From Thermus caldilimi (lineage in GTDB: Bacteria > Deinococcota > Deinococci > Deinococcales > Thermaceae), in assembly GCF_004684245.1 (NCBI RefSeq), contig NZ_CP038452.1, positions 1,784,796 to 1,848,795 of the forward strand: a stretch of 64,000 nt of DNA, read 5' to 3'. Under the pieces are notes generated by a model that was not told the DNA's origin, made no database searches, and saw nothing but the letters and a program-made list of their open reading frames with translations. The position numbers and the translations under genes were made by a program. This document shows, one piece after another, positions 1 through 64,000 of this stretch. Position 1 is the first letter of the stretch; each line of letters opens with the position of its first letter.

Positions 1-1
1 G

Positions 2-730
2 CTTCTGGGGGCGGGACTCTTCACCGTGCAGCCCAACGAGGCCGTGGCCCTTACCTTTTTGGGGCGGTACGTGGGGAGCGTGCGGGAGGAGGGTTTCCAC
101 TTCGCCAACCCCCTGGCCCAGCGGAAGCGGGTGTCCTTAAGGGTCCACAACTTCACCTCGGAGAAGCTCAAGGTCAACGATGCCCAAGGGAACCCCATCG
201 AGATCGCCGCGGTGGTGGTTTGGCGGGTGGTGGATACCGCCAAGGCCCTCTTCCAGGTGGAGGACTACCAGAGCTTCGTGGCCATCCAGTCGGAGGCGGC
301 CATAAGGGCCCTGGCGAGCCGCCACCCCTACGACGGGGAAGGGGTTTCCCTGCGGGGCAACCCTGAGGAGATCGCCGAGGAGCTGAAGGCCGAGGTGGAG
401 GCGCGGCTCAAGGTGGCGGGGGTGGAGGTGCTGGAGGCCCGGATCACCCATCTGGCCTACGCCCCCGAGGTGGCCCAGGCCATGCTCCGCCGCCAGCAGG
501 CCCTGGCGGTGGTGGCGGCCCGGAAGCTGATCGTGGAGGCGGCGGTGGGGATGGTTAAGGAGGCCTTGGCGGGCCTCGAGGCCAGCGGGGTGGCCCTGGA
601 TGAGGAGCGCCGGGCGGCCATGGTGAACAACCTCATGGTGGCCCTGGTCTCCGAGGCCCAGGCCCAGCCGGTGGCTCAAAACTTGCACTTATCCACCCCC
701 CGCATACCCATGCGCCAGGGGACCACTTGA
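2..730 (+). CDS. SPFH/band-7 membrane-associated protein, 5' partial, 3' end replaced by IS
   Basis: The frame is open from base 2, so the GTG at 26 is probably internal and the true start lies left of the window. The visible first residues (LLGAGLF) look like the end of a membrane segment. The body has the band-7/SPFH pattern: a beta-rich domain, then a long Ala/Glu-rich helix near residues 110-190 of the visible part. Such proteins form oligomeric membrane scaffolds. An insertion sequence enters after base 674. Upstream the frame reads QAQPV and then gains 18 IS-encoded residues to the stop at 730. Removing the IS and one copy of the GTGG duplication restores VVNVGTLYA and a stop at 1908-1910, so only the last eight native residues are lost. 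The altered protein may still work. Confidence 0.85.
671..674. repeat. Left target-site duplication of the IS4-like element
   Basis: GTGG, repeated at 1881-1884 on the other side of the element. Keeping one copy restores the SPFH frame. Confidence 0.85.
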
Positions 731-1880
731 AAAGGGCCGCCCGGTTCCCTTCGGATGAAGGGTGCCATGCACCAGACGGCCCAAGCTCTACTCTGGACCC
801 TCCTGGCCCTCCTGCCAACCCCCCACCTCCGGGAGTCCCTCAAAGCGCTTCTTCTCCTCCTTCTCACCGGCCACGGCAAGGCCAGGCCCCAGCACAGCAA
901 GACCAAGTCCCCTTCCGCCCTCTCCCGCTTCCTCAACCGCTATCCCTGGCCCACCCGCGCCCTCATCCGCCTGGCTCGCAAGAAGGCCCAGGAAACCCTC
1001 CACCGGGCCAGGCCCAGGCGGGGGCCCAAGCCCAGGCTCCTGGTGGTCCTGGACCTGGTCACCCTGGAGAAGCGGGGCCTCTTCCCCGCCTTGCCCCTCT
1101 CCTTTTTCCACGGCAAGTGGGGGCTCCACCTGGTGGTGCTCTATCTGGTGCTGGGAGAGCTGCGCATCCCCTGGGCCTACCGGGTGTGGCGGGGGAAGGG
1201 GGAGAAGGCCCTTTCCCTCCTTGCCCTGCGTCTTCTGGCCTCCCTGCCCCCCTGGATGCGCAAGTCCTTCCACCTTCGGGTGGTGGCCGATGCTGCCTTC
1301 GGCACCGCCCGGTTTCTTGTGGGGGTGCGGGGGTTGGGTCTGGAAGCGGTGGTGGGGATGCGGCGGGACCGAAAGACGCGGGAGGGGCTTCCCCTCTTTG
1401 GGCTCAGACGGCAGGGGAGCCGGGTGCACCTGCGGGGACTTCCCTTTCCCGTGTGGGTGAGCTGGTACCGCTATCCCTTACCCGGGGGAGGGTGGGAGTG
1501 GCGGTACGTGGTGGCCACCTTTCCCGCGGGGCCACGGACTGTGCTGGTGTGGGGGCGGCGGCGGTTTACCATTGAGCACTTCTTCCGCACGGTAAAGAGC
1601 GAGTTTTCCCTGGGGCGTTTTGGGCAGCGGACGGCCTTGGGGGTGCATCGGTTTCTGGTGTTGTCCTTCCTGGCTTACCTGCTGGCCCACTGGGTGAGGC
1701 TAGCTCCAGACGGGAGAGGTCTTTCTTGGCGGGAGGCTGGGCGGGAGGCGGCGCGCCTGCTTCTGCCGGAGGTGGTCTTGCGGGTCCTCATGGCCGAGCT
1801 GGGAGCTTTGGGTCTTTGGCCTCCGCCTGCGGGGGGAAGGGGGTGTTCATGCAGGGTATTCGGGAGGTGCAAGTTTTGAG
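675..1880 (+). mobile_element. IS4-superfamily insertion sequence (1206 bp)
   Basis: Perfect 14-bp terminal inverted repeats: CTCAAAACTTGCAC at 675-688 and its reverse complement at 1867-1880. A 4-bp direct repeat GTGG flanks the element (671-674 and 1881-1884), as expected of a target duplication. One transposase gene fills the interior. Excision with one GTGG removed rejoins the SPFH reading frame exactly, which confirms the boundaries. No second copy is in this window. Assignment to a family within the IS4/IS701 group is by transposase pattern only. Confidence 0.92.
755..1879 (+). CDS. DDE transposase, IS4/IS701-like
   Basis: The 374-residue protein nearly fills the IS. The probable catalytic triad is Asp100 (LVVLD), Asp179 (RVVADAAFG) and Glu274 (FTIEHFFRTVK). 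The last lies in the helical C-terminal motif typical of IS4-superfamily transposases, followed by a hydrophobic helix. It would cut and join the 14-bp ends. The frame ends only one base before the outer edge of the right inverted repeat, so the C-terminal residues are encoded by the repeat itself. ATG 755 is used; ATG 767 is an alternative. The protein appears full length with no frameshift, so the element may be active. Confidence 0.88.
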   Translation: MKGAMHQTAQALLWTLLALLPTPHLRESLKALLLLLLTGHGKARPQHSKTKSPSALSRFLNRYPWPTRALIRLARKKAQETLHRARPRRGPKPRLLVVLDLVTLEKRGLFPALPLSFFHGKWGLHLVVLYLVLGELRIPWAYRVWRGKGEKALSLLALRLLASLPPWMRKSFHLRVVADAAFGTARFLVGVRGLGLEAVVGMRRDRKTREGLPLFGLRRQGSRVHLRGLPFPVWVSWYRYPLPGGGWEWRYVVATFPAGPRTVLVWGRRRFTIEHFFRTVKSEFSLGRFGQRTALGVHRFLVLSFLAYLLAHWVRLAPDGRGLSWREAGREAARLLLPEVVLRVLMAELGALGLWPPPAGGRGCSCRVFGRCKF

Positions 1881-1920
1881 GTGGTGAACGTGGGGACGCT
1901 CTACGCCTAGGGGCAATGGG

Positions 1921-2106
1921 GTGAAAGAGGAGAAAAAGCGCTTCCTCTTGCGGCTGGACCCGAGGCTCTACCGGGTCCTGGAGAAATGGGCCCAGGACGA
2001 GCTGAGGAGCGTGAACGCCCAAATAGAATACCTCCTGAAGGAGGCAGCCAAGCGGGCGGGGAGGTGGAAGGATGCGGCTACTTCCGAGGAGGGACGGGAA
2101 CCCTAA
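1921..2106 (+). CDS. Small Arc-type ribbon-helix-helix protein
   Basis: A 61-residue protein starting on GTG. The N-terminal strand [35 protein letters not shown] fits the ribbon-helix-helix (Arc/MetJ) fold: one short strand and two helices with the [11 protein letters not shown] second-helix pattern. Such proteins bind operators as dimers. Before the IS insertion it began 10 bp after the SPFH stop codon (1908-1910), so it was probably cotranscribed with the SPFH gene and may now depend on IS-borne or local transcription. It overlaps the next gene by 35 bp. Its target is unknown. Confidence 0.72.
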
Positions 2107-2587
2107 GCGGTTTTTCCTGGGGCTATTCGCCCTCTTCCTCCTGGCCACCCTTGGGGCCAGCGCAGTCCTTGCCCGGGAGAAACCGGAAAGCCTCCCCCTC
2201 CTTCTCGGCTTCCTCCTGCTGGAGCTTCCCGCGGTGGGCGTCCTGCTCTACTGGCTGGCCAGCCTTCCCCAAAGGTTCTTCTACGAGCTACGGGGCCCCG
2301 TGCTCACCCTCCACCTGCCCTTCGGCCACCGCTCGGTTCACCGTTCGCAGGTGAAGGAGGTGCGGCTCCTGGCCTACGCCCTCCCTTGGTGGAGCTACCG
2401 CTACAAGGGGGAGACCTCCATGCCCGGCTACCATCACCGGCGGCTTCGCCTCGAGGGCCTTCCCGTGGAGGCCTTCGTGGGGGCCCGGCGGGGGGAAGGG
2501 GTGCTCCTGTTGCTGAAGGAGGGGAGGGGCCTCCTCCTGAACCCGGAGGACCCAAAGCCCCTCCTTGCCTGGAAGGAGGAACGATGA
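2072..2587 (+). CDS. Membrane protein with two transmembrane helices and a PH-like soluble domain
   Basis: A 171-residue protein. Two hydrophobic helices (about residues 12-35 and 43-65) are followed by a beta-rich domain that begins [17 protein letters not shown] and continues with alternating hydrophobic strands, resembling bacterial PH-domain (bPH) proteins. I do not recognise a specific family. ATG 2072 lies inside the ribbon-helix-helix gene (35-bp overlap), which suggests coupled translation. Its stop overlaps the next start as ATGA (2584-2587). The cluster SPFH, ribbon-helix-helix, this gene and the CPBP protease looks like one operon of membrane functions. Confidence 0.6.
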
Positions 2588-3408
2588 ACGCCCTTTACTG
2601 GACCTTCGGCCTTTCGTGGGGGGTTTACCTGCTCTTTTACCTCTTGGGCGGGCGCTGGAACCCTGCCCCAGAAGAGGCGAACCCCGAAACCGCCCTTTTC
2701 CTCACGGCTTTCGGCTTCCTCTACATGTGGCTTCCCGGCTTCGTGGCCCTCTACTTCGCCCGTAAGGAAGGGGTGCGCCTTCCCCTCTCTTTACGACCCA
2801 ACCGCTACTGGCTCTTTGCCTGGCTCTTCCCCGTGGCCCTCACCCTGCTCTCCCTCCCCTTGAGCCTGCCCTTCGCCCCCTGGCGGGGTTTCGCCGCCCT
2901 TTACGGGGGGATACCCCCGGAGGAACTGGCCCTGCTCCCGCAGGGCTTTTTCCGCCTCCTTCCCCTCATCCTCCTCCTCACGGGCCTCCTGGCGGGGGCC
3001 ACGGTGAACCTGCTGGCCGCCCTGGGGGAAGAGCTCATGTGGCGGGGGTACCTATGGGAAAGGCTTCGGGACCGGGGCTTCTGGCCTGCCAGTCTGGAGA
3101 TCGGCTTCTACTGGGGGCTTTGGCACGCTCCTTTGGTCCTCTCCGGCCACAACTACCCCCATGAGCCCCTCTTGGGGGTACCCATGATGGTCCTCTTCGC
3201 CCTCCTCCTCACCCCCGCCCTCCTCTACGTGCGGGAGAAAGGGGGCTCGCTGCTGGCGGCGGCGCTCCTCCACGGCACCCTGAACGCCGTGGCGGGCCTC
3301 TCCTTTCTGCTGGTGGAACGCACCCACGACCTCCTCATCGGGGTGGTGGGGCTCCCCGGGCTTTTCCTCCTTTCCCTCTTCAACCTCTGGCTGAGGAGGC
3401 AGGTATAG
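2584..3408 (+). CDS. CPBP-family intramembrane metalloprotease
   Basis: A 274-residue polytopic membrane protein. It carries the hallmark CPBP/Abi motifs: EELMWRGYL (catalytic Glu-Glu and Arg), then GLWHAPLVL and LLHGTLNAV, each with a metal-binding or catalytic His. This family includes the Rce1-like CAAX proteases; many bacterial members have no known substrate. The start is ATG 2584 in an ATGA overlap with the previous stop. A longer in-frame extension upstream to 2386 exists but runs through the preceding gene and has no membrane-protein character, so I reject it. Confidence 0.85.
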   Translation: MNALYWTFGLSWGVYLLFYLLGGRWNPAPEEANPETALFLTAFGFLYMWLPGFVALYFARKEGVRLPLSLRPNRYWLFAWLFPVALTLLSLPLSLPFAPWRGFAALYGGIPPEELALLPQGFFRLLPLILLLTGLLAGATVNLLAALGEELMWRGYLWERLRDRGFWPASLEIGFYWGLWHAPLVLSGHNYPHEPLLGVPMMVLFALLLTPALLYVREKGGSLLAAALLHGTLNAVAGLSFLLVERTHDLLIGVVGLPGLFLLSLFNLWLRRQV

Positions 3409-3416
3409 TCAAGGGG

Positions 3417-4238
3417 ATGCGGTTTCTGGTGCTTTCGGGGCTTTCCGGGGCGGGCAAGACCACGGCCAAGGGCTTTTTGGAAGACCTGGGCTACTTCATG
3501 GTGGACAACCTCCCCCCAAGCCTGTGGGAAGCCCTTTTGCAGGAACTGAGCCGAAGGGGGGTGGAGCGGGCCGGGGTGGTGCTGGACGCCCGGGCCCTGG
3601 CCTTCTTTGGGGATTTGGAAAAGACCTTGGACGGGCTCAAGCCCACCGTGGTCTACCTCGAGGCCCGCCCCGAGGTCCTCCTGCGCCGCTACAACCTGAC
3701 CCGGAGGGTCCACCCTTTGGGGGCGGGTAACCTCATGCGGGAGATCGGGGAGGAACGCCGCATCCTGGGCCCTCTAAGGGCCAGGGCCCATTTGGTCCTG
3801 GATACCTCGGAGCTTTCCCCAAGGGCCTTGAAGGAAGCCTTGGTGCGCTTTTTGGGGGAGGAAGCGGGCTTTCTTTTGCGCCTCATCTCCTTTGGCTTCA
3901 AGTGGGGCCCGCCCCAGGAAGCCGATCTGGTCCTGGACGTGCGCCCCCTGCCCAACCCCCACTACGACCCCGGCCTCAAGCCCAAGACGGGTCTGGATCC
4001 CGAGGTGCAGGCCTACGTGTTCCGGGAGGAGCACGAACCCTACTACCGGGCTCTGCTGGCGGTGGTAGGGCTGGCAGCGGAAGGAGCCAAGGCCGAGGGA
4101 AGGGCCTTTTACACCGTGGCCGTGGGGTGCACCGGGGGAAGGCACAGAAGCGTGGCGGTAGCGGAACGGCTCGCCGAGGAGCTCTCAAGCCGCTTCCGGG
4201 TGGAGGTAAGCCACCGCGATGTGGACAAGGAGGAATAG
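3417..4238 (+). CDS. rapZ: RapZ-family nucleotide-binding protein
   Basis: 273 residues, close to the usual 280-290. Walker A is GLSGAGKT at residues 8-15, followed by the family signature GYFMVDNLPPSL. The conserved C-terminal domain ends with VAVGCTGGRHRSVAVAERL. In Escherichia coli RapZ is an RNase adaptor tuning GlmS (amino-sugar supply); in Bacillus the homologue YvcJ sits next to yvcK. The same pairing occurs here: the gene overlaps glmR by 20 bp. A box TATAGT lies 8 nt before the ATG, so it may be transcribed separately from the CPBP gene. Confidence 0.93.
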   Translation: MRFLVLSGLSGAGKTTAKGFLEDLGYFMVDNLPPSLWEALLQELSRRGVERAGVVLDARALAFFGDLEKTLDGLKPTVVYLEARPEVLLRRYNLTRRVHPLGAGNLMREIGEERRILGPLRARAHLVLDTSELSPRALKEALVRFLGEEAGFLLRLISFGFKWGPPQEADLVLDVRPLPNPHYDPGLKPKTGLDPEVQAYVFREEHEPYYRALLAVVGLAAEGAKAEGRAFYTVAVGCTGGRHRSVAVAERLAEELSSRFRVEVSHRDVDKEE

Positions 4239-5472
4239 GCCACTGGGATTCTACCGGGTAGCCAAAGGGCTCGCCCGGCGCTTTCCCCCGCTTCGCTGGC
4301 TCTACCCAGGGATGCGGGTCAAGCGCTACGCTGCCTTGGCAGGCCTGGGGGTAGGCCTCATGGCCTACGGGCTGGCCCGCTTCCTCCCTCCCCCACCCCC
4401 GGAACCCTGGGCCTTGGTCCTTGTCCTCCTGGGCCTCGCCCTCTTGGTGGGAGGGGTAAGGAGCATGAACCGGAGCATGCTCTCCGCCTTCACCGAGCCG
4501 GAGGAGGTTCCCGAAAAGGTCTACGTGCGCAGGAGGCTAGAGCAGGGCCCCAAGGTGGTGGCCTTTGGCGGCGGAACCGGGCTTTCCCGGGTGCTGAGGG
4601 GCCTGAAGGAGCACACGGCCAACACCACCGCCATCGTGGCGGTGACCGACGATGGAGGCTCCACGGGCCGGCTACGCCTGGCCTTCGGCCTGCCGGCGGT
4701 GGGGGATCTGGTGGATTGCCTGGCGGCGCTTTCCGATCACCCTGCCCTTCCCAAGCTCCTGCACCACCGCTTCCAGGAAGGGGAGTTTAAGGGCCACACC
4801 TTCGGCAACCTCTTCCTCTTGACCCTGAACCAGGAGGCCCGGGATTTCGCCCAGGCTATCCTCGAGGCCAACGCCATTCTGCAGCTTCGGGGCCAGGTCT
4901 TTCCCGCCACCCCCGAGGCCGTGCGGCTTAGGGCCCGCTTCCGCGATGGCTCGGAGGTGGTGGGGGAAGTGGCCATCCGGGAAAAAAGGGGGCGGATCCA
5001 GGAGGTCTTCCTGGAACCCGAACCCCAGCGGGTCATGGAGGAAGCCCTCAGGGCCATCCGTCAGGCGGACCTCCTGGTTCTGGGCCCGGGAAGCCTCTAC
5101 ACCAGCGTCATCCCCAGCTTCCTGCCCAAGCCCCTCCTGGAGGCCATGGCCAAGGCCAAGGCTCCCCTGGTCTACGTGGTGAACCTCATGACCGAACCCG
5201 GGGAAACCGACGGCTACACCGCCTACGACCACTACAAGGCCGTCGCCTATCACCTGGGCCGAAGGCCCGAGGTGGTTCTGGTGCACACCGCCCCCATCCC
5301 CCAGGAGGTCCTGAAGCGCTATGCCGAGGAAGGGCGCTTTCCTGTGGCCTTTGACCCCAGGCCCTTTGCCGTGGATGGGGTGCGGGTGATCATGGGAGAC
5401 TTCCGGGAGGAGGGTCCCTTGGCCCAGCACGATCCGGAAAAGGTGGTGAGGGCCCTCGTTTCCCTGGTATAA
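4219..5472 (+). CDS. glmR: GlmR/YvcK gluconeogenesis and cell-wall regulator with N-terminal membrane helices
   Basis: 417 residues. The CofD/YvcK core starts at VVAFGGGTGLSRVL (FGGGTG at residues 116-121) and contains VTDDGGSTGRLR, GDLVDCLAAL and LGPGSLYTSVIP. Bacillus homologues bind UDP-GlcNAc and stimulate GlmS. Unlike the about 320-residue Bacillus protein, this one has about 100 extra N-terminal residues with two hydrophobic helices (about 36-55 and 63-80), so it is probably membrane-anchored. Such long forms are known in some other phyla. The first 20 bp lie inside rapZ, implying translational coupling. Confidence 0.92.
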   Translation: MWTRRNRPLGFYRVAKGLARRFPPLRWLYPGMRVKRYAALAGLGVGLMAYGLARFLPPPPPEPWALVLVLLGLALLVGGVRSMNRSMLSAFTEPEEVPEKVYVRRRLEQGPKVVAFGGGTGLSRVLRGLKEHTANTTAIVAVTDDGGSTGRLRLAFGLPAVGDLVDCLAALSDHPALPKLLHHRFQEGEFKGHTFGNLFLLTLNQEARDFAQAILEANAILQLRGQVFPATPEAVRLRARFRDGSEVVGEVAIREKRGRIQEVFLEPEPQRVMEEALRAIRQADLLVLGPGSLYTSVIPSFLPKPLLEAMAKAKAPLVYVVNLMTEPGETDGYTAYDHYKAVAYHLGRRPEVVLVHTAPIPQEVLKRYAEEGRFPVAFDPRPFAVDGVRVIMGDFREEGPLAQHDPEKVVRALVSLV

Positions 5473-5474
5473 AG

Positions 5475-6179
5475 ATGGGCGTGCTTTTCCTCTTCCAGGA
5501 TCCCTTGGGCGACGATCAAGGCCTGGCCTACCTCTATCCCCGGGCAGCCCTGTTCCAGGAGGCGGGGGAGGGTTATGCCGACCTCCTGGCCCTGGCGGGG
5601 GAAGAACGGGAAGGGAAGCTGGTCCTTAAGGTGCGCCTGAGCCGCTACCCGAATCCCCTCGAGGGGCCCTTGGGCTTCAGCCTGGCCACGGTGGCCCTCT
5701 GGTTGGACACCGGGGAAGGAGGGGAGGAGGCCTTGCTTCCCGGGCTTGCCACCCCCCCCGGCCAAGGCTGGGAGGTGGCCTATGTCCTCACGGGCTTCGG
5801 GGGGGAGAAGCGCACCCCGGCTGGGGAAAGATCGCCCGTAAGGGTATGGCGGGAAGGGGAATGGGTAGCGGTGGACACGGGGCTTTCCCCAGGACCCTAC
5901 GGCTACTACGGGGCGGTGGGCCTCTTTGACCCCTTTGCCCCTTGGTACCTGCGCCCCATAGCCCCGGAAGGCGGCCCCTGGACCCTGGGGGCCCCGGCGG
6001 GAAGCCCCCCAGTGGTGGACCTTTTGACGGAGGCACCCCTGGACCAGGTAAAGGCCTACCAAACCGGCATCCTGAAGCCCTTAAGGCCCAAGGGGTTCAC
6101 CCTTAAGAGGGAAAGCCTCCTGGCCTTTGCCCTGGGCGGGGCCTCCCTCCTCCTGGCCTTCCTCCTCCGCAAGCCCTAG
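5475..6179 (+). CDS. DOMON/glucodextranase-C-like domain protein with C-terminal membrane anchor
   Basis: 234 residues. The opening FLFQDPLGDDQGLAYLYP resembles the C-terminal DOMON-like domain of glucodextranases (DP-GDD-G-Y-YP pattern), a beta-sandwich sugar- or ligand-binding fold. The strand-rich body ends near residue 205. A hydrophobic segment at about 216-231 followed by RKP would tether it to the membrane. There is no N-terminal signal, so which side it faces is unclear. It begins two bases after the glmR stop codon and is likely in the rapZ-glmR operon, suggesting an envelope-sugar link. Family call is by motif resemblance only. Confidence 0.6.
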   Translation: MGVLFLFQDPLGDDQGLAYLYPRAALFQEAGEGYADLLALAGEEREGKLVLKVRLSRYPNPLEGPLGFSLATVALWLDTGEGGEEALLPGLATPPGQGWEVAYVLTGFGGEKRTPAGERSPVRVWREGEWVAVDTGLSPGPYGYYGAVGLFDPFAPWYLRPIAPEGGPWTLGAPAGSPPVVDLLTEAPLDQVKAYQTGILKPLRPKGFTLKRESLLAFALGGASLLLAFLLRKP

Positions 6180-6496
6180 AGGGGACGCAAATCCTCGAGA
6201 AGAAGCCAGCCCACCCCCTTGGGAAGCCCCTCCAGCATCCCCTGCACCACCGGGGCCAGGGTTTCCGTCAGGGGCTTCAGGGCCTCGAGCGGCTCCTCGG
6301 TAAGAAACAGGAGGGTGAGCTGGTAGAAGCGCTGGGTATGGGTGGGGGTACCGTCCTCAAAGAAGGGCGTGGGGGGCGGCACCTCGTCCAGGAGAAGCCT
6401 GGCCCCCTCCACCTCCTGGGGAAGTAGGGTTTTCAGGTCCAGGGCAAGCTCCCTGGGGTACCAGAGGTAGCCCTGGAACAGGCGCACCGCTTGCAC
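6176..6496 (-). CDS. Conserved hypothetical protein
   Basis: 106 residues from a GTG start. No signal peptide, membrane helix or motif that I recognise. Four bases separate its start from the alr stop codon, so it is probably cotranscribed with priA and alr and is last in that operon. It overlaps the stop codon of the convergent DOMON-like gene by 4 bp. Its length and acidic, mixed-helix composition are consistent with a small cytoplasmic protein. Confidence 0.6.
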   Translation of the reverse strand: MQAVRLFQGYLWYPRELALDLKTLLPQEVEGARLLLDEVPPPTPFFEDGTPTHTQRFYQLTLLFLTEEPLEALKPLTETLAPVVQGMLEGLPKGVGWLLLEDLRPL

Positions 6497-6500
6497 CCGT

Positions 6501-7600
6501 CTAGTTTAGAACCTCCCACACCTCCTCGCCATAGCGGTAAACCCGAGGAAGCCTCCGGGAAAGGTGCACCGCCACCTCGTAAGGGATGGTCCCCCGGGCC
6601 TCGGCCCAGGCACAAAGCCCCGTGGGGCCGAAATCCGGGGAGAGCACCTCCAAGACCGCCTCCAGGGGCAAAGGCCCCGGGGAAAGGACCGTGGTCTGGT
6701 CCATGGAGATGCGGCCCGCCACCGGGTAAAGGCCTCCTTCGGGGCCCTTCACGAAGCGGACCGCCCCCCGGGGAAGCCCGTCAGCGTAGCCCACGGGCAA
6801 GGTCAAGAGCCACTCCCCACCCCGGGCCACGTACTCCCCTCCGTAGCCCACCCGGTCGCCTGCCCTCAGCTCTTTTACCAGGGTGGGCCGGGCGAGAAGG
6901 CGAAGGATGGGCTTCAGGCCGAAACCTGGGATGAGGCCATAGAGGGCGAGCCCCACCCGCACGTTCTCCCCCCGTGTAGCAGAAGCCCGTGGGAGTTTTC
7001 CAGATGGTAGAAGTAGCCTTTTCCTAAAGCCTCCCGCACCCCTTGGAAGCGGCTTCTTTGCACCTCCACGAAGGCTGCGTCCTCCCCGGCGGTGGCCAGG
7101 TGGGTATAGACTCCCTCCACCCTTATCCCCAAGGCCTCCACCGCCAGGAGGGCACCCTTGGCCTTCTCCCAGGGAAAGCCCACCCGGTTCATCCCCGTGT
7201 CCACCTTGAGGTGGGCCCTGGGGGTTAGGCCCAGGGCCCGGGCCCTCTCCGCCAGGGCCTGGGCCGCCTCGAGGGTGGAAAGGCCCGGCACCAGGTTCCA
7301 GCGCAGGGCCTCCTCCGCCTCCAAGGGGTGGAGGCTTCCCAAAAGGAGGACCTCCCCCTCCACTCCGCCTTTTCGCAGGGCCCTCCCCTCCCCCACCGTG
7401 GCCACCGCCACCCGCCTGGCCCCCTTTTGGAAGAGGAAGCGGGCCAGGGGCAAGGCCCCGTGCCCGTAAGCGTCTGCTTTAAGCACGGGAATCACCTCCC
7501 CTCTGGCCCTAGCCCTTAGAAGAAGCCAGTTGGCCTCGAGGGCCTTAAGGTCTACCTCCATCCAGGCCCGGGCCCCGAGGTACGCCATCGCGTGACCCAT
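6501..7600 (-). pseudogene. alr: Alanine racemase, frameshifted as read
   Basis: PLP-dependent racemase making D-alanine for peptidoglycan. The N-terminal part carries the PLP lysine motif VLKADAYGHG (Lys41) and reads to HLENSHGLLLHGG. The rest lies in another frame and contains RVGLALYGLIPG, GYGGEYVA (catalytic-Tyr region), LPVGYADGLPRG and GRISMDQT. The break is at six consecutive C (6968-6973, plus strand). A seventh base rejoins the frames as HGGENVRVGLALY and gives 366 residues, the normal length. All catalytic motifs are intact. Sequencing error or transcriptional slippage is more likely than loss of function. The start abuts the priA stop codon. Confidence 0.9.
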
Positions 7601-7602
7601 GC

Positions 7603-9719
7603 CTAATCCTCCAGAAGCCCCACGAAGCGGTGGGGATCGGGATCCAGCTTAAAGCGACGGCGGTCCAGGTGGGCAAGAAGCTTCCCAAGCCGCTCCGTGC
7701 TTCCCCTTAGGAGGAGGTGGAAGATGTACATCCCCTTCACCCTGGGCACCGGCGCGGGGGCCGGCCCCAGCACCTCGCCCTCTTGGGCCACGTCCTTCAG
7801 GGCCGCAAGGAGGCCATAGGCCTCCTCGAGGGCCCGCTCCTCCTTGCGGTGGGCCACCTCCAGCTTCACCATCCGCACCTTGGGAGGGTAATCCAGGGCC
7901 TCCCGCAGGGCCTTTTCCCTCCAGGGGAAGACCTCCACGCTCCCCTCCAAGAGCGCCTGGTGGACAGGGTGGTCGGGGGTGTAGGTTTGGAGGACCAGAA
8001 GGGGCCTTCTCCCTGGCCGGAGCTCGGTGAGGGCCCAAAGCAGGCGGTGGTACCGCTCGGCGGCGCGGAAATCGGCATCGTAGAGGAAGCCATCGGCATA
8101 GGGCAGAAGGACCAAGGCCAGCTCGGGGAGCACCGGGCCACGGAGAAAGGCGGTGGTGCCCACCACCACCCCTGGTTCTCCCTCGAGCAGGGGGCCCAGG
8201 TCATCCTTTCCCTCCCTGGAGTAGCGGTACACGGGTAGGGAAAGGCGCCCCCTCAGTTCTTCCTGCAGCCATTCCAGCCCTGGCCCCTTGGGCTCCAAAA
8301 GGGGGGAGCCGCACTCCGGGCACAAGACCGGGGGAGGCTCGCGGTGGCCGCACTGGTGGCAGACCAGCTCCCCCCTGCCCCCCTTGCGGTAGCGCAAGGG
8401 AAGGGCGCAGTTGGGGCAGGTAGGCTTGTACCCACAGTCGGCACAGAGGAGGAAGGCGCTATAGCCCAAGCGGGGAGAAAGGACCAGGGCCTGCCGACCC
8501 TTCTCCTCCACCTGCTTCAAAAGGGCCCAGGCCCTCCCCACAAGGGGATACCCCTTCTCCTTCCTCAAGTCCACCAGGAGAACCCTCGGCTTGGGTACCG
8601 GGAAAACCAGGCCGGGCTTTTCCAAAACCTCCACCGCGGGCACCAGGGAAAGGTAGGTAAGGGGGACTCCCAAAAGCCTCGCCCTGAGCTCCGCCAAGGG
8701 AGGCACAAAGGCCCTTGTCCCTGAGGGAAGCTTGTAGCTTTCGCTCCCCTCCTCCACCACCACCAAAGAATCCGGGGTGAAGGGGAGGAGAAGCCCGCCG
8801 TAAGTGGCGAAGATCAAGCCGGTAGGCTGCCGGAAAAGGACCTCCCGCGCTTCCCGGGAAAGGCCCCCATGGTACGGCCTGGCTTGGGGAAAGTGACGGA
8901 GGAAGCGCTCCAAGAGGCTCACCTCCGGGAAGAGAACCAGGTGGCTTCCCTTGGCCACCAGACCCGCCAGGAAACGCATCCTCTCCCCAAGCCTTCCCCC
9001 GTTCAGCCTTTCGGGCCTTTCCGGAAGGAAGAGGGGCTTTAGGGGCTCGCCCGTAGGGGAAGGCTCCCTGGGAGTCGCGTAGCCGATGTACCCCTCGGCG
9101 AGAAGCCGCTTCACCCGGCCCACCCCCACCCCAGCAGCCCGGGCCAAGGCGGCCAAACTCTCCGCTTGGCCTAGGGTCCAAAGGACCCGCAAAACGGCGT
9201 CCAGGAAAGGGTCAGGATGCCGCTTCTCCAGGGGGATGAGAACCTTTTTCCCCTCCTTGAAGGCCACCTCCTCCTGCAAGACCCCAGCCTCCCGCAGGTA
9301 ATCCAGAAGCTTGGGGTCAAACCCCTTAGCCTCCTGCCAGGCGACAAGGCCCTCCAACCCCTTGGGCAGAAGGGCTGGGTCCGCCCCTGGGTAGAGGCGC
9401 ACCCGGTGCCTTAGTTCGGGAAAAGGGGGTAGGAAGTCGGCCAGCGCCTGACCCAAGGGAGCGAAGAGGTAGCGGGCGGCTTCCTCCAGAAACAGGATCT
9501 CCTCCGGACGCAAGTAGGGCCTCGAGTCCAGATAGGCGATGGCGTGCCGCAAGGCATGGCTCGGCCTGCCCCCTTCCCCCACCACCACCCCCACCCGCAC
9601 CCCCCTCGCCAGGGCACCGCCACCCGCTTCCCCAAAGCTTCCTCCTCCTCCTGGCCCAGGGGAGGCAGGTAGGTCATGGGGGGAAGGGGCAGGGGTAAGG
9701 CCACCTGAAGAAGGCGCAT
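7603..9719 (-). pseudogene. priA: Primosomal protein PriA, helicase motifs lost; frameshifted near its N terminus as read
   Basis: Two zinc-binding cysteine clusters (CADCGYKPTCPNC and CHQCGH...CPECGS, about residues 424-471 of the restored protein) identify PriA, the replication-restart factor that binds forked DNA. The N-terminal DNA-binding start MRLLQVALPLPLPPMTYLPP is in a different frame from VGVVVGEGGRPSHALRHAIAYLD. The junction is a run of six C (9600-9605); one more base gives RVAVPWRGGVRVGVVV and 705 residues. The ATPase region has no Walker A: GSHLVLFPEVSLLERF stands in its place, and the DEAH box is replaced by EEGSESYK. PriA without ATPase motifs is known in Deinococcus. Confidence 0.9.
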
Positions 9720-9740
9720 GCTGCCCATAAGATAAGGGGG
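9720..9740. promoter_or_regulatory. Short divergent promoter, priA / MFS
   Basis: The two starts are only 21 bp apart. On the plus strand TAAGAT (9728-9733) lies 7 nt before the MFS ATG; on the minus strand TATCTT (9729-9734) lies 9 nt before the priA ATG. The -10 boxes overlap. No clear -35 is visible on either side. Confidence 0.5.
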
Positions 9741-10790
9741 ATGCGGTGGGCGGTGGTGCTTTCTGGGGTGGCCCTCTACAGCGCCCTCTACGCGGTGGTG
9801 CCCTTGTTACCCCTTTTGGAAAAGCTCTTCGCTGCCCCCCCAGGGGCTGCGGGGCCAGGCATGGGCCTGCCCCTTTTGCTTCTGGTGCTCCTTTCCCCCT
9901 GGGTACCCCGCCTGGGCCTGCCGACGGGTACCCTGTTGGGCGGGGGCCTTCTCTTGGTGGGCCTAGGGGGGGTGCTCGGAGCCTTTAGCCCCAGCCTTCT
10001 CCCCTGGACCCTTTGCCGCATCCTCCAGGGGGTGGGGGCCGCCCTGGTGCCCACCCTGGCCATCGCCCTTATCCCCCTCCTCTTTCCGCAAAGGGCCTGG
10101 GAGATGGCCGGGGTATACATGGCGGGGAATGTTCTGGGCGGGGGCATGGGCCGGGTGCTGGCAGGGCTTTTGGCGGAATCCCTGGGGGTGCGAGGCGCCC
10201 TCCTCCTCCTTTCCCTGCCTGCCCTTCTCCTAGGCCTCGTCCTCCTTCGGGCTCCCACAGGGCTTCCCGCCCTGGGTAGGCCGCAATACGACCTTTCCGC
10301 CTTTCCCTTGTACCTGGCGGGTTCCATCCTCCTTTTCCTGAACCTCTTCCTGGCCAACCTCCTACCCTACCGCCTTCTGGAGCTGGGCTTCCGCCCAGGC
10401 GAGGTGGGGCTCGTGTACCTGGCCTACCTCTTCGGCATCCCGGGAAGCGCCCTTTCGGGGCTTCTGGCCCGCCGGTTCGGGGCGGTAGCCACCTTTCGCC
10501 TGGCCTTCTCCCTAGTCCTCCTCGCCCTGGGGCTTTTGCTCCTGCCTCCCCCAGGCCTGGTTCTGGGATTCATGCTCCTCATGGCCGCCCTCTTCACCGC
10601 CCAAAGCCTGGCCTCAGGAGTTGCCGGAAGAAAGGGAGCGGGGGTAAGCGGCACCTACGTGGCCGCCTTCTACCTGGGGGGCACCCTGGCCGGGCTTCTT
10701 TACCCCTTCTTCCTCCATAGCTTCCCCCTGGCGGTGGCGGTGGGTATGGCCCTGGCCCTTCTCAACCTCCTCCTGGACCCCGTCAGGTAA
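9741..10790 (+). CDS. Major facilitator superfamily transporter
   Basis: 349 residues, almost entirely hydrophobic, with 10-12 predicted transmembrane helices and short loops. LCRILQGVGAALVPTLAIALIPLLFP near residues 90-115 resembles the MFS motif around helices 4-5, and MAGVYMAGNVLGGGMGRVLAGLLAESLGVRGALLLL follows the common MFS pattern. It is shorter than most 400-residue MFS carriers. No substrate can be inferred. It is divergent from priA and probably transcribed alone or with the following glcE-like gene, 43 bp downstream. Confidence 0.82.
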   Translation: MRWAVVLSGVALYSALYAVVPLLPLLEKLFAAPPGAAGPGMGLPLLLLVLLSPWVPRLGLPTGTLLGGGLLLVGLGGVLGAFSPSLLPWTLCRILQGVGAALVPTLAIALIPLLFPQRAWEMAGVYMAGNVLGGGMGRVLAGLLAESLGVRGALLLLSLPALLLGLVLLRAPTGLPALGRPQYDLSAFPLYLAGSILLFLNLFLANLLPYRLLELGFRPGEVGLVYLAYLFGIPGSALSGLLARRFGAVATFRLAFSLVLLALGLLLLPPPGLVLGFMLLMAALFTAQSLASGVAGRKGAGVSGTYVAAFYLGGTLAGLLYPFFLHSFPLAVAVGMALALLNLLLDPVR

Positions 10791-10833
10791 GCTCTTTTTT
10801 CCCGGAACCCTCCCCCCGCGCTACCATAACCCC

Positions 10834-11493
10834 ATGGAACTCCACGCCGCCGACCAGTACCTGGTAGCCCCCGGGGAGGCCGGGCTTCTTTCCGTGTACG
10901 AAAGGCTTTCCGGCACCCGGCTCTATCCCCCTTTCCCCCCGGTGGAGCTCCCTGGCGGGGTGGGGGGGCTTTTGGAACGGGGGGGGTTCGGCCAGACTTT
11001 CTTCTTTCCGGCGGAGGTCCTGGGCCTGACCTTTAAGACCCCCAGGGGAAGGGTGGTGCGGGCCGGGGGGGTGGTGGTGAAGAACGTGCAGGGCTACGAC
11101 CTGGTGCGGCCCTTTGTGGGGAGCTTCGGCTTGTTGGGAAAGGCCCTCGAGGTGGTCTTTCGCCTGAGACCGGGGCAGGCCTCCATCTTTTTAAAGAGGC
11201 CCTTCACCGGGGAGTTTCCCGAACTTACCCCCAATCCCCGTTTTCTCTTCGCCCTCCAGGAGGGAGGGTGGTGGTGGCTTTACGCCTTCCACTTCGGCCA
11301 CGAAAAGGAGGTGGCCCGCTTCCAAGAGGCCTTCCGCGGGGAGGAGGCCAGACCCCTGGACCTGCGGCCCCTCTTCCCCCAGGGAATGGGGGTAGGGGAG
11401 GGTCCTCTCAAGGACCTTCGCTTTTCCTGGGCGGATGGGGGCAGGGCCCCAGAGCCACCAGAGACCTTTCTAAAGCTTGCCCGGGCACTTTAG
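10834..11493 (+). CDS. GlcE-like FAD-binding subunit of glycolate oxidase
   Basis: 219 residues. The segment [37 protein letters not shown] matches the FAD-binding signature of GlcE and related FAD-linked oxidases (KNVTGYD-L-VGS-GTLG). In E. coli GlcE forms glycolate oxidase with GlcD and GlcF. No glcD or glcF lies beside it in this window, and the protein is shorter than E. coli GlcE (350), so partners would be elsewhere or the role may differ. TACCAT at 10822-10827 lies 6 nt before ATG 10834, a leaderless-type promoter. Confidence 0.75.
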
Positions 11494-15061
<3,568 letters not shown>

Positions 15062-15077
15062 GGGGTAAACTAAGAGC

Positions 15078-15533
15078 ATGCTCACCTGGGTGGACCTCCT
15101 GGCCCTACTGGGCTTGGCCGTGGCCCTGGCCTGGGGCTACCGGAGCGGCCTCCAGGGGGCCTTCGCCGGGCTTGGGGTGGCGCTCTACCTCCTCCTGGCC
15201 CAGGTGGGGCTTGCCGGCCCCTGGTGGGGTCTGGGCCTCGGGCTCCTCCTGGGGCTTCTGGCGAAGAGCCTCCCCCTTCCTTCCCTTTCCCAAGGCCTCG
15301 AGGTCCTTCTGGGCTCCCTGGGGGGGTTCCTTTTGGGCCTCTTCGTGGCCCTGGCCATCTGGACCAGCTATCCCTGGGAAAAAACCGCTGCCGGGAGCCT
15401 CCGCTATCCTTCTCTGAACCTTCCCACCCCGGTCTACGACGGGGTGAGTCAGAGCCCCTTCGCCCGGGAGGCCTTTCGTCTAGCCTGGACCTCCCCCTGG
15501 CTCAGGCGGGCCCTGGGCCTAGGTCAGCCGTAA
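15078..15533 (+). CDS. Small integral membrane protein, CvpA-like
   Basis: 151 residues with about four transmembrane helices. The opening WVDLLALLGLAVALAWGYRSGLQGAFAGLGVALYLLLAQ resembles the CvpA/colicin V production family (D-L-GYR-G). The C-terminal 45 residues are soluble and end within a 21-bp tandem repeat. A leaderless-type -10 box TAAACT (15066-15071) lies 6 nt upstream of the ATG, so it may be transcribed independently of pheT, whose stop codon is 16 bp away. Function unknown. Confidence 0.65.
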   Translation: MLTWVDLLALLGLAVALAWGYRSGLQGAFAGLGVALYLLLAQVGLAGPWWGLGLGLLLGLLAKSLPLPSLSQGLEVLLGSLGGFLLGLFVALAIWTSYPWEKTAAGSLRYPSLNLPTPVYDGVSQSPFAREAFRLAWTSPWLRRALGLGQP

Positions 15534-15561
15534 GGCTATCTAGGTCAGCCATAAGGCTATC
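15520..15561. repeat. Tandem 21-bp direct repeat
   Basis: Two adjacent units at 15520-15540 and 15541-15561 differ at one base (G/A at the tenth-to-eleventh position). Each contains a small inverted repeat AGCC-GTAA/ATAA-GGCT. The pair sits between the convergent CvpA-like gene and pfkA, and the first unit supplies the CvpA-like stop codon. The paired mini-hairpins could act as a weak bidirectional terminator. Confidence 0.75.
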
Positions 15562-16529
15562 TAGAGGGCAAGAACCCGCGATAGGGCCAGAAGGGTGCGG
15601 TTGATGTCCTTCTTACGCTCCACCGCCTCCTTGAGGGGGGTGAGCTCCACCTCCCCCTCCACCTCCCCCACCATGACCCCGCTGGTCCCCCCGGCCAGGG
15701 CCTCCACCGCCGCCGCCCCCAAGCGGCTCGCCAAGATGCGGTCCTTGGCGGTGGGGCTTCCTCCCCGCTGGATATGGCCCAGGACGGTAACCCGGGCCTC
15801 CACCGGCACGTGCTCCCGGATGGCGGCAAGAAGACCCGCCGCCCCTCCGGGATAGGCCCCTTCCGCCACCACCACGATGGAGCTGGACTTGCCCCGGCGC
15901 AGGGATTCCAGAAGTCCCTCGGCGATGGCCCTGGGGTCCACGGGTTCCTCGGGCACGGCGATCACCTCCGCCCCCCCAGCCAGCCCCACATCCAAAGCGA
16001 TGAACCCGGAGTCCCGCCCCATGACCTCGATGAAGAAGACCCGCTCGTGGCTGGCCGCGGTGTCCCGGATGCGGTCGATGGCCTCGAGGGCCGTGTTCAC
16101 CGCGGTGTCAAAGCCAATGGTGTAATCGGTGCCGTAAAGGTCGTTGTCGATGGTGCCGGGCACCCCCACCACGGGGATTTTGTGCTCTTCCAAAAGCCGC
16201 ATGGCCCCGCGAAAGGTTCCATCCCCTCCGATGGCCACCAGGCCCTCGATGCCCGCCGCTTTGAGCTTCTCCGCCGCCTTGGCCCGGCCCTCTTCCGTGA
16301 GGAACTCCTGGCTTCTTGCGGTGAGGAGGACGGTTCCCCCCCGCTGAAGGATGTTGGCCACATCCCGCACTCCCAAGGGCACCATCTCCCCCAGGATCAT
16401 GCCCGCGTAGCCGCGGCGGATGCCGATCACCTCGAGGCCCAAGGCATAGGCTTGGCGCACCACTGCCCTAATGGCCGCATTCATCCCCGGGGCATCGCCG
16501 CCGGAAGTAAGCACCCCTACGCGCTTCAT
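15561..16529 (-). CDS. pfkA: ATP-dependent 6-phosphofructokinase
   Basis: 322 residues, the standard bacterial PfkA length. It phosphorylates fructose 6-phosphate, the committed step of glycolysis. Motifs: TSGGDAPGMNAAIR (ATP loop, residues 8-21), AIGGDGTFRGA (GGDGT of ATP-dependent PFKs), GTIDND with catalytic Asp and TIGFDTA, then EVMGRDSGFIAL and GHIQRGGSP. Gly in GGDGT indicates ATP rather than pyrophosphate use. The start overlaps the rsmI stop codon as ATGA. The operon reads zinc-ribbon gene, rsmI, pfkA. Confidence 0.97.
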   Translation of the reverse strand: MKRVGVLTSGGDAPGMNAAIRAVVRQAYALGLEVIGIRRGYAGMILGEMVPLGVRDVANILQRGGTVLLTARSQEFLTEEGRAKAAEKLKAAGIEGLVAIGGDGTFRGAMRLLEEHKIPVVGVPGTIDNDLYGTDYTIGFDTAVNTALEAIDRIRDTAASHERVFFIEVMGRDSGFIALDVGLAGGAEVIAVPEEPVDPRAIAEGLLESLRRGKSSSIVVVAEGAYPGGAAGLLAAIREHVPVEARVTVLGHIQRGGSPTAKDRILASRLGAAAVEALAGGTSGVMVGEVEGEVELTPLKEAVERKKDINRTLLALSRVLAL

Positions 16530-17338
16530 TCCCCCTCCTCAAAAGGCTCCTTCTCCCCTTCCAAAGCGAGACGGTAGGCCTCGTTCCTGGAAACCCCCCT
16601 CTCCAGAAGGGACCGGAAAAGCGCCTTACCCTTAAGGCCCTGAGCTTTTAGCTCCTCCAAGAGCTGGTTGGCCTCCACAGGTGGTGCTTCCTTGGGTCCC
16701 AGCACCAAAACGAACTCGCCCCTTGGGTTTTGAAAGTGCCTCCAGGCCTCCTCCAGGGTCCCCCGGAAAATCTCCTCATGCACCTTGCTGATCTCCCGGG
16801 CCACGGCCACGGGATGCCCGGGGCCATAGACCCCCATGAGATCCTCCAGGGTTTTTTGCAGGCGATGGGGGCTTTCGTACAGCACCGCGGTCCTCCCTTC
16901 CCGGGCCAAGGCCCAAAGCCGCTCCTTGCGCTCCTTGCCCCCCTTGGGCAGAAACCCTTCAAAGGTGAAGCGGTGGGTGGGCAGGCCCGAAGCCACCAGG
17001 GCGGGGATGAGGGCCGTAGGACCCGGAAGCGCTTCCACCCGCCAGCCCCATTCTAACGCCAGCCGCACCAGCTCCGCCCCAGGATCGGAGATGCCCGGGG
17101 TGCCGGCGTCGGTGGCGTAGGCCACGTAAGCGTAGGGGGAAAGGAGTTCCCTGGCCTTTCCCATCGTGTGCTGGTCCAAGCGCAGGGTGGGGGTAGCGAT
17201 GCCGTAGTGGCGGAGGAGAAGCCCGGTACGCCGGGTGTCCTCACAGGCCACCACCTCCACCTCCTTGAGGACCCTGAGGGCCCTCAAGGTGATGTCCTCC
17301 AGGTTGCCGATGGGGGTGGGTACCAGGACCAGGCGCAC
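16526..17338 (-). CDS. rsmI: 16S rRNA 2'-O-ribose C1402 methyltransferase
   Basis: 270 residues. The N terminus LVLVPTPIGNLEDITLRALRVLKEVEVVACEDTRRTGLLLRHYGI is the RsmI signature, followed by YATDAGTPGISDPGAELVRLA (SAM-binding tetrapyrrole-methylase fold) and GFLPKGGKERKERLW. It methylates the ribose of C1402 in the decoding centre of 16S rRNA. The C-terminal helical region (about 235-270) matches RsmI family members. The gene starts one base downstream of the zinc-ribbon gene's stop codon and overlaps pfkA by 4 bp. Confidence 0.95.
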   Translation of the reverse strand: MRLVLVPTPIGNLEDITLRALRVLKEVEVVACEDTRRTGLLLRHYGIATPTLRLDQHTMGKARELLSPYAYVAYATDAGTPGISDPGAELVRLALEWGWRVEALPGPTALIPALVASGLPTHRFTFEGFLPKGGKERKERLWALAREGRTAVLYESPHRLQKTLEDLMGVYGPGHPVAVAREISKVHEEIFRGTLEEAWRHFQNPRGEFVLVLGPKEAPPVEANQLLEELKAQGLKGKALFRSLLERGVSRNEAYRLALEGEKEPFEEGE

Positions 17339-17339
17339 C

Positions 17340-17837
17340 TTAGAGGAGGATAGGCTTTAGAAGCTCCTGGACCTCGCGGAAGGTGAACTGGTACACCGAG
17401 CCCGAGGGCAGGGTGAACTCCAAAAGGTCCGGGCTTCCCGGGAAAAGGATGCGGCGCAGGGCCATGGGGCCCTGGTCGGTTTCCACATGGGCCGTCAGGT
17501 AGTCGGGCTCCAGGTTGGGTTCGTCCTCGGCTTCCTTGGGGGGTTCCTCCCCCACCCCCTCCTCCAGGCGGCGAAGGGCTTCCAGGAGATCGGCCTTGAG
17601 GGTCCGTACCTCCTCCTCCAAGGTGCCGTCGGAAAAGACCAGAACCGCCTCCTCCCCTTCCCCATAGGCGGTAAGCCCCCAAAGGGCCTCCCCTTCCTCC
17701 TCGGGGGGGGCCTCCACCAGCTCCAGGGTGCCGTCGGAAAGCAGGCGCAAGACCGCCCCGCAGGCCTCGCAGTCCAGGAGGTCCCCCGCCTTGTACCCCT
17801 CCAGTTCCAGGGTTTCCCCGCATGCCGGGCAGACCAT
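17340..17837 (-). CDS. Zinc-ribbon protein with LysW-like N terminus
   Basis: 165 residues. An N-terminal four-cysteine zinc ribbon (CPACGETLEL...LLDCEACGAVLRLL, residues 3-30) closely resembles LysW, the amino-group carrier protein of Thermus lysine synthesis, including the acidic stretch after it. Unlike LysW (about 54 residues, ending in Glu), this protein continues for about 110 residues with an acidic linker and a predicted mixed alpha/beta C-terminal domain, so it is not a LysW carrier. It is first in an operon with rsmI and pfkA. Function unknown; a DNA-, RNA- or protein-binding role is only a guess. Confidence 0.65.
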   Translation of the reverse strand: MVCPACGETLELEGYKAGDLLDCEACGAVLRLLSDGTLELVEAPPEEEGEALWGLTAYGEGEEAVLVFSDGTLEEEVRTLKADLLEALRRLEEGVGEEPPKEAEDEPNLEPDYLTAHVETDQGPMALRRILFPGSPDLLEFTLPSGSVYQFTFREVQELLKPILL

Positions 17838-17868
17838 AAGCCTCCTCCAACCCCATTGTAAGCCGCTT

Positions 17869-17897
17869 AAAAAGGGCCTGGCCCTTTGGCCAGGCCC
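17869..17897 (-). terminator. Intrinsic terminator of ppa
   Basis: Perfect 10-bp stem GGGCCTGGCC (17874-17883) / GGCCAGGCCC (17888-17897) with loop CTTT. Read on the minus strand, the stem is followed by TTTTT (17869-17873). It lies 25 bp past the ppa stop codon. Confidence 0.88.
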
Positions 17898-17921
17898 TGC
17901 CCTTCCCCAAGAGGATTGGCC

Positions 17922-18452
17922 TCAACGGGTCCCGTAGCGGGCGATACAGGCCCTCACCTCCTCCAGGGCGGCCTGCCGGTCCCGCCAGCCCGTGACCTTC
18001 ACCCACTTGCCCTTCTTAGCCTCGAGGGCCTTGTAGGTTTCAAAGAAGTGCTGGATCTCCTGCCTCACCCCCTCAGGTACATCCGCGATATCCCGGATGT
18101 GGTCCAGGCGCTGGTCCTCCGCCACCACCCCGATGACCTTGGCGTCCTCGCCCTTCTCGTCCTCCATGAGCAGAAGGCCCACCACCCGCACCTCCACCAC
18201 CACCCCGGGCAAAAGGGGGTAGGTGGAAAGGACCAGGCCGTCCAGGGGATCCCCATCCTCGGCCAGGGTGGAGGGAATGAACCCGTAGTCCCCGGGATAG
18301 AACTGGGCTCCGGGAAGGACCCGGTCCAGCTTGATAACCCCAAGATCCGGATCGTACTCGTACTTGTTTCCGGAACCCCTGGGCACCTCGATGACCATGT
18401 TCACCACCTCGGGGGCACCCTTACCTACGGGAAGGCTCTTCAGGTTCGCCAT
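17922..18452 (-). CDS. ppa: Inorganic pyrophosphatase, soluble family I
   Basis: 176 residues, as in Thermus thermophilus pyrophosphatase (about 174). Hydrolyses pyrophosphate with Mg2+, pulling biosynthetic reactions forward. Active-site residues: NMVIEVPRGSGNKYEYD, YPGDYGFIPSTLAEDGDPLDGLVL (signature D-G-D-P-D) and the KGKWVKV motif near the C terminus. I use ATG 18450-18452, which gives the family N terminus MANLKSLPVGKGAPE and has a G-rich ribosome site just upstream. A 16-residue in-frame extension overlaps the upstream glpQ end and is rejected. A strong terminator follows. Confidence 0.97.
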   Translation of the reverse strand: MANLKSLPVGKGAPEVVNMVIEVPRGSGNKYEYDPDLGVIKLDRVLPGAQFYPGDYGFIPSTLAEDGDPLDGLVLSTYPLLPGVVVEVRVVGLLLMEDEKGEDAKVIGVVAEDQRLDHIRDIADVPEGVRQEIQHFFETYKALEAKKGKWVKVTGWRDRQAALEEVRACIARYGTR

Positions 18453-18462
18453 AGCCCCCCCA

Positions 18463-19113
18463 TTATACGAGGACCTCCGGGAAATCGGTGACCAAGGCAT
18501 CCACCCCCCAGGCGGCCAGTTCCTGGGCCTGCTGGCGGCGGTTCACCGTCCAGGCCAGTACCCGGTAGCGACCCCTTAGCTCCCTCACCTTGGCCTCACT
18601 GAGCAAAGAGGCCTCGGGATGGACCCATTCCACCCCCAGGCAGGGGGCCAGGACCTCCGCCTCCTGGTGCTGGTAAAGCAGGCCCAGGGGCCCTACCCCA
18701 AGCCGTTTAAGGCGCACCAGGGCCAAGGGATCAAAGGAGCTCACCCAGATCCTATCCGAGGGGTAGCGGGCCAGGAGTCTGGCCAAGGCCTCCTCCCGGC
18801 CGTCGGTTTCCGGGGGAAGGCTTTTCAGCTCCACGTTGATCCAGGCTTCGGGGAAGGTCCTCAGCACCTCCTCGAGGGTGGGCACGTAAGCCGGGAGTTC
18901 CCTAGAAGAAAGCCCGCTAATAGGGATGCCTCCCAGGGTGAAGTCATGGTGCACCACCAAGACCCCATCCCGCGTGAGGTGCACGTCCAGCTCAAATCCA
19001 TCCAGTCCAGTCTCCAAGGCCTGGCGGAATGCCTCCAGGGTATTTTCCACATAGGCCTGGGCCTCGCCTTCCGCCAGGCGAGGGGCGCCGCGGTGTCCCA
19101 AGCGCAAGGGCAC
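18463..19113 (-). CDS. glpQ: Glycerophosphodiester phosphodiesterase
   Basis: 216 residues, GTG start. Motifs of the GDPD family: LGHRGAP at residues 5-11, ENTLEAFRQALETGLDGFELDVHLTRDGVLVVHHD (catalytic His and metal-binding Glu/Asp), and WTVN followed by GVDALVTDFP near the C terminus. It releases glycerol 3-phosphate from phospholipid head-group diesters. No signal peptide, so probably cytoplasmic. It lies 10 bp upstream of ppa in the same direction and may be cotranscribed. It shares a 23-bp divergent promoter with the next gene. Confidence 0.93.
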   Translation of the reverse strand: MPLRLGHRGAPRLAEGEAQAYVENTLEAFRQALETGLDGFELDVHLTRDGVLVVHHDFTLGGIPISGLSSRELPAYVPTLEEVLRTFPEAWINVELKSLPPETDGREEALARLLARYPSDRIWVSSFDPLALVRLKRLGVGPLGLLYQHQEAEVLAPCLGVEWVHPEASLLSEAKVRELRGRYRVLAWTVNRRQQAQELAAWGVDALVTDFPEVLV

Positions 19114-19136
19114 GAGGGGAAGTATACAATGGGGCC
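19114..19136. promoter_or_regulatory. Overlapping divergent leaderless promoter, glpQ / PH-like gene
   Basis: Only 23 bp lie between two start codons. On the plus strand TACAAT (19125-19130) is 6 nt before ATG 19137; on the minus strand TATACT (19121-19126) is 7 nt before GTG 19113. The two -10 boxes share the palindrome GTATAC. Any -35 contacts must fall in the opposite coding region. Confidence 0.6.
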
Positions 19137-19781
19137 ATGGGCAAGTATGAAGCGGCGTTTTCCCGCCTGGGCGAGGAAGCCCTGGCCAAGCTGGAAGGGC
19201 CGGGTGGCTTTCTGGCCGTCACCGAGGCCCACCTGGTCTTCGTGGACGACGCCGGGGTAAAGCGCCTGGAGCTGGCCAAGATCCGTCGGGTGGGCAGGGG
19301 CGAGGGCGGCACCCTCCTGGTGCAAGGGGAGGAGGATTCCCTGGTCCTCCCCCTGAAGGCCTTCCCCCTGGAGGAGCTCAAGGCCTTTCTGGAGGGGTTG
19401 AAACCCCACGTGGCCCGGGCCCGCAGGATCACCTCGGCTCCCGCCCCCAAGGCTCCCCTGACCCAGGAAACCCCTCCCCCACCCCTTCCCCCCGAGCTCC
19501 CAAAGGCCCCGGTGTGGGAGGAGGAACCCTCTCCCAAACGGGACTCGGTGGAACTGGCCCCGGAACCCGAGTCCCCTCCTCCAGCCCCCATGCCCAAGGC
19601 CCAGGGAGGAAGAAACCCTTTGGCCCTTCCCTTAAAGGTCCTCTCCCTCCTCACCCTGGCCTACACCGTGGCCTTCGTGGCCCTGAACCCCGGGGTGGAT
19701 CCTTGGGTCCTGGCCGGAGTTCTCCTAGGCGGGCTTGGTCTGGCCTTGACGGAGTGGTCCTCCTCTACCTCCTCGCGGTAG
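19137..19781 (+). CDS. PH-like domain protein with Pro-rich linker and two membrane helices
   Basis: 214 residues from ATG 19137. The N-terminal 95 residues (MGKYEAAFSRLGEEALAKLEGPGGFLAVTEAHLVFVDD...IRRV) alternate strands like a PH/GRAM domain. Then comes a Pro/Glu-rich linker (about 105-155) and two hydrophobic helices at the C terminus. No known family is recognised. The end overlaps comEA by 28 bp, so it is probably cotranscribed with the DNA-uptake genes. An upstream in-frame extension to 19029 lies in glpQ antisense and is rejected. Confidence 0.65.
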   Translation: MGKYEAAFSRLGEEALAKLEGPGGFLAVTEAHLVFVDDAGVKRLELAKIRRVGRGEGGTLLVQGEEDSLVLPLKAFPLEELKAFLEGLKPHVARARRITSAPAPKAPLTQETPPPPLPPELPKAPVWEEEPSPKRDSVELAPEPESPPPAPMPKAQGGRNPLALPLKVLSLLTLAYTVAFVALNPGVDPWVLAGVLLGGLGLALTEWSSSTSSR

Positions 19782-20062
19782 CCCTCCTGGGTCTTTCCAG
19801 CCTCTGGCCCAAGCTGGTCCCGAAACCCCAGCCGGTGCGGGTGGAAACCCTGGCGGAGGCCAGCTTTGAGCCCCCAGCCCCTGAGCCCATCAGCTTGAAC
19901 CAAGCCAGCCTCGAGGAGCTCATGAGCCTCCCTGGGGTCGGCCCCGTGCTGGCCCAGAGGATCGTGGAGGGAAGACCCTACGCCCGGGTGGAGGACCTCC
20001 TGAGGGTCAAGGGCATCGGCCCCGCCACCCTGGAACGGCTCAGGCCCTATGTACGGCCCTAG
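19754..20062 (+). CDS. comEA: ComEA DNA-uptake receptor
   Basis: 102 residues from GTG 19754. It has an N-terminal membrane helix (VLLYLLAVALLGLSSLW, residues 2-18), a short linker, and a C-terminal helix-hairpin-helix domain: ISLNQASLEELMSLPGVGPVLAQRIVEGRPYARVEDLLRVKGIGPATLERLRPYV. The paired GVGP and GIGP turns bind double-stranded DNA. In natural transformation ComEA holds incoming DNA in the periplasm and hands it to ComEC, encoded next with a 14-bp overlap. TTG 19745 is an alternative start. Confidence 0.9.
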   Translation: MVLLYLLAVALLGLSSLWPKLVPKPQPVRVETLAEASFEPPAPEPISLNQASLEELMSLPGVGPVLAQRIVEGRPYARVEDLLRVKGIGPATLERLRPYVRP

Positions 20063-22118
20063 GACAGCCTTCCCCAAGCCTCTCCTTTCCACCTGGGGTC
20101 CAGGGGTGGGCCTGGGTCTAGGCGGGCTCTTGGGAGCCTGGGGGCTTTTCCATCCCTGGGCCCTTCTCCTGGCGCCCCTCCTTCTCCCCCTCCTCCGGCT
20201 TCCCCTAGCCCTTGGGCTCTTTTTTGTTCTCCTCCGGGGCCTCCTCTTTCCCATACCGGAACCCCCTTACGGCACCTGCCTCGAGGGCGTCTTCACCATC
20301 CACCAAAGCACCCTCCTCTGGCAGGGGCACAGGCTTTGGGTGCAGCACTACCCGGGCCTGGAGGATGGCCGCTACCGGCTAAGGGGGTACCTGGCCCCAC
20401 CCCAGGGCAAGCGCAATCCCGGGGGCTTTGACCAGCGCACCTGGCTCCTCTCCCGGGGGATAAGGGGGGTGTTTCACGTGGAACGGGCGGAACCCCTGGC
20501 CCCGCTTCCCGACCCTCGGGCTCCCTTCCGTGCCCGCCTCGGACAGGGTCTCTCGCCCCCTGCCCTCGAGGTCCTGGAGGGGCTGGTCCTGGGGGATAAA
20601 AGGGAACTGGAGGACACCTATGCCCAGTTCCAGAGGGCAGGGCTCGCCCATCTCCTGGCCCTTTCAGGCCTCCACGTGGGCTTTTTGGTGGCAAGCCTGG
20701 TTTTCCTTCTCACCCCTTTGAGCCGATGGCGCTACCTCCTGGCCCTCCTGGCCCTTCCCTTTTACCTCTGGCTGGCGGGGCCAAGCCCCTCCTTGGTGCG
20801 GGCCAGCCTCATGGCCGGGTTATCCCTCCTGGGCCTTTTTCTCGGCCTTGGAGCCGCCGGGGTGCTCCAGGCCCTGGGCCTCGCCCTCTTTCTCCAGCTC
20901 CTATGGTGGCCTGCAAGCCTCCTAAGCCTTTCCCTCCAGCTCTCCTACCTGGCGGTTTTGGGGATCGCCCTCCTCCTGCCCGCCCTTCCCCGACCCCAGG
21001 GAGCACGGGGGTACCTGGCCGGAGCCCTTCTCACCAGCCTGGCAGCCCAGGTTCCCCTGGTTCCCCTTCTCCTTCACCGCTTCGGCTTCCTGCCCCTCCT
21101 CTCCCCCCTCAGCAACCTCCTGGCCCTGCCCCTGGCCTCCCTCCTGGTACCCCTGGGATTCCTCAAGCTCTTCCTTGGGGGTCTTCTGGCACCCCTTCTG
21201 GAGCCCTTGGCCCAAGCCCTCCTTCTCCTGGCCCAGGCCGCCAGCCACGGCCCCCTCCTAAGCTGGGGGGAAATCTCCCCTTGGGGTTTCGCCCTTTACT
21301 ACCTTGGGCTTTTCCCCTTGGCCCTGGCCCTGCACCGGCTTCTTCCCTGGCGGAAAGCCCTCCTCCTTGCCAGCCTTCCCCTTCTGATGAGCCTCCTCGC
21401 CGCCTGGCCCAAGCCCCTGGACCTCTTTGCCCTGGACGTGGGCCAGGGGGACGCCCTCTTGGCCCGCATGGGCGGGGCTGAGGTGCTGGTGGACGGGGGT
21501 CGGCCCGAGCAGGGGGAAAAGGTGGTGCGGGCCCTAAGGGCCTTGGGGGTGGAGGCCCTCGAGGTTCTGGTGGCCACCCACCCCGATGCCGACCACCACG
21601 GGGGCCTCCTCAAGGTGGCCGAGCAGGTTCCCATCGGCCTCGCCCTCCTCTCTCCCGCCTTCCCAAAGGAGCACCCCCTGGTCCAGGCCCTGCAAAGCCG
21701 GAAGGTGCCCATCCTCTTCCCCAGAACCGGTACCCACCTTCGCATGGGAAAGGGGAGCCTCGAGGTCCTCTGGCCTCCTGGCCCGCAAGCAGATGACAAC
21801 CAAAGCAGCCTGGTCCTCCTCCTGGACTTCGCCGGGCCCAAGGCCCTCCTTCTGGGGGACGTGCCCAGGGAGGTGGAGCAAAGGCTAAGCCCCCCACGGG
21901 TGATCGTGGTTAAGGTGAGCCACCACGGCTCCCGCACGGGCACGGACGAGGGCCTCCTGGAACGCATCTGGCCCCAAGCGGCCTTGATAAGCGTGGGAAG
22001 GAACCCCCACGGCCACCCCCACCCCGAGGTCCTGGAACTGCTGGCCCGGCGCGGGGTAAAGGTTTTCCGTACGGACCAAAACGGTGCGGTGCGGGTCCTC
22101 TTCGGCTACGCCTGGTAG
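20049..22118 (+). CDS. comEC: ComEC/Rec2 DNA-translocation channel
   Basis: 689 residues. Hydrophobic segments at the N terminus are followed by a soluble OB-like domain (about 70-180), then the Competence domain of many transmembrane helices beginning ALEVLEGLVLGDKRELEDTYAQFQRAGLAHLLALSGLHVGFL. The C-terminal metallo-beta-lactamase domain begins LDLFALDVGQGDALLARMGGAEVLVDGG and carries VLVATHPDADHHGG (about residue 509) and VSHHGSRTGTDEGLLERI. ComEC carries single-stranded DNA into the cytoplasm; Thermus is naturally competent. It converges on and overlaps parB by 13 bp. A parS-like site lies inside at 20470. Confidence 0.96.
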   Translation: MYGPRTAFPKPLLSTWGPGVGLGLGGLLGAWGLFHPWALLLAPLLLPLLRLPLALGLFFVLLRGLLFPIPEPPYGTCLEGVFTIHQSTLLWQGHRLWVQHYPGLEDGRYRLRGYLAPPQGKRNPGGFDQRTWLLSRGIRGVFHVERAEPLAPLPDPRAPFRARLGQGLSPPALEVLEGLVLGDKRELEDTYAQFQRAGLAHLLALSGLHVGFLVASLVFLLTPLSRWRYLLALLALPFYLWLAGPSPSLVRASLMAGLSLLGLFLGLGAAGVLQALGLALFLQLLWWPASLLSLSLQLSYLAVLGIALLLPALPRPQGARGYLAGALLTSLAAQVPLVPLLLHRFGFLPLLSPLSNLLALPLASLLVPLGFLKLFLGGLLAPLLEPLAQALLLLAQAASHGPLLSWGEISPWGFALYYLGLFPLALALHRLLPWRKALLLASLPLLMSLLAAWPKPLDLFALDVGQGDALLARMGGAEVLVDGGRPEQGEKVVRALRALGVEALEVLVATHPDADHHGGLLKVAEQVPIGLALLSPAFPKEHPLVQALQSRKVPILFPRTGTHLRMGKGSLEVLWPPGPQADDNQSSLVLLLDFAGPKALLLGDVPREVEQRLSPPRVIVVKVSHHGSRTGTDEGLLERIWPQAALISVGRNPHGHPHPEVLELLARRGVKVFRTDQNGAVRVLFGYAW
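20470..20485. promoter_or_regulatory. parS-like site inside comEC (weak)
   Basis: TGTTTCACGTGGAACG differs from the bacterial consensus TGTTTCACGTGAAACA at two positions. It lies 1.6 kb from parB. Confidence 0.5.
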
Positions 22119-22901
22119 CCCAGCCGCTCCAAAAGGGCCTCCAGCTCCTCCAGGGAGCGGTAGTGGATGACCACCTTCCCCCTCCTTCCCCCCACCACCC
22201 TCACCGGCAGGCCCAGGTGCCGGGAGAGCTCCAGGGAAAGGGGGGAAGGTTCCTGGGTTTTGCGCTCCCGTTCCCGCACCAAACGCTCCCGCAAAGCCTC
22301 CGCCTGGCGCACGGAAAGCCCTTTTTCCAGGATCTCCCTCAGGCCCCAAAGCCGGTCCTCGGGCTCCAGCATCAAGAGGGCCCGGGCGTGGCCGGCGCTG
22401 ATGCGCCCCTCGTCCAGGGCCTCCAAAACCTCCGCGGGAAGCTGCAAGAGCCTTAGGGCGTTGGCCACGGTGGAGCGGGCCTTGCCCACTCGCTTGGCCA
22501 CCTCCTCCTGGGTAAGGCCCAAACCCAACAGGGCCTGGTAGCCCCGGGCTTCCTCCAACGGGGTGAGGTCCTCCCGCTGAAGGTTCTCCACCAAGGCCAT
22601 CTCCATGGCCTCCTGGTCCGTGAGGTCGCGGATTATGGCGGGAACCTCCTTTAACCCTGCCATCTCCGCGGCCCTCAGGCGCCTCTCTCCGGCCACCAGC
22701 TCGTACCCCTCCCCCTTGGGACGCACCACCAGGGGTTGAAGCAGGCCTTTCTCCCGGATGGAAGCGGCAAGCTCCTCCAGGCCCTCCTGGGAGAACCTCC
22801 GGCGGGGCTGGTGGGGGTTGGGCCGGATGGCGGACAGGGGAAGCCGGACCACCCCTCCGCCGCCCTTGGGCAGGAGGGCCTCGAGGCCCCTCCCTAAACC
22901 G

Positions 22902-22918
<17 letters not shown>
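22106..22918 (-). CDS. parB: Chromosome-partitioning protein ParB/Spo0J
   Basis: 270 residues. The CTPase/ParB domain holds [22 protein letters not shown] and [16 protein letters not shown] (GERR motif) plus [14 protein letters not shown]. The helix-turn-helix region [27 protein letters not shown] reads parS, followed by [10 protein letters not shown]. The C-terminal dimerisation domain ends with [18 protein letters not shown]. It binds parS near the origin and spreads, working with ParA. The start lies within parA (17-bp overlap). Length agrees with the Thermus thermophilus Spo0J. Confidence 0.97.
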
Positions 22919-24412
<1,494 letters not shown>

Positions 24413-26206
24413 TCACCGGGAAAGCACCCTGAGGTGCACCAACAGGGCCGTGAGGTCCGAGTCCCGTATCCCGGGGACCCGGGCGGCCTCCGCCACGGTG
24501 CGGGGCCTCACCCGGGAAAGCTTTTCCACCGCCTCCCGGGAAAGGCCGGGGACCCGGGGGAACTCCAAACCCTCGGGTATGCGAAAGGCCTCCAAGTCCC
24601 TCAGCTTTTCCCGCAGCCGCTCCTGCCGCTCGATGTACCCTGCGTACTTGGCCCGCACCTCCACCTGGTAGGCCTCCTCGGGGCTCAAGGGAACGGGTGG
24701 GGGAAAGCGTTCTACCAGGGCCACATAGGTGTTTTCCGGACGCCTCAGCCACACCAGGCCGCTCACCCCCTCCACCCGCAGGGCCTCGAGGCGCCTCAGT
24801 TCCGCCTCCACTCGGCGGTACTTCTCCCTCACCGCCTCCAGGTCCTCCCTGGGCCTCAGGCCCCACTCCACCGCCAGGGGAGTGAGGCGCTCGTCGGCGT
24901 TGTCCGCCCGGCAGAGGAGGCGGAGCTCCACCCTCGAGGTCATCATGCGGTAGGGCTCGTCCGTGCCCCGGCCCACCAGGTCGTCCACCAGAACCCCGAT
25001 GTAGCCGCTTTCCCGGGGGAGATGCACCTCGGGCAAGCCCAGGGCGTACCGGGCAGCGTTCAGCCCCGCTAGGAGCCCCTGGGCCGCGGCTTCCTCGTAC
25101 CCGGAGGTGCCGTTCACCTGCCCGGCAGCGAACAATCCAGGGAGGAAGCGGGACTGGAGCCCCCGGGTGAGCTCGGTGGGGTCCAGGCTGTCGTACTCCA
25201 CCGCGTAGGCGTAGCGCTGGATCACTGCCCGCTCAAAGCCGGGGAGGCTTCGCACCATCTCCTCCTGGAGTTCTGGGGGAAGGCTTGAGGAAAACCCCTG
25301 CAGGTAGACCTCGCTGGTGGAAAGCCCATCGGGCTCCACGAAGAGCAGGTGGCTTTCCTTGTCGGCGAAGCGGACCACCTTGTCCTCGATGGAGGGACAG
25401 TAGCGGGGACCGATGCCCACAATATCCCCCGCATAGAGGGGAGACAGGTGCAGGTTCTCCAGAATCAGGCGGTGGGTGCGGGACGTGGTCCGGGTCTGCC
25501 AGGTGGGGAGCCGGGCGGCGTAGGGACCCGGGTTTCCCGTGAAACTCCCCGGGGGCACCTCGGGGGGCACCACCTCCAAGGCCCCGAAGTCCACCGAGTC
25601 CGCCCGGATGCGGGGTGGAGTGCCGGTCTTGAAGCGCCGCAAGGTGTGGCCAACGGCCTCGAGGCTCCGGGAAAGGAACCGGGCCGGGGGCTCCCCCTGC
25701 CGCCCCGCAGGCCGGGAACGCCTTCCGTACCAGACCACCCCCGAGAGGAAGGTGCCCCCGGCCACCACCACCGCCTTGGCGGGAATCCCCCGGCCGTCCA
25801 CAATGCGCACCTCAAGGAGCCTCTCCCCTTCCACCCAGAGGCTTGCCACCTCCCCCCGCACCACCTCGATGGGCCTTTCCGCCAGGATCTCCTGCGCCTT
25901 CAGGGCGTAGAGGTCCCGGTCCACCTGCACCCGGAGGCTTTGCACCGCCGGGCCCTTGGAGCGGTTCAGCACCCGGGTGTGGATGGCCGCCTGGTCCGCC
26001 GCCCGGCCCATGAGCCCCCCTAGGGCGGTGAGCTCCGCCACCAGCTGGCTTTTGCCGGGCCCGCCCACCGCCGGGTTACAGGGCATCATGCCAATGCGCT
26101 CGGGGTTGACGGTAACCAAGGCCACCCGCACCCCAAGCGCCGAAGCCGCCCAGGCCGCCTCCAAGCCCGCATGCCCACCGCCCACCACCACCACGTCGTA
26201 GCCCAT
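24413..26206 (-). CDS. mnmG: tRNA U34 5-carboxymethylaminomethyl modification enzyme MnmG
   Basis: 597 residues from ATG 26206. FAD-binding motif [17 protein letters not shown] at the N terminus, then [26 protein letters not shown] with the conserved Cys, [38 protein letters not shown], and [24 protein letters not shown]. With MnmE it makes cmnm5U at the wobble base of certain tRNAs. A GGAGGG ribosome site precedes the ATG; the extension to 26431 runs into dnaA antisense and is rejected. Heads the operon mnmG-rsmG-parA-parB, divergent from dnaA by 64 bp. A parS-like site lies inside. Confidence 0.97.
25531..25546. promoter_or_regulatory. parS-like site inside mnmG
   Basis: GGTTTCCCGTGAAACT: the 14-bp core GTTTCCCGTGAAAC is identical to the core of the 24389 site; only the two outermost bases differ. 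It lies about 2 kb from oriC. Confidence 0.7.
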
Positions 26207-26270
26207 CCCACCCTCCACTTTACCGAAGGCCTTGGCGTAGAATGTTCCTCCGGAAACGCGGGGGGTAGCC

Positions 26271-27584
26271 TTGACCCACGAGGCCGTCTGGCAACACATC
26301 CTGGAACACATCCGCCGCAACATCACCGAGGTGGAGTTCCACACCTGGTTCGAGCGCATCCGCCCCTTGGGCATCCAGGATGGGGTACTCCAGCTGGCGG
26401 TGCCCACCTCCTTCGCCCTGGACTGGATCAAACGCCACTACGCCGAGCTGATCCAGGAGGCCTTGGGCCTCCTGGGGGCCCAGCCTCCCCGGTTTGAGCT
26501 CAAGGTGGTCCCCAGCGTGGCCGTCCAGGAGGATATCTTCCACACTCCTGCCCCTTCCGAAGCCACCAAGCCCAACCTCAACCCCAAGTACACCTTTGAA
26601 AACTTCGTGGTGGGGCCCAACAACTCCATGGCCCACGCGGCGGCAGTGGCGGTGGCCGAGTCCCCTGGAAGGGCCTACAACCCCCTTTTCATCTATGGGG
26701 GCGTGGGCCTGGGTAAGACCCACCTCATGCACGCCGTGGGCCACTCCGTGGCCAAGCGTTTCCCCCACCTGAAGATCGAGTATGTGTCCACGGAAACCTT
26801 CACCAACGAGCTCATCAACGCCATCCGCGAGGACCGGATGACGGAGTTTCGGGAGCGCTACCGGTCCGTGGACCTCCTCCTGGTGGACGACATCCAGTTC
26901 ATCGCCGGCAAGGAGCGCACCCAGGAGGAGTTCTTCCACACCTTCAACGCCCTCTACGAGGCCCACAAGCAGATCATCCTCTCCTCCGACCGGCCCCCCA
27001 AGGACATCCTGACCCTCGAGGCCCGCCTCCGCAGCCGCTTTGAGTGGGGCCTCATCACCGACATCCAACCTCCCGACCTGGAAACCCGCATCGCCATCCT
27101 CAAGATGAACGCCGAGCAACGGGGTCTCAGGATCAGCGAGGAGGTGCTGGAGTACATCGCCCGGCAGGTGACCTCCAACATCCGCGAGCTAGAGGGTGCC
27201 CTGATGCGCACCATCGCCTACGCTTCCTTAAACGGGGTGGAACTCACTCGCACCGTGGCCGCCAAGGCGCTTTCCGACATCTTCGCCTCCAAGGAAGTGG
27301 AGGTGGATCCCCACGAGATCGTGCGCAAGGTGGCGGAGTACTTCGCCCTGCGCCCGGAGGATCTGGTGGGGGGTGGCCGACGCAAGGAGGTGGTTTTACC
27401 CCGCCAGATCGCCATGTTCCTGGTACGGGAACTCACCCGCTCCTCCCTCCCGGAAATCGGCCAGCTCTTCGGAGGACGGGACCATACCACCGTCCTCTAC
27501 GCCATCCAAAAGGTTCAGGAGCTTTCAGAAAGCGACCGTGAGGTGCAGAAGCTGCTCCGCAGCCTGAAAGAGGCCCTGTCATGA
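26271..27584 (+). CDS. dnaA: Chromosomal replication initiator DnaA
   Basis: 437 residues from a TTG start, as expected for Thermus DnaA (436). Domain I (1-80, [21 protein letters not shown]), a short linker, then the AAA+ domain with Walker A GGVGLGKT (143-150) and Walker [26 protein letters not shown]. Box VII region follows. Domain IV at the C terminus carries the helix-turn-helix and signature [14 protein letters not shown]. It binds the 13 boxes directly downstream and opens the origin. A possible -10 TAGAAT (26238-26243) lies in the 64-bp gap to mnmG, without a clear -35. Confidence 0.98.
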
Positions 27585-27885
27585 TCCCTGTGGATAACCT
27601 GTGGATAACCCTGTGGATAACCCTGGTTTTCCTGTGGATAACCTTGTGGACAAACTGTGGAAAACCAATCCCCCTTCGGAGCCTGTGGATAACTGGTCAG
27701 TTATCCACATCTTATCCACAACCCGAGGCCAGTTATCCACAAGGGTTTTCCACAAGCCTTTTTCGCTCCCATACGGCATTTTCTACCCCTTATCCACATA
27801 TCCACAGCCTCTATTACTACGACTACTATTCTTTTAAGATCTTTAAGAAACCCATAGTAGAAGCAGTAGAGAGGAGGCAAACCCC
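27585..27885. other. oriC: Replication origin oriC
   Basis: The dnaA-dnaN gap holds 13 DnaA boxes. Seven point forward: TGTGGATAA at 27589, 27600, 27612, 27633 and 27684, TGTGGACAA at 27645, TGTGGAAAA at 27656. Six point backward: TTATCCACA at 27701, 27712, 27733 and 27790, TTTTCCACA at 27746, ATATCCACA at 27798. The forward boxes are all on the left and the reverse boxes all on the right, converging at about 27697. Spacing of the first three is 11-12 bp. An AT-rich stretch (27807-27870) follows. The Thermus thermophilus origin is also reported to have 13 boxes and an AT-rich region before dnaN. Confidence 0.97.
27811..27870. other. Duplex-unwinding region with DnaA-trio-like element
   Basis: Right after the last DnaA box (27798-27806) and a GCCT spacer, the bottom strand read 3' to 5' from left to right gives GAT AAT GAT GCT GAT GAT (27811-27828). 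This is the layout of the DnaA-trio described for Bacillus: box, GC spacer, then 3'-GAT triplets running away from the box. A run of A/T follows (TTCTTTTAAGATCTTTAAGAAA). The dnaN ribosome site GAGGAGG is at its right edge. Confidence 0.72.
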
Positions 27886-29043
27886 GTGAAGGTGAAAGTT
27901 CCAAAAACCCTGCTCACCGAACATGTGGCCTTGCTGGAACGGGTCATCCCCACGCGAAGCTCCAATCCCCTTTTCACCTACTTGGGCTTGGCCCTTACGC
28001 CAGATGCCCTGGTGCTGTTCGGAACCAACGGCGAGGTGGACCTGGAAGTGCGCCTGGAACTTCCCACGGAGGGAGAGGGGCGTTTTTTGGTTCCCGCCCA
28101 GCCTTTCTTCCAGCTGGTGCGCAGTCTTCCCGGGGATCAGGTAGAGCTGGACTTCGGTGCGGAGCTTTCCCTCTCCTCGGGTTCCTTCAGTACCCGGCTG
28201 AGCCTTGCCCCCGACGAAGGCTACCCGGAGCTTTTCTTCCCCAGCCTGGAAGGCCCCGCAGAGCCCTATCCCCTCCAGACCCTTTTGCCGGTGGAGGAGC
28301 TTCTTAAGGCGCTATCCCACGTGCGCTATGCGGCCAGCAACGAGGAGTACCGGGCGATTTTCCGGGGCGTCCAGCTGGAGTTTTCCGAAGGCGGACTTCG
28401 CTCCGTGGCCTCCGACGGGTATCGCCTGGCCCTTTACAGGCTTGCCAAGCCCCAACCCTTTGCCAAGAAGGTGGTGGTGCCTGCCCGCAGTGTGGACGAG
28501 ATGGTGAGGGTTCTGAAGGGTATGGGCGAGGGGGAGGTGGCCCTGGCCCTGGGCCCGGGGGTTCTAGGCCTCGCCACCAGCGGTTCCCAAGGCCCTGCCG
28601 CCACCGGCAAGGGACAGCTGCGTATGGCTGTCCGGCTTATGGAAGGGGAGTTCCCGGACTATGAGCGGGTGATCCCCAAGGAGTTCCCCCTGAAGGCGGC
28701 CTTCGAGGTGGAGGCCTTCCGCGAGGCCCTCCGCCGGGTGAGCGTCCTCTCTGACCGGCAAAACCATCGGGTGGATCTTCTTTTTGAGGAGGAGCGGGTG
28801 TTGCTCTCCGCTGAGGGGGATTACGGCAAGGGGCAGGAGGAGGTTCCCGTGCACCTCGAGGGCATGCCCCTGGCGGTGGCCTACAACGCCCGCTATCTTT
28901 TGGAGGCCCTTTCCCCCCTTTCCGGCCTGGCGGTGTTGTTGCTTTCCGGGCCCACCAGCCCTAGCCTGGTGCGCCCAGGGGGGGCTTCCCCAGTGGAGGC
29001 GGCGGAGGGGTACCAGGCGGTGGTGGTGCCCCTCCGGGTGTAA
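27886..29043 (+). CDS. dnaN: DNA polymerase III sliding clamp (beta subunit)
   Basis: 385 residues from a GTG start with ribosome site GAGGAGG. Three topologically similar domains as in beta clamps; recognisable stretches are FGTNGEVDLEVRLELP, VRYAASNEEYRAIFRGVQLEF, VASDGYRLALYRL, LMEGEFPDYERVIP, SVLSDRQNHRVDLL and the end VVPLRV. The dimeric ring encircles DNA and tethers the replicative polymerase. It directly follows oriC, so its promoter lies within the AT-rich part of the origin. Closely matches the 375-residue Thermus thermophilus clamp. Confidence 0.97.
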   Translation: MKVKVPKTLLTEHVALLERVIPTRSSNPLFTYLGLALTPDALVLFGTNGEVDLEVRLELPTEGEGRFLVPAQPFFQLVRSLPGDQVELDFGAELSLSSGSFSTRLSLAPDEGYPELFFPSLEGPAEPYPLQTLLPVEELLKALSHVRYAASNEEYRAIFRGVQLEFSEGGLRSVASDGYRLALYRLAKPQPFAKKVVVPARSVDEMVRVLKGMGEGEVALALGPGVLGLATSGSQGPAATGKGQLRMAVRLMEGEFPDYERVIPKEFPLKAAFEVEAFREALRRVSVLSDRQNHRVDLLFEEERVLLSAEGDYGKGQEEVPVHLEGMPLAVAYNARYLLEALSPLSGLAVLLLSGPTSPSLVRPGGASPVEAAEGYQAVVVPLRV

Positions 29044-31777
<2,734 letters not shown>

Positions 31778-31782
31778 TACCG

Positions 31783-31808
31783 CCCCACGCGGACAAAGTC
31801 CGCGGGGG
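31783..31808 (+). terminator. Hairpin after pyk
   Basis: CGCGGAC (31788-31794), loop AAA, GTCCGCG (31798-31804), extended by CCCC (31783-31786) and GGGG (31805-31808) with one bulged A. No T-tract follows. It separates the convergent pyk and glycosidase-like genes. Confidence 0.6.
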
Positions 31809-31864
31809 CCCGGGAAAATCTGTACTCGCTTTCCCCGTGGGCTTGGCCCTGGTATGGACGCCCT

Positions 31865-33334
31865 TCAGGGCAGGTAGAGGGCCAGGGCGCTCACCACGGG
31901 TCTAGGGGAGCCCTGGTAGGGGTTGCGGAGCTGGCCCCGGACCCAGAGCTGGGCCGAACCCCCTCCGTCCATGCGGAGGGCGTTCCAGGCCCCCAAGGAG
32001 AGGAGGGCCCGGGCCAGGACCCCGGGGGTGGTGGGCTCGGAAACCAAAAGCCAAAGCCTCCCTTCCCGGGTCCAGGCCACCGCCGCCTGGGGGGCCACCG
32101 CCTGCAGGGGCCTTGGGTCCTTGAAGTTCTCCTGGGCTGGGTCGAAGGCGTACTGGCCCTCCCGCACCAAAAGGGGCCCCCCCTCCAGGGCGTAGGTGAA
32201 GGGCGGGTCCAGGCGGCCGTATAGGCTTAGGGGATCCCCCGGTCCCAAGGGAAAAGGGGGGGCTCCCTTGGGAAAGGTAAGGGCCCAGGCTCCGGCGGGA
32301 AGCTCTTGGGGAGCGGGGAGGATGGCCTGGACTTTGTCCTCCCTTACCAGGGCCACCTCCTCCCCCTCCTTTCCCACGGGTCCAGGGACGGTGTGGGCGG
32401 TGTAGCGGGCCCGGGAGGCGTTAATTCCCACCCGCACCCGTTCGCCCCGCGGTCCCTGGACCACTGCTTCAAATCTGGGAAAACCCATAAATAAACTGAA
32501 GCCATCCCATATAAGTGCCACCCGGCCAAAGGGATAGGAGACCGTGACCCCGTCCTGGACCCAGAGGCCAATGGGGGTGGCGCTTTTGGGGTCAAAATAG
32601 CCCCCGTTTAGCACCGCCAGGGCGTTTGGGGCCAGGTCCTTGGGCAGAGCCCTCATCCCAGGCCGGCCCACGGGGACGAGTTTTCCCCGTTCTGCCTCCA
32701 CCAGGTAGAGCCTAAGGGGCTCTGGGGTAAAGGCCCAGACCTCCCGGTAGCGGACTCCTGGGGCCAGGGGTTCCTCCACCTCGGCCTCGAGGGCATAGAG
32801 ATCCAGGACCAGGCGCGCGGGATCCTTCAGGGGAAAGAGGCGGTAGCGAAGAAGCTTTCTCGGAAAGCTCAGGGTGAGCTCTGTGCCCCCTGGCAAAAAG
32901 CGCACCCTGGCCTCCATGCCCTTGGGCCAAGGAACCTGGGTTATACCCGGGGCCAGGTAAGGGAGAAGAAGGGAAAGGGTTCCTGAAGACTGGCCCTCCG
33001 AGGGGGGCTTGGGTGCAGGTTCGGGCCCAGGGAGGTCCAGTACCAGGCGGAGGGCTCGTCCCTGGGTGCCGTGGCGTACCCCGGCCTCCGGGGTGCGAAA
33101 GTATCCCAGGGCCTTCAGGGCCTCGAGGGACATTCTTTCCCTATCGGGTGGGGGAAGAGCGGGGTCCAAAGGTTCCGCCCAGCCCACCCCCGGCACGTAG
33201 ACGAAGCGCACCGCCTCCCCCTCGTAAATCCAGGCCCCGGCCTCCTCCCGAAAGGAAAGGCCAAAGGTGCTGGCGGGAAGCAGGGTCTGGGCCAGGGAGC
33301 AGGAGAAGAAAAGGAGGAGGGCTAGGAACCTCAT
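31865..33334 (-). CDS. Secreted phosphodiester-glycosidase (NAGPA) domain protein
   Basis: 489 residues with a signal peptide (MRFLALLLFFSCSLAQT, cleavage near 16). The N-terminal half contains a beta-rich region ending near residue 200 (RLVLDLYALEAE, an AMIN-like pattern). The C-terminal domain has NAGPA/phosphodiester glycosidase motifs: ALAVLNGGYFDPKSATPIGLWVQDG, INASRARYTAHT, and ALRMDGGGSAQLWVRGQ. Bacterial homologues act on or near exopolysaccharide and cell-wall phosphodiesters; the substrate here is unknown. It is convergent with pyk. Confidence 0.85.
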   Translation of the reverse strand: MRFLALLLFFSCSLAQTLLPASTFGLSFREEAGAWIYEGEAVRFVYVPGVGWAEPLDPALPPPDRERMSLEALKALGYFRTPEAGVRHGTQGRALRLVLDLPGPEPAPKPPSEGQSSGTLSLLLPYLAPGITQVPWPKGMEARVRFLPGGTELTLSFPRKLLRYRLFPLKDPARLVLDLYALEAEVEEPLAPGVRYREVWAFTPEPLRLYLVEAERGKLVPVGRPGMRALPKDLAPNALAVLNGGYFDPKSATPIGLWVQDGVTVSYPFGRVALIWDGFSLFMGFPRFEAVVQGPRGERVRVGINASRARYTAHTVPGPVGKEGEEVALVREDKVQAILPAPQELPAGAWALTFPKGAPPFPLGPGDPLSLYGRLDPPFTYALEGGPLLVREGQYAFDPAQENFKDPRPLQAVAPQAAVAWTREGRLWLLVSEPTTPGVLARALLSLGAWNALRMDGGGSAQLWVRGQLRNPYQGSPRPVVSALALYLP

Positions 33335-33375
33335 CCCTTTATGGCAGCAGATGGCGGTGAGAAAGCGCTTAGAGT

Positions 33376-36252
33376 TTATCCCTTCACCACGATGAGGGGC
33401 CTTAATCGGACCACCTTCTTGCCGATCCCCGCTCCCTGGACCGCCTCCACCACCACAGAAACATCCTTGTAGGCCTCGGGCATCTCCTCGTCCACGGTGG
33501 CCCGGGTGGCGGCCCGCACCTGGATGCCCCTTTCCGCCAGCTCCTTCACCAGGTTTCGCTCCCGAGCCACCCGCTTGGCCTGGTGGCGGCTCATCTTGCG
33601 TCCGGCCCCGTGGCAGCTGGAGCCAAAGGATACCTCCATGGCCTTTTCTGTTCCCGCCAGCACATAGGAGTAGCGGCCCATGTCCCCGGGCACCAGGACG
33701 GGCTGGCCCACATGCTGGTACTCCAGGGGGATTTCGGTGTTTCCGGGGCCGAAGGCCCGGGTGGCCCCCTTGCGGTGGACCAGGACCCTCTTCCCCCCGT
33801 GCTCCTCGAACTTGGCGTTGTTGTGGGCCAGGTCGTAGAGCACCCTTAGGCCGTGGTCCTTAGGGGCAAAGCCCACCGCCTCGAAGGCCTCCCGCACGAA
33901 GTGGGCGATGAGCTGCCGGTTGGCGAAGGCGAAGTTGGCGGCGGCGGCCATGGCCTGGAGGTAGTCCTCCCCCTCGGGGCTCCTGATGGGGGCCGCGGCC
34001 AGCTGCTTGTCCACAAGCTCGATCCCGTAGCGGGGAGCTACTTTTAGAAATTTTTCCACATAATCCTGGCAGACCTGGTGGCCCAGGCCCCGGCTTCCCG
34101 TGTGGATGAGGACGGTGATCTGGTTTGGGAAAAGCCCAAAGGCTTCCGCCACCTCGCCATCGTAGATCTCGTCCACGTACTGCACCTCGAGGAAGTGGTT
34201 CCCGCTCCCCAGGGTGCCGATCTGGGGGGCCCCCCGCTCAAAGGCCCTGTCCGAAACCTTGTCGGGGTTGGCCCAGGGGAGGCGGCCCTCGGACTCGATG
34301 AAGCGCAGGTCCTCCGGGTAGCCGAAGCCCCTGCGGATGAGCCAGCCCGCCCCTTCCTTGAGGATCTCCTTGAGCTCCTTTTTGCTAAAGCGCACATCCT
34401 TCCGCTCGCTCCCCACCCCCGAGGGCACCAGGCGAAAGAGGGCGTCGGCGAGTTCCTTCTGCCTGGGGAGGAGGTCCTCGAGGGTGAGGTGGGAGGCAAG
34501 GAGGCGTACCCCGCAGTTGGAGACCACAAACCCTTCGGCGACGAAGTTATGCCCCTCATGGTCCATGGAGAGGTCGTACACCCTTCCCCCGTGGGGAACG
34601 GTTTCCATGGCCACTACCCTGTCAAAAAGCATGGGGCCGGCCCTCTGGAGGAACTCAGGGAAGGTGGGAAATCCCCAGGGGCGGAATCCACCTCGCTTCT
34701 CGTAAAGGGTACGCTCCACGAAGCGCCGGGGGAGGTCTAGGGTGGCAGCGATGCGTTTTGGTCCTAGGCCTGCCTGTCGTAGGGCCAAGACCTCTTCAGC
34801 CTGGGTTTCCCGAGCTTCCAAGTGGGCCATTTTCAGGCGCAAGTAGAAAGCGGCCACTAGGGCTAGCCAGGCTTTTTGGGGAGCGTACGCATAACCCACC
34901 CTCTCGTAAAGGAGGCGGAGGTTTTCCGGTGTACTCCGGAGGATCAGTTTGAAGCGGTGGGAAGGATCAGCGGGTTCTTCCCAAGCCAGTTCCTCACGTA
35001 GGGACTGGACTTCCAGGCCCAAACTTTCCATTAAGCGGGCCAGGTCTTCCATGAAGGTTCGGCCAATCCCCAAAAGGCTTTTCCGCTTAGACTGGGAGAG
35101 CACAGGAGAGGCGAGGTTGTATCCATGTCCGCTTACCCACTTCGGAGCGGAGAGCTCCGCTCCGAATAGCCCTGCTAGAAAGTTGGCTTTAAGCCAAGCG
35201 GGAAGGGAGAAGAGCCATTGAGGTAAGGCAAAAGCCGTTTGCGCCTTGGGGCCCTCGGGAAGGCCTAGGGCGTGGAGAAGGAGGAACAAAGCCCGGGAGG
35301 AGGCCTTAAGGCTAGCCTCTCGGTAGGTAAAGGTCCGTCCTCGGAAGCTGTGGTTTCGTATCCGAACGTAAGGGCCCCCAGCCTGGAAGCCCAGACGCTT
35401 AAGGTCCTCCTTGGCTTCCAGGAGACCTTCTTCATCCCCATAGAGCACCAGGTACCCCCTGCTCCGGGACCGGTAGAGGGTGCCATCGCCCAGTGCGTAG
35501 CCCAAGAGGCGCAGGATGACGGGCAGGTGGGGATGGTCTGCCCGCAGGGGGAGGAGCCCCTTCGCCTTGAGCACCTCCGCCGCCTGTGGAAAGCCCAGGG
35601 CGCGCCCCAAAGTTTGGGCTTGCTCCTCGTCCAGGAGGGTGACAGGGGGAGGGGGCTCGTGGGGAAAGCCCTGGAAGGGGTGGACGGCCACCCGGTCGCC
35701 TGGGGCCAGCTGCCCTATAGGCCGCATTCCTTCAGGCGTGTATACGGGATGGTCGGGGGTAGCTTCCAAAACAAACCCCCCCTCGGTGCGTAGGCGCACC
35801 AGGGTTTCCGCTTCTCGGGAGAGGAGGAGGAAGGCTTTGCCTGCCTCGGGTTTTTCCTCAAGCTGCCACACGGTGAGGAGGGGTTCTTTTTCCCTCGCCA
35901 CCTCCTCTATGGGGCGGGTGTAGCGGTCGTGGAAGAGGACGCGGGTGCCGGCAGGCAGGCAGTTGATGTCAAACCCCACCCCTCCCGGGCTCACCACCCC
36001 CCCCGTCTCGGGGTCAAAGGCCGCCACCCCGCCGATGGGGAAGCCGTAGCCCCAGTGGATGTCCGGCATGGCCAGGGCGGGCTCCACGATGCCAGGCAGG
36101 GTGGCCACGTTCATGAGCTGCTGCAAGGAGGCGTAGCCTTCCCCCTCGAGGTCCTGCAAAATCTCCTCCGAGGCGAAGAAAACCGCGTCCACCCGCATCT
36201 TCCCCTGGCGGGGGATGCGGTAGGTGTAGGGGGCGATTCGTTCAAAGCGCAT
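33376..36252 (-). CDS. rtcB: RtcB tRNA-splicing/RNA-repair ligase precursor with intein
   Basis: 958 residues as translated: 97-residue N-extein, 482-residue intein, 379-residue C-extein. Spliced, the ligase is 476 residues, the usual length. RtcB joins 2',3'-cyclic phosphate and 5'-OH RNA ends with GTP and Mn2+. Conserved extein parts: ALAMPDIHWGYGFPIGGVAAFD, GGVGFDIN-CGVRLL, GTLGSGNHFLEVQ, LIHTGSRGLGHQV, YDLAHNNAKFEEH and GSSCHGAGRKMSR (guanylated His region). ATG 36252 has GGGAGGG just upstream; six more codons to 36270 are possible. The C-extein begins with Cys98, equivalent to the Mn-binding Cys98 of Pyrococcus RtcB. Confidence 0.96.
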   Translation of the reverse strand: MRFERIAPYTYRIPRQGKMRVDAVFFASEEILQDLEGEGYASLQQLMNVATLPGIVEPALAMPDIHWGYGFPIGGVAAFDPETGGVVSPGGVGFDINCLPAGTRVLFHDRYTRPIEEVAREKEPLLTVWQLEEKPEAGKAFLLLSREAETLVRLRTEGGFVLEATPDHPVYTPEGMRPIGQLAPGDRVAVHPFQGFPHEPPPPVTLLDEEQAQTLGRALGFPQAAEVLKAKGLLPLRADHPHLPVILRLLGYALGDGTLYRSRSRGYLVLYGDEEGLLEAKEDLKRLGFQAGGPYVRIRNHSFRGRTFTYREASLKASSRALFLLLHALGLPEGPKAQTAFALPQWLFSLPAWLKANFLAGLFGAELSAPKWVSGHGYNLASPVLSQSKRKSLLGIGRTFMEDLARLMESLGLEVQSLREELAWEEPADPSHRFKLILRSTPENLRLLYERVGYAYAPQKAWLALVAAFYLRLKMAHLEARETQAEEVLALRQAGLGPKRIAATLDLPRRFVERTLYEKRGGFRPWGFPTFPEFLQRAGPMLFDRVVAMETVPHGGRVYDLSMDHEGHNFVAEGFVVSNCGVRLLASHLTLEDLLPRQKELADALFRLVPSGVGSERKDVRFSKKELKEILKEGAGWLIRRGFGYPEDLRFIESEGRLPWANPDKVSDRAFERGAPQIGTLGSGNHFLEVQYVDEIYDGEVAEAFGLFPNQITVLIHTGSRGLGHQVCQDYVEKFLKVAPRYGIELVDKQLAAAPIRSPEGEDYLQAMAAAANFAFANRQLIAHFVREAFEAVGFAPKDHGLRVLYDLAHNNAKFEEHGGKRVLVHRKGATRAFGPGNTEIPLEYQHVGQPVLVPGDMGRYSYVLAGTEKAMEVSFGSSCHGAGRKMSRHQAKRVARERNLVKELAERGIQVRAATRATVDEEMPEAYKDVSVVVEAVQGAGIGKKVVRLRPLIVVKG
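34516..35961 (-). mobile_element. RtcB intein with LAGLIDADG-type homing endonuclease
   Basis: 482 codons in frame within rtcB. Block A is CLPAGTRVLFHD starting at the Cys that follows GFDIN. Block B is EATPDHPVYT (with the conserved His). The endonuclease region has two LAGLIDADG-like helices, LLGYALGDGTLY and FLAGLFGAELS. The C-terminal blocks are RVYDLSMDHEGHNFVAEGFVVSN, giving His-Asn-type cleavage before the +1 Cys. All splicing residues are present, so it should self-excise. Both acidic residues of the two endonuclease helices (Asp and Glu) are visible, so homing activity is plausible. Confidence 0.95.
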
Positions 36253-36302
36253 GGCGCCCTCCCAAAGCAAAAGACCGGGCTTTCGGGCCCGGGCTTACTC
36301 TC

Positions 36303-36331
36303 AAGTTACCGCGGTATGCGGTATGCGTCAA
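36303..36331 (-). promoter_or_regulatory. Probable rtcB promoter
   Basis: On the minus strand TTGACG (36326-36331), a 17-bp spacer, then TAACTT (36303-36308). The transcript would start about 45-50 nt before the rtcB ATG. The spacer contains an 8-bp direct repeat (GCATACCG-like). Confidence 0.6.
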
Positions 36332-36435
36332 GGCTATGCGTTCATCCCCCGTTTCCCCGTGCCCTACGGCCCCCGGAAGCCGCTTTGGTCTTCCCACCCT
36401 GCCCGCGGCGGGGCGGGGTGGTATAAAATCCCCCC

Positions 36436-37368
36436 GTGCCGGGCCTCGACTTTGCCTTGGAGACCCACCCCGGGCTCAAACGGCCCAAAAACGAGGACGC
36501 CGTGGGCCATGCCCTCACCCCGTGGGGAGGGATCTTCGTGGTGGCGGATGGGATGGGCGGGCACCGCACGGGAGAAGTGGCGGCCAGGCTGGCGGTGGAC
36601 ACCATCCTGGAGCACCTGAAGGGGGCGGGGCCCTCCCCCAAGGTCCTCCTCCAGGCCTTTGAGCGGGCCAACGAGCGCATTTACCTGGAGGCGCAACGCC
36701 CCGAGAACCGGGGTATGGGCACCACCGCCACCTGCCTCCTTTTGGATCTGCCCTATGCCTTGATCGCCCATGTGGGGGACTCGAGGGCCTACCTCCTCCG
36801 GAAAGGGGAGCTTACCCTCCTCACCGAGGACCACTCCTGGGTGGCGGAAAGGGTGCGCCAGGGCCTTTTAAGCCCCGAGGAGGCCAAGACCCACCGCTGG
36901 CGCAATGTGATCACCAACGCCTTAGGCTCCTTCCCCCAGGCCCGGGTGGACCTCATGGGGCTTAAGCTGGAGCCCGGAGACGTGCTTTTACTTTGTAGCG
37001 ATGGCCTTTCCGGGGTGTTGGAGGACCGCACCCTGGGGGAAGTCCTGAAAAGCTTTCCCCCCGAAGAGGCAGCCAAGCGCCTGGTAGCCTTGGCCAACGA
37101 GTGGGGGGGGCCTGATAACGTGAGCGCCATTGTGGTGCGGCTGCCCGAGGAACTTCCCCAGGGGGGTCGCCCCTACGCCCTGCCCCTCGAGGCGGCAAGG
37201 GGTGCCCCGGTGCGCCTCAAGCTGGGGGAGGAGCCTGAGGAGCTCCCCACCCAGGTCCTGGAGCCCCAGCGCCCCAGGGTTCGCCTAAGCTGGCGGGATG
37301 CCCTTTTGGTGCTCCTTTGGGTGGTGGTGGTGGCCTATATCCTGCTGGGTTACTTCAAAAGGCCCTAG
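36436..37368 (+). CDS. PP2C-type serine/threonine phosphatase with C-terminal membrane helix
   Basis: 310 residues from a GTG start. PP2C metal-site motifs: RPKNEDAVGH, FVVADGMGGHRTGEVAA, GTTATCLLL, HVGDSRAYLLRKG, LTEDHSWV, LLLCSDGLSGVLED and WGGPDNVSAIVVRL. The catalytic core spans about 1-240, followed by a linker and one hydrophobic helix (ALLVLLWVVVVAYILLGYF, about 287-305), so the catalytic domain is probably membrane-tethered facing the cytoplasm. It likely reverses Ser/Thr kinase action; no kinase gene is in this window. TATAAA at 36422-36427 lies 8 nt before the GTG. Confidence 0.93.
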   Translation: MPGLDFALETHPGLKRPKNEDAVGHALTPWGGIFVVADGMGGHRTGEVAARLAVDTILEHLKGAGPSPKVLLQAFERANERIYLEAQRPENRGMGTTATCLLLDLPYALIAHVGDSRAYLLRKGELTLLTEDHSWVAERVRQGLLSPEEAKTHRWRNVITNALGSFPQARVDLMGLKLEPGDVLLLCSDGLSGVLEDRTLGEVLKSFPPEEAAKRLVALANEWGGPDNVSAIVVRLPEELPQGGRPYALPLEAARGAPVRLKLGEEPEELPTQVLEPQRPRVRLSWRDALLVLLWVVVVAYILLGYFKRP

Positions 37369-37389
37369 ACCTGCTAAACTCCTAGGGGT

Positions 37390-37803
37390 ATGGAGCGCAC
37401 CTTTGTCATGGTGAAACCCGACGGCGTGCGAAGGGGTCTGGTGGGGGAGATCCTTGCCCGCTTTGAGCGGAAGGGTTTTCGTATCGTGGGGCTTAAGCTT
37501 TTGCAGATCACCCAGGAGCTTGCGGAAAGGCATTACGCCGAGCACCGGGAGAAACCCTTCTTCCCCGGCCTGGTGAGTTTCATCACCTCGGGTCCGGTGG
37601 TGGCCATGGTGCTGGAGGGGCCAAACGCGGTGGCTGAGGTGCGGAAGATGATGGGAGCCACCCACCCCAAAGACGCCCTTCCCGGCACCATCCGGGGGGA
37701 TTTCGCCACCACCATTGACGAGAACGTGATCCACGGTTCGGCGAGCCTCGAGGACGCAAGCCGGGAGATCGGCCTTTTCTTCCGCCCCGAAGAACTCCTC
37801 TAG
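37390..37803 (+). CDS. ndk: Nucleoside-diphosphate kinase
   Basis: 137 residues, typical length. Balances NTP and dNTP pools by phosphate transfer through a histidine. Motifs: [19 protein letters not shown] at the N terminus, [44 protein letters not shown], and the catalytic-His motif [14 protein letters not shown] (37375-37380) lies 9 nt before the ATG, so it may have its own leaderless-type promoter 21 bp after the PP2C gene. Confidence 0.98.
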
Positions 37804-37811
37804 GCCGGGGT

Positions 37812-38357
37812 TTACTCGCCGCTTTCGGGGGCCTGGGGCAGGCTCTGCGCCCGGAGGCGCTCCCAGGGGAAGTCGTCAAGGGGATAAAAGCGGTCCGCCT
37901 GCTGGGCCAGGCGGTGGGAGGAAAGGGCGTGAAAGGTGGTGTTTTCCACCTGCTTGCCCATGTCCTGGACCACCTTGACCACCTCGGCGAAGTCCCCATC
38001 CCCGGAGACCAAAACCGCCACGTCATAGGCGTCGGCATAGGCCAGGCGCAGGATGTCTATGGCGATCTGGATATCCACCCCCTTTTCCACAAAGCCATCC
38101 GCCCGCCTTTCCAGCCTTCCCAGGCGCACGGCCACATAGGGCACCCGCTTCAGGTAGTTGAGGAAGCTCTGGTGGGCCTTGGCGGCGGGGTCTTCCGGAG
38201 GGAGGGGGGCATTGTAGTAGTAAGCGCGGAGAAGCTTGCGCCCGGCGGTGAGAAGGCTGATAAACTCCACGAAGTTAAGCCGATAGTCCGGCCCCAGGTG
38301 CTGCACCAACCCCTTGTACAGGTTGGAGCCGTCAATGAATATCGCTACCCTTTCCAT
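37812..38357 (-). CDS. NYN-domain (LabA/PIN-like) putative ribonuclease
   Basis: 181 residues. The N terminus VAIFIDGSNLYKGL and the motifs KGVDIQIAIDILRLAYADAYDVAVLVSGDGDFAEVVKVVQDMGKQV define the NYN domain, with the conserved Asp residues (DGSN, D in VDIQIAID, SGDGDF) that form a PIN-like metal site. Such proteins are suspected RNases. It is convergent with ndk, 8 bp apart. In the arrangement inferred before the IS-mediated inversion, folB lay upstream of this gene in the same direction. Confidence 0.88.
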   Translation of the reverse strand: MERVAIFIDGSNLYKGLVQHLGPDYRLNFVEFISLLTAGRKLLRAYYYNAPLPPEDPAAKAHQSFLNYLKRVPYVAVRLGRLERRADGFVEKGVDIQIAIDILRLAYADAYDVAVLVSGDGDFAEVVKVVQDMGKQVENTTFHALSSHRLAQQADRFYPLDDFPWERLRAQSLPQAPESGE

Positions 38358-38521
38358 AATAGACCCGCCCCTTTCCGGGCTCCCTCAGTTTAGCCCAAGG
38401 GGGTGAGAAAGTTTATAGCCCACCGCTCCCTAGGGAGCAGTGGGGGAAGGAATAGGCCTTCTTCACGTAGCCCTTTTGGGCGGAGCTATCCTACCACGGT
38501 TTTCCCATGAGCGCAAGATGA
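38358..38521. other. Intergenic stretch with strong hairpin, left of IS481 copy 1
   Basis: 164 bp. It holds a hairpin with arms CCCAC-GCTCCC and GGGAGC-GTGGG (38419-38444) and, at its end, the 5-bp IS flank GATGA (38517-38521). On the minus strand TAAACT is at 38389-38394, upstream of the NYN gene. The hairpin may be the old terminator of the folP-folB operon, which pointed here before the inversion. Confidence 0.5.
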
Positions 38522-39584
38522 TGTAATTGGCCACCACATTTGAGACACCTTGGGGAACCGACTCCCCCCATATCTTAGCCAGGAACTCCAAGGGAGCAAG
38601 GCCACCCAAGGCCCTGTGGGGCCTTCTGCGGTTGTAGTGGTCAAGGTAGGCATTGAGCTCCGCCTGTAGTTCGCTCACCCTCGTGGGCAAAGCTCGGGTA
38701 TAAAACTCCTCCCTAAAAGTCCGTTGCAACCGCTCCACGTGCCCGTTGAGCTTGGGGCTCCGGGGAGGCAGCACGAAAAGAGCAACCCCCAAACGTCGGC
38801 ATGTCTCCTCAAACTCCGCCATGAACTCGCTACCCCCATCCACCTGTACCGCCCGGATGGGGAAAGGCGCCTGGGCCACCAGTCGGGACAGAAACTCCCC
38901 CGCTAGCCTCGCCGTGGCCCGGCTGTGCACCTCCCCCAGGGCATAGCGGGTAAAGAGGTCCACCGCCGAAAAGTGCCGCACCACCTCCCCCGGTCCCAGG
39001 CTCACTATCAAGGTGTCCACCTGTACCAGGTCCCCAGGGGCTTGAGCTTCGTATCCCCGGGGCTTACCCCGGGCGTAGGGTCTCCTAGGTCTTCCCCTGG
39101 CCTTCCCTCTCCCCCTCCGGGCCAGAAAGCAGGCCACCCTCTCCACCCGTCCCCTCCCCTCCAAATAGGCCAGAATCCGGCCCACCGTCCGTTCCCCTAG
39201 CCGGAAGCCCTCCTGGCGCAAGGTGAGCCAGATGGGCCACCGCCCCCAGGTGGGGTTCTCCCTCCTCAGCTCCTCCACCCGCGAAAGAAGCTCGGGCCTC
39301 CAGTGCACCTTTCCCCGCAGGCGCCGGGGGCGGCGGGACTTGGGCTTGAGTCCGGCTAGCCCCTTCTCCCTCAAAGCCCTTTCCCAACGGTAGTAGGTGG
39401 CCCGGCTGATGCCTAAAAACTCCCGAATCTCTTCCCAGCTCCGCTTGCTCTCCCGCAGGGCTTTCACCAACTTCACCTTGCGAAGGCGTTCCTGGACATC
39501 CGGGTCGCCTGCCCCCGCTTCGGCCAGTCTTGTCCCTTGGCTAGCCCCTTGCCCTATCGCTCGGCCAAACGAGGTAAGCTGCAT
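38463..39584 (-). CDS. IS481-family transposase, copy 1
   Basis: 373 residues as read. An N-terminal helix-turn-helix region (VKALRESKRSWEEIREFLGISRATYYRWERAL) is followed by an rve integrase core with DDE residues in LVQVDTLIV, VQVDGGSEFMAEF and LNGHVERLQRTFREEFY, then HYNRRRPHRALGGLAPLEFL. The element ends right after VVANY without a stop codon, so the final 19 residues and the stop come from flanking DNA. The reading frame is otherwise intact and may be active. Confidence 0.93.
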   Translation of the reverse strand: MQLTSFGRAIGQGASQGTRLAEAGAGDPDVQERLRKVKLVKALRESKRSWEEIREFLGISRATYYRWERALREKGLAGLKPKSRRPRRLRGKVHWRPELLSRVEELRRENPTWGRWPIWLTLRQEGFRLGERTVGRILAYLEGRGRVERVACFLARRGRGKARGRPRRPYARGKPRGYEAQAPGDLVQVDTLIVSLGPGEVVRHFSAVDLFTRYALGEVHSRATARLAGEFLSRLVAQAPFPIRAVQVDGGSEFMAEFEETCRRLGVALFVLPPRSPKLNGHVERLQRTFREEFYTRALPTRVSELQAELNAYLDHYNRRRPHRALGGLAPLEFLAKIWGESVPQGVSNVVANYIILRSWENRGRIAPPKRAT

Positions 39585-39662
39585 ATGGGGAACCTCCGCT
39601 ACAGGGTCGGTTCCCCATCTTTTTATCCCATTCAGCGTCTCACATGTGTCTGTCCAGGTTCA
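38522..39662 (-). mobile_element. IS481-family insertion sequence, copy 1 (1141 bp)
   Basis: Same length as copy 2 and apparently identical in sequence. Imperfect terminal inverted repeats begin TGAACCTGG (right end, minus strand) and TGTAATTGG (left end), both leading into CACAT-TGAGAC. Flanks are GATGA on the left (38517-38521) and GGTGG on the right (39663-39667). These do not match each other but are the reverse complements of the flanks of copy 2. Confidence 0.95.
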
Positions 39663-39726
39663 GGTGGAGGAAGCTTTCCCCGTATCCAAGCTCTTTCCTT
39701 TCCCTTACAGGCCCTATAGTAGGGGT

Positions 39727-40641
39727 ATGCGGGTGGAAACGATCATCGGCAAAACCCCGGTGGTGCGCCTTTTCAAGGTGGTGGAGCCCGACATGGCCGA
39801 GGTGTGGGTGAAGCTGGAGGGCCAGAACCCTGGGGGGTCCATCAAGGACCGGCCCGCCTGGTACATGATCCGGGATGCCGAGGAAAGAGGCCTCCTCCGC
39901 CCCGGCTCCGGCCAGGTCATCGTGGAGCCCACCAGCGGCAACACCGGGATCGGCCTGGCCATGATCGCCGCCAGCCGAGGCTACCGCCTCATCCTCACCA
40001 TGCCCGCCCAGATGTCCGAGGAGAGGAAGCGGGTGCTGAAGGCCTTCGGCGCCGAGCTGGTCCTCACCAACCCGGCGAGGCGGATGCTGGCGGCAAGGGA
40101 GGAGGCCTTGCGCCTTAAGGAGGACCTGGGGGCCTTCATGCCCGACCAGTTCGCCAACCCCGCCAACGTGCGGGCCCACTATGAAACCACGGGACCTGAG
40201 CTTTTTGAGGCCTTAGAGGGGCGGATCGACGCCTTCGTCTACGGCTCGGGCACCGGGGGGACCATCACCGGGGTGGGGCGCTACCTGAAAGAACGCCTGC
40301 CAGGGGTGAAGGTTTACGCCGTGGAGCCCGCCCGTTCCAACGTCCTCTCCGGGGGCAAGATGGGCCAGCACCAGTTCCAGGGCATGGGACCCGGCTTCAT
40401 CCCCGAGAACCTGGACCTCTCCCTTCTGGATGGGGTCATCCAGGTGTGGGAGGAGGACGCCTTTCCCCTAGCAAGGCGCCTCGCCCGGGAGGAGGGGCTT
40501 TTCCTGGGGATGAGCTCGGGGGGCATCCTTTGGGCGGCCCTCCAGGTGGCCAAAGAGCTCGGCCCCGGCAAACGGGTGGCCTGCATCAGCCCAGATGGGG
40601 GCTGGAAGTACCTCACCACCCCCCTCTACGCCGAACCCTAG
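39727..40641 (+). CDS. Cysteine synthase, PLP-dependent
   Basis: 304 residues from ATG 39727. O-acetylserine sulfhydrylase family: the PLP lysine lies in NPGGSIKDRPAWYMI, then EPTSGNTGIGLAMIAASRGY, FVYGSGTGGTITGVGRYLKE (PLP phosphate loop) and FLGMSSGGILWAAL with the Ser that contacts PLP nitrogen. It makes cysteine from O-acetyl- or O-phosphoserine and sulfide; CysK versus CysM cannot be decided. TATAGT (39713-39718) lies 8 nt before the ATG. The in-frame extension to 39397 runs through the IS and is rejected. Its upstream region starts at the IS edge, 65 bp away. Confidence 0.93.
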   Translation: MRVETIIGKTPVVRLFKVVEPDMAEVWVKLEGQNPGGSIKDRPAWYMIRDAEERGLLRPGSGQVIVEPTSGNTGIGLAMIAASRGYRLILTMPAQMSEERKRVLKAFGAELVLTNPARRMLAAREEALRLKEDLGAFMPDQFANPANVRAHYETTGPELFEALEGRIDAFVYGSGTGGTITGVGRYLKERLPGVKVYAVEPARSNVLSGGKMGQHQFQGMGPGFIPENLDLSLLDGVIQVWEEDAFPLARRLAREEGLFLGMSSGGILWAALQVAKELGPGKRVACISPDGGWKYLTTPLYAEP

Positions 40642-41291
40642 CGCCGCACCACCTGGGCGTCCTTGGGGTAGCGCTTGAGATCCTGGGGGCGTAAGGAGGC
40701 TTTCTTGAACTCCACCACCCGCAGGTCGGCCATAACCTTCCCTGCCTCGTCCCGGAACACGAAGCGCACGGGCCTGGGGTCGGCCTTCAGGATGTAAAGC
40801 TCCAAGGTGGCGAAGCCTTGGCCCTCCTGTGCCCGGCCTACCAGCTTCCAGGCCACCCCCTCCGGCAGGCGCTCCTCCCCCACAAGGCGGAGGCTCACCC
40901 GCTCGGAAAGCTCCTTCAGGTCCCCAAGGCCCTGGGGGCTAAACCCCAGGCCCTGCACCTGGGCCTTTTCCTTGGGGCTCACGATAAGCTGGTTCGTGAG
41001 GTAAAGGTAGTTCCAGACCTCCTTTTCCGTGATCACCGTGAAGTTTCCCTCGAGGGAGCCTGGCTTCTGAAACTCTATGCGGAAGAGGTTTTCCTTGGGA
41101 ATGGCCAGCACCCGGGCTTTAAGCTCCTCCAGCCCCCCGGGCCCCTGGATCTGGCCCTGCACCACCGCCTGCCAGGGGTCCTGCAGGTTCCGCTCCACCC
41201 GGTCCAGGATCTCGGAAACGCTTTGCGCCAGGGCCAGGCCCAGGGCCAGAAGCAAAACACCCCAGGGTTTTTCCAGAAATCTCTTTCTCAT
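40638..41291 (-). CDS. LolA-like outer-membrane lipoprotein carrier
   Basis: 217 residues from ATG 41291 with a signal peptide (KPWGVLLLALGLALAQS, cleavage near 24). The mature part starts VSEILDRVERNLQDPWQAVVQGQI and alternates strands, with VITEKEVWNYLYLTNQLIVSPKEKAQ, a pattern of LolA/LppX-type proteins that carry lipids or lipoproteins across the periplasm. Last gene of a five-gene operon (tetR, ABC ATPase, permease, barrel, this gene); its start overlaps the preceding stop as ATGA. It is convergent with the cysteine synthase gene by 4 bp. Confidence 0.72.
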   Translation of the reverse strand: MRKRFLEKPWGVLLLALGLALAQSVSEILDRVERNLQDPWQAVVQGQIQGPGGLEELKARVLAIPKENLFRIEFQKPGSLEGNFTVITEKEVWNYLYLTNQLIVSPKEKAQVQGLGFSPQGLGDLKELSERVSLRLVGEERLPEGVAWKLVGRAQEGQGFATLELYILKADPRPVRFVFRDEAGKVMADLRVVEFKKASLRPQDLKRYPKDAQVVRR

Positions 41292-42049
41292 GGCCACCTC
41301 CAGGCGTACCGGAGCCAAGCGTAGGGAGCTTCCCTGTACCCTCCCTCGAGGCCCAGGTCCCCAAGCCACACGCCGAGGCTACCCGCAAAGGGATAGGAAA
41401 GGATGAGGAAAAGGCTAGCCTCCCCTAAGTAAAGCCCCGCCTCGAGGCGGTTTAGCCCCCCTAAGCGCAGGGCGAGGTCCAACACCTCCATGCCCTCCCC
41501 TACCTCCCCCTTCCAGCCCAGGACCAGATAGGGCAGGCCGGAAAAACCCGCCCCCAGGGTATAGGTGGCCTCCTCCCTCAGGGCGTAGCTCACCTCGGCC
41601 CGGGAAACCTCCCCCTTTTCCAAGAGAAGCCCCACCACCTCCTTGGGCACCAGGCGGTAGCGCAGGAAAAGCCGACCGAACACCCCCTCCTCGGGAAAAA
41701 GAGGGAAAATCCCTTGGGAGCGGTAGCCGAGCCGCGCGGAAAGGGCCAAGGGGCCAGCCCCCCCCTCGGCGAAGGCCATCCCCCCAGGCCCCCCCACCCC
41801 CGCCTCGGCTTGCAGGCCATAGGCCAGGTACCCCAAGGGCCCAAGGGCCAGGCTGGAGGAAAACCCCAAGGCCCCCCGGCTTTCCCGCCCCACCTGGAGC
41901 CTCAGGTAGGCTTCCCCCGGCTCCAGGGTGAGGCCCGCCTCGAGGGTAGAGGCCCAGCTTCCCGAAACTCCATAAACCCCGGCCTCGAGGCGCCCCTGGG
42001 CTAGGGCCAGGCCCAAAGCCAGCAACCCCGACCACCAGATCCTTTTCAT
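41288..42049 (-). CDS. Secreted protein, probable outer-membrane beta-barrel
   Basis: 253 residues from ATG 42049. Signal peptide MKRIWWSGLLALGLALAQG. The mature part is a series of alternating hydrophobic strands with Gly turns (LEAGVYGVSGSWASTLEAGLTLEPG...YLRLQVGRES...) and ends in the aromatic sequence APYAWLRYAWRWP, as in outer-membrane barrels. Thermus has an outer membrane. No family recognised. ATGA overlaps at both ends couple it to the permease and LolA-like genes, suggesting the three act together in envelope export. Confidence 0.62.
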   Translation of the reverse strand: MKRIWWSGLLALGLALAQGRLEAGVYGVSGSWASTLEAGLTLEPGEAYLRLQVGRESRGALGFSSSLALGPLGYLAYGLQAEAGVGGPGGMAFAEGGAGPLALSARLGYRSQGIFPLFPEEGVFGRLFLRYRLVPKEVVGLLLEKGEVSRAEVSYALREEATYTLGAGFSGLPYLVLGWKGEVGEGMEVLDLALRLGGLNRLEAGLYLGEASLFLILSYPFAGSLGVWLGDLGLEGGYREAPYAWLRYAWRWP

Positions 42050-43167
42050 GCCACCACCTGCCTTTGGAAACGCACGGAGGCCAGGAGGAGGACCAAGGCG
42101 GAAAAGAGGAGAAGGGCTGCCAGGTGGGGCCAAAGCACCGCAAACCCCACCCCCTTGAGCATTACCCCACGGAGGACCTCTATGAGATACCGGGCGGGCA
42201 CCAGATAGGAAAGGAGCTGGAAGAAGCGGGGCATGCCGTCGATGGGGAAAACGAAGCCGGAAAGGAAGATGGTGGGAAAGGCGTAGGCATAGGTGCCGAA
42301 GACCGCCTGCACCTGGGTCCGGGCCAGGGTGGAGATGAGAACCCCCGCGGCCAAGGATCCCAGCACGAAGAGGAACATGGCCAAGAGGAGGAGGGCCAGG
42401 CTTCCCCGCACCGGGACCCCAAACACGAAATGCCCCAGGCCCAGCACCAGTAGGGCCACCCCGAAGGCGATGAACAGGTAGGGCAACACCTTGCCCAGCA
42501 CCATCTCATGGGGGCGCAAAGGGGAGGCCAAGAGGCTTTCCATCATGCGGCTTTCCACCTCCCTCACGATGGACAAAGCGGTGAGGAGGACGGTGAACAT
42601 GGTGAGCACCAGGCCGATGATGCCGGGGATCATGAACCAGGCCGTCCTGTTCTCGGGGTTGTAGAGGGTGTGCAGGTTGGGGCTCAAGGGGGGCAAAACC
42701 GCCTCCCCCGCCATGGCCCGGCCCACCAGGATGCGGGCGTTCACCTCCTGGATGGCCCTCCGCAAGGCCGCCTGAGCCTGGAAGGCAAAGTTGGGGTCGG
42801 AGCCATCCACGTAGACCTCCAGGCTCACGCTCTCCCCCCGCCGCACCTTGTCCAGGGCCCCAGGAGGCACCACCAGCCCCACCCGGGCCCGGCCCCGGTC
42901 CACCGCCTGCACCACCGCCTCGGGGCTTGCCGCCCGGTGGACCAGATGGAAACGGTCCTCCTTGGTGAGCTCCGCCAAAAGCGCCTGGCTGATGCGGTCC
43001 TCTGAAGCATCGTAAACCGCCAGGGGGATGCGGCTAAGGGTGAAGTTGATGGCGTAGCCGAAGAGGAGGAGCATCAGGGTGGGCAGCAAGACGATGAGCC
43101 GTGGCAGGACATGGTCCCTCCGGATCTGCAAGAACTCCTTCTCCGCCAGGGCCAGGATGCGGCTCAT
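42046..43167 (-). CDS. ABC-2 type transporter permease
   Basis: 373 residues from ATG 43167. One N-terminal transmembrane helix (LIVLLPTLMLLLFGYAINFTL, about 22-44), a large periplasmic domain (about 45-175), then five helices with the ABC-2 signature ESRMMESLLASPLRPHEMVLGKVLPYLFIAF. This is the YhhJ/YbhR-like layout of drug or polymer exporters. Partner of the ATPase encoded just upstream (ATGA overlap). The large external domain fits contact with periplasmic or outer-membrane partners such as the following barrel protein. Substrate unknown. Confidence 0.9.
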   Translation of the reverse strand: MSRILALAEKEFLQIRRDHVLPRLIVLLPTLMLLLFGYAINFTLSRIPLAVYDASEDRISQALLAELTKEDRFHLVHRAASPEAVVQAVDRGRARVGLVVPPGALDKVRRGESVSLEVYVDGSDPNFAFQAQAALRRAIQEVNARILVGRAMAGEAVLPPLSPNLHTLYNPENRTAWFMIPGIIGLVLTMFTVLLTALSIVREVESRMMESLLASPLRPHEMVLGKVLPYLFIAFGVALLVLGLGHFVFGVPVRGSLALLLLAMFLFVLGSLAAGVLISTLARTQVQAVFGTYAYAFPTIFLSGFVFPIDGMPRFFQLLSYLVPARYLIEVLRGVMLKGVGFAVLWPHLAALLLFSALVLLLASVRFQRQVVA

Positions 43168-44021
43168 GGGGCCTCCTTGGTAAGAAGGGTGAAGACGTCC
43201 TCGAGGCTGGGCTCCACCTCCTCCAATCCTGCTAAGGGAGCCTCCTTGCGGGCGATGAGCCGCACCCCGGCTCCGCTCTGCCAAGCCTCGAGGACCCCAG
43301 GCATCCCCCGGGCCTCCCTAAGGGAAAGCCCCGGAGCATAGAGAAAGCGGGCCCTCGCCTTGGCTAGGGCCTTCAGCTTTTGGGGCGTGCCCGCGGCCAG
43401 CACCCGGCCGCCGAAGAGCAGGGCCAGGCGGTGGCAACGCTCCGCCTCGTCCATGGAGTGGGTGGTGACCAAGACCGCCGCCCCCCTCTCCGCCTCCTGA
43501 TGAATGAGCTCCCACATGCTCCTCCGGGAAAGGGGGTCCAAGCCGGTGGTGGGCTCATCCAGGAAAAGCACCTCGGGGCGGTGCACCACCGCCTGGGCCA
43601 GGGCCAGGCGCTGCCGCCACCCCCCGGAAAGATGCCCGGCCAGGGCCTTGGCATAGGGCAAAAGGCCAAAGCGCTCCAGGACCTCCTGGGCCAGGGGGCG
43701 GGCCTCCTTGGGCCGGTACAGGCGGGCGCGGAAGAGGAGGTTCTCCTCCACCGTGAGGTCGCGGTAAATGCTTTGCTCCTGGGTGGCGTAGCCGATCCTG
43801 GCCTTCACCCGGTGGGGTTCCCTTCCCACCTCAAGCCCCGCCACCCAGGCCCTTCCCCCATCGGGCTGGAGAACCCCGGTGAGGATCCGCACCAGGGTGG
43901 TCTTCCCCGCCCCGTTGGGCCCCAGGAGGCCGAAGACCTCTCCAGGGCGCACCTCGAGGCTCACCCGGTCCAAGGCCCTCACGTTACCAAAGCTTCGCGT
44001 GATCTCCTCAGCCTGCACCAT
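43164..44021 (-). CDS. ABC transporter ATP-binding protein
   Basis: 285 residues from ATG 44021. Walker A GPNGAGKTT (residue about 34), Q-loop YATQEQSIYRDLTVEENL, signature LSGGWRQRLALAQ, Walker B VLFLDEPTTGLD and switch-His TTHSMDEAERCHRLALL. Belongs to the CcmA/drug-export subfamily paired with ABC-2 permeases. The C-terminal 70 residues form an accessory domain. The start lies inside tetR (14-bp overlap) and the stop overlaps the permease start by 4 bp. The in-frame extension to 44216 runs through tetR and is rejected. Confidence 0.94.
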   Translation of the reverse strand: MVQAEEITRSFGNVRALDRVSLEVRPGEVFGLLGPNGAGKTTLVRILTGVLQPDGGRAWVAGLEVGREPHRVKARIGYATQEQSIYRDLTVEENLLFRARLYRPKEARPLAQEVLERFGLLPYAKALAGHLSGGWRQRLALAQAVVHRPEVLFLDEPTTGLDPLSRRSMWELIHQEAERGAAVLVTTHSMDEAERCHRLALLFGGRVLAAGTPQKLKALAKARARFLYAPGLSLREARGMPGVLEAWQSGAGVRLIARKEAPLAGLEEVEPSLEDVFTLLTKEAP

Positions 44022-44610
44022 ATCTACCCTCCAGGTACCCCCGCAGGTAGGCCTCCTGGTCCAGGGGGAGGTGCACCCCCAAAGCCTCCCCCAGAAGGAA
44101 CCGGGCCAGCAAAGGCCCCACAAAGGCCAGGGCCATCTCCTCGGGAGGCTCATCGGTCCGGAGGAAGCCCCGGCGCTGCTGGGTTCGGAAAAAGCCCACC
44201 ACCCTTTCCAAGACACCCAGGATGCCCTCCGGAGGCCGTGCGCCCCTTAGCCCCGGGTGGCGTAGAAGCTCGGCAAGCAGCTTGGGCAAAAGGGCCTGGT
44301 GGGCCTTTAGGAGGTCCAGGTAGGCCTCTAAAAGCTGCCTTAAGCCCTCCTCCAAAGGAGCCTCCTCTGCGGGGAGGCGTTCCAGAAACCCCGCCGGGAT
44401 AAAGCGGGAAAGGGCTGCCCGCAAAAGGGCCTCCTTGCTACCGAAACGCCGGAAGAGGGTTACCTCATTCACCCCGGCCCGCCGGGCGATCTCCTTGGTG
44501 GTGGCCCCCCGGTACCCCCGCTCAGCCAAAAGCTCCAGGGCCGCCCAAAGCAACCCGCGATCGGGATCCTTGTCCAAGCCCTGATCCTCCGGCCCGGCAA
44601 GTAAGTGCAT
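44008..44610 (-). CDS. TetR-family transcriptional regulator
   Basis: 200 residues. The N-terminal helix-turn-helix is LWAALELLAERGYRGATTKEIARRAGVNEVTLFRRFGSKEALLRAAL (about residues 20-66), followed by a helical ligand-binding and dimer domain. First gene of the operon encoding the ABC exporter, barrel and LolA-like proteins, so it probably represses its own operon in response to a ligand of the exporter. An inverted repeat covers its start codon, suiting autorepression. pspA begins 79 bp away in the other direction. Confidence 0.92.
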   Translation of the reverse strand: MHLLAGPEDQGLDKDPDRGLLWAALELLAERGYRGATTKEIARRAGVNEVTLFRRFGSKEALLRAALSRFIPAGFLERLPAEEAPLEEGLRQLLEAYLDLLKAHQALLPKLLAELLRHPGLRGARPPEGILGVLERVVGFFRTQQRRGFLRTDEPPEEMALAFVGPLLARFLLGEALGVHLPLDQEAYLRGYLEGRYGAG

Positions 44611-44616
44611 ACTTAC
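44601..44616. promoter_or_regulatory. Probable TetR operator
   Basis: Perfect 6-bp inverted repeat GTAAGT-GCAT-ACTTAC overlapping the tetR start codon (44608-44610). Its location, size and symmetry suit a TetR-family autorepression site. Confidence 0.65.
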
Positions 44617-44688
44617 AGGGCAAGCCTATCCCCTTTCTCCCCATGGGTCAAGGGTGGGTGTGGCATACTCAACCTAGGAGGAAAAACC

Positions 44689-45351
44689 ATGACCCTACTG
44701 GATCGCCTAAGCCGCCTTATCCGGGCTAACCTCAACGACCTTCTGCGCCGGGCCGAGGACCCGGAGAAGATCATCAACCAGGCCCTGGAGGACATGAAAG
44801 AAGCCCTAAGGGAGGCCCGGGAGCAGGTGGCGGCCGCCATGGCCGAGGGCAAGCGCCTGGAACGGGAGGTGGAAAGCCACCTGCAAGAGGCTACCCTCTG
44901 GGAGGAGAAGGCCAAAGAAGCCTTGAAGGTAGGCCGGGAGGACCTGGCCAAGGAGGCCCTTAAGCGCAGGAAGCGGGCTCTGGACCTAGCCGAGGGCTTC
45001 CGGCAGCAGGCGGCGGAACAGAAGGCCCTCATCGACCGCCTCATGACCCAGCTCAAGGCCTTGGAGGCCAAGATCGACGAGGCCGAGGCCAGGAAAAAAC
45101 TGCTTCTCGCCCGCAAGAAGGGGGTGGAGGCCGCCGAGGCTGTGCGGCGCATGGAGTCCCGCTTGGACCAGCACCCGGCCCTCGAGGCCTTTGAGGAGAT
45201 GGAGGCCCGCATCCTCTCCATGGAGGACCGGCACGAGGCCTTGAAGGAGCTGGATGGCCAGGACCTGGAAAAGGAGCTCGCCGCCCTCTCCGCGGAAAAG
45301 GATCTGGAGGAGGAACTCGCCCGCCTGAAACGGGAGCTTGGCCAGTCCTGA
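44689..45351 (+). CDS. PspA/IM30-family membrane-stress protein
   Basis: 220 residues from ATG 44689 with ribosome site AGGAGG. It opens MTLLDRLSRLIRANLNDLLRRAEDPEKIINQALEDMKEALREAREQVAAAMA, the amphipathic helix plus signature of PspA/IM30, and is coiled coil throughout (charged heptads to about residue 215). These ESCRT-III-like proteins coat and repair the inner membrane. A CATACT box lies at 44664-44669. It is divergent from the TetR/ABC operon. No pspF or pspBC genes are nearby, so regulation differs from E. coli. Confidence 0.92.
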   Translation: MTLLDRLSRLIRANLNDLLRRAEDPEKIINQALEDMKEALREAREQVAAAMAEGKRLEREVESHLQEATLWEEKAKEALKVGREDLAKEALKRRKRALDLAEGFRQQAAEQKALIDRLMTQLKALEAKIDEAEARKKLLLARKKGVEAAEAVRRMESRLDQHPALEAFEEMEARILSMEDRHEALKELDGQDLEKELAALSAEKDLEEELARLKRELGQS

Positions 45352-45500
45352 AGCCCCCATACCCCTCCCCTTGCGGCCCAGGCCAGCGGGGCCGGACGGA
45401 ACAAGCCCAGCTCAAGGGCCTGAGAGGGGCCAAAGGTGCCCCACCGCCTTGGGGAAAGTGTTGGCCAGCCCACGGGCAAAGGGGGAGTAAACTCCGTACC
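45352..45500. other. Intergenic region pspA to lipoprotein gene
   Basis: 149 bp, GC-rich with several short G/C complementary stretches but no single convincing hairpin with a T-tract. TAAACT (45488-45493) lies 7 nt before the lipoprotein ATG and is the likely -10 box. Confidence 0.5.
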
Positions 45501-46141
45501 ATGAGGCGGTACCTTATGGCCCTTGCCCTCCTTCTGGCCGCCTGTGCCCCTCAGGCCACCCAGGCCCCCGAGGCCCGGCCCCTTCTTAAGGAAACCGCCT
45601 TCTACCCCGTCACCACGGGCCTGGAGTGGGTCTATGTGCCCGAAGGAGAGGCCCTTTCCTCCCCACCCTACCGGGTGCGGGTGGAGGGCCCGGCCCTTTA
45701 CGAGGGGCAGGAGGCGGTGCGCTTCCGCAGCTTCGGCCGGGGGGAGGACCGGGCCTACTACCGGCAGGTGGGGGCCTTTGGCGTGCGGCTTTTGGGCTTC
45801 CAGGATCCCTCCGCCCGGGTGGTCTTCACCCCCCCCATCCTGGAGTACCCCCCGGAGGCCCTCCTAACCGTGGGCTACCGCTGGGGGGCAGGGTAACGGT
45901 GCGGGTGGAACTTCTCACCCCTGGGGGACGGGAGCCCCTGGCCCAGGGGGGCCTGAGCTATACCATGGAGGTGTTGGAGGAGCGGGAGGTACGCCTGCCC
46001 GCCGGGGTCTTCCAGGTGTACCGCATCCGCCAGATCTACCAGGACGAGCGCGGCCAGGATGCCCGGGAGGTCTGGTTCGCCCCCAGGGTGGGGGAAGTGC
46101 GCACCCGGGAAGGCCGCATTCTGGTGGAGAAGAATTTCTAG
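45501..46141 (+). pseudogene. Lipoprotein of unknown function, frameshifted as read
   Basis: The N terminus MRRYLMALALLLAACAPQATQ is a lipoprotein signal with lipobox LAAC (Cys15), so the product is lipid-anchored. The frame runs to YRWGAG and stops at 45896. The other frame continues [13 protein letters not shown]...[24 protein letters not shown] to 46141, typical of a beta-rich secreted protein. The break is at six G (45883-45888); a seventh yields [14 protein letters not shown] and a protein of 213 residues. The gene ends 14 bp before dxs. No family recognised. Confidence 0.78.
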
Positions 46142-46155
46142 CTAGGGGGGAAACG

Positions 46156-48003
46156 ATGGTACTGGACAAGGTGAATAACCCGGACGACCTGAAGGGCCTG
46201 ACCCTCGAGGAGCTCCAGGCCTTGGCCGAGGAGCTCCGGAGCGAGATCATCCGGGTCACGGCGCAAAACGGGGGCCACCTGGCGAGCTCCCTGGGGGCGG
46301 TGGAGCTCATCCTGGCCCTGCACAGGGTTTTCCAATCCCCTAAGGACCGCCTTATCTTCGACGTGGGCCACCAGGCCTACGCCCACAAGCTCATCACCGG
46401 GCGCAAGGACCGCTTCCACACCCTAAGGCAGGAAGGGGGGCTTTCCGGCTTCACCAAGGTTTCCGAGTCCGAGCACGACGCCATCACCGCCGGGCACGCC
46501 AGCACCTCCTTGGCCCACGCCTTGGGCATGGTCCTCGCCCGGGACCTGGCGAAGGAGGACTACCACGTGGTGGCGGTCATAGGGGATGGGGCCCTCACCG
46601 GGGGAATGGCCCTGGCCGCCCTCAACAAGATCGGGGAGCTGGGCAAGAGGATGCTCATCATCCTGAACGACAACGAGATGAGCATCTCGGAAAACGTGGG
46701 GGCCCTCAACAAATATTTCAAAGAACTTCAGATAAGAAAGTGGGTCCAGGACGCCGAGAAGCTGGGCCGGAGCATCCTGGAACACATCTCCCCCAAGCTC
46801 TTCGGCCTGGTGGACCGGGCCAAGGAGGCGGCCAAGCTCATCCTCCACCAGGAGAACCCCTTCTACGCCTGGGGAATCCGCTACATCGGCCCCGTGGACG
46901 GCCACGACCTCAAGGGGCTCATCCACATCCTGGAGCACCTCAAGGAACTGGACGGCCCTACCCTGCTCCACGTGGTCACCAGGAAGGGAAAGGGCTACAA
47001 GGTGGCCGAGGCCGACCCCATCTACTGGCACGGGCCCTCGGGCTTTGACCCCCTTAAGCCGGAGAAGGTTTCCAAGGGCTACACCTGGAGCCAGGCCTTC
47101 GGGGACGCGGTCACGGAGCTGGCCCACCTGGAACCCCGCCTCTTCGTCCTCACCCCGGCCATGCGGGAAGGCTCAGGCCTGGTGCGCTACTCCCTGGAGC
47201 ACCCCGAGCGCTACCTGGACGTGGGCATCTGTGAGGACGTGGCGGTGACCACGGCGGCGGGCATGGCCCTAAGGGGCCTGAAACCCGTGGTGGCCATCTA
47301 CTCCACCTTCCTGCAGCGGGCCTACGACCAGGTGATCCACGACGTGGCCATCGAGAACCTGCCCGTGGTCTTCGCCATCGACCGGGCGGGGGTGGTGGGG
47401 GCCGACGGGGCCACCCACCACGGGGTCTTTGACCTCGCCTACCTGCGCACCATCCCCAACCTGCAGATCGCCGCCCCCAAGGACGCCTGGGAGCTCAGGG
47501 CCATGCTGCGGAAGGCCCTGGAGATCGGGGGGCCCATCGCCCTCCGCTACCCCCGGGACAACGTGGAGCGGGTGCCCGAGGGCACCTGGCCGGAGATCGC
47601 CTGGGGCACCTGGGAGGTGCTCAAGGAGGGCACGGAGGCCTACATCCTGGCCTTTGGCAAAACGCTGAGGTACGCCCTCGAGGCCGCTGCCGACGACCCC
47701 CGGGTGGGGGTGGTGAACGCCCGCTTCCTCAAGCCCCTGGACAAGGAGATGCTAAGGAGCCTTGCCGGCTACAAGCTCCTCACCGTGGAGGACCACCAGA
47801 AGATGGGCGGCTTTGGGAGCGCGGTCCTCGAGGCCCTGAACGAGATGGGCTTAAAACCCGAGGTGCGGGTTCTGGCCCTCCCCGACCGCTTCCTGGAGCA
47901 CAGCTCCATCCCCAGCCTCCACCGCCAGGCGGGAATCGACGCGGAGGGCATCCGGAAGGCCCTCCGGGAAATGGGCATCCATCCCGCTTATGAGCGGGCC
48001 TGA
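46156..48003 (+). CDS. dxs: 1-Deoxy-D-xylulose-5-phosphate synthase
   Basis: 615 residues. First enzyme of the MEP isoprenoid pathway, joining pyruvate and glyceraldehyde 3-phosphate with thiamine diphosphate. Motifs: [63 protein letters not shown], the ThDP motif [15 protein letters not shown]...[17 protein letters not shown], and in the transketolase middle domain [17 protein letters not shown] and [26 protein letters not shown] 46156 has ribosome site GGGGGGAAACG just upstream. Overlaps the MBL-fold gene by 14 bp. Confidence 0.97.
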
Positions 48004-48604
48004 ACTCCTGCGCTTCGCCGCCAACCTCTACCGGGTGCCGACGGAAGAGGGGTACTTCCTGGTGGACGCAGGGCTTTCCTGGGAGGCGAATCGGCTTCTC
48101 TCCCTCCTGGAACCCCCGCCCAAACTCCTCTTCCTCACCCACCACCACCTGGACCACGCGGGCGGGGCCAGGGTCCTTTGGGAGCGGTTCCGCCTCCCCG
48201 TCCTGGCCCACCGCCAGGAGTGGCCCTACCTGACCAAGGAAAAGCCCCGCCCTCCCCTACCCATACCCCTCCTGGGCCCCTGGCTCGCCAACCTGGCCCC
48301 GCCCCTTCCCCGGGAAGCCCTGAGGCCAGTGGAGGAGGGGGAAGAGGTCTTCGGGTGGCGGGTGGTGGCGCTTCCCGGCCACACCCTGGGCCAGGTGGGG
48401 CTTTTCCGTAAGGGCATCCTCATCGCCGGGGATGCCCTTAGGGGCCGGGGGCTTCCCCCCAGGTTCATCAACGAGGACCCAGAACTTACCAAGAAGACCG
48501 TGCGCAAGATCCTGGACCTGGGGGTGGAAAGGGTTTATGTGGGCCACGGAGGGCCCCTCTCCCGGGCCGAGGTGGAGGCCCTGGCCCGTAGACTGGGGGT
48601 ATGA
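47990..48604 (+). CDS. Metallo-beta-lactamase-fold hydrolase
   Basis: 204 residues. Metal-binding motif [18 protein letters not shown] (H-x-H-x-D-H, about residues 49-58), then [12 protein letters not shown] (third His), [10 protein letters not shown] (bridging Asp) and VYVGHGGPL (fourth His region). Glyoxalase II and RNase Z relatives share this core; the protein is short and generic and the substrate cannot be told. Translationally coupled to dxs (14-bp overlap) and to the next gene (ATGA overlap). Confidence 0.88.
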
Positions 48605-49596
48605 AACAACTCCTCGCCCTCTTTTCCCTGGGCCTCCTCGCCCTGGCCCAGGAGGTGGTGGTCTACCCCGGCTTCGCCGAGGTGAAGGAGCCCGTGGTCC
48701 TGCCCCCCTCGGCCTGGGTCTACCTGGCGGGGGAGAAACTGGGCCGCATCGTACCCGGTTCGCTACGGCTTGTGGGGGTGGAGGAAACGGAGCGGGTCTA
48801 CCAGGGCACGGCGGTCCTCTTCCGCTACCTAGGGGAAGGGCCCGCCACCTTGCGCTACCTGTACACCGGGCTTTCCGGGGAGGTCTTTTACACCCTGGAG
48901 GAGGGAAGGCTCACCCTCTGGGCCCGGCTCCGGCTGGAGGGAAGCCCCCTGGAAGCCAGAAAGCTCACCCTGCTCGCCGGGGAAGCCCCCCTTCTCGGTG
49001 GGGCCGAGGCCAAGGGGATACCCATGCGGGCCTTGGCCGAGGCGCCTTCGGGGGAAAGCCCCTTTGGCCTCTTCCGCTACCCGCTACCCCCGGGCCGGCT
49101 GGAACCCGGCACCACGGAGATTCCCGTCCTCAAGGCCCAGGTAAGCCCAAAGCGGCTTCTCCGCTACCAAGGACCCTTCCGCACGGACAGGTTCCTCCCC
49201 CTGGAGCGGGGCTACCGCTTCCAGGCCCCTTTCCCCCTGGCCCCGGGGGGCCTGGAGGCGGCGGAAGGAGGCCTTTTCCTGGGCCAGGCCCCGCTTCCCG
49301 CCACCCCCGAGGGAGAGGTGGCCGAGGTGTGGCTGGGGCGGGACCTCGAGGGCCGGCTGGAACGGTCGGTGAGCCTGCTGGGCCAAAGCGAAAAAGAAGC
49401 CACCTACCGGGTGGAAACCCGCTTTAAGAACCCCTACCCCTACCCCGTGGCCCTCCTCCTTTCGGAAACCTTCCCCCAGCCCTTCCGCCTGGACTTCCCC
49501 GAGGCCGCCCACCTGCCCCAGGGCTACCGCCTGGAAATCCCCCTTAAACCCGGGGAGTCCCTTACCCTGGTCTACCGCCTCACCCTTCCCCGCTAA
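48601..49596 (+). CDS. Secreted beta-rich protein, DUF4139-like
   Basis: 331 residues. Signal peptide [18 protein letters not shown] (cleavage near 17). The mature protein is strand-rich throughout: VVVYPGFAEVKEPVVLPPSAWVYLAGEKLGRIVPGSLRLVGVEE at the start, and near the C terminus VETRFKNPYPYPVALLLSETFPQPF...LEIPLKPGESLTLVYRLTLPR, which resembles the C-terminal half of DUF4139 proteins. No enzyme motif seen. Coupled to the MBL-fold gene (ATGA overlap). Likely periplasmic or outer-surface. Confidence 0.65.
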   Translation: MKQLLALFSLGLLALAQEVVVYPGFAEVKEPVVLPPSAWVYLAGEKLGRIVPGSLRLVGVEETERVYQGTAVLFRYLGEGPATLRYLYTGLSGEVFYTLEEGRLTLWARLRLEGSPLEARKLTLLAGEAPLLGGAEAKGIPMRALAEAPSGESPFGLFRYPLPPGRLEPGTTEIPVLKAQVSPKRLLRYQGPFRTDRFLPLERGYRFQAPFPLAPGGLEAAEGGLFLGQAPLPATPEGEVAEVWLGRDLEGRLERSVSLLGQSEKEATYRVETRFKNPYPYPVALLLSETFPQPFRLDFPEAAHLPQGYRLEIPLKPGESLTLVYRLTLPR

Positions 49597-49634
49597 GGAC
49601 ATCTGCCCCGACCCCCAGGCGGCATCCTGGAGGC

Positions 49635-50705
49635 ATGAAGCCCGACCTTCACCGCTTCCCCCTCCTGGTGGCCTGGGAGATGACCCGGGCCTGCCTGCTC
49701 GCCTGCCAGCACTGCCGGGCCTCGGCGGTGCCCGATCCCTTACCCGGGGAACTCACCACCGAGGAAGGCTTAAGGCTCTTGGAGGAGCTCGCCACCTACA
49801 CCCCCAAGCCCATCCTCCTGCCCACGGGAGGCGACCCCCTGGCCCGGCCCGACCTCTTCCTCCTTCTGGAGGAGGCCCAGCGTCTGGGCCTTAAGGTGGG
49901 GATCACCCCCGCCGTCACCCCCCGGCTCACCCGGGAGGTGGTGGAACGCTTCAAGGAGCTTTCCGTACACCAGATGGCCATCTCCCTGGATGGGGCGAGC
50001 CCCGAAAGCCACGACGGCTTCCGCGGGGTGCCGGGCACCTTCGCCCTGGCCCTCCAGGCCCTGGAATGGGCCCGGGAGGTGGGCCTCATGACCCAGGTGA
50101 ACACCACCGTCACCCGAAAGACCAAAGGGGAACTCACCGGCATCGCCGAGATCCTGGCGGCCAAAGGGGTGGCCACCTGGGAGGTCTTCTTCCTGGTACC
50201 CGTGGGCCGGGGGGCCCTCTTGGAGCAGCTTTCCCCCCAAGAATACGAGGAGGTGATGCACCTCCTTTATGACCTTTCCCGACGCTACCCCTTCAAGGTG
50301 CGCACCACCGAGGGCCCCATGTTCCGCCGGGTGGCCCTGGAGCGCCGGAGGAGAGACGGGGGAGAGGATGGGGCCCTAGTGGGGGAGGGGCGGGGGGTGC
50401 ACCTCTCCGACGGCTTCGGCTTCGTCTTTGTTTCCTCCACGGGGGAGGTGTATCCCTCGGGGTTTCTTCCTCTCTCCGCCGGCAATGTGCGGGAGAAACC
50501 CCTTCTGGAGATCTACCGGAATAGCCCCCTTTTCCTCGAGCTCCGCAACAAGGGCCTTCTCAAGGGAAAGTGTGGGGTCTGCGAGTACCGGGAGCTTTGC
50601 GGGGGAAGCCGGGCCCGGGCCTTTGCGGAAACCGGGGACCACCTGGCCGCCGACCCCCGATGCGCCTACCTCCCTAAGGGCCTAGGACAAATGCCCCTGG
50701 CCTAA
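49635..50705 (+). CDS. Radical SAM/SPASM protein
   Basis: 356 residues. The 4Fe-4S motif CLLACQHC (residues 19-26) binds SAM; MTRACLLACQHCRASAVPDPLPGELTTEEGLRLLEELA and PILLPTGGDPLARPDLF follow the class pattern (GGDP in place of GGEP). The C-terminal SPASM-type cysteines are KCGVCEYRELCGGSRARAFAETGDHLAADPRC (about 313-345). Closest in style to the NirJ/AhbC/AhbD and TIGR04053 groups involved in heme or peptide modification. A cytochrome c gene lies 28 bp downstream, but a heme role is only suggested by context. Confidence 0.87.
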   Translation: MKPDLHRFPLLVAWEMTRACLLACQHCRASAVPDPLPGELTTEEGLRLLEELATYTPKPILLPTGGDPLARPDLFLLLEEAQRLGLKVGITPAVTPRLTREVVERFKELSVHQMAISLDGASPESHDGFRGVPGTFALALQALEWAREVGLMTQVNTTVTRKTKGELTGIAEILAAKGVATWEVFFLVPVGRGALLEQLSPQEYEEVMHLLYDLSRRYPFKVRTTEGPMFRRVALERRRRDGGEDGALVGEGRGVHLSDGFGFVFVSSTGEVYPSGFLPLSAGNVREKPLLEIYRNSPLFLELRNKGLLKGKCGVCEYRELCGGSRARAFAETGDHLAADPRCAYLPKGLGQMPLA

Positions 50706-50733
50706 GGGGGGCGGGGTTCTCCATAATGAGGCC

Positions 50734-51162
50734 ATGAAGCGCCTCTTGCCCGTCTTGCTCTTCCTGGGCCTTCTGGCCCTTGGGCAAAGCCCCGGAGCCA
50801 AGCTCTACTCGGCCAACTGCCAAAGCTGCCACCAGGCCACGGGCCAGGGGGTCCCTGGAGCCTTCCCGCCCCTCACCCATCTGGACAAGGTGGTCCAGGC
50901 CAAGGGGGGCCGAGAGTACCTGATTCGGGTGGTCCTCTACGGCCTCCAGGGAAGCCTTACGGTGGAAGGCAAGACCTATAACGGGGTCATGCCCCCCTTC
51001 CGCCAGCTCAAGGACCAGGAGGTGGCCGACCTCCTGAACCACATCCTCACCACCTTCGCCAAGTCCAAGGCCAAACCCATCAGCGCCGAGGAGGTGAAGG
51101 CGCGAAGGGCTAAGGCCATGTCCCCCCAGGAGGTCCTCAAGACCCGTCCCCCGGTCAAGTAG
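50734..51162 (+). CDS. Cytochrome c552-type electron carrier
   Basis: 142 residues with signal peptide MKRLLPVLLFLGLLALGQS. The mature protein begins PGAKLYSANCQSCHQATGQGVPGAFPPLT, with heme-binding CQSCH, and continues GGREYLIRVVLYGLQGSLTVEGKTYNGVMPPFRQLKDQEVADLLNHI, with axial Met in NGVMPPF. This matches Thermus thermophilus cytochrome c552 throughout, including the extended C-terminal tail (AEEVKARRAKAMSPQEVL). It is the soluble donor to ba3 oxidase in Thermus. CATAAT (50722-50727) lies 6 nt before the ATG. Confidence 0.93.
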   Translation: MKRLLPVLLFLGLLALGQSPGAKLYSANCQSCHQATGQGVPGAFPPLTHLDKVVQAKGGREYLIRVVLYGLQGSLTVEGKTYNGVMPPFRQLKDQEVADLLNHILTTFAKSKAKPISAEEVKARRAKAMSPQEVLKTRPPVK

Positions 51163-51180
51163 ACCAGTGTACTCCCTCCC

Positions 51181-51213
51181 CCCGGGGCCTTTAGGCCCCG
51201 GGCACCTTTTCCT
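51181..51213 (+). terminator. Intrinsic terminator after cytochrome c552
   Basis: CCCGGGGCC (51181-51189), loop TTTA, GGCCCCGGG (51194-51202), then CACCTTTTCCTT. A perfect 9-bp stem with a T-rich tail, 18 bp past the stop codon. Confidence 0.88.
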
Positions 51214-51243
51214 TAGCCCCTGGCAGGGGATAATGGTCTTGCC

Positions 51244-52197
51244 GTGGAGCCCGGGTTCCACCTTCTCTACGCAAGGCGCCTGGCCTGGCGCCACCGGCTC
51301 CTCTTGGCCCTTCCCTTAGCGCTTCTGGGCTTTCTCCACCCCTTCTTCGCCCTGGCCTCCCTCCTACCGTTCTTGCTGCCCGCCCGGCTTTGGGAGGGGC
51401 GGGCGCTACGGGAGATCGCCCGGGCGAGCCTGGCCTATCCCACCGCCTTGGCCTACGGGGAGGAACGGCTTTGGCAGGAGGCCCGCAAGGTGGAAGTCCC
51501 TCTTCCCCCCTTCCCCCTGGGGCTTTTTGCCCTCTATCTGGTCCTCCTGGCCCTGGCCTTGGGCTCGTGGACGGGGCTTGCCCCCAGGGAGGCAAGCCCC
51601 TTCGGGTCCCCTCCCAACGCCGGGCACCCCGCAATCCCCCAAACCTTCCCGGAAAGGGAGAAGCCGGCCGAGGTACCCGGGGCTTCACCCGAGGAAACCA
51701 CGCCGACCCCGGATTCCCCAGAGGCACCCAGAAGCCCGCAAGGGAAGGAACCAGGCCAGGGCCACCCCGCCCCAACCCCCCAAGGGGGGCAAGCTCCCAA
51801 ACCTAGCCCCCAGGGATCTTCCCCCGGGGGTTCCTCCCAGGCTCCGGGGCAGGGAACCCAGGTGCCCGGCGACGGGGACGGAAAGCCAGAAGCCACCCAG
51901 GAGGTCCCAGGTCAGGAACCAGGCCAGCCTAAGGAAGCAGGCACCCCCACCCCAGGTGCCTCAGGACCCTCCCCAACGCTGGAGGCTCCCGCCTCCTTGC
52001 CCCTCCCAAAGCCCAACGGTCCCGGGCAGGAACTCCTCGGGCCCGGCCGGGAAGGAAAGGGCCAGGACCTACCCTCCCCCTGGCGGGAGGGAAGCCCTCC
52101 AGAGGAGGTGCGCCGGGGGGTGGAGGTCTACTTGGAGCGCACTCCCCTCCCCCCTGAGGCCAAGGAGCTTCTAAGGCGCTACTTTAGCGGGCCCTGA
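51244..52197 (+). CDS. Membrane protein with long Pro/Gly-rich linker
   Basis: 317 residues from a GTG start. Two hydrophobic stretches near the N terminus (LLLALPLALLGFLHPFFALASLLPFLLPA, about 20-48) and another at about 93-110 (LGLFALYLVLLALALG). Residues about 115-275 are low-complexity, rich in Pro, Gly, Ser, Gln and acidic residues. A short charged helix (EEVRRGVEVYLERTPLPPEAKELLRRYFSG) ends it. The linker looks like a surface or periplasmic spacer. No family recognised. GATAAT (51229-51234) lies 9 nt before the GTG. It is convergent with the NifX-like gene by 14 bp. Confidence 0.62.
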   Translation: MEPGFHLLYARRLAWRHRLLLALPLALLGFLHPFFALASLLPFLLPARLWEGRALREIARASLAYPTALAYGEERLWQEARKVEVPLPPFPLGLFALYLVLLALALGSWTGLAPREASPFGSPPNAGHPAIPQTFPEREKPAEVPGASPEETTPTPDSPEAPRSPQGKEPGQGHPAPTPQGGQAPKPSPQGSSPGGSSQAPGQGTQVPGDGDGKPEATQEVPGQEPGQPKEAGTPTPGASGPSPTLEAPASLPLPKPNGPGQELLGPGREGKGQDLPSPWREGSPPEEVRRGVEVYLERTPLPPEAKELLRRYFSGP

Positions 52198-52501
52198 CCT
52201 TTTCTAAAGCCTCGGCCACGCTCACCGGACCCACCTCCAGCCGCTCCGCCATGGGGAAAGCCCCCATGGAACCCCCGTGGCCGAAGCGGGCCCCCACCCG
52301 CAGGTCCACATCCTTAAGGAGCTCCCGCATGCGCTCGTGCTTGTCCCCCCCCTCCATGGCCGCATAGGGGTTCTCCCGCACCTCCACCAGGCGGAAGCCC
52401 TCCCCCTCCACCTCATAGATGGCGAAGCGGGGGGCGTGGCCGAAGGGGCCGGGGTAGACCTTTCTCTCGTCGTTCTTGGACAGGGCCACGGCGATCCTCA
52501 T
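52184..52501 (-). CDS. Dinitrogenase iron-molybdenum cofactor (NifX/NifB-C) family protein
   Basis: 105 residues from ATG 52501. MRIAVALSKNDERKVYPGPFGHAPRFAIYEVEGEGFRLVEVRENPY is the family start: a ribonuclease-H-like fold with the phosphate-like loop and the conserved GHAP-F-IY. Small single-domain members occur in non-nitrogen-fixing thermophiles and may bind metal clusters. No nif genes are nearby; moaC is next to it, so a link to molybdenum handling is possible but not shown. The in-frame extension to 52549 lacks family character and is rejected. Confidence 0.82.
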   Translation of the reverse strand: MRIAVALSKNDERKVYPGPFGHAPRFAIYEVEGEGFRLVEVRENPYAAMEGGDKHERMRELLKDVDLRVGARFGHGGSMGAFPMAERLEVGPVSVAEALEKVRAR

Positions 52502-52575
52502 GACCCCAGGATACACCCCCCAGGTACGTGCTGGTGAGGCCCAAGCCACCCTGTCTTATGCAAGGTCAAGCGGGC

Positions 52576-53046
52576 TCAGGAAGCCCGCCACTCCCCGCTT
52601 TTCCCTCCCGCCTTGTGGAGGAGGCGCACCCCGGAGATGACCAGCCCCTTGGAAGCCGCCTTCAGCATGTCGTACACGGTGAGGGCAGCCACGGCGCAGG
52701 CGGTGAGGGCCTCCATCTCCACCCCGGTCTCCGCCTTGGTCTTGGCGGTGGCCTCGATGCGCACCCGCCTTTCCTCCTGCAAAAGCTCCAGCCGCACCTC
52801 CACGCCGGTAAGGGGAAGGGGGTGGCACAAGGGGATGAGGTCCGCGGTCCTTTTGGCGGCCATGATGCCCGCAAGCTGGGCCACCATCAGGGGGTCCCCC
52901 TTCCCCACCCCGCCCTGTTCCAGGGCAGCCAGGGCCTCCTCGGTGAGCTCCACGAAGGCTTCCGCGGTGGCGGTGCGGAAGGTGGCGGGTTTCTCCGTTA
53001 CGTCCACCATGTGGGGCCGACCGTCCTTGAAGTGGTTGAGGTCCAT
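52576..53046 (-). CDS. moaC: Cyclic pyranopterin monophosphate synthase MoaC
   Basis: 156 residues, typical length. With MoaA it forms the first molybdopterin intermediate from GTP. Motifs: [21 protein letters not shown] at the N terminus, [28 protein letters not shown], and [31 protein letters not shown] with the catalytic Lys and Asp region. Probably cotranscribed with the NifX-like gene 74 bp downstream. Its start is 26 bp from the divergent FAD oxidoreductase gene. Confidence 0.96.
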
Positions 53047-53072
53047 GGCTCAAGTGTAGTACCTTGGGGGAA
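53047..53072. promoter_or_regulatory. Short divergent promoter, moaC / FAD oxidoreductase
   Basis: 26 bp between starts. The minus strand has TACACT 6 nt before the moaC ATG; the plus strand has TAGTAC about 10 nt before ATG 53073. The two boxes overlap around GTAGTAC. Confidence 0.5.
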
Positions 53073-54356
53073 ATGCCCAAGGGCGCAGAGGTGCTGGTGG
53101 TGGGGGCAGGGATTCTGGGGCTTGCCGCGGCCTACTTCCTGGCCCGGCGGGGGCTCCCCGTGGGGGTTCTGGAACGGGAGGCCCCTCTCTCCTGCACCAC
53201 CGACAAGTCCACGGAGTGCTACCGGGTCTTTTGGCCAGGGGATGAGGCCCTGGGCAGCCTGGTGGCCCGGAGCATGGAGCTCCTGGAGCCCTTCGCCCAG
53301 GTGGCCCGCCCCAACCGCCGCGGCTACCTGTACGTGGGCCAGGAAGAGGCGCTTTTAGCCCTGGCCGAAGCCGCACCCCACGCCGGGCCTCTCCGGGTCC
53401 ACCGGACGGGGGCCTCTTACCCCAAGGAAGCAGTAGAAGGACTGGACCTACTCCGAGAAGAGGGCTTGAGGGAGGCCTTTCCCTACCTGGCCCACGCGAG
53501 GGGGATGGCAGGGCTTCACGTGCGGAAGGCGGGCTGGCTCTCCGCCCAGGGGCTGGGGATGGCCCTCCTCGAGGCCTTCCGGGAACTGGGGGGAACACTC
53601 CTTCCGGGGGAGTTTTTAGGGGTAGAGCCCAGGGCAGGGAAACCCGCCTACGCCCGGGTCCGCCGGGGAGAGGAAGAGGCTCTCCTCCCCTTCGCCGCCC
53701 TGATCCTGGCCCCGGGACCGGGACTCCTCCCCCTCCTGAAGGCCTTGGAACCGGCCCTACCCGTGGCGGCCGAGCCCCACTTCAAGGCCTGGTTCCCAGA
53801 CCCCCTGGGCCGCTTTCCCCGGGAAGCCCCCCTTCTGATCTGGAACGAGCCCCAGGAGATCTTCGCCCCGGAGGAGAAAGCCCTCCTAGAGGAAGACCCC
53901 TCCCTCAGGCCCCTCCTGAGCCCCTTGCCCCCCGGGGCCCACGGGAGGCCGGAAGGGGGAGGGTTCTTAGCCCTCTACAACCCCCTTCCCCGGCAAGAGG
54001 AGCCCACCTCCTGCCAGCCCTCCCTGCCGCCCTGGGCCTCGGAGGTGGCCTTAAGGGGCCTTCTCCCCCTCCTGCCGGGCTTGCGGCCTTACTTGGGGAC
54101 CAGAGCCCGGGTGGACGGCGGGTATTATGTGCGCACCCCGGAAAACCGCCCCCTCTTGGGCCCCGTGGCCGAGGGCATCTACCTCTTGGGAGCCTTCTCC
54201 GGCTATGGGGTCATGGCCGCCCTAGGGGCGGGGGAGCTTTTGGCCCGGTGGGTGGCCGGGGAGCCCCTTCCCGCCCACGCCCAGGCCTTTGTCCCAGGGC
54301 GCTACCGGGATCCCACCTACCGGCCCAACCTCGAGGCCGCCCGGGCCCAGCTCTAA
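53073..54356 (+). CDS. FAD-dependent glycine/D-amino-acid oxidase-family protein
   Basis: 427 residues. The N-terminal dinucleotide-binding motif VLVVGAGILGLAAAYFLARRGLPVGVLERE (about 6-35) and the C-terminal FAD loop RVDGGYYVRTPENRPLLGPVAEGIYLLGAFSGYGVMAALGAGELLARWVAG are those of the DAO superfamily (sarcosine, glycine or D-amino-acid oxidases). SCTTDKSTECYRVFWPG follows the first motif, as in sarcosine-oxidase-like members. The substrate is not determined. ATG 53073 is used; a TTG three codons earlier is possible. Confidence 0.86.
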   Translation: MPKGAEVLVVGAGILGLAAAYFLARRGLPVGVLEREAPLSCTTDKSTECYRVFWPGDEALGSLVARSMELLEPFAQVARPNRRGYLYVGQEEALLALAEAAPHAGPLRVHRTGASYPKEAVEGLDLLREEGLREAFPYLAHARGMAGLHVRKAGWLSAQGLGMALLEAFRELGGTLLPGEFLGVEPRAGKPAYARVRRGEEEALLPFAALILAPGPGLLPLLKALEPALPVAAEPHFKAWFPDPLGRFPREAPLLIWNEPQEIFAPEEKALLEEDPSLRPLLSPLPPGAHGRPEGGGFLALYNPLPRQEEPTSCQPSLPPWASEVALRGLLPLLPGLRPYLGTRARVDGGYYVRTPENRPLLGPVAEGIYLLGAFSGYGVMAALGAGELLARWVAGEPLPAHAQAFVPGRYRDPTYRPNLEAARAQL

Positions 54357-54368
54357 ACCCCAAGCCCC

Positions 54369-55577
54369 TCAGCGGGCCCGGCGGATGGGGGCCACCAAAA
54401 AGGCCCCCAGGAGGAAAAAGGCCCCCGCCAGGAGGAAAAGAACCGTATAGCCCAGACCCTCCCCCTGGGCGTTCAGGAGGTCCAAGGGCCGACCGAAGGC
54501 CCCCGCCAGCACCTGGGGCACCACGATGGAGGTCTGCCACAGCCCCATGTCCGTGGCGTGGGCCTCGGGATCCCGAAGGACGTCGGACACCAAGGCCCAG
54601 TCCACCGCCAGGTACACCCCGTAGAAAAGCCCAAAGAAGAGGGCCAGGAAGAGGAGGAGGTCGTACCGGGGGAAGAGGAGGATAAAGGGCATGAGGAGGC
54701 CCAGCCCCGCCCCAGAAAGGTAGATGAGGGGCTTGCGCCCCACCTTGTCCGAAGCCCTTCCCGCGGGCACGCTGGCCAAGGCCGCCCCCAGGGAGATGAG
54801 GAGGCCCAGAAGGGCCACCGCCTGGAAAGGCTCCTCCGCCAGGGACCGCCCCAGGGCCTGGAAAGCGCCCACCACATCCGCCAGGTAGTACTGAAGGTAG
54901 GTCTGGGCCAGGTAGAAGCCCAGCATCACCAGGAAGCGGGTGAGGTAGACCAGGAGGAAATCCCGGTCTCCCCAGGGCCGGGCCAGGGCCTGGGCCAGGG
55001 GCCGGGGGTTGGCCTTGAGGGTCCGGTCCGGGATGACCCAGAGGCTCAGGACCGCCCCCAGGAGGTTCACCAGGGCGGCGAGGTAGGCCTGGGGGGCCAG
55101 GGGCAAGAGGAAGCCCACCACCCCCCCCAGCACCTGGCCGGAAACCTGCAGGACCCCCATGTACCCCGAGGCGGTGCCCCGCTCCCCCTTGGGCACCAGG
55201 TCGGGGATGAGGGCGGAGTAGGGTCCGGTGGCCAGGTCGTCCGCCACCTGCAGGAGGAGGTAGGCCAGGAGGAGAAGGCCGTAGGTGGGGGCGTGGACCA
55301 GGAGGAGGAGGGCCAGGGCGGTGAGGAGGCTCCCCAAGAGGAGAAAGGGCCGGCGCTGGCCCAGGCGGTCGGAGAGGTAGCCCATGAGGGGCGGGCCCAG
55401 GATGGCCATCACCGCCCCCAGGCCGAAGAGGAAGCCCAGCCGGGTGGCCTTCTCCTCCGGGGGGGAAACCTCGGCCACCTTGGCCGGCAGGATCACCAGG
55501 AGGACCAAAAACCACTTGAGGCTGGTGGCAAACCAGTAGGCGGAGAGGGCGAGGAACCAGCCGGGCCCGTGGCGCAT
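54369..55577 (-). CDS. Major facilitator superfamily transporter
   Basis: 402 residues from ATG 55577 with 12 predicted transmembrane helices. MFS signature after helix 2: GYLSDRLGQRRPFLLLGSLLTALALL, and the second-half counterpart GRASDKVGRKPLIYLSGAG. Similar to sugar/cation and SLC45-like MFS carriers in the GPLMGYLSDR style, but the substrate is unknown. It follows the usp gene by 10 bp in the same direction and is probably cotranscribed with it. An in-frame extension to 55664 overlaps usp and is rejected. Confidence 0.9.
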   Translation of the reverse strand: MRHGPGWFLALSAYWFATSLKWFLVLLVILPAKVAEVSPPEEKATRLGFLFGLGAVMAILGPPLMGYLSDRLGQRRPFLLLGSLLTALALLLLVHAPTYGLLLLAYLLLQVADDLATGPYSALIPDLVPKGERGTASGYMGVLQVSGQVLGGVVGFLLPLAPQAYLAALVNLLGAVLSLWVIPDRTLKANPRPLAQALARPWGDRDFLLVYLTRFLVMLGFYLAQTYLQYYLADVVGAFQALGRSLAEEPFQAVALLGLLISLGAALASVPAGRASDKVGRKPLIYLSGAGLGLLMPFILLFPRYDLLLFLALFFGLFYGVYLAVDWALVSDVLRDPEAHATDMGLWQTSIVVPQVLAGAFGRPLDLLNAQGEGLGYTVLFLLAGAFFLLGAFLVAPIRRAR

Positions 55578-55587
55578 GGGCCTTACC

Positions 55588-56421
55588 TTACCAGACCGTG
55601 GCCTCGGGCACCACCAAAAGGGGCAAGGAGCTCTGATGGGAAAGCACTTCCACCATGCGCCCAAGCCGATGCCGCCAGGTGCTTTTGGCCTTGGAGCCCA
55701 GGACCAAGAGGTCGGCCCCGCGGGCTTCCGCCAGGCGCAGGAGGTCCAGCTCGTCCTCCCCCTTGCTCACCTCCACCACCCCCGTGGCCTTTAGGAGGGC
55801 CTCGAGGTGGCCCCTAGCCCGCTCTAACACCTCGGCGAGGGCGAGCCCCCGGGGGTCCAGGTAGGTGGGAAAACAACACCCCCCTTCCCCGCTCACCAGG
55901 TGCAGGCCGAAGACCTCCGCCCCCAGGGCCCTACCCCAAGCCTCGGCCACCCGGAAGGCGCTGAGGCTTGCCGGGCTATCGTCCAGCCCCACGGCCATGC
56001 GCCGCACCCCCTTCAGGGCCCGGGGCAGGAGCAACACCGGGACCTCGCCCCGGTGGAGGAGGTAGCGGGCCAGGCCTCCCCGGGCCAGGACCTCGAGGGC
56101 ATCCGTGCCCCGCTGTCCCAAAAGGACCAGTCGGCTTTTCAAAGCTTCCCCAGCCACCACCTGCGCGGGGAAGCCGCGGAGCACCTGCGCCCGAAGCCCT
56201 GTGTTCGCTAGGCTTTTTCGCACCTCCGCCTCCACCCGGCTAAGGGCTTCCTCCAGCCCCGGCCTAAGATGGGGAAAACGGCGGCCAAGGGCCTCAAAGT
56301 ACGGGGTGGGCACCACGTGGATAAGCTCCGCCGGGATGTTGAGCCCCTCCTGAAGGAAACGGGCGCTTTCCACCACCGACTCCAAGCCCTCCCCCAAATC
56401 CACGGCAGCCAACAGGCGCAT
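55588..56421 (-). CDS. Universal stress protein, tandem Usp domains
   Basis: 277 residues with two Usp domains (about 1-133 and 137-277). The first opens MRLLAAVDLGEGLESVVESARFLQ and has LVLLGQRGTDALEVLARGGLARYLLHRGEVPVLLLPRA; the second opens RRMAVGLDDSPASLSAFRVAEAW and ends LLVLGSKAKSTWRHRLGRMVEVLSHQSSLPLLVVPEA. The G-x2-G-x9-G-S/T ATP-binding pattern is only partly kept. A ribosome site GGAGG precedes the ATG. It probably forms an operon with the MFS gene. Confidence 0.9.
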   Translation of the reverse strand: MRLLAAVDLGEGLESVVESARFLQEGLNIPAELIHVVPTPYFEALGRRFPHLRPGLEEALSRVEAEVRKSLANTGLRAQVLRGFPAQVVAGEALKSRLVLLGQRGTDALEVLARGGLARYLLHRGEVPVLLLPRALKGVRRMAVGLDDSPASLSAFRVAEAWGRALGAEVFGLHLVSGEGGCCFPTYLDPRGLALAEVLERARGHLEALLKATGVVEVSKGEDELDLLRLAEARGADLLVLGSKAKSTWRHRLGRMVEVLSHQSSLPLLVVPEATVW

Positions 56422-56453
56422 GCTTCACCTCCTGACCCCACTATAATCCTCTC
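56422..56453. promoter_or_regulatory. Divergent promoter, usp / folP
   Basis: The sequence ACTATAAT (56440-56447) provides TATAAT on the plus strand, 6 nt before the folP GTG (leaderless type), and TATAGT on the minus strand, with a ribosome site GGAGG before the usp ATG. One symmetrical -10 region thus could serve both genes. Confidence 0.6.
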
Positions 56454-57272
56454 GTGCTCTGGCTTCGCGACCGCACCCTGGACCTTTCCCACCCCCGGAT
56501 CATGGGGATCCTTAACCTTACCCCTGATTCCTTTTCCGATGGCGGGCTCTACCTGGACCCGGAAAGGGCCCTGGAAAGGGCCAAGACCCTGGTGGCCGAG
56601 GGAGCGGATCTTCTGGACCTGGGGGCCGAATCCACCCGCCCCGGAGCCCAGCCCGTGCCCGTGGAGGAGGAAAAGAAGCGGCTTCTTCCCGCCCTCGAGG
56701 CCATCCTGGAACTGGGGGTGCCGGTGAGCGTGGACACCCGCAAGCCCGAGGTGGCGGCGGAGGCCCTGAAGCTGGGAGCGCACCTCATCAACGACGTGAC
56801 GGGCCTTAGGGATGAACGCATGGTGGCCCTCTGCGCCCGGTATGGGGTGGCGGCGGTGGTCATGCACATGCCCGTGCCCGACCCCCAGGCCATGATGGCC
56901 CACGCCCGCTACGGGGACGTGGTGGCCGAGGTGAAGGCCTTCCTAAGGGCCCAGGCGGAAAGCGCCCTGAGGGCCGGGGTGCCCCAGGTGGTCCTGGACC
57001 CGGGGTTTGGCTTCGGGAAACTGCTGGAACACAACCTGGCCCTCCTTAAACGCCTGGAAGAGATCGTGGCCCTGGGCTATCCCGTTTTGGTGGGGCTTTC
57101 CCGGAAGCGCTCCATCGGGGAGCTCACGGGGGTGGAGGAACCCGCAAAAAGGGTCATGGGCTCCGTGGCCGCCCATCTTTTTGCTGCCATGAAGGGAGCC
57201 AGGATCCTTCGCGTCCATGACGTGGCCGCCCACCGGGAGGCCCTTGCGGTGTGGAACGCCCTTTGGGGATAG
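56454..57272 (+). CDS. folP: Dihydropteroate synthase
   Basis: 272 residues, GTG start. Joins p-aminobenzoate to hydroxymethyl-dihydropterin diphosphate in folate synthesis; target of sulfonamides. Motifs: PRIMGILNLTPDSFSDGG, GADLLDLGAESTRPGAQPV, VSVDTRKPEVAAEALKLGAHLINDVTGL, VVMHM, VVLDPGFGFGK, and the C-terminal VLVGLSRKRSIGELTG and RVHDVAAHREAL. The frame overlaps the longer form of folB. It forms a folP-folB operon. Confidence 0.97.
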   Translation: MLWLRDRTLDLSHPRIMGILNLTPDSFSDGGLYLDPERALERAKTLVAEGADLLDLGAESTRPGAQPVPVEEEKKRLLPALEAILELGVPVSVDTRKPEVAAEALKLGAHLINDVTGLRDERMVALCARYGVAAVVMHMPVPDPQAMMAHARYGDVVAEVKAFLRAQAESALRAGVPQVVLDPGFGFGKLLEHNLALLKRLEEIVALGYPVLVGLSRKRSIGELTGVEEPAKRVMGSVAAHLFAAMKGARILRVHDVAAHREALAVWNALWG

Positions 57273-57274
57273 AT

Positions 57275-57631
57275 ATGGGGGAGATCGCCCTTTTGGGTCT
57301 GGAGTTCTACGGTCGCCACGGGGTGAGGCCTGAGGAAGGCCAGCTTGGAGCCCGGTTTGTGGTGGATCTCTGGCTTAAGGTGCCCTTTGAGGGCAGGGGG
57401 GACCGGCTGGAGGAAACTGTGGACTACGCCGCCGTCTACGCCCTGGTGGAGGAGGTGGTGCGCCACCGCCGCTTCTACCTGATCGAGGCTCTGGCCGACC
57501 ACCTGGCGGAAGCCCTCCTGCAGGCTTTTCCTCGCCTCGAGGGAATACGGGTGCGGGTGCACAAGCCCCACGCCCCCATCCCCGGGGTCTTCCGCGACGT
57601 GTACGCGGAAACCGAAAGAACGCGCTCCTAG
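57275..57631 (+). CDS. folB: Dihydroneopterin aldolase
   Basis: 118 residues from ATG 57275, two bases after the folP stop codon. Converts dihydroneopterin to 6-hydroxymethyl-dihydropterin in folate synthesis. Motifs: IALLGLEFYGRHGVRPEEGQLGARFVVDLWL (catalytic Tyr-Gly-His-G region), DRLEETVDYAAVYALVEEVV and FYLIEALADHLAEALL with the catalytic Glu/Lys region, RVRVHKPHAPIPGVFRDVYAE. An in-frame start at 57251 would overlap folP and is less likely. IS481 copy 2 begins 21 bp after its stop codon. Confidence 0.95.
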   Translation: MGEIALLGLEFYGRHGVRPEEGQLGARFVVDLWLKVPFEGRGDRLEETVDYAAVYALVEEVVRHRRFYLIEALADHLAEALLQAFPRLEGIRVRVHKPHAPIPGVFRDVYAETERTRS

Positions 57632-57652
57632 AGCCTGTTTCGGCCACTCATC

Positions 57653-58793
57653 TGAACCTGGACAGACACATGTGAGACGCTGAATGGGATAAAAAGATGG
57701 GGAACCGACCCTGTAGCGGAGGTTCCCCATATGCAGCTTACCTCGTTTGGCCGAGCGATAGGGCAAGGGGCTAGCCAAGGGACAAGACTGGCCGAAGCGG
57801 GGGCAGGCGACCCGGATGTCCAGGAACGCCTTCGCAAGGTGAAGTTGGTGAAAGCCCTGCGGGAGAGCAAGCGGAGCTGGGAAGAGATTCGGGAGTTTTT
57901 AGGCATCAGCCGGGCCACCTACTACCGTTGGGAAAGGGCTTTGAGGGAGAAGGGGCTAGCCGGACTCAAGCCCAAGTCCCGCCGCCCCCGGCGCCTGCGG
58001 GGAAAGGTGCACTGGAGGCCCGAGCTTCTTTCGCGGGTGGAGGAGCTGAGGAGGGAGAACCCCACCTGGGGGCGGTGGCCCATCTGGCTCACCTTGCGCC
58101 AGGAGGGCTTCCGGCTAGGGGAACGGACGGTGGGCCGGATTCTGGCCTATTTGGAGGGGAGGGGACGGGTGGAGAGGGTGGCCTGCTTTCTGGCCCGGAG
58201 GGGGAGAGGGAAGGCCAGGGGAAGACCTAGGAGACCCTACGCCCGGGGTAAGCCCCGGGGATACGAAGCTCAAGCCCCTGGGGACCTGGTACAGGTGGAC
58301 ACCTTGATAGTGAGCCTGGGACCGGGGGAGGTGGTGCGGCACTTTTCGGCGGTGGACCTCTTTACCCGCTATGCCCTGGGGGAGGTGCACAGCCGGGCCA
58401 CGGCGAGGCTAGCGGGGGAGTTTCTGTCCCGACTGGTGGCCCAGGCGCCTTTCCCCATCCGGGCGGTACAGGTGGATGGGGGTAGCGAGTTCATGGCGGA
58501 GTTTGAGGAGACATGCCGACGTTTGGGGGTTGCTCTTTTCGTGCTGCCTCCCCGGAGCCCCAAGCTCAACGGGCACGTGGAGCGGTTGCAACGGACTTTT
58601 AGGGAGGAGTTTTATACCCGAGCTTTGCCCACGAGGGTGAGCGAACTACAGGCGGAGCTCAATGCCTACCTTGACCACTACAACCGCAGAAGGCCCCACA
58701 GGGCCTTGGGTGGCCTTGCTCCCTTGGAGTTCCTGGCTAAGATATGGGGGGAGTCGGTTCCCCAAGGTGTCTCAAATGTGGTGGCCAATTACA
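57653..58793 (+). mobile_element. IS481-family insertion sequence, copy 2 (1141 bp)
   Basis: Begins TGAACCTGG and ends CCAATTACA, as copy 1 in the opposite orientation. Left flank TCATC (57648-57652) and right flank CCACC (58794-58798) do not match each other but are the reverse complements of the flanks of copy 1. No internal difference from copy 1 was noticed. Confidence 0.95.
57731..58793 (+). CDS. IS481-family transposase, copy 2, no stop codon within the element
   Basis: Same protein as copy 1 up to VVANY, the last residues encoded by the IS: helix-turn-helix N terminus and DDE residues in LVQVDTLIV, VQVDGGSEFM and LNGHVERL. The element provides no stop codon. Here the frame continues past the IS for 23 codons of flanking DNA and joins the slyD frame in phase, ending at 59329. 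A 532-residue transposase-SlyD protein is therefore possible if slyD's own start is bypassed. I annotate only the IS-encoded part here. Confidence 0.9.
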
Positions 58794-58861
58794 CCACCTT
58801 TCCTCCAAGGGGTGGGTCTGCTAGGCTAAGGGGAGCAAGCCTGGCTTGCGAAAGGGTGACC

Positions 58862-59329
58862 ATGAAGGTTGAACAAGACAAGGTGGTAACCATCCGTTAC
58901 ACCCTCCAGGTGGAGGGGGAGGTCTTGGACCAGGGGGAGCTTTCCTATTTGCACGGGCACGGCAACCTGATCCGGGGCCTCGAGGAGGAGCTGGAAGGCC
59001 GCGAGGAGGGGGAGATCTTCCAGGCCCACGTGCCTGCGGACAAGGCCTATGGACCCCGCGACCCCGAGGGGGTCCAGGTGGTGCCCCTCTCCGCTTTCCC
59101 CGAGGACGCGGAGGTGGTGCCCGGGGCCCAGTTCTACGCCCAGGACATGGAGGGGAACCCCATGCCCCTCACCGTGGTGGAGGTCCAGGGGGAAGAGGTG
59201 ACCATTGACTTCAACCACCCCCTGGCGGGCAGGGACCTGGACTTCGAGGTGGAGGTGGTGAAGGTCCGGGAGGCTACCCCCGAGGAGATCCTTCACGGCC
59301 ACGTGCACGAGGGCGGGCACCACCACTAA
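58862..59329 (+). CDS. slyD: FKBP-type peptidyl-prolyl isomerase/chaperone SlyD
   Basis: 155 residues from ATG 58862. MKVEQDKVVTIRYTLQVEGEVLDQGELSYLHGHGNLIRGLEEELEGREEGEIFQAHVPADKAYGPRDPEGVQVVPLSAFPEDAEVVPGAQFYAQ: an FKBP domain with an inserted flap domain, nearly identical to Thermus thermophilus SlyD. The C-terminal His-rich tail (LHGHVHEGGHHH) binds Ni2+ or other metals. A weak ribosome site AAGGGTG precedes the ATG. IS481 copy 2 lies 68 bp upstream and has probably displaced or altered its native promoter. Confidence 0.96.
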   Translation: MKVEQDKVVTIRYTLQVEGEVLDQGELSYLHGHGNLIRGLEEELEGREEGEIFQAHVPADKAYGPRDPEGVQVVPLSAFPEDAEVVPGAQFYAQDMEGNPMPLTVVEVQGEEVTIDFNHPLAGRDLDFEVEVVKVREATPEEILHGHVHEGGHHH

Positions 59330-59376
59330 GCCCAAAGCCTCCCTCAGGCCCCAAGGACCCTTGCGCTTTGGGGCTT
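59328..59376 (+). terminator. Terminator-like hairpin after slyD
   Basis: AAGCCCAAAGC (59328-59338) pairs with GCTTTGGGGCTT (59365-59376) with one bulged G; GACTTTTTGGG follows. It overlaps the slyD stop codon and the -35 box of the csp promoter. Confidence 0.65.
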
Positions 59377-59403
59377 GACTTTTTGGGTAGTCCGTGGGAT
59401 AGT
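59375..59403 (+). promoter_or_regulatory. Promoter of the cold-shock gene
   Basis: TTGACT (59375-59380), a 17-bp spacer, GATAGT (59398-59403). The leader is about 40 nt and contains a hairpin CCTGG-AAAG-CCAGG (59412-59425) before ribosome site GGAG, unlike most genes here, which look leaderless. Confidence 0.75.
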
Positions 59404-59450
59404 GAAGAGTCCCTGGAAAGCCAGGTGGGTTTTCGGGATGAAGGAGAAGC

Positions 59451-59657
59451 ATGAAGAAGGGTACCGTCAAGTGGTTTAACGCGGAAAAAGGCTACGGGTT
59501 CATCCAGCAGGAAGAGGGTCCGGATGTGTTTGTGCACTTCACGGCCATCGAGGCTGAGGGGTTTCGCACCCTGAACGAGGGTGACCGGGTGGAGTTCGAG
59601 GTGGAGGCCGGCCAGGGCGGCAAGGGCCCCCAGGCCAAGAAGGTCCGCCGCCTCTAA
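59451..59657 (+). CDS. Cold-shock-domain RNA chaperone
   Basis: 68 residues. [41 protein letters not shown]1 (KGYGFI) and RNP2 (VFVHF) motifs of the five-stranded cold-shock domain, then [28 protein letters not shown]. It binds single-stranded RNA and melts secondary structure. It has its own promoter, a structured leader and a UUCG-type terminator, so it is monocistronic. The leader hairpin could give temperature-dependent control, by analogy with other csp genes. Confidence 0.96.
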
Positions 59658-59672
59658 AGGATCTTTCCGCCC

Positions 59673-59700
59673 AAAGGCCCCTTCGGGGGCCTTTTTGCTT
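59673..59700 (+). terminator. Intrinsic terminator of the cold-shock gene
   Basis: AAAGGCCCC (59673-59681), UUCG tetraloop, GGGGCCTTT (59686-59694), followed by TTGCTT. Classic stem, loop and T-tract. Confidence 0.93.
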
Positions 59701-59712
59701 TAGGCTTAAGCC

Positions 59713-60462
59713 ATGCGCATCCTGGTTTCCAACGACGACGGCATCTTCTCTCCCGGGATCAAGGCCCTGGGCTTGGCCATGCGGGCTCTGGGGGAGGTTT
59801 ATGTGGTGGCCCCGGATGTGGAACAGTCCGCGGTGGGCCACGGGATCACCGTGAGGCGGCCCCTACGGTTCAAGCACACCGCCAGCGCGGGCTTCGGGGA
59901 GATCCCCGCCTACCGGGTGGACGGCACCCCTGCGGACTGCGTGGTGCTGGGTGTTCACCTTTTGGGCCGGCCCGACCTGGTGGTCTCCGGCATCAACATC
60001 GGGGTCAACCTGGGCTTGGACCTCACCCACTCGGGCACGGTGGCCGCGGCTTTGGAGGGTACTTCCTTGGGCATTCCCTCCATCGCCTTCAGCCTGGATA
60101 CCTCGGGGGAGGAGCTGAACTTCGCCGAGGCGGCGGCGTGGGCGGTGAGGATTGCCCGGCGAGTGATGGAGAAGGGCCTGCCCAAGGGGGTTCTCCTCAA
60201 CGTGAACTTCCCGGCGGGGGTGCCTAAAGGGGTGATGGTTACCCGGCTTTCCACCCACCACTGGGAGGACACGGTGGTGGAGCGCCTGGATCCCGAGGGC
60301 CGGCCCTACTACTGGATTGCCGGCACCCCGGTGGGGGAGGAGGAAGAGGGGACAGACCTCTTTGCGGTGCGCCGGGGGTATATCTCCATCACCCCGGTGA
60401 GCCTGGACTTCACCGCATCGGACCTGTTGGAGGAGGTGGCGCATTGGGTGAGGGAAATATGA
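59713..60462 (+). CDS. surE: 5'-nucleotidase SurE
   Basis: 249 residues. MRILVSNDDGIFSPGIKALGLAMRALGEVYVVAPDVEQSAVGHGITVRRPLRF is the SurE N terminus: the Asp-Asp pair (NDDG) and Ser/Asn residues bind divalent metal. DGTPADCVVLGV and VVSGINIGVNLGLDLTHSGTVAAALEG are further conserved motifs. It dephosphorylates nucleoside 5'- and 3'-monophosphates and is linked to stationary-phase survival. The start is 19 bp after the csp terminator. It is convergent with the SAM-hydroxide enzyme and overlaps it by 53 bp. Confidence 0.96.
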   Translation: MRILVSNDDGIFSPGIKALGLAMRALGEVYVVAPDVEQSAVGHGITVRRPLRFKHTASAGFGEIPAYRVDGTPADCVVLGVHLLGRPDLVVSGINIGVNLGLDLTHSGTVAAALEGTSLGIPSIAFSLDTSGEELNFAEAAAWAVRIARRVMEKGLPKGVLLNVNFPAGVPKGVMVTRLSTHHWEDTVVERLDPEGRPYYWIAGTPVGEEEEGTDLFAVRRGYISITPVSLDFTASDLLEEVAHWVREI

Positions 60463-61228
60463 CCACGGGCATCCCCTCCCTTAGCCCTAGGGCCTCCTTG
60501 GCCCTTCCCCGGTTGACGGCGATTTCCAAAAGCCCGGCGCTTCCCAGGTAGGCCACGGCCTCCCCCACTCCCACCTGGCCGAAGGTTTGGCGGATCGGGA
60601 TGCGTTTCCCTGCCACCTCCACCAGGCCGTTCAAGGGAGCCTCGAGGAGGGTGGTGATGGCGTTGCCGAAGCGGTCAAAGGTGAGGATCTCCCCTTCTGG
60701 GCCTGGGGTGAGGGCGAGGGGAAGGCGTATTAGGTCCTGGGCGGGCACCTCCGGTCCAAGCTCCTCCGGAGCCAGCCCTAGGGCCAGGTGGGCTGCGGCG
60801 GGGGCGAAGAGGTCGCGGCCGTGGAAGGTGTGGCCCCCTGGGGCCCAGCCCGGCAGGGGGAGGATGCCCTTGGGGCTTGGGGGGGAGATGCAGGTGATTT
60901 CGTGGGCTCGGATGGGTGGGTCCAGAAGCCAGGCCAGGGTGAAGAGGCCGTTGTCAGGCCCCACGTAAAGGCGCCTTCCTATGGCGGCGATGGCCCGCCT
61001 CTTCGTGCCTACCCCAGGGTCCACCACCGCCAGGACCACCGCCTGTTCTGGCAGGTAGGGGAGGGTCTCAAAAAGGGCATAGGCAGCCCGGCGCAGGTCC
61101 TGAGGGGGTAGGGCGTGGGCCAGGTCCAGGACGGGTACCCCGGGGGCTTTTTCCCAGAGCACCGCCTTGACCACGCCCACGTAGGGGTCCTCGAGGCCAA
61201 AATCGGAGAGGAAGAAGACGGGGCGCAT
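60410..61228 (-). CDS. SAM hydroxide adenosyltransferase (DUF62)
   Basis: 272 residues. VFFLSDFGLEDPYVGVVKAVLWEKAP, VVDPGVGTKRRAIAAIGRRLYVGPDNGLFTLAW, FHGRDLFAPAAAHLALG and the RFGNAITTL motif identify the family that uses an activated water to hydrolyse S-adenosylmethionine to adenosine and methionine; bacterial fluorinase and chlorinase are diverged members. The Asp-Arg-His set (DFG, RRAI, FHGRD) is kept and the halide-specific loop is not evident, so I infer SAM hydrolysis. It converges with surE, whose product might act on nucleotides formed nearby, but no link is shown. Confidence 0.9.
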   Translation of the reverse strand: MRPVFFLSDFGLEDPYVGVVKAVLWEKAPGVPVLDLAHALPPQDLRRAAYALFETLPYLPEQAVVLAVVDPGVGTKRRAIAAIGRRLYVGPDNGLFTLAWLLDPPIRAHEITCISPPSPKGILPLPGWAPGGHTFHGRDLFAPAAAHLALGLAPEELGPEVPAQDLIRLPLALTPGPEGEILTFDRFGNAITTLLEAPLNGLVEVAGKRIPIRQTFGQVGVGEAVAYLGSAGLLEIAVNRGRAKEALGLREGMPVVIFPSPNAPPPPTGPMR

Positions 61229-61292
61229 CCTGCCTTTAGCCTACGGGGTTTTGCCTGGACCCCCATCCTGGCAAAGCCAGGATAAGGTGGCA

Positions 61293-62759
61293 TCAGAAGT
61301 TCCGGAGCCAGACGGTGGGGAAAAGGGCCAGGATCACCCCCGCCACCACCCAGCCCAAGGCCAGGCCCAGGGTGCCCTCCGCCCGCTCCTTGGCCCAGAG
61401 GAGGCCTGCCCCCAGGAGGAGGAGAAGGAAGGTGGGCCCGGGCACGGCCACCGCAAAGAGCAAGGCTGTCAGGTAGGGGGAAAGGTCCCGGTACCGCTCC
61501 TTAAGGACCAAGGGGACCAGACCCCGGAAGAAGGGCTCCATGAGGGCTAGGCCCAAAAAGGTAAGGAGGTTTAAGGGAAGGGTGCCTAGCCCCAAGGGCT
61601 CCCGGATCCATCCGTAGAGGAAGAGGAGGAGGACCAAGGCCGGCCCCACCCAAAACCCCTCGATCCAGCTGGACCAGGGGCCCAAAAGGGCAGGAAGGCG
61701 CTTGCGGAAGGGCTTTTGGAGAAGGAGGCCTGCGAAGAGGAGAAGGCCATAGAAGAGGTAAAAGCTGGGGAGGATCGAGTCTTTCTGGTAAGGGGTGATG
61801 AGGGCCAGGGCGTTGGCGAAAAGGGTTTTGCCCAGGAAGGCGGCCAGGAGGAGGGCCAGGAGGAGGGTGCCCAGGAGGGTCAGGTAAAGGCTTCCCGGTC
61901 CCGGGAGGGGATCCTCCACCACCTCGAGGGTGCGCAAGGGCTCTATCCGGCTTTCCCCCAGGAGGACCAGGAGCAAAAAGACCAGGAAGACGAGAAGCCA
62001 AGGCCAGGCCTGGGCCAGGAAGCGGGCCGGGAGGTTTTCCAGGGCAGAAAGCTGCTTCAGGGCCGCCTGCCCCTGGGCAAGCTGGCCCTGCCCCAGGTAG
62101 GCCAGGGCCAGGAGAGAAAGGGCCTGGCCTTGCAGCCCGGGCTGGGCCGAAAGCTCCGGCAAGAGCCCCTCCAGAATAGGGATGGCCTCCTGGGGCTTCC
62201 CCGAGAGGAAGAGGAGGCGGCCTTGCTCCAGCCTTTCCGCTGGGGTGGAGCCCAGAAAGGCCAGGCCCTCCTGGGGCCTTCCCAGGGCCAGATGGAGCCG
62301 GGAAAGCAAAAGGCGCGCCTCGGGGGTGGGGGGCAGGCCTTGGGCCAGCCTCAAGGCTTCCTCATACTGGCGGAGGGCCTCGAGGGCCATGGCCCGCAGG
62401 AGGTTGGCCTCAGGCCCCGGGGGGAGGGAAAGCCTGAGCACCTCGGCGGCCTGGCCCTTTTGCAGCAGTAACCGGGCGCGAAGGAGCTGGGCCTCCGGCT
62501 CATCCCCCAGGCGTCCCAGGTAGCTTTCCGCCTGGGCCAGGTCCCCCCTTTCCAGGTGGATGCGGGCGAGAAGGAGGAGGCTTGGCCGGTGCTCCGGATC
62601 GCTGGTGAGGGCCAGCTCGCAGGTGGCCTGGGCGCTGTCCAGTGCCCCTCGTTGGTATAGGCGCTGGCAACGGGCGAAATACTCTTCGGCTCCCTGGGCC
62701 AAAGCGGAGGAGAGGAAGTGTAGGCCCAGGAGAACCAGCAATCCCCCAATAAGCCTCAT
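61293..62759 (-). CDS. Periplasmic TPR-repeat protein with C-terminal membrane domain
   Basis: 488 residues from ATG 62759. A signal or anchor helix (LIGGLLVLLGLHFLSSALAQG) is followed by TPR repeats (about 25-245, beginning EEYFARCQRLYQRGALDSAQATCELALTSDPEHRP). Eight or so transmembrane helices occupy about 250-488. The stretch ALMEPFFRGLVPLVLKERYRDLSPYLTALLF resembles a CPBP-protease EExxxRG motif with the second Glu changed to Pro, so it may be an inactive CPBP relative. TAAACT lies 7 nt before the ATG on the minus strand. Confidence 0.68.
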   Translation of the reverse strand: MRLIGGLLVLLGLHFLSSALAQGAEEYFARCQRLYQRGALDSAQATCELALTSDPEHRPSLLLLARIHLERGDLAQAESYLGRLGDEPEAQLLRARLLLQKGQAAEVLRLSLPPGPEANLLRAMALEALRQYEEALRLAQGLPPTPEARLLLSRLHLALGRPQEGLAFLGSTPAERLEQGRLLFLSGKPQEAIPILEGLLPELSAQPGLQGQALSLLALAYLGQGQLAQGQAALKQLSALENLPARFLAQAWPWLLVFLVFLLLVLLGESRIEPLRTLEVVEDPLPGPGSLYLTLLGTLLLALLLAAFLGKTLFANALALITPYQKDSILPSFYLFYGLLLFAGLLLQKPFRKRLPALLGPWSSWIEGFWVGPALVLLLFLYGWIREPLGLGTLPLNLLTFLGLALMEPFFRGLVPLVLKERYRDLSPYLTALLFAVAVPGPTFLLLLLGAGLLWAKERAEGTLGLALGWVVAGVILALFPTVWLRNF

Positions 62760-62809
62760 GCCTTCCAGTTTACGCCCTCCCTCTCTTGTACCGGGTATAA
62801 TCCCCGCGG
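62760..62809. promoter_or_regulatory. Divergent promoter pair, TPR-membrane / TPR-secreted genes
   Basis: Minus strand TAAACT (62767-62772) is 7 nt before ATG 62759; plus strand TATAAT (62796-62801) is 8 nt before GTG 62810. Both look like leaderless promoters; they do not overlap. Confidence 0.6.
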
Positions 62810-63520
62810 GTGAAACCCATGAAGCGCTGGATAACCGCACTTGCCGTGATGGTTTGGGTTGCTGGCCTGGCCCAGGCCCCCCAGGTGTCGGCCCTGGTGG
62901 ATGCCGGGCGGTTTCAGGAAGCCTACGAGCTGGGTTTGAAACTGGGCACCCCCGAAGACCTGGCCCTGGCGGCCAAGGGAGCCAGCTTTTACGCCCTGTA
63001 CCAGGCCAAGCCCGAGGAGAAGCGCACCTGGTTTGAACGGGCGGAGAAGGCAGCCTCCCAGGCCATCGCCAAGGCTCCGGATTACCCCGAGGGCTACTTT
63101 GAGCGGGCCCGGGCCCTGGGGCGGCTTTCCCAGTTCAAGGGGATCCTCGAGGCCCTGGCGGAGGGCCTGGCGCCCAAGATCCGCGGGGACCTGGAGAAGA
63201 CCTTGAAGCTCAAGCCCGACCACGCCGGGGCCATGGTGGCCCTGGCCCTCTGGCACTTTGAGCTGGTGCAGAAGGGCTGGCTGGTGGCGGCCACCCAGGG
63301 GGCGGATGGCTCCCAGGTGGAGCCCCTAATGAAAAAGGCCATCGCCCTGGAGCCCGAGGCCATCATCCACCGGGTGGAGTACGCCAGGGTGCTGGCGGCC
63401 TGGGGCAAGAAGGAGGAGGCGAGAAAGCAGCTGGAAACCGCCCTCGCCCTCCCCGCCAGGACCGCCGCCGACCGCTACGACCAGGAGAGGGCCCGGCAGG
63501 AGCTGGCCAAATTGAAGTAG
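62810..63520 (+). CDS. Secreted TPR-repeat protein
   Basis: 236 residues from GTG 62810, or 233 from ATG 62819. Signal peptide RWITALAVMVWVAGLAQA. The mature part is all-helical with TPR-like units (VSALVDAGRFQEAYELGLKLG, AEKAASQAIAKAPDYPEGYFERARALG, LEKTLKLKPDHAGAMVALALWH, MKKAIALEPEAIIHRVEYARVLAAWGKKEEARKQLETALAL). A periplasmic protein-protein scaffold is likely; the partner is unknown. It faces the TPR-membrane gene across a divergent promoter, suggesting a shared role. Confidence 0.78.
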   Translation: MKPMKRWITALAVMVWVAGLAQAPQVSALVDAGRFQEAYELGLKLGTPEDLALAAKGASFYALYQAKPEEKRTWFERAEKAASQAIAKAPDYPEGYFERARALGRLSQFKGILEALAEGLAPKIRGDLEKTLKLKPDHAGAMVALALWHFELVQKGWLVAATQGADGSQVEPLMKKAIALEPEAIIHRVEYARVLAAWGKKEEARKQLETALALPARTAADRYDQERARQELAKLK

Positions 63521-63559
63521 GCCGGGGGGTTCAAGGGACCAGGCACGCCCGGCCCCCTT

Positions 63560-64000
63560 TTACTTTGGGGTGGGGAGCCTAAGACCGAGCCGCCTCCCGA
63601 AGATGCGCAAAAGCACGGTGGCCAGGGTCCCGGCGAAAAGGGCCCCTTCCGGATGGGTGCCGTAGAGGGCGTAGACCACAAGCGCTCCCACCAGAGCAGC
63701 GGAGGCGTAGAGGTCCCCCGCCCGGTAGAGGATGCCCGGCACCTCTCCGGAGAGCACGTCCCGTAGCACTCCTCCCCCCACCCCTGAGAGGGTACCTGCC
63801 AGGGCTACGCCGAAGGGGCCAAGCCCCGCCTCTACACCCCGCTCCGCCCCCAAGGCAGCGAAGAGGCCTAGGCCCAGGGTATCCAGGTAGTAGATGAGCC
63901 GTTCCATGGCTTGTACCCTGGGGTGGAAGCGGAAGACAAGAAGCCCCGTGAGGACCACGCTCCACAAGAGGGGTTCGTTCCTCAGGGCCGTGGGGGGAAG
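63560..64000 (-). CDS. TRIC/UPF0126 family membrane protein, 5' partial
   Basis: The frame stays open to the right edge of the window (residues LPPTALRNEPLLWSVVLTG upstream of the first visible in-frame start), so the N terminus is missing. About 146 residues are seen. YLDTLGLGLFAALGAERGVEAGLGPFGVALAGTLSGVGGGVLRDVLSGEVPGIL is the second of the two glycine-rich repeats of UPF0126/TRIC proteins (GxxGGxxRD), monovalent-cation channels. Complete proteins are about 200 residues. It converges on the TPR gene. Confidence 0.9.
   Translation of the reverse strand, partial: LPPTALRNEPLLWSVVLTGLLVFRFHPRVQAMERLIYYLDTLGLGLFAALGAERGVEAGLGPFGVALAGTLSGVGGGVLRDVLSGEVPGILYRAGDLYASAALVGALVVYALYGTHPEGALFAGTLATVLLRIFGRRLGLRLPTPK

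Follow-up and report, generated by a model that had tools for sequence, protein, structure and literature searches.

Sequence evidence for a DnaA-trio with A- or C-centred triplets, and for a mirrored array on the opposite strand, at the Thermus replication origin

Structure of the origin region

The window, a 64-kb stretch of the Thermus caldilimi genome, contains dnaA and dnaN separated by a 301-bp intergenic region (Table 1). The latter carries 13 DnaA boxes, seven in the minus and then six in the plus orientation. We take this region to be the Thermus oriC, an assignment that rests on the dnaA-boxes-dnaN context, a local change of skew, and the literature. A 102-aa ORF (27581-27889) passes through the whole of oriC; as it shows no codon-position bias, it is probably a by-product of the box spacing.

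Table 1. Features of the dnaA-dnaN region, in window coordinates
Feature	Position	Strand	Description
dnaA	26271..27584	+	ORF of 437 aa, TTG start; NCBIfam TIGR00362 DnaA, 567 bits, E 3e-170
Seven DnaA boxes, minus orientation	27589..27692	-	Starts 27589, 27600, 27612, 27633, 27645, 27656, 27684; offsets shared by 25-27 of 27 Thermus genomes
Four DnaA boxes, plus orientation	27701..27754	+	Starts 27701, 27712, 27733, 27746; identical offsets in 27/27 Thermus
Tandem DnaA boxes beside the trio	27790..27806	+	TTATCCACA at 27790-27798 and ATATCCACA at 27798-27806, 8 bp apart; at -20 and -12 in 27/27 Thermus
4-bp GC-rich spacer	27807..27810		GCCT here; GGCC or GCCC in most relatives
Predicted DnaA-trio array	27811..27828	- (bottom)	3'-GAT AAT GAT GCT GAT GAT-5', away from the boxes
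AT-rich core between the two arrays, probable duplex unwinding element	27829..27854		TTCTTTTAAGATCTTTAAGAAACCCA; 22-33 nt among Thermus genomes
Mirrored opposite-strand trio-like array	27855..27869	+ (top)	3'-GAT GAC GAA GAT GAT-5', from the dnaN side towards the core
AGGAGG, probable dnaN ribosome-binding site	27872..27877	+	Sequence
dnaN (beta clamp)	27886..29043	+	ORF, GTG start; NCBIfam TIGR00663, 180.7 bits

From the tandem boxes to the end of the first array, the top strand (27790-27828) reads TTATCCACATATCCACA GCCT CTA TTA CTA CGA CTA CTA, where TTATCCACATATCCACA is the tandem pair and TTATCCACA-TATCCACA precedes the spacer. The earlier note had read the bottom strand as six triplets behind a 4-bp spacer, and this reading is exact: GAT accounts for four of the triplets, and AAT and GCT for one each. 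The repeats run 3' to 5' away from the box, that is, rightward on the bottom strand, and the tandem boxes lie 4 bp from them; in DnaA-trio systems, a DnaA box, usually a tandem one, is expected within 16 bp. The published definition asks for at least three consecutive 3'-NAN-5' triplets (PMC8287927). Triplets 1-3 (GAT AAT GAT) form such a run, and triplets 5-6 (GAT GAT) are of the same type. Were every triplet required to be A-centred, the fourth one, GCT, would not qualify; the 2021 survey requires only three triplets. Since C is a functional substitute in B. subtilis (PMC10721633), GCT limits the strict definition and not the membership in the class.

Both strands of the window were scanned with a matrix of six triplets that had been trained on 39 Deinococcota origins outside Thermus. 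The array ranked first with 32.3 bits, and the best match outside oriC had 6.5 bits. The runner-up among non-overlapping matches (17.4 bits) lies on the opposite strand of the same intergenic region, at 27852-27869. In a whole-genome scan of 111 Deinococcota, the pattern TCCACAGSCCCTAYTAYTA with at most two mismatches was matched in all 50 Thermaceae, usually once and at oriC. Judged by its sequence, the triplet repeat beside the last DnaA box is a real DnaA-trio and not a product of chance.

Conservation in Deinococcota

We gathered the sequences that precede dnaN in 27 Thermus genomes and in about 65 further genomes of Deinococcota; one relative in this set has a DnaN 98% identical to that of the window. 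Genera and families are denoted below by our own g and f labels. The distance from the dnaA stop codon to the start of the trio is exactly 226 bp in each of the 27 Thermus. All 13 boxes are found at constant offsets in at least 25 of these genomes, and the total length is unchanged. The mean column entropy is 0.86 for the non-box DNA in the 226-bp stretch, 0.27 for the trio, and 0.06 for the boxes. The outcome that the earlier note had named as refuting, retained boxes with unconserved triplets, is not observed, as the trio columns are conserved across the 27 Thermus.

In particular, triplets 1 and 3 are CTA on the top strand in 27 of 27 Thermus, and triplet 4 is C-centred in 26 of 27. Perfect arrays of six CTA triplets are frequent among Meiothermus-type genomes. 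The layout is retained in families f2, f3, and f4, and family f5 retains the first two or three triplets. Overall, the trio occurs at oriC in every Thermus genome and in the other Deinococcota families sampled, being shorter in f5, and its conservation there is in register.

The region 27585-27810 has a rigid orisome geometry in the 27 Thermus species, with highly variable inter-box DNA and identical distances. The spacing of the two tandem boxes beside the trio is 8 bp in Thermus and in most genomes of the Meiothermus type, and 9 bp in g2, g3, f3, and f4. In one Meiothermus-type genome, the trio-bearing origin (locus L117, G042 contig 2, 512443, and locus L128) is ∼11 kb from dnaN; therefore, the trio is separable from this gene. 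One genome of family f3 (G053) has two exact copies of the box-spacer-trio unit on separate contigs (C334:57398 and C437:15518), which could represent a second replicon, a duplication, or a mixed bin.

DnaA residues contacting the trio

In B. subtilis, DnaA residues E183, N187, I190, I193, R202, K222, E223, and E228 contact the trio or adjacent DNA, and N196 touches the third base (PMC10721633). We aligned the window DnaA over its length to the B. subtilis DnaA from structure 8btg of the basal unwinding system (BUS). The former eight residues are identical in the window protein (respectively, E175, N179, I182, I185, R194, K214, E215, and E220), and the arginine finger R264 corresponds to R256. 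The sole differing trio-contact residue is D188, which takes the place of N196. In total, the cognate DnaA has its single-strand binding and base-capture residues at nine positions identical to those in 8btg.

Central bases of the triplets

In 66 origins of families f1-f4, comprising 396 triplets, the central base on the bound strand is A in 332 cases and C in 64 cases, and never G or T (on the top strand, T 332, G 64, A 0, C 0). The two other positions vary mainly by transitions: on the top strand, base 1 is C in 356, T in 37, and G in 3 triplets, and base 3 is A in 347, G in 42, C in 6, and T in 1. As related genomes among the sampled species representatives are non-independent, these counts overstate the number of events, and changes on a tree provide a safer estimate. 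On a dnaN tree, which was built quickly and has several forks without support, the central positions have undergone at least 17 changes summed over the six triplets, all of them exchanges of A and C when read on the bound strand. If each change had a one-in-three chance to be of this kind, 17 out of 17 would have p near 1e-8. No central transitions were seen, although they are expected to be commoner.

C-centred triplets are present in Thermus, g5, and f4; in the 66-origin set, there are none in the Meiothermus-type genera g2-g4, in f2, or in f3. At loci L076-L085 of f4 and at the f5 loci, C centres appear as early as triplet 2 or 3, e.g., CTA CGG TTA CGA CTA CGG. Because of such triplets, a definition based on NAN runs would miss the origins of several relatives, which suggests that NAN-based origin finders may under-call some high-GC origins.

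In vitro, the B. subtilis system accepts C in place of the central A, and neither G nor T; in vivo, a C centre yields better initiation than G or T, the amine being contacted by Asn187 (PMC10721633). The A/C-only centres in Deinococcota look like the natural counterpart of this substitution, and the 66 natural origins would thus extend a laboratory result on nucleobase capture to an evolutionary pattern. A tie of C centres to heat or high GC content is plausible.

A mirrored array on the opposite strand

The earlier note described a single element. Its trio sequence stands, but an array on the opposite strand was overlooked: when the top strand is read 3' to 5' from the dnaN side (27869-27855), five trio-like triplets face the main trio across the AT-rich core. 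With the window itself as the null for array scores, a four-triplet run on the opposite strand exceeds the 99.99th percentile in all 27 Thermus (loci L009-L035). Same-strand runs, which would continue the trio into the core, exceed it in none of the 27, and we rejected a forward extension of the main trio for this reason. Compared to dinucleotide shuffles, the mirrored array has p < 0.05 individually in 24 of the 27 genomes. When the register is set by bases 1 and 3 alone, its centres on the complementary strand are 94 T, 13 G, 1 A, and 0 C. Hence the bound-strand centre is A or C in 107 of 108 cells, a fraction that in shuffles has a mean of 0.65 and a maximum of 0.77.

The sequence of the mirrored array differs among species, as does the length of the core. 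The array is also found in the nearest genus, g5, is weak or degenerate in Meiothermus-type genomes, and is largely absent from f2-f5; therefore, we rejected it as a phylum-wide feature. It has no cis DnaA box of its own, as there is no minus-strand box with at most two mismatches between 27806 and 28060. Apparently, the mirrored array in Thermus is an undescribed copy on the other strand. We infer that it could serve as a candidate second DnaA capture site, in which case the origin would perhaps have two strand-capture points and not one.

Alternative explanations of the triplets

The three-base pattern could be a by-product of a hairpin, either a fold of the dnaN leader RNA or a cruciform, in which the triplets make up one side of an inverted repeat. 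The stretch from the spacer to dnaN does fold as RNA better than shuffled sequences in one genome (z -3.4), and every genome shows partial complementarity between its two arms. However, pairing within a genome is no stronger than between swapped arms of different genomes (the observed value was reached in 431 of 5000 permutations), RNAalifold yields no common structure for 23 genomes (0 pairs), and the trio is kept in families without the mirrored arm. Given neither covariation nor a consensus structure, we rejected the hairpin as very unlikely despite the single-genome fold.

It is highly improbable that the conserved triplets are merely easily melted AT-rich DNA, or that they are a complementary-strand site for another protein, as for DnaD at the DnaD recognition element (DRE) of B. 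subtilis. The complementary strand also has a regular, DRE-like TnnT spacing (PMC10201434). On the other hand, central T-to-G changes on this strand break TnnT and yet are the only ones tolerated, and composition leaves both the 3-bp register and the A/C-only centre unexplained. Moreover, this genome encodes a helicase loader of the DciA family, and a profile search that recovered PF07261 (DnaB_2/DnaD-type) in the B. subtilis control found no PF07261 protein here; the DnaD/DnaB_2 protein of the DRE pathway is thus absent. For PF01695, the only match above the cut-off in this genome was DnaA itself.

Finally, it is hardly credible that the trio is constrained as a coding sequence: the frame of the ORF crossing oriC (27581-27889), which overlaps the stop codon of dnaA and the start codon of dnaN, is open over 226 bp in 27 of 27 Thermus, but we rejected coding in the absence of a codon-position bias (non-box variation is equal at the three positions, Kruskal-Wallis p 0.96), and, in addition, the frame is closed in neighbouring genera, the trio-dnaN lengths differ by non-multiples of three, and coding offers no reason for A/C-only centres.

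A model of origin opening

The element at 27811-27828 is very probably the DnaA-trio part of a BUS at the Thermus oriC, which a bottom-strand DnaA oligomer would open. Bound to the tandem boxes and set in place by the 4-bp GC spacer, DnaA would begin the oligomer, and adjacent protomers would grip two bases per triplet, the 3'-G and then A or C. This capture would stretch the bottom strand, so that the duplex would open from position 27811 towards the right, into the AT-rich core. For Thermus, DnaA binding, unwinding of the duplex, and the point where it starts are predictions of this model, according to which the trio would fix the unwinding point. The model is limited by triplet 4, which breaks the NAN definition of the published survey. 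We presume that GCT is a working trio, as C retains the exocyclic amine contacting the conserved Asn, which is N187 in B. subtilis and N179 in the window DnaA. The box-proximal trio annotated in T. maritima is only supportive, and a separate TAG repeat bound DnaA (PMC10316083); therefore, box adjacency is no proof of trio function.

A tentative extension treats the Thermus oriC as a two-strand capture origin. DnaA, and not DnaD, might also take the top strand at 27855-27869, and the converging assemblies would hold the AT-rich core open and leave it free for one DnaB helicase per strand, with DciA and with divergent polarity. In this reading, the natural trio alphabet of the phylum would be 3'-[G/A][A/C]N-5', and NAN searches would miss C-centred origins. 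The main weakness of the two-strand model is the absent cis box. The eTrio of T. maritima, reached by DnaA on distal boxes (PMC10316083), is a possible precedent for access to the box-less mirrored array from afar. B. subtilis uses DnaD to take the strand that faces the trios (PMC10201434). The arrival of the second helicase on the other strand at bacterial origins is called unclear in current papers (PMC10201434; PMC13326638). As a conserved, box-less, opposite-strand copy of a DnaA single-strand site, the mirrored array is a testable candidate for a role in this step in a group without DnaD.

Comparison with known systems

DnaA-trios were reportedly described in B. subtilis by Richardson et al. 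in 2016. The minimal B. subtilis system was reconstituted in 2019 (PMC6669920), and Pelliciari et al. (2021) predicted trios in 85% of 2070 origins (PMC8287927). The identification of a DnaA-trio at the Thermus oriC, as made in the earlier note, is upheld by sequence, position, strand, register, conservation, and DnaA contacts. Its claim to extend the element to the phylum is outdated, as unwinding by D. radiodurans DnaA via boxes and trios was published in 2021, with boxes and trios of its own origin needed for strand separation in vitro (PMC8287927); the Thermus trio is not the first in Deinococcota. Among the papers searched, we found none describing trios at a Thermus origin; the tables that supplement the 2016 and 2021 surveys may list them.

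The origin resembles the B. subtilis BUS (incC boxes #6/#7 and trios) in the conserved DnaA contact residues. Unlike the latter, it has a C-centred triplet 4, a distance of 8 bp between the boxes nearest the trio, 13 boxes whose offsets are fixed, and a second, opposite-strand array, and no DnaD-type protein was found in the genome. The BUS of the D. radiodurans oriC belongs to the same phylum, and its boxes and trios were predicted and are required in vitro, whereas the Thermus one is known from sequence; D. radiodurans was compared via the literature, genomes of the genus Deinococcus not having been recognised in the phylum set. Closely spaced, clustered DnaA boxes are shared with the T. thermophilus oriC (Schaper et al., 2000), as far as that work is presented in PMC6727663 (cited also in PMC7988490). 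Similar to the T. maritima eTrio (TAG x3; PMC10316083), TAG repeats lie in the unwinding element, and there they are bound by DnaA as a single strand. Unlike the main trio here, the eTrio is not adjacent to a box and is bound from distal boxes.

By these comparisons, the triplet motif at the Thermus oriC is a phylum-wide copy of the DnaA-trio known from other bacteria, and it includes a natural variant in which C replaces A. The A/C-only trio centres and the mirrored array in Thermus go beyond earlier knowledge.
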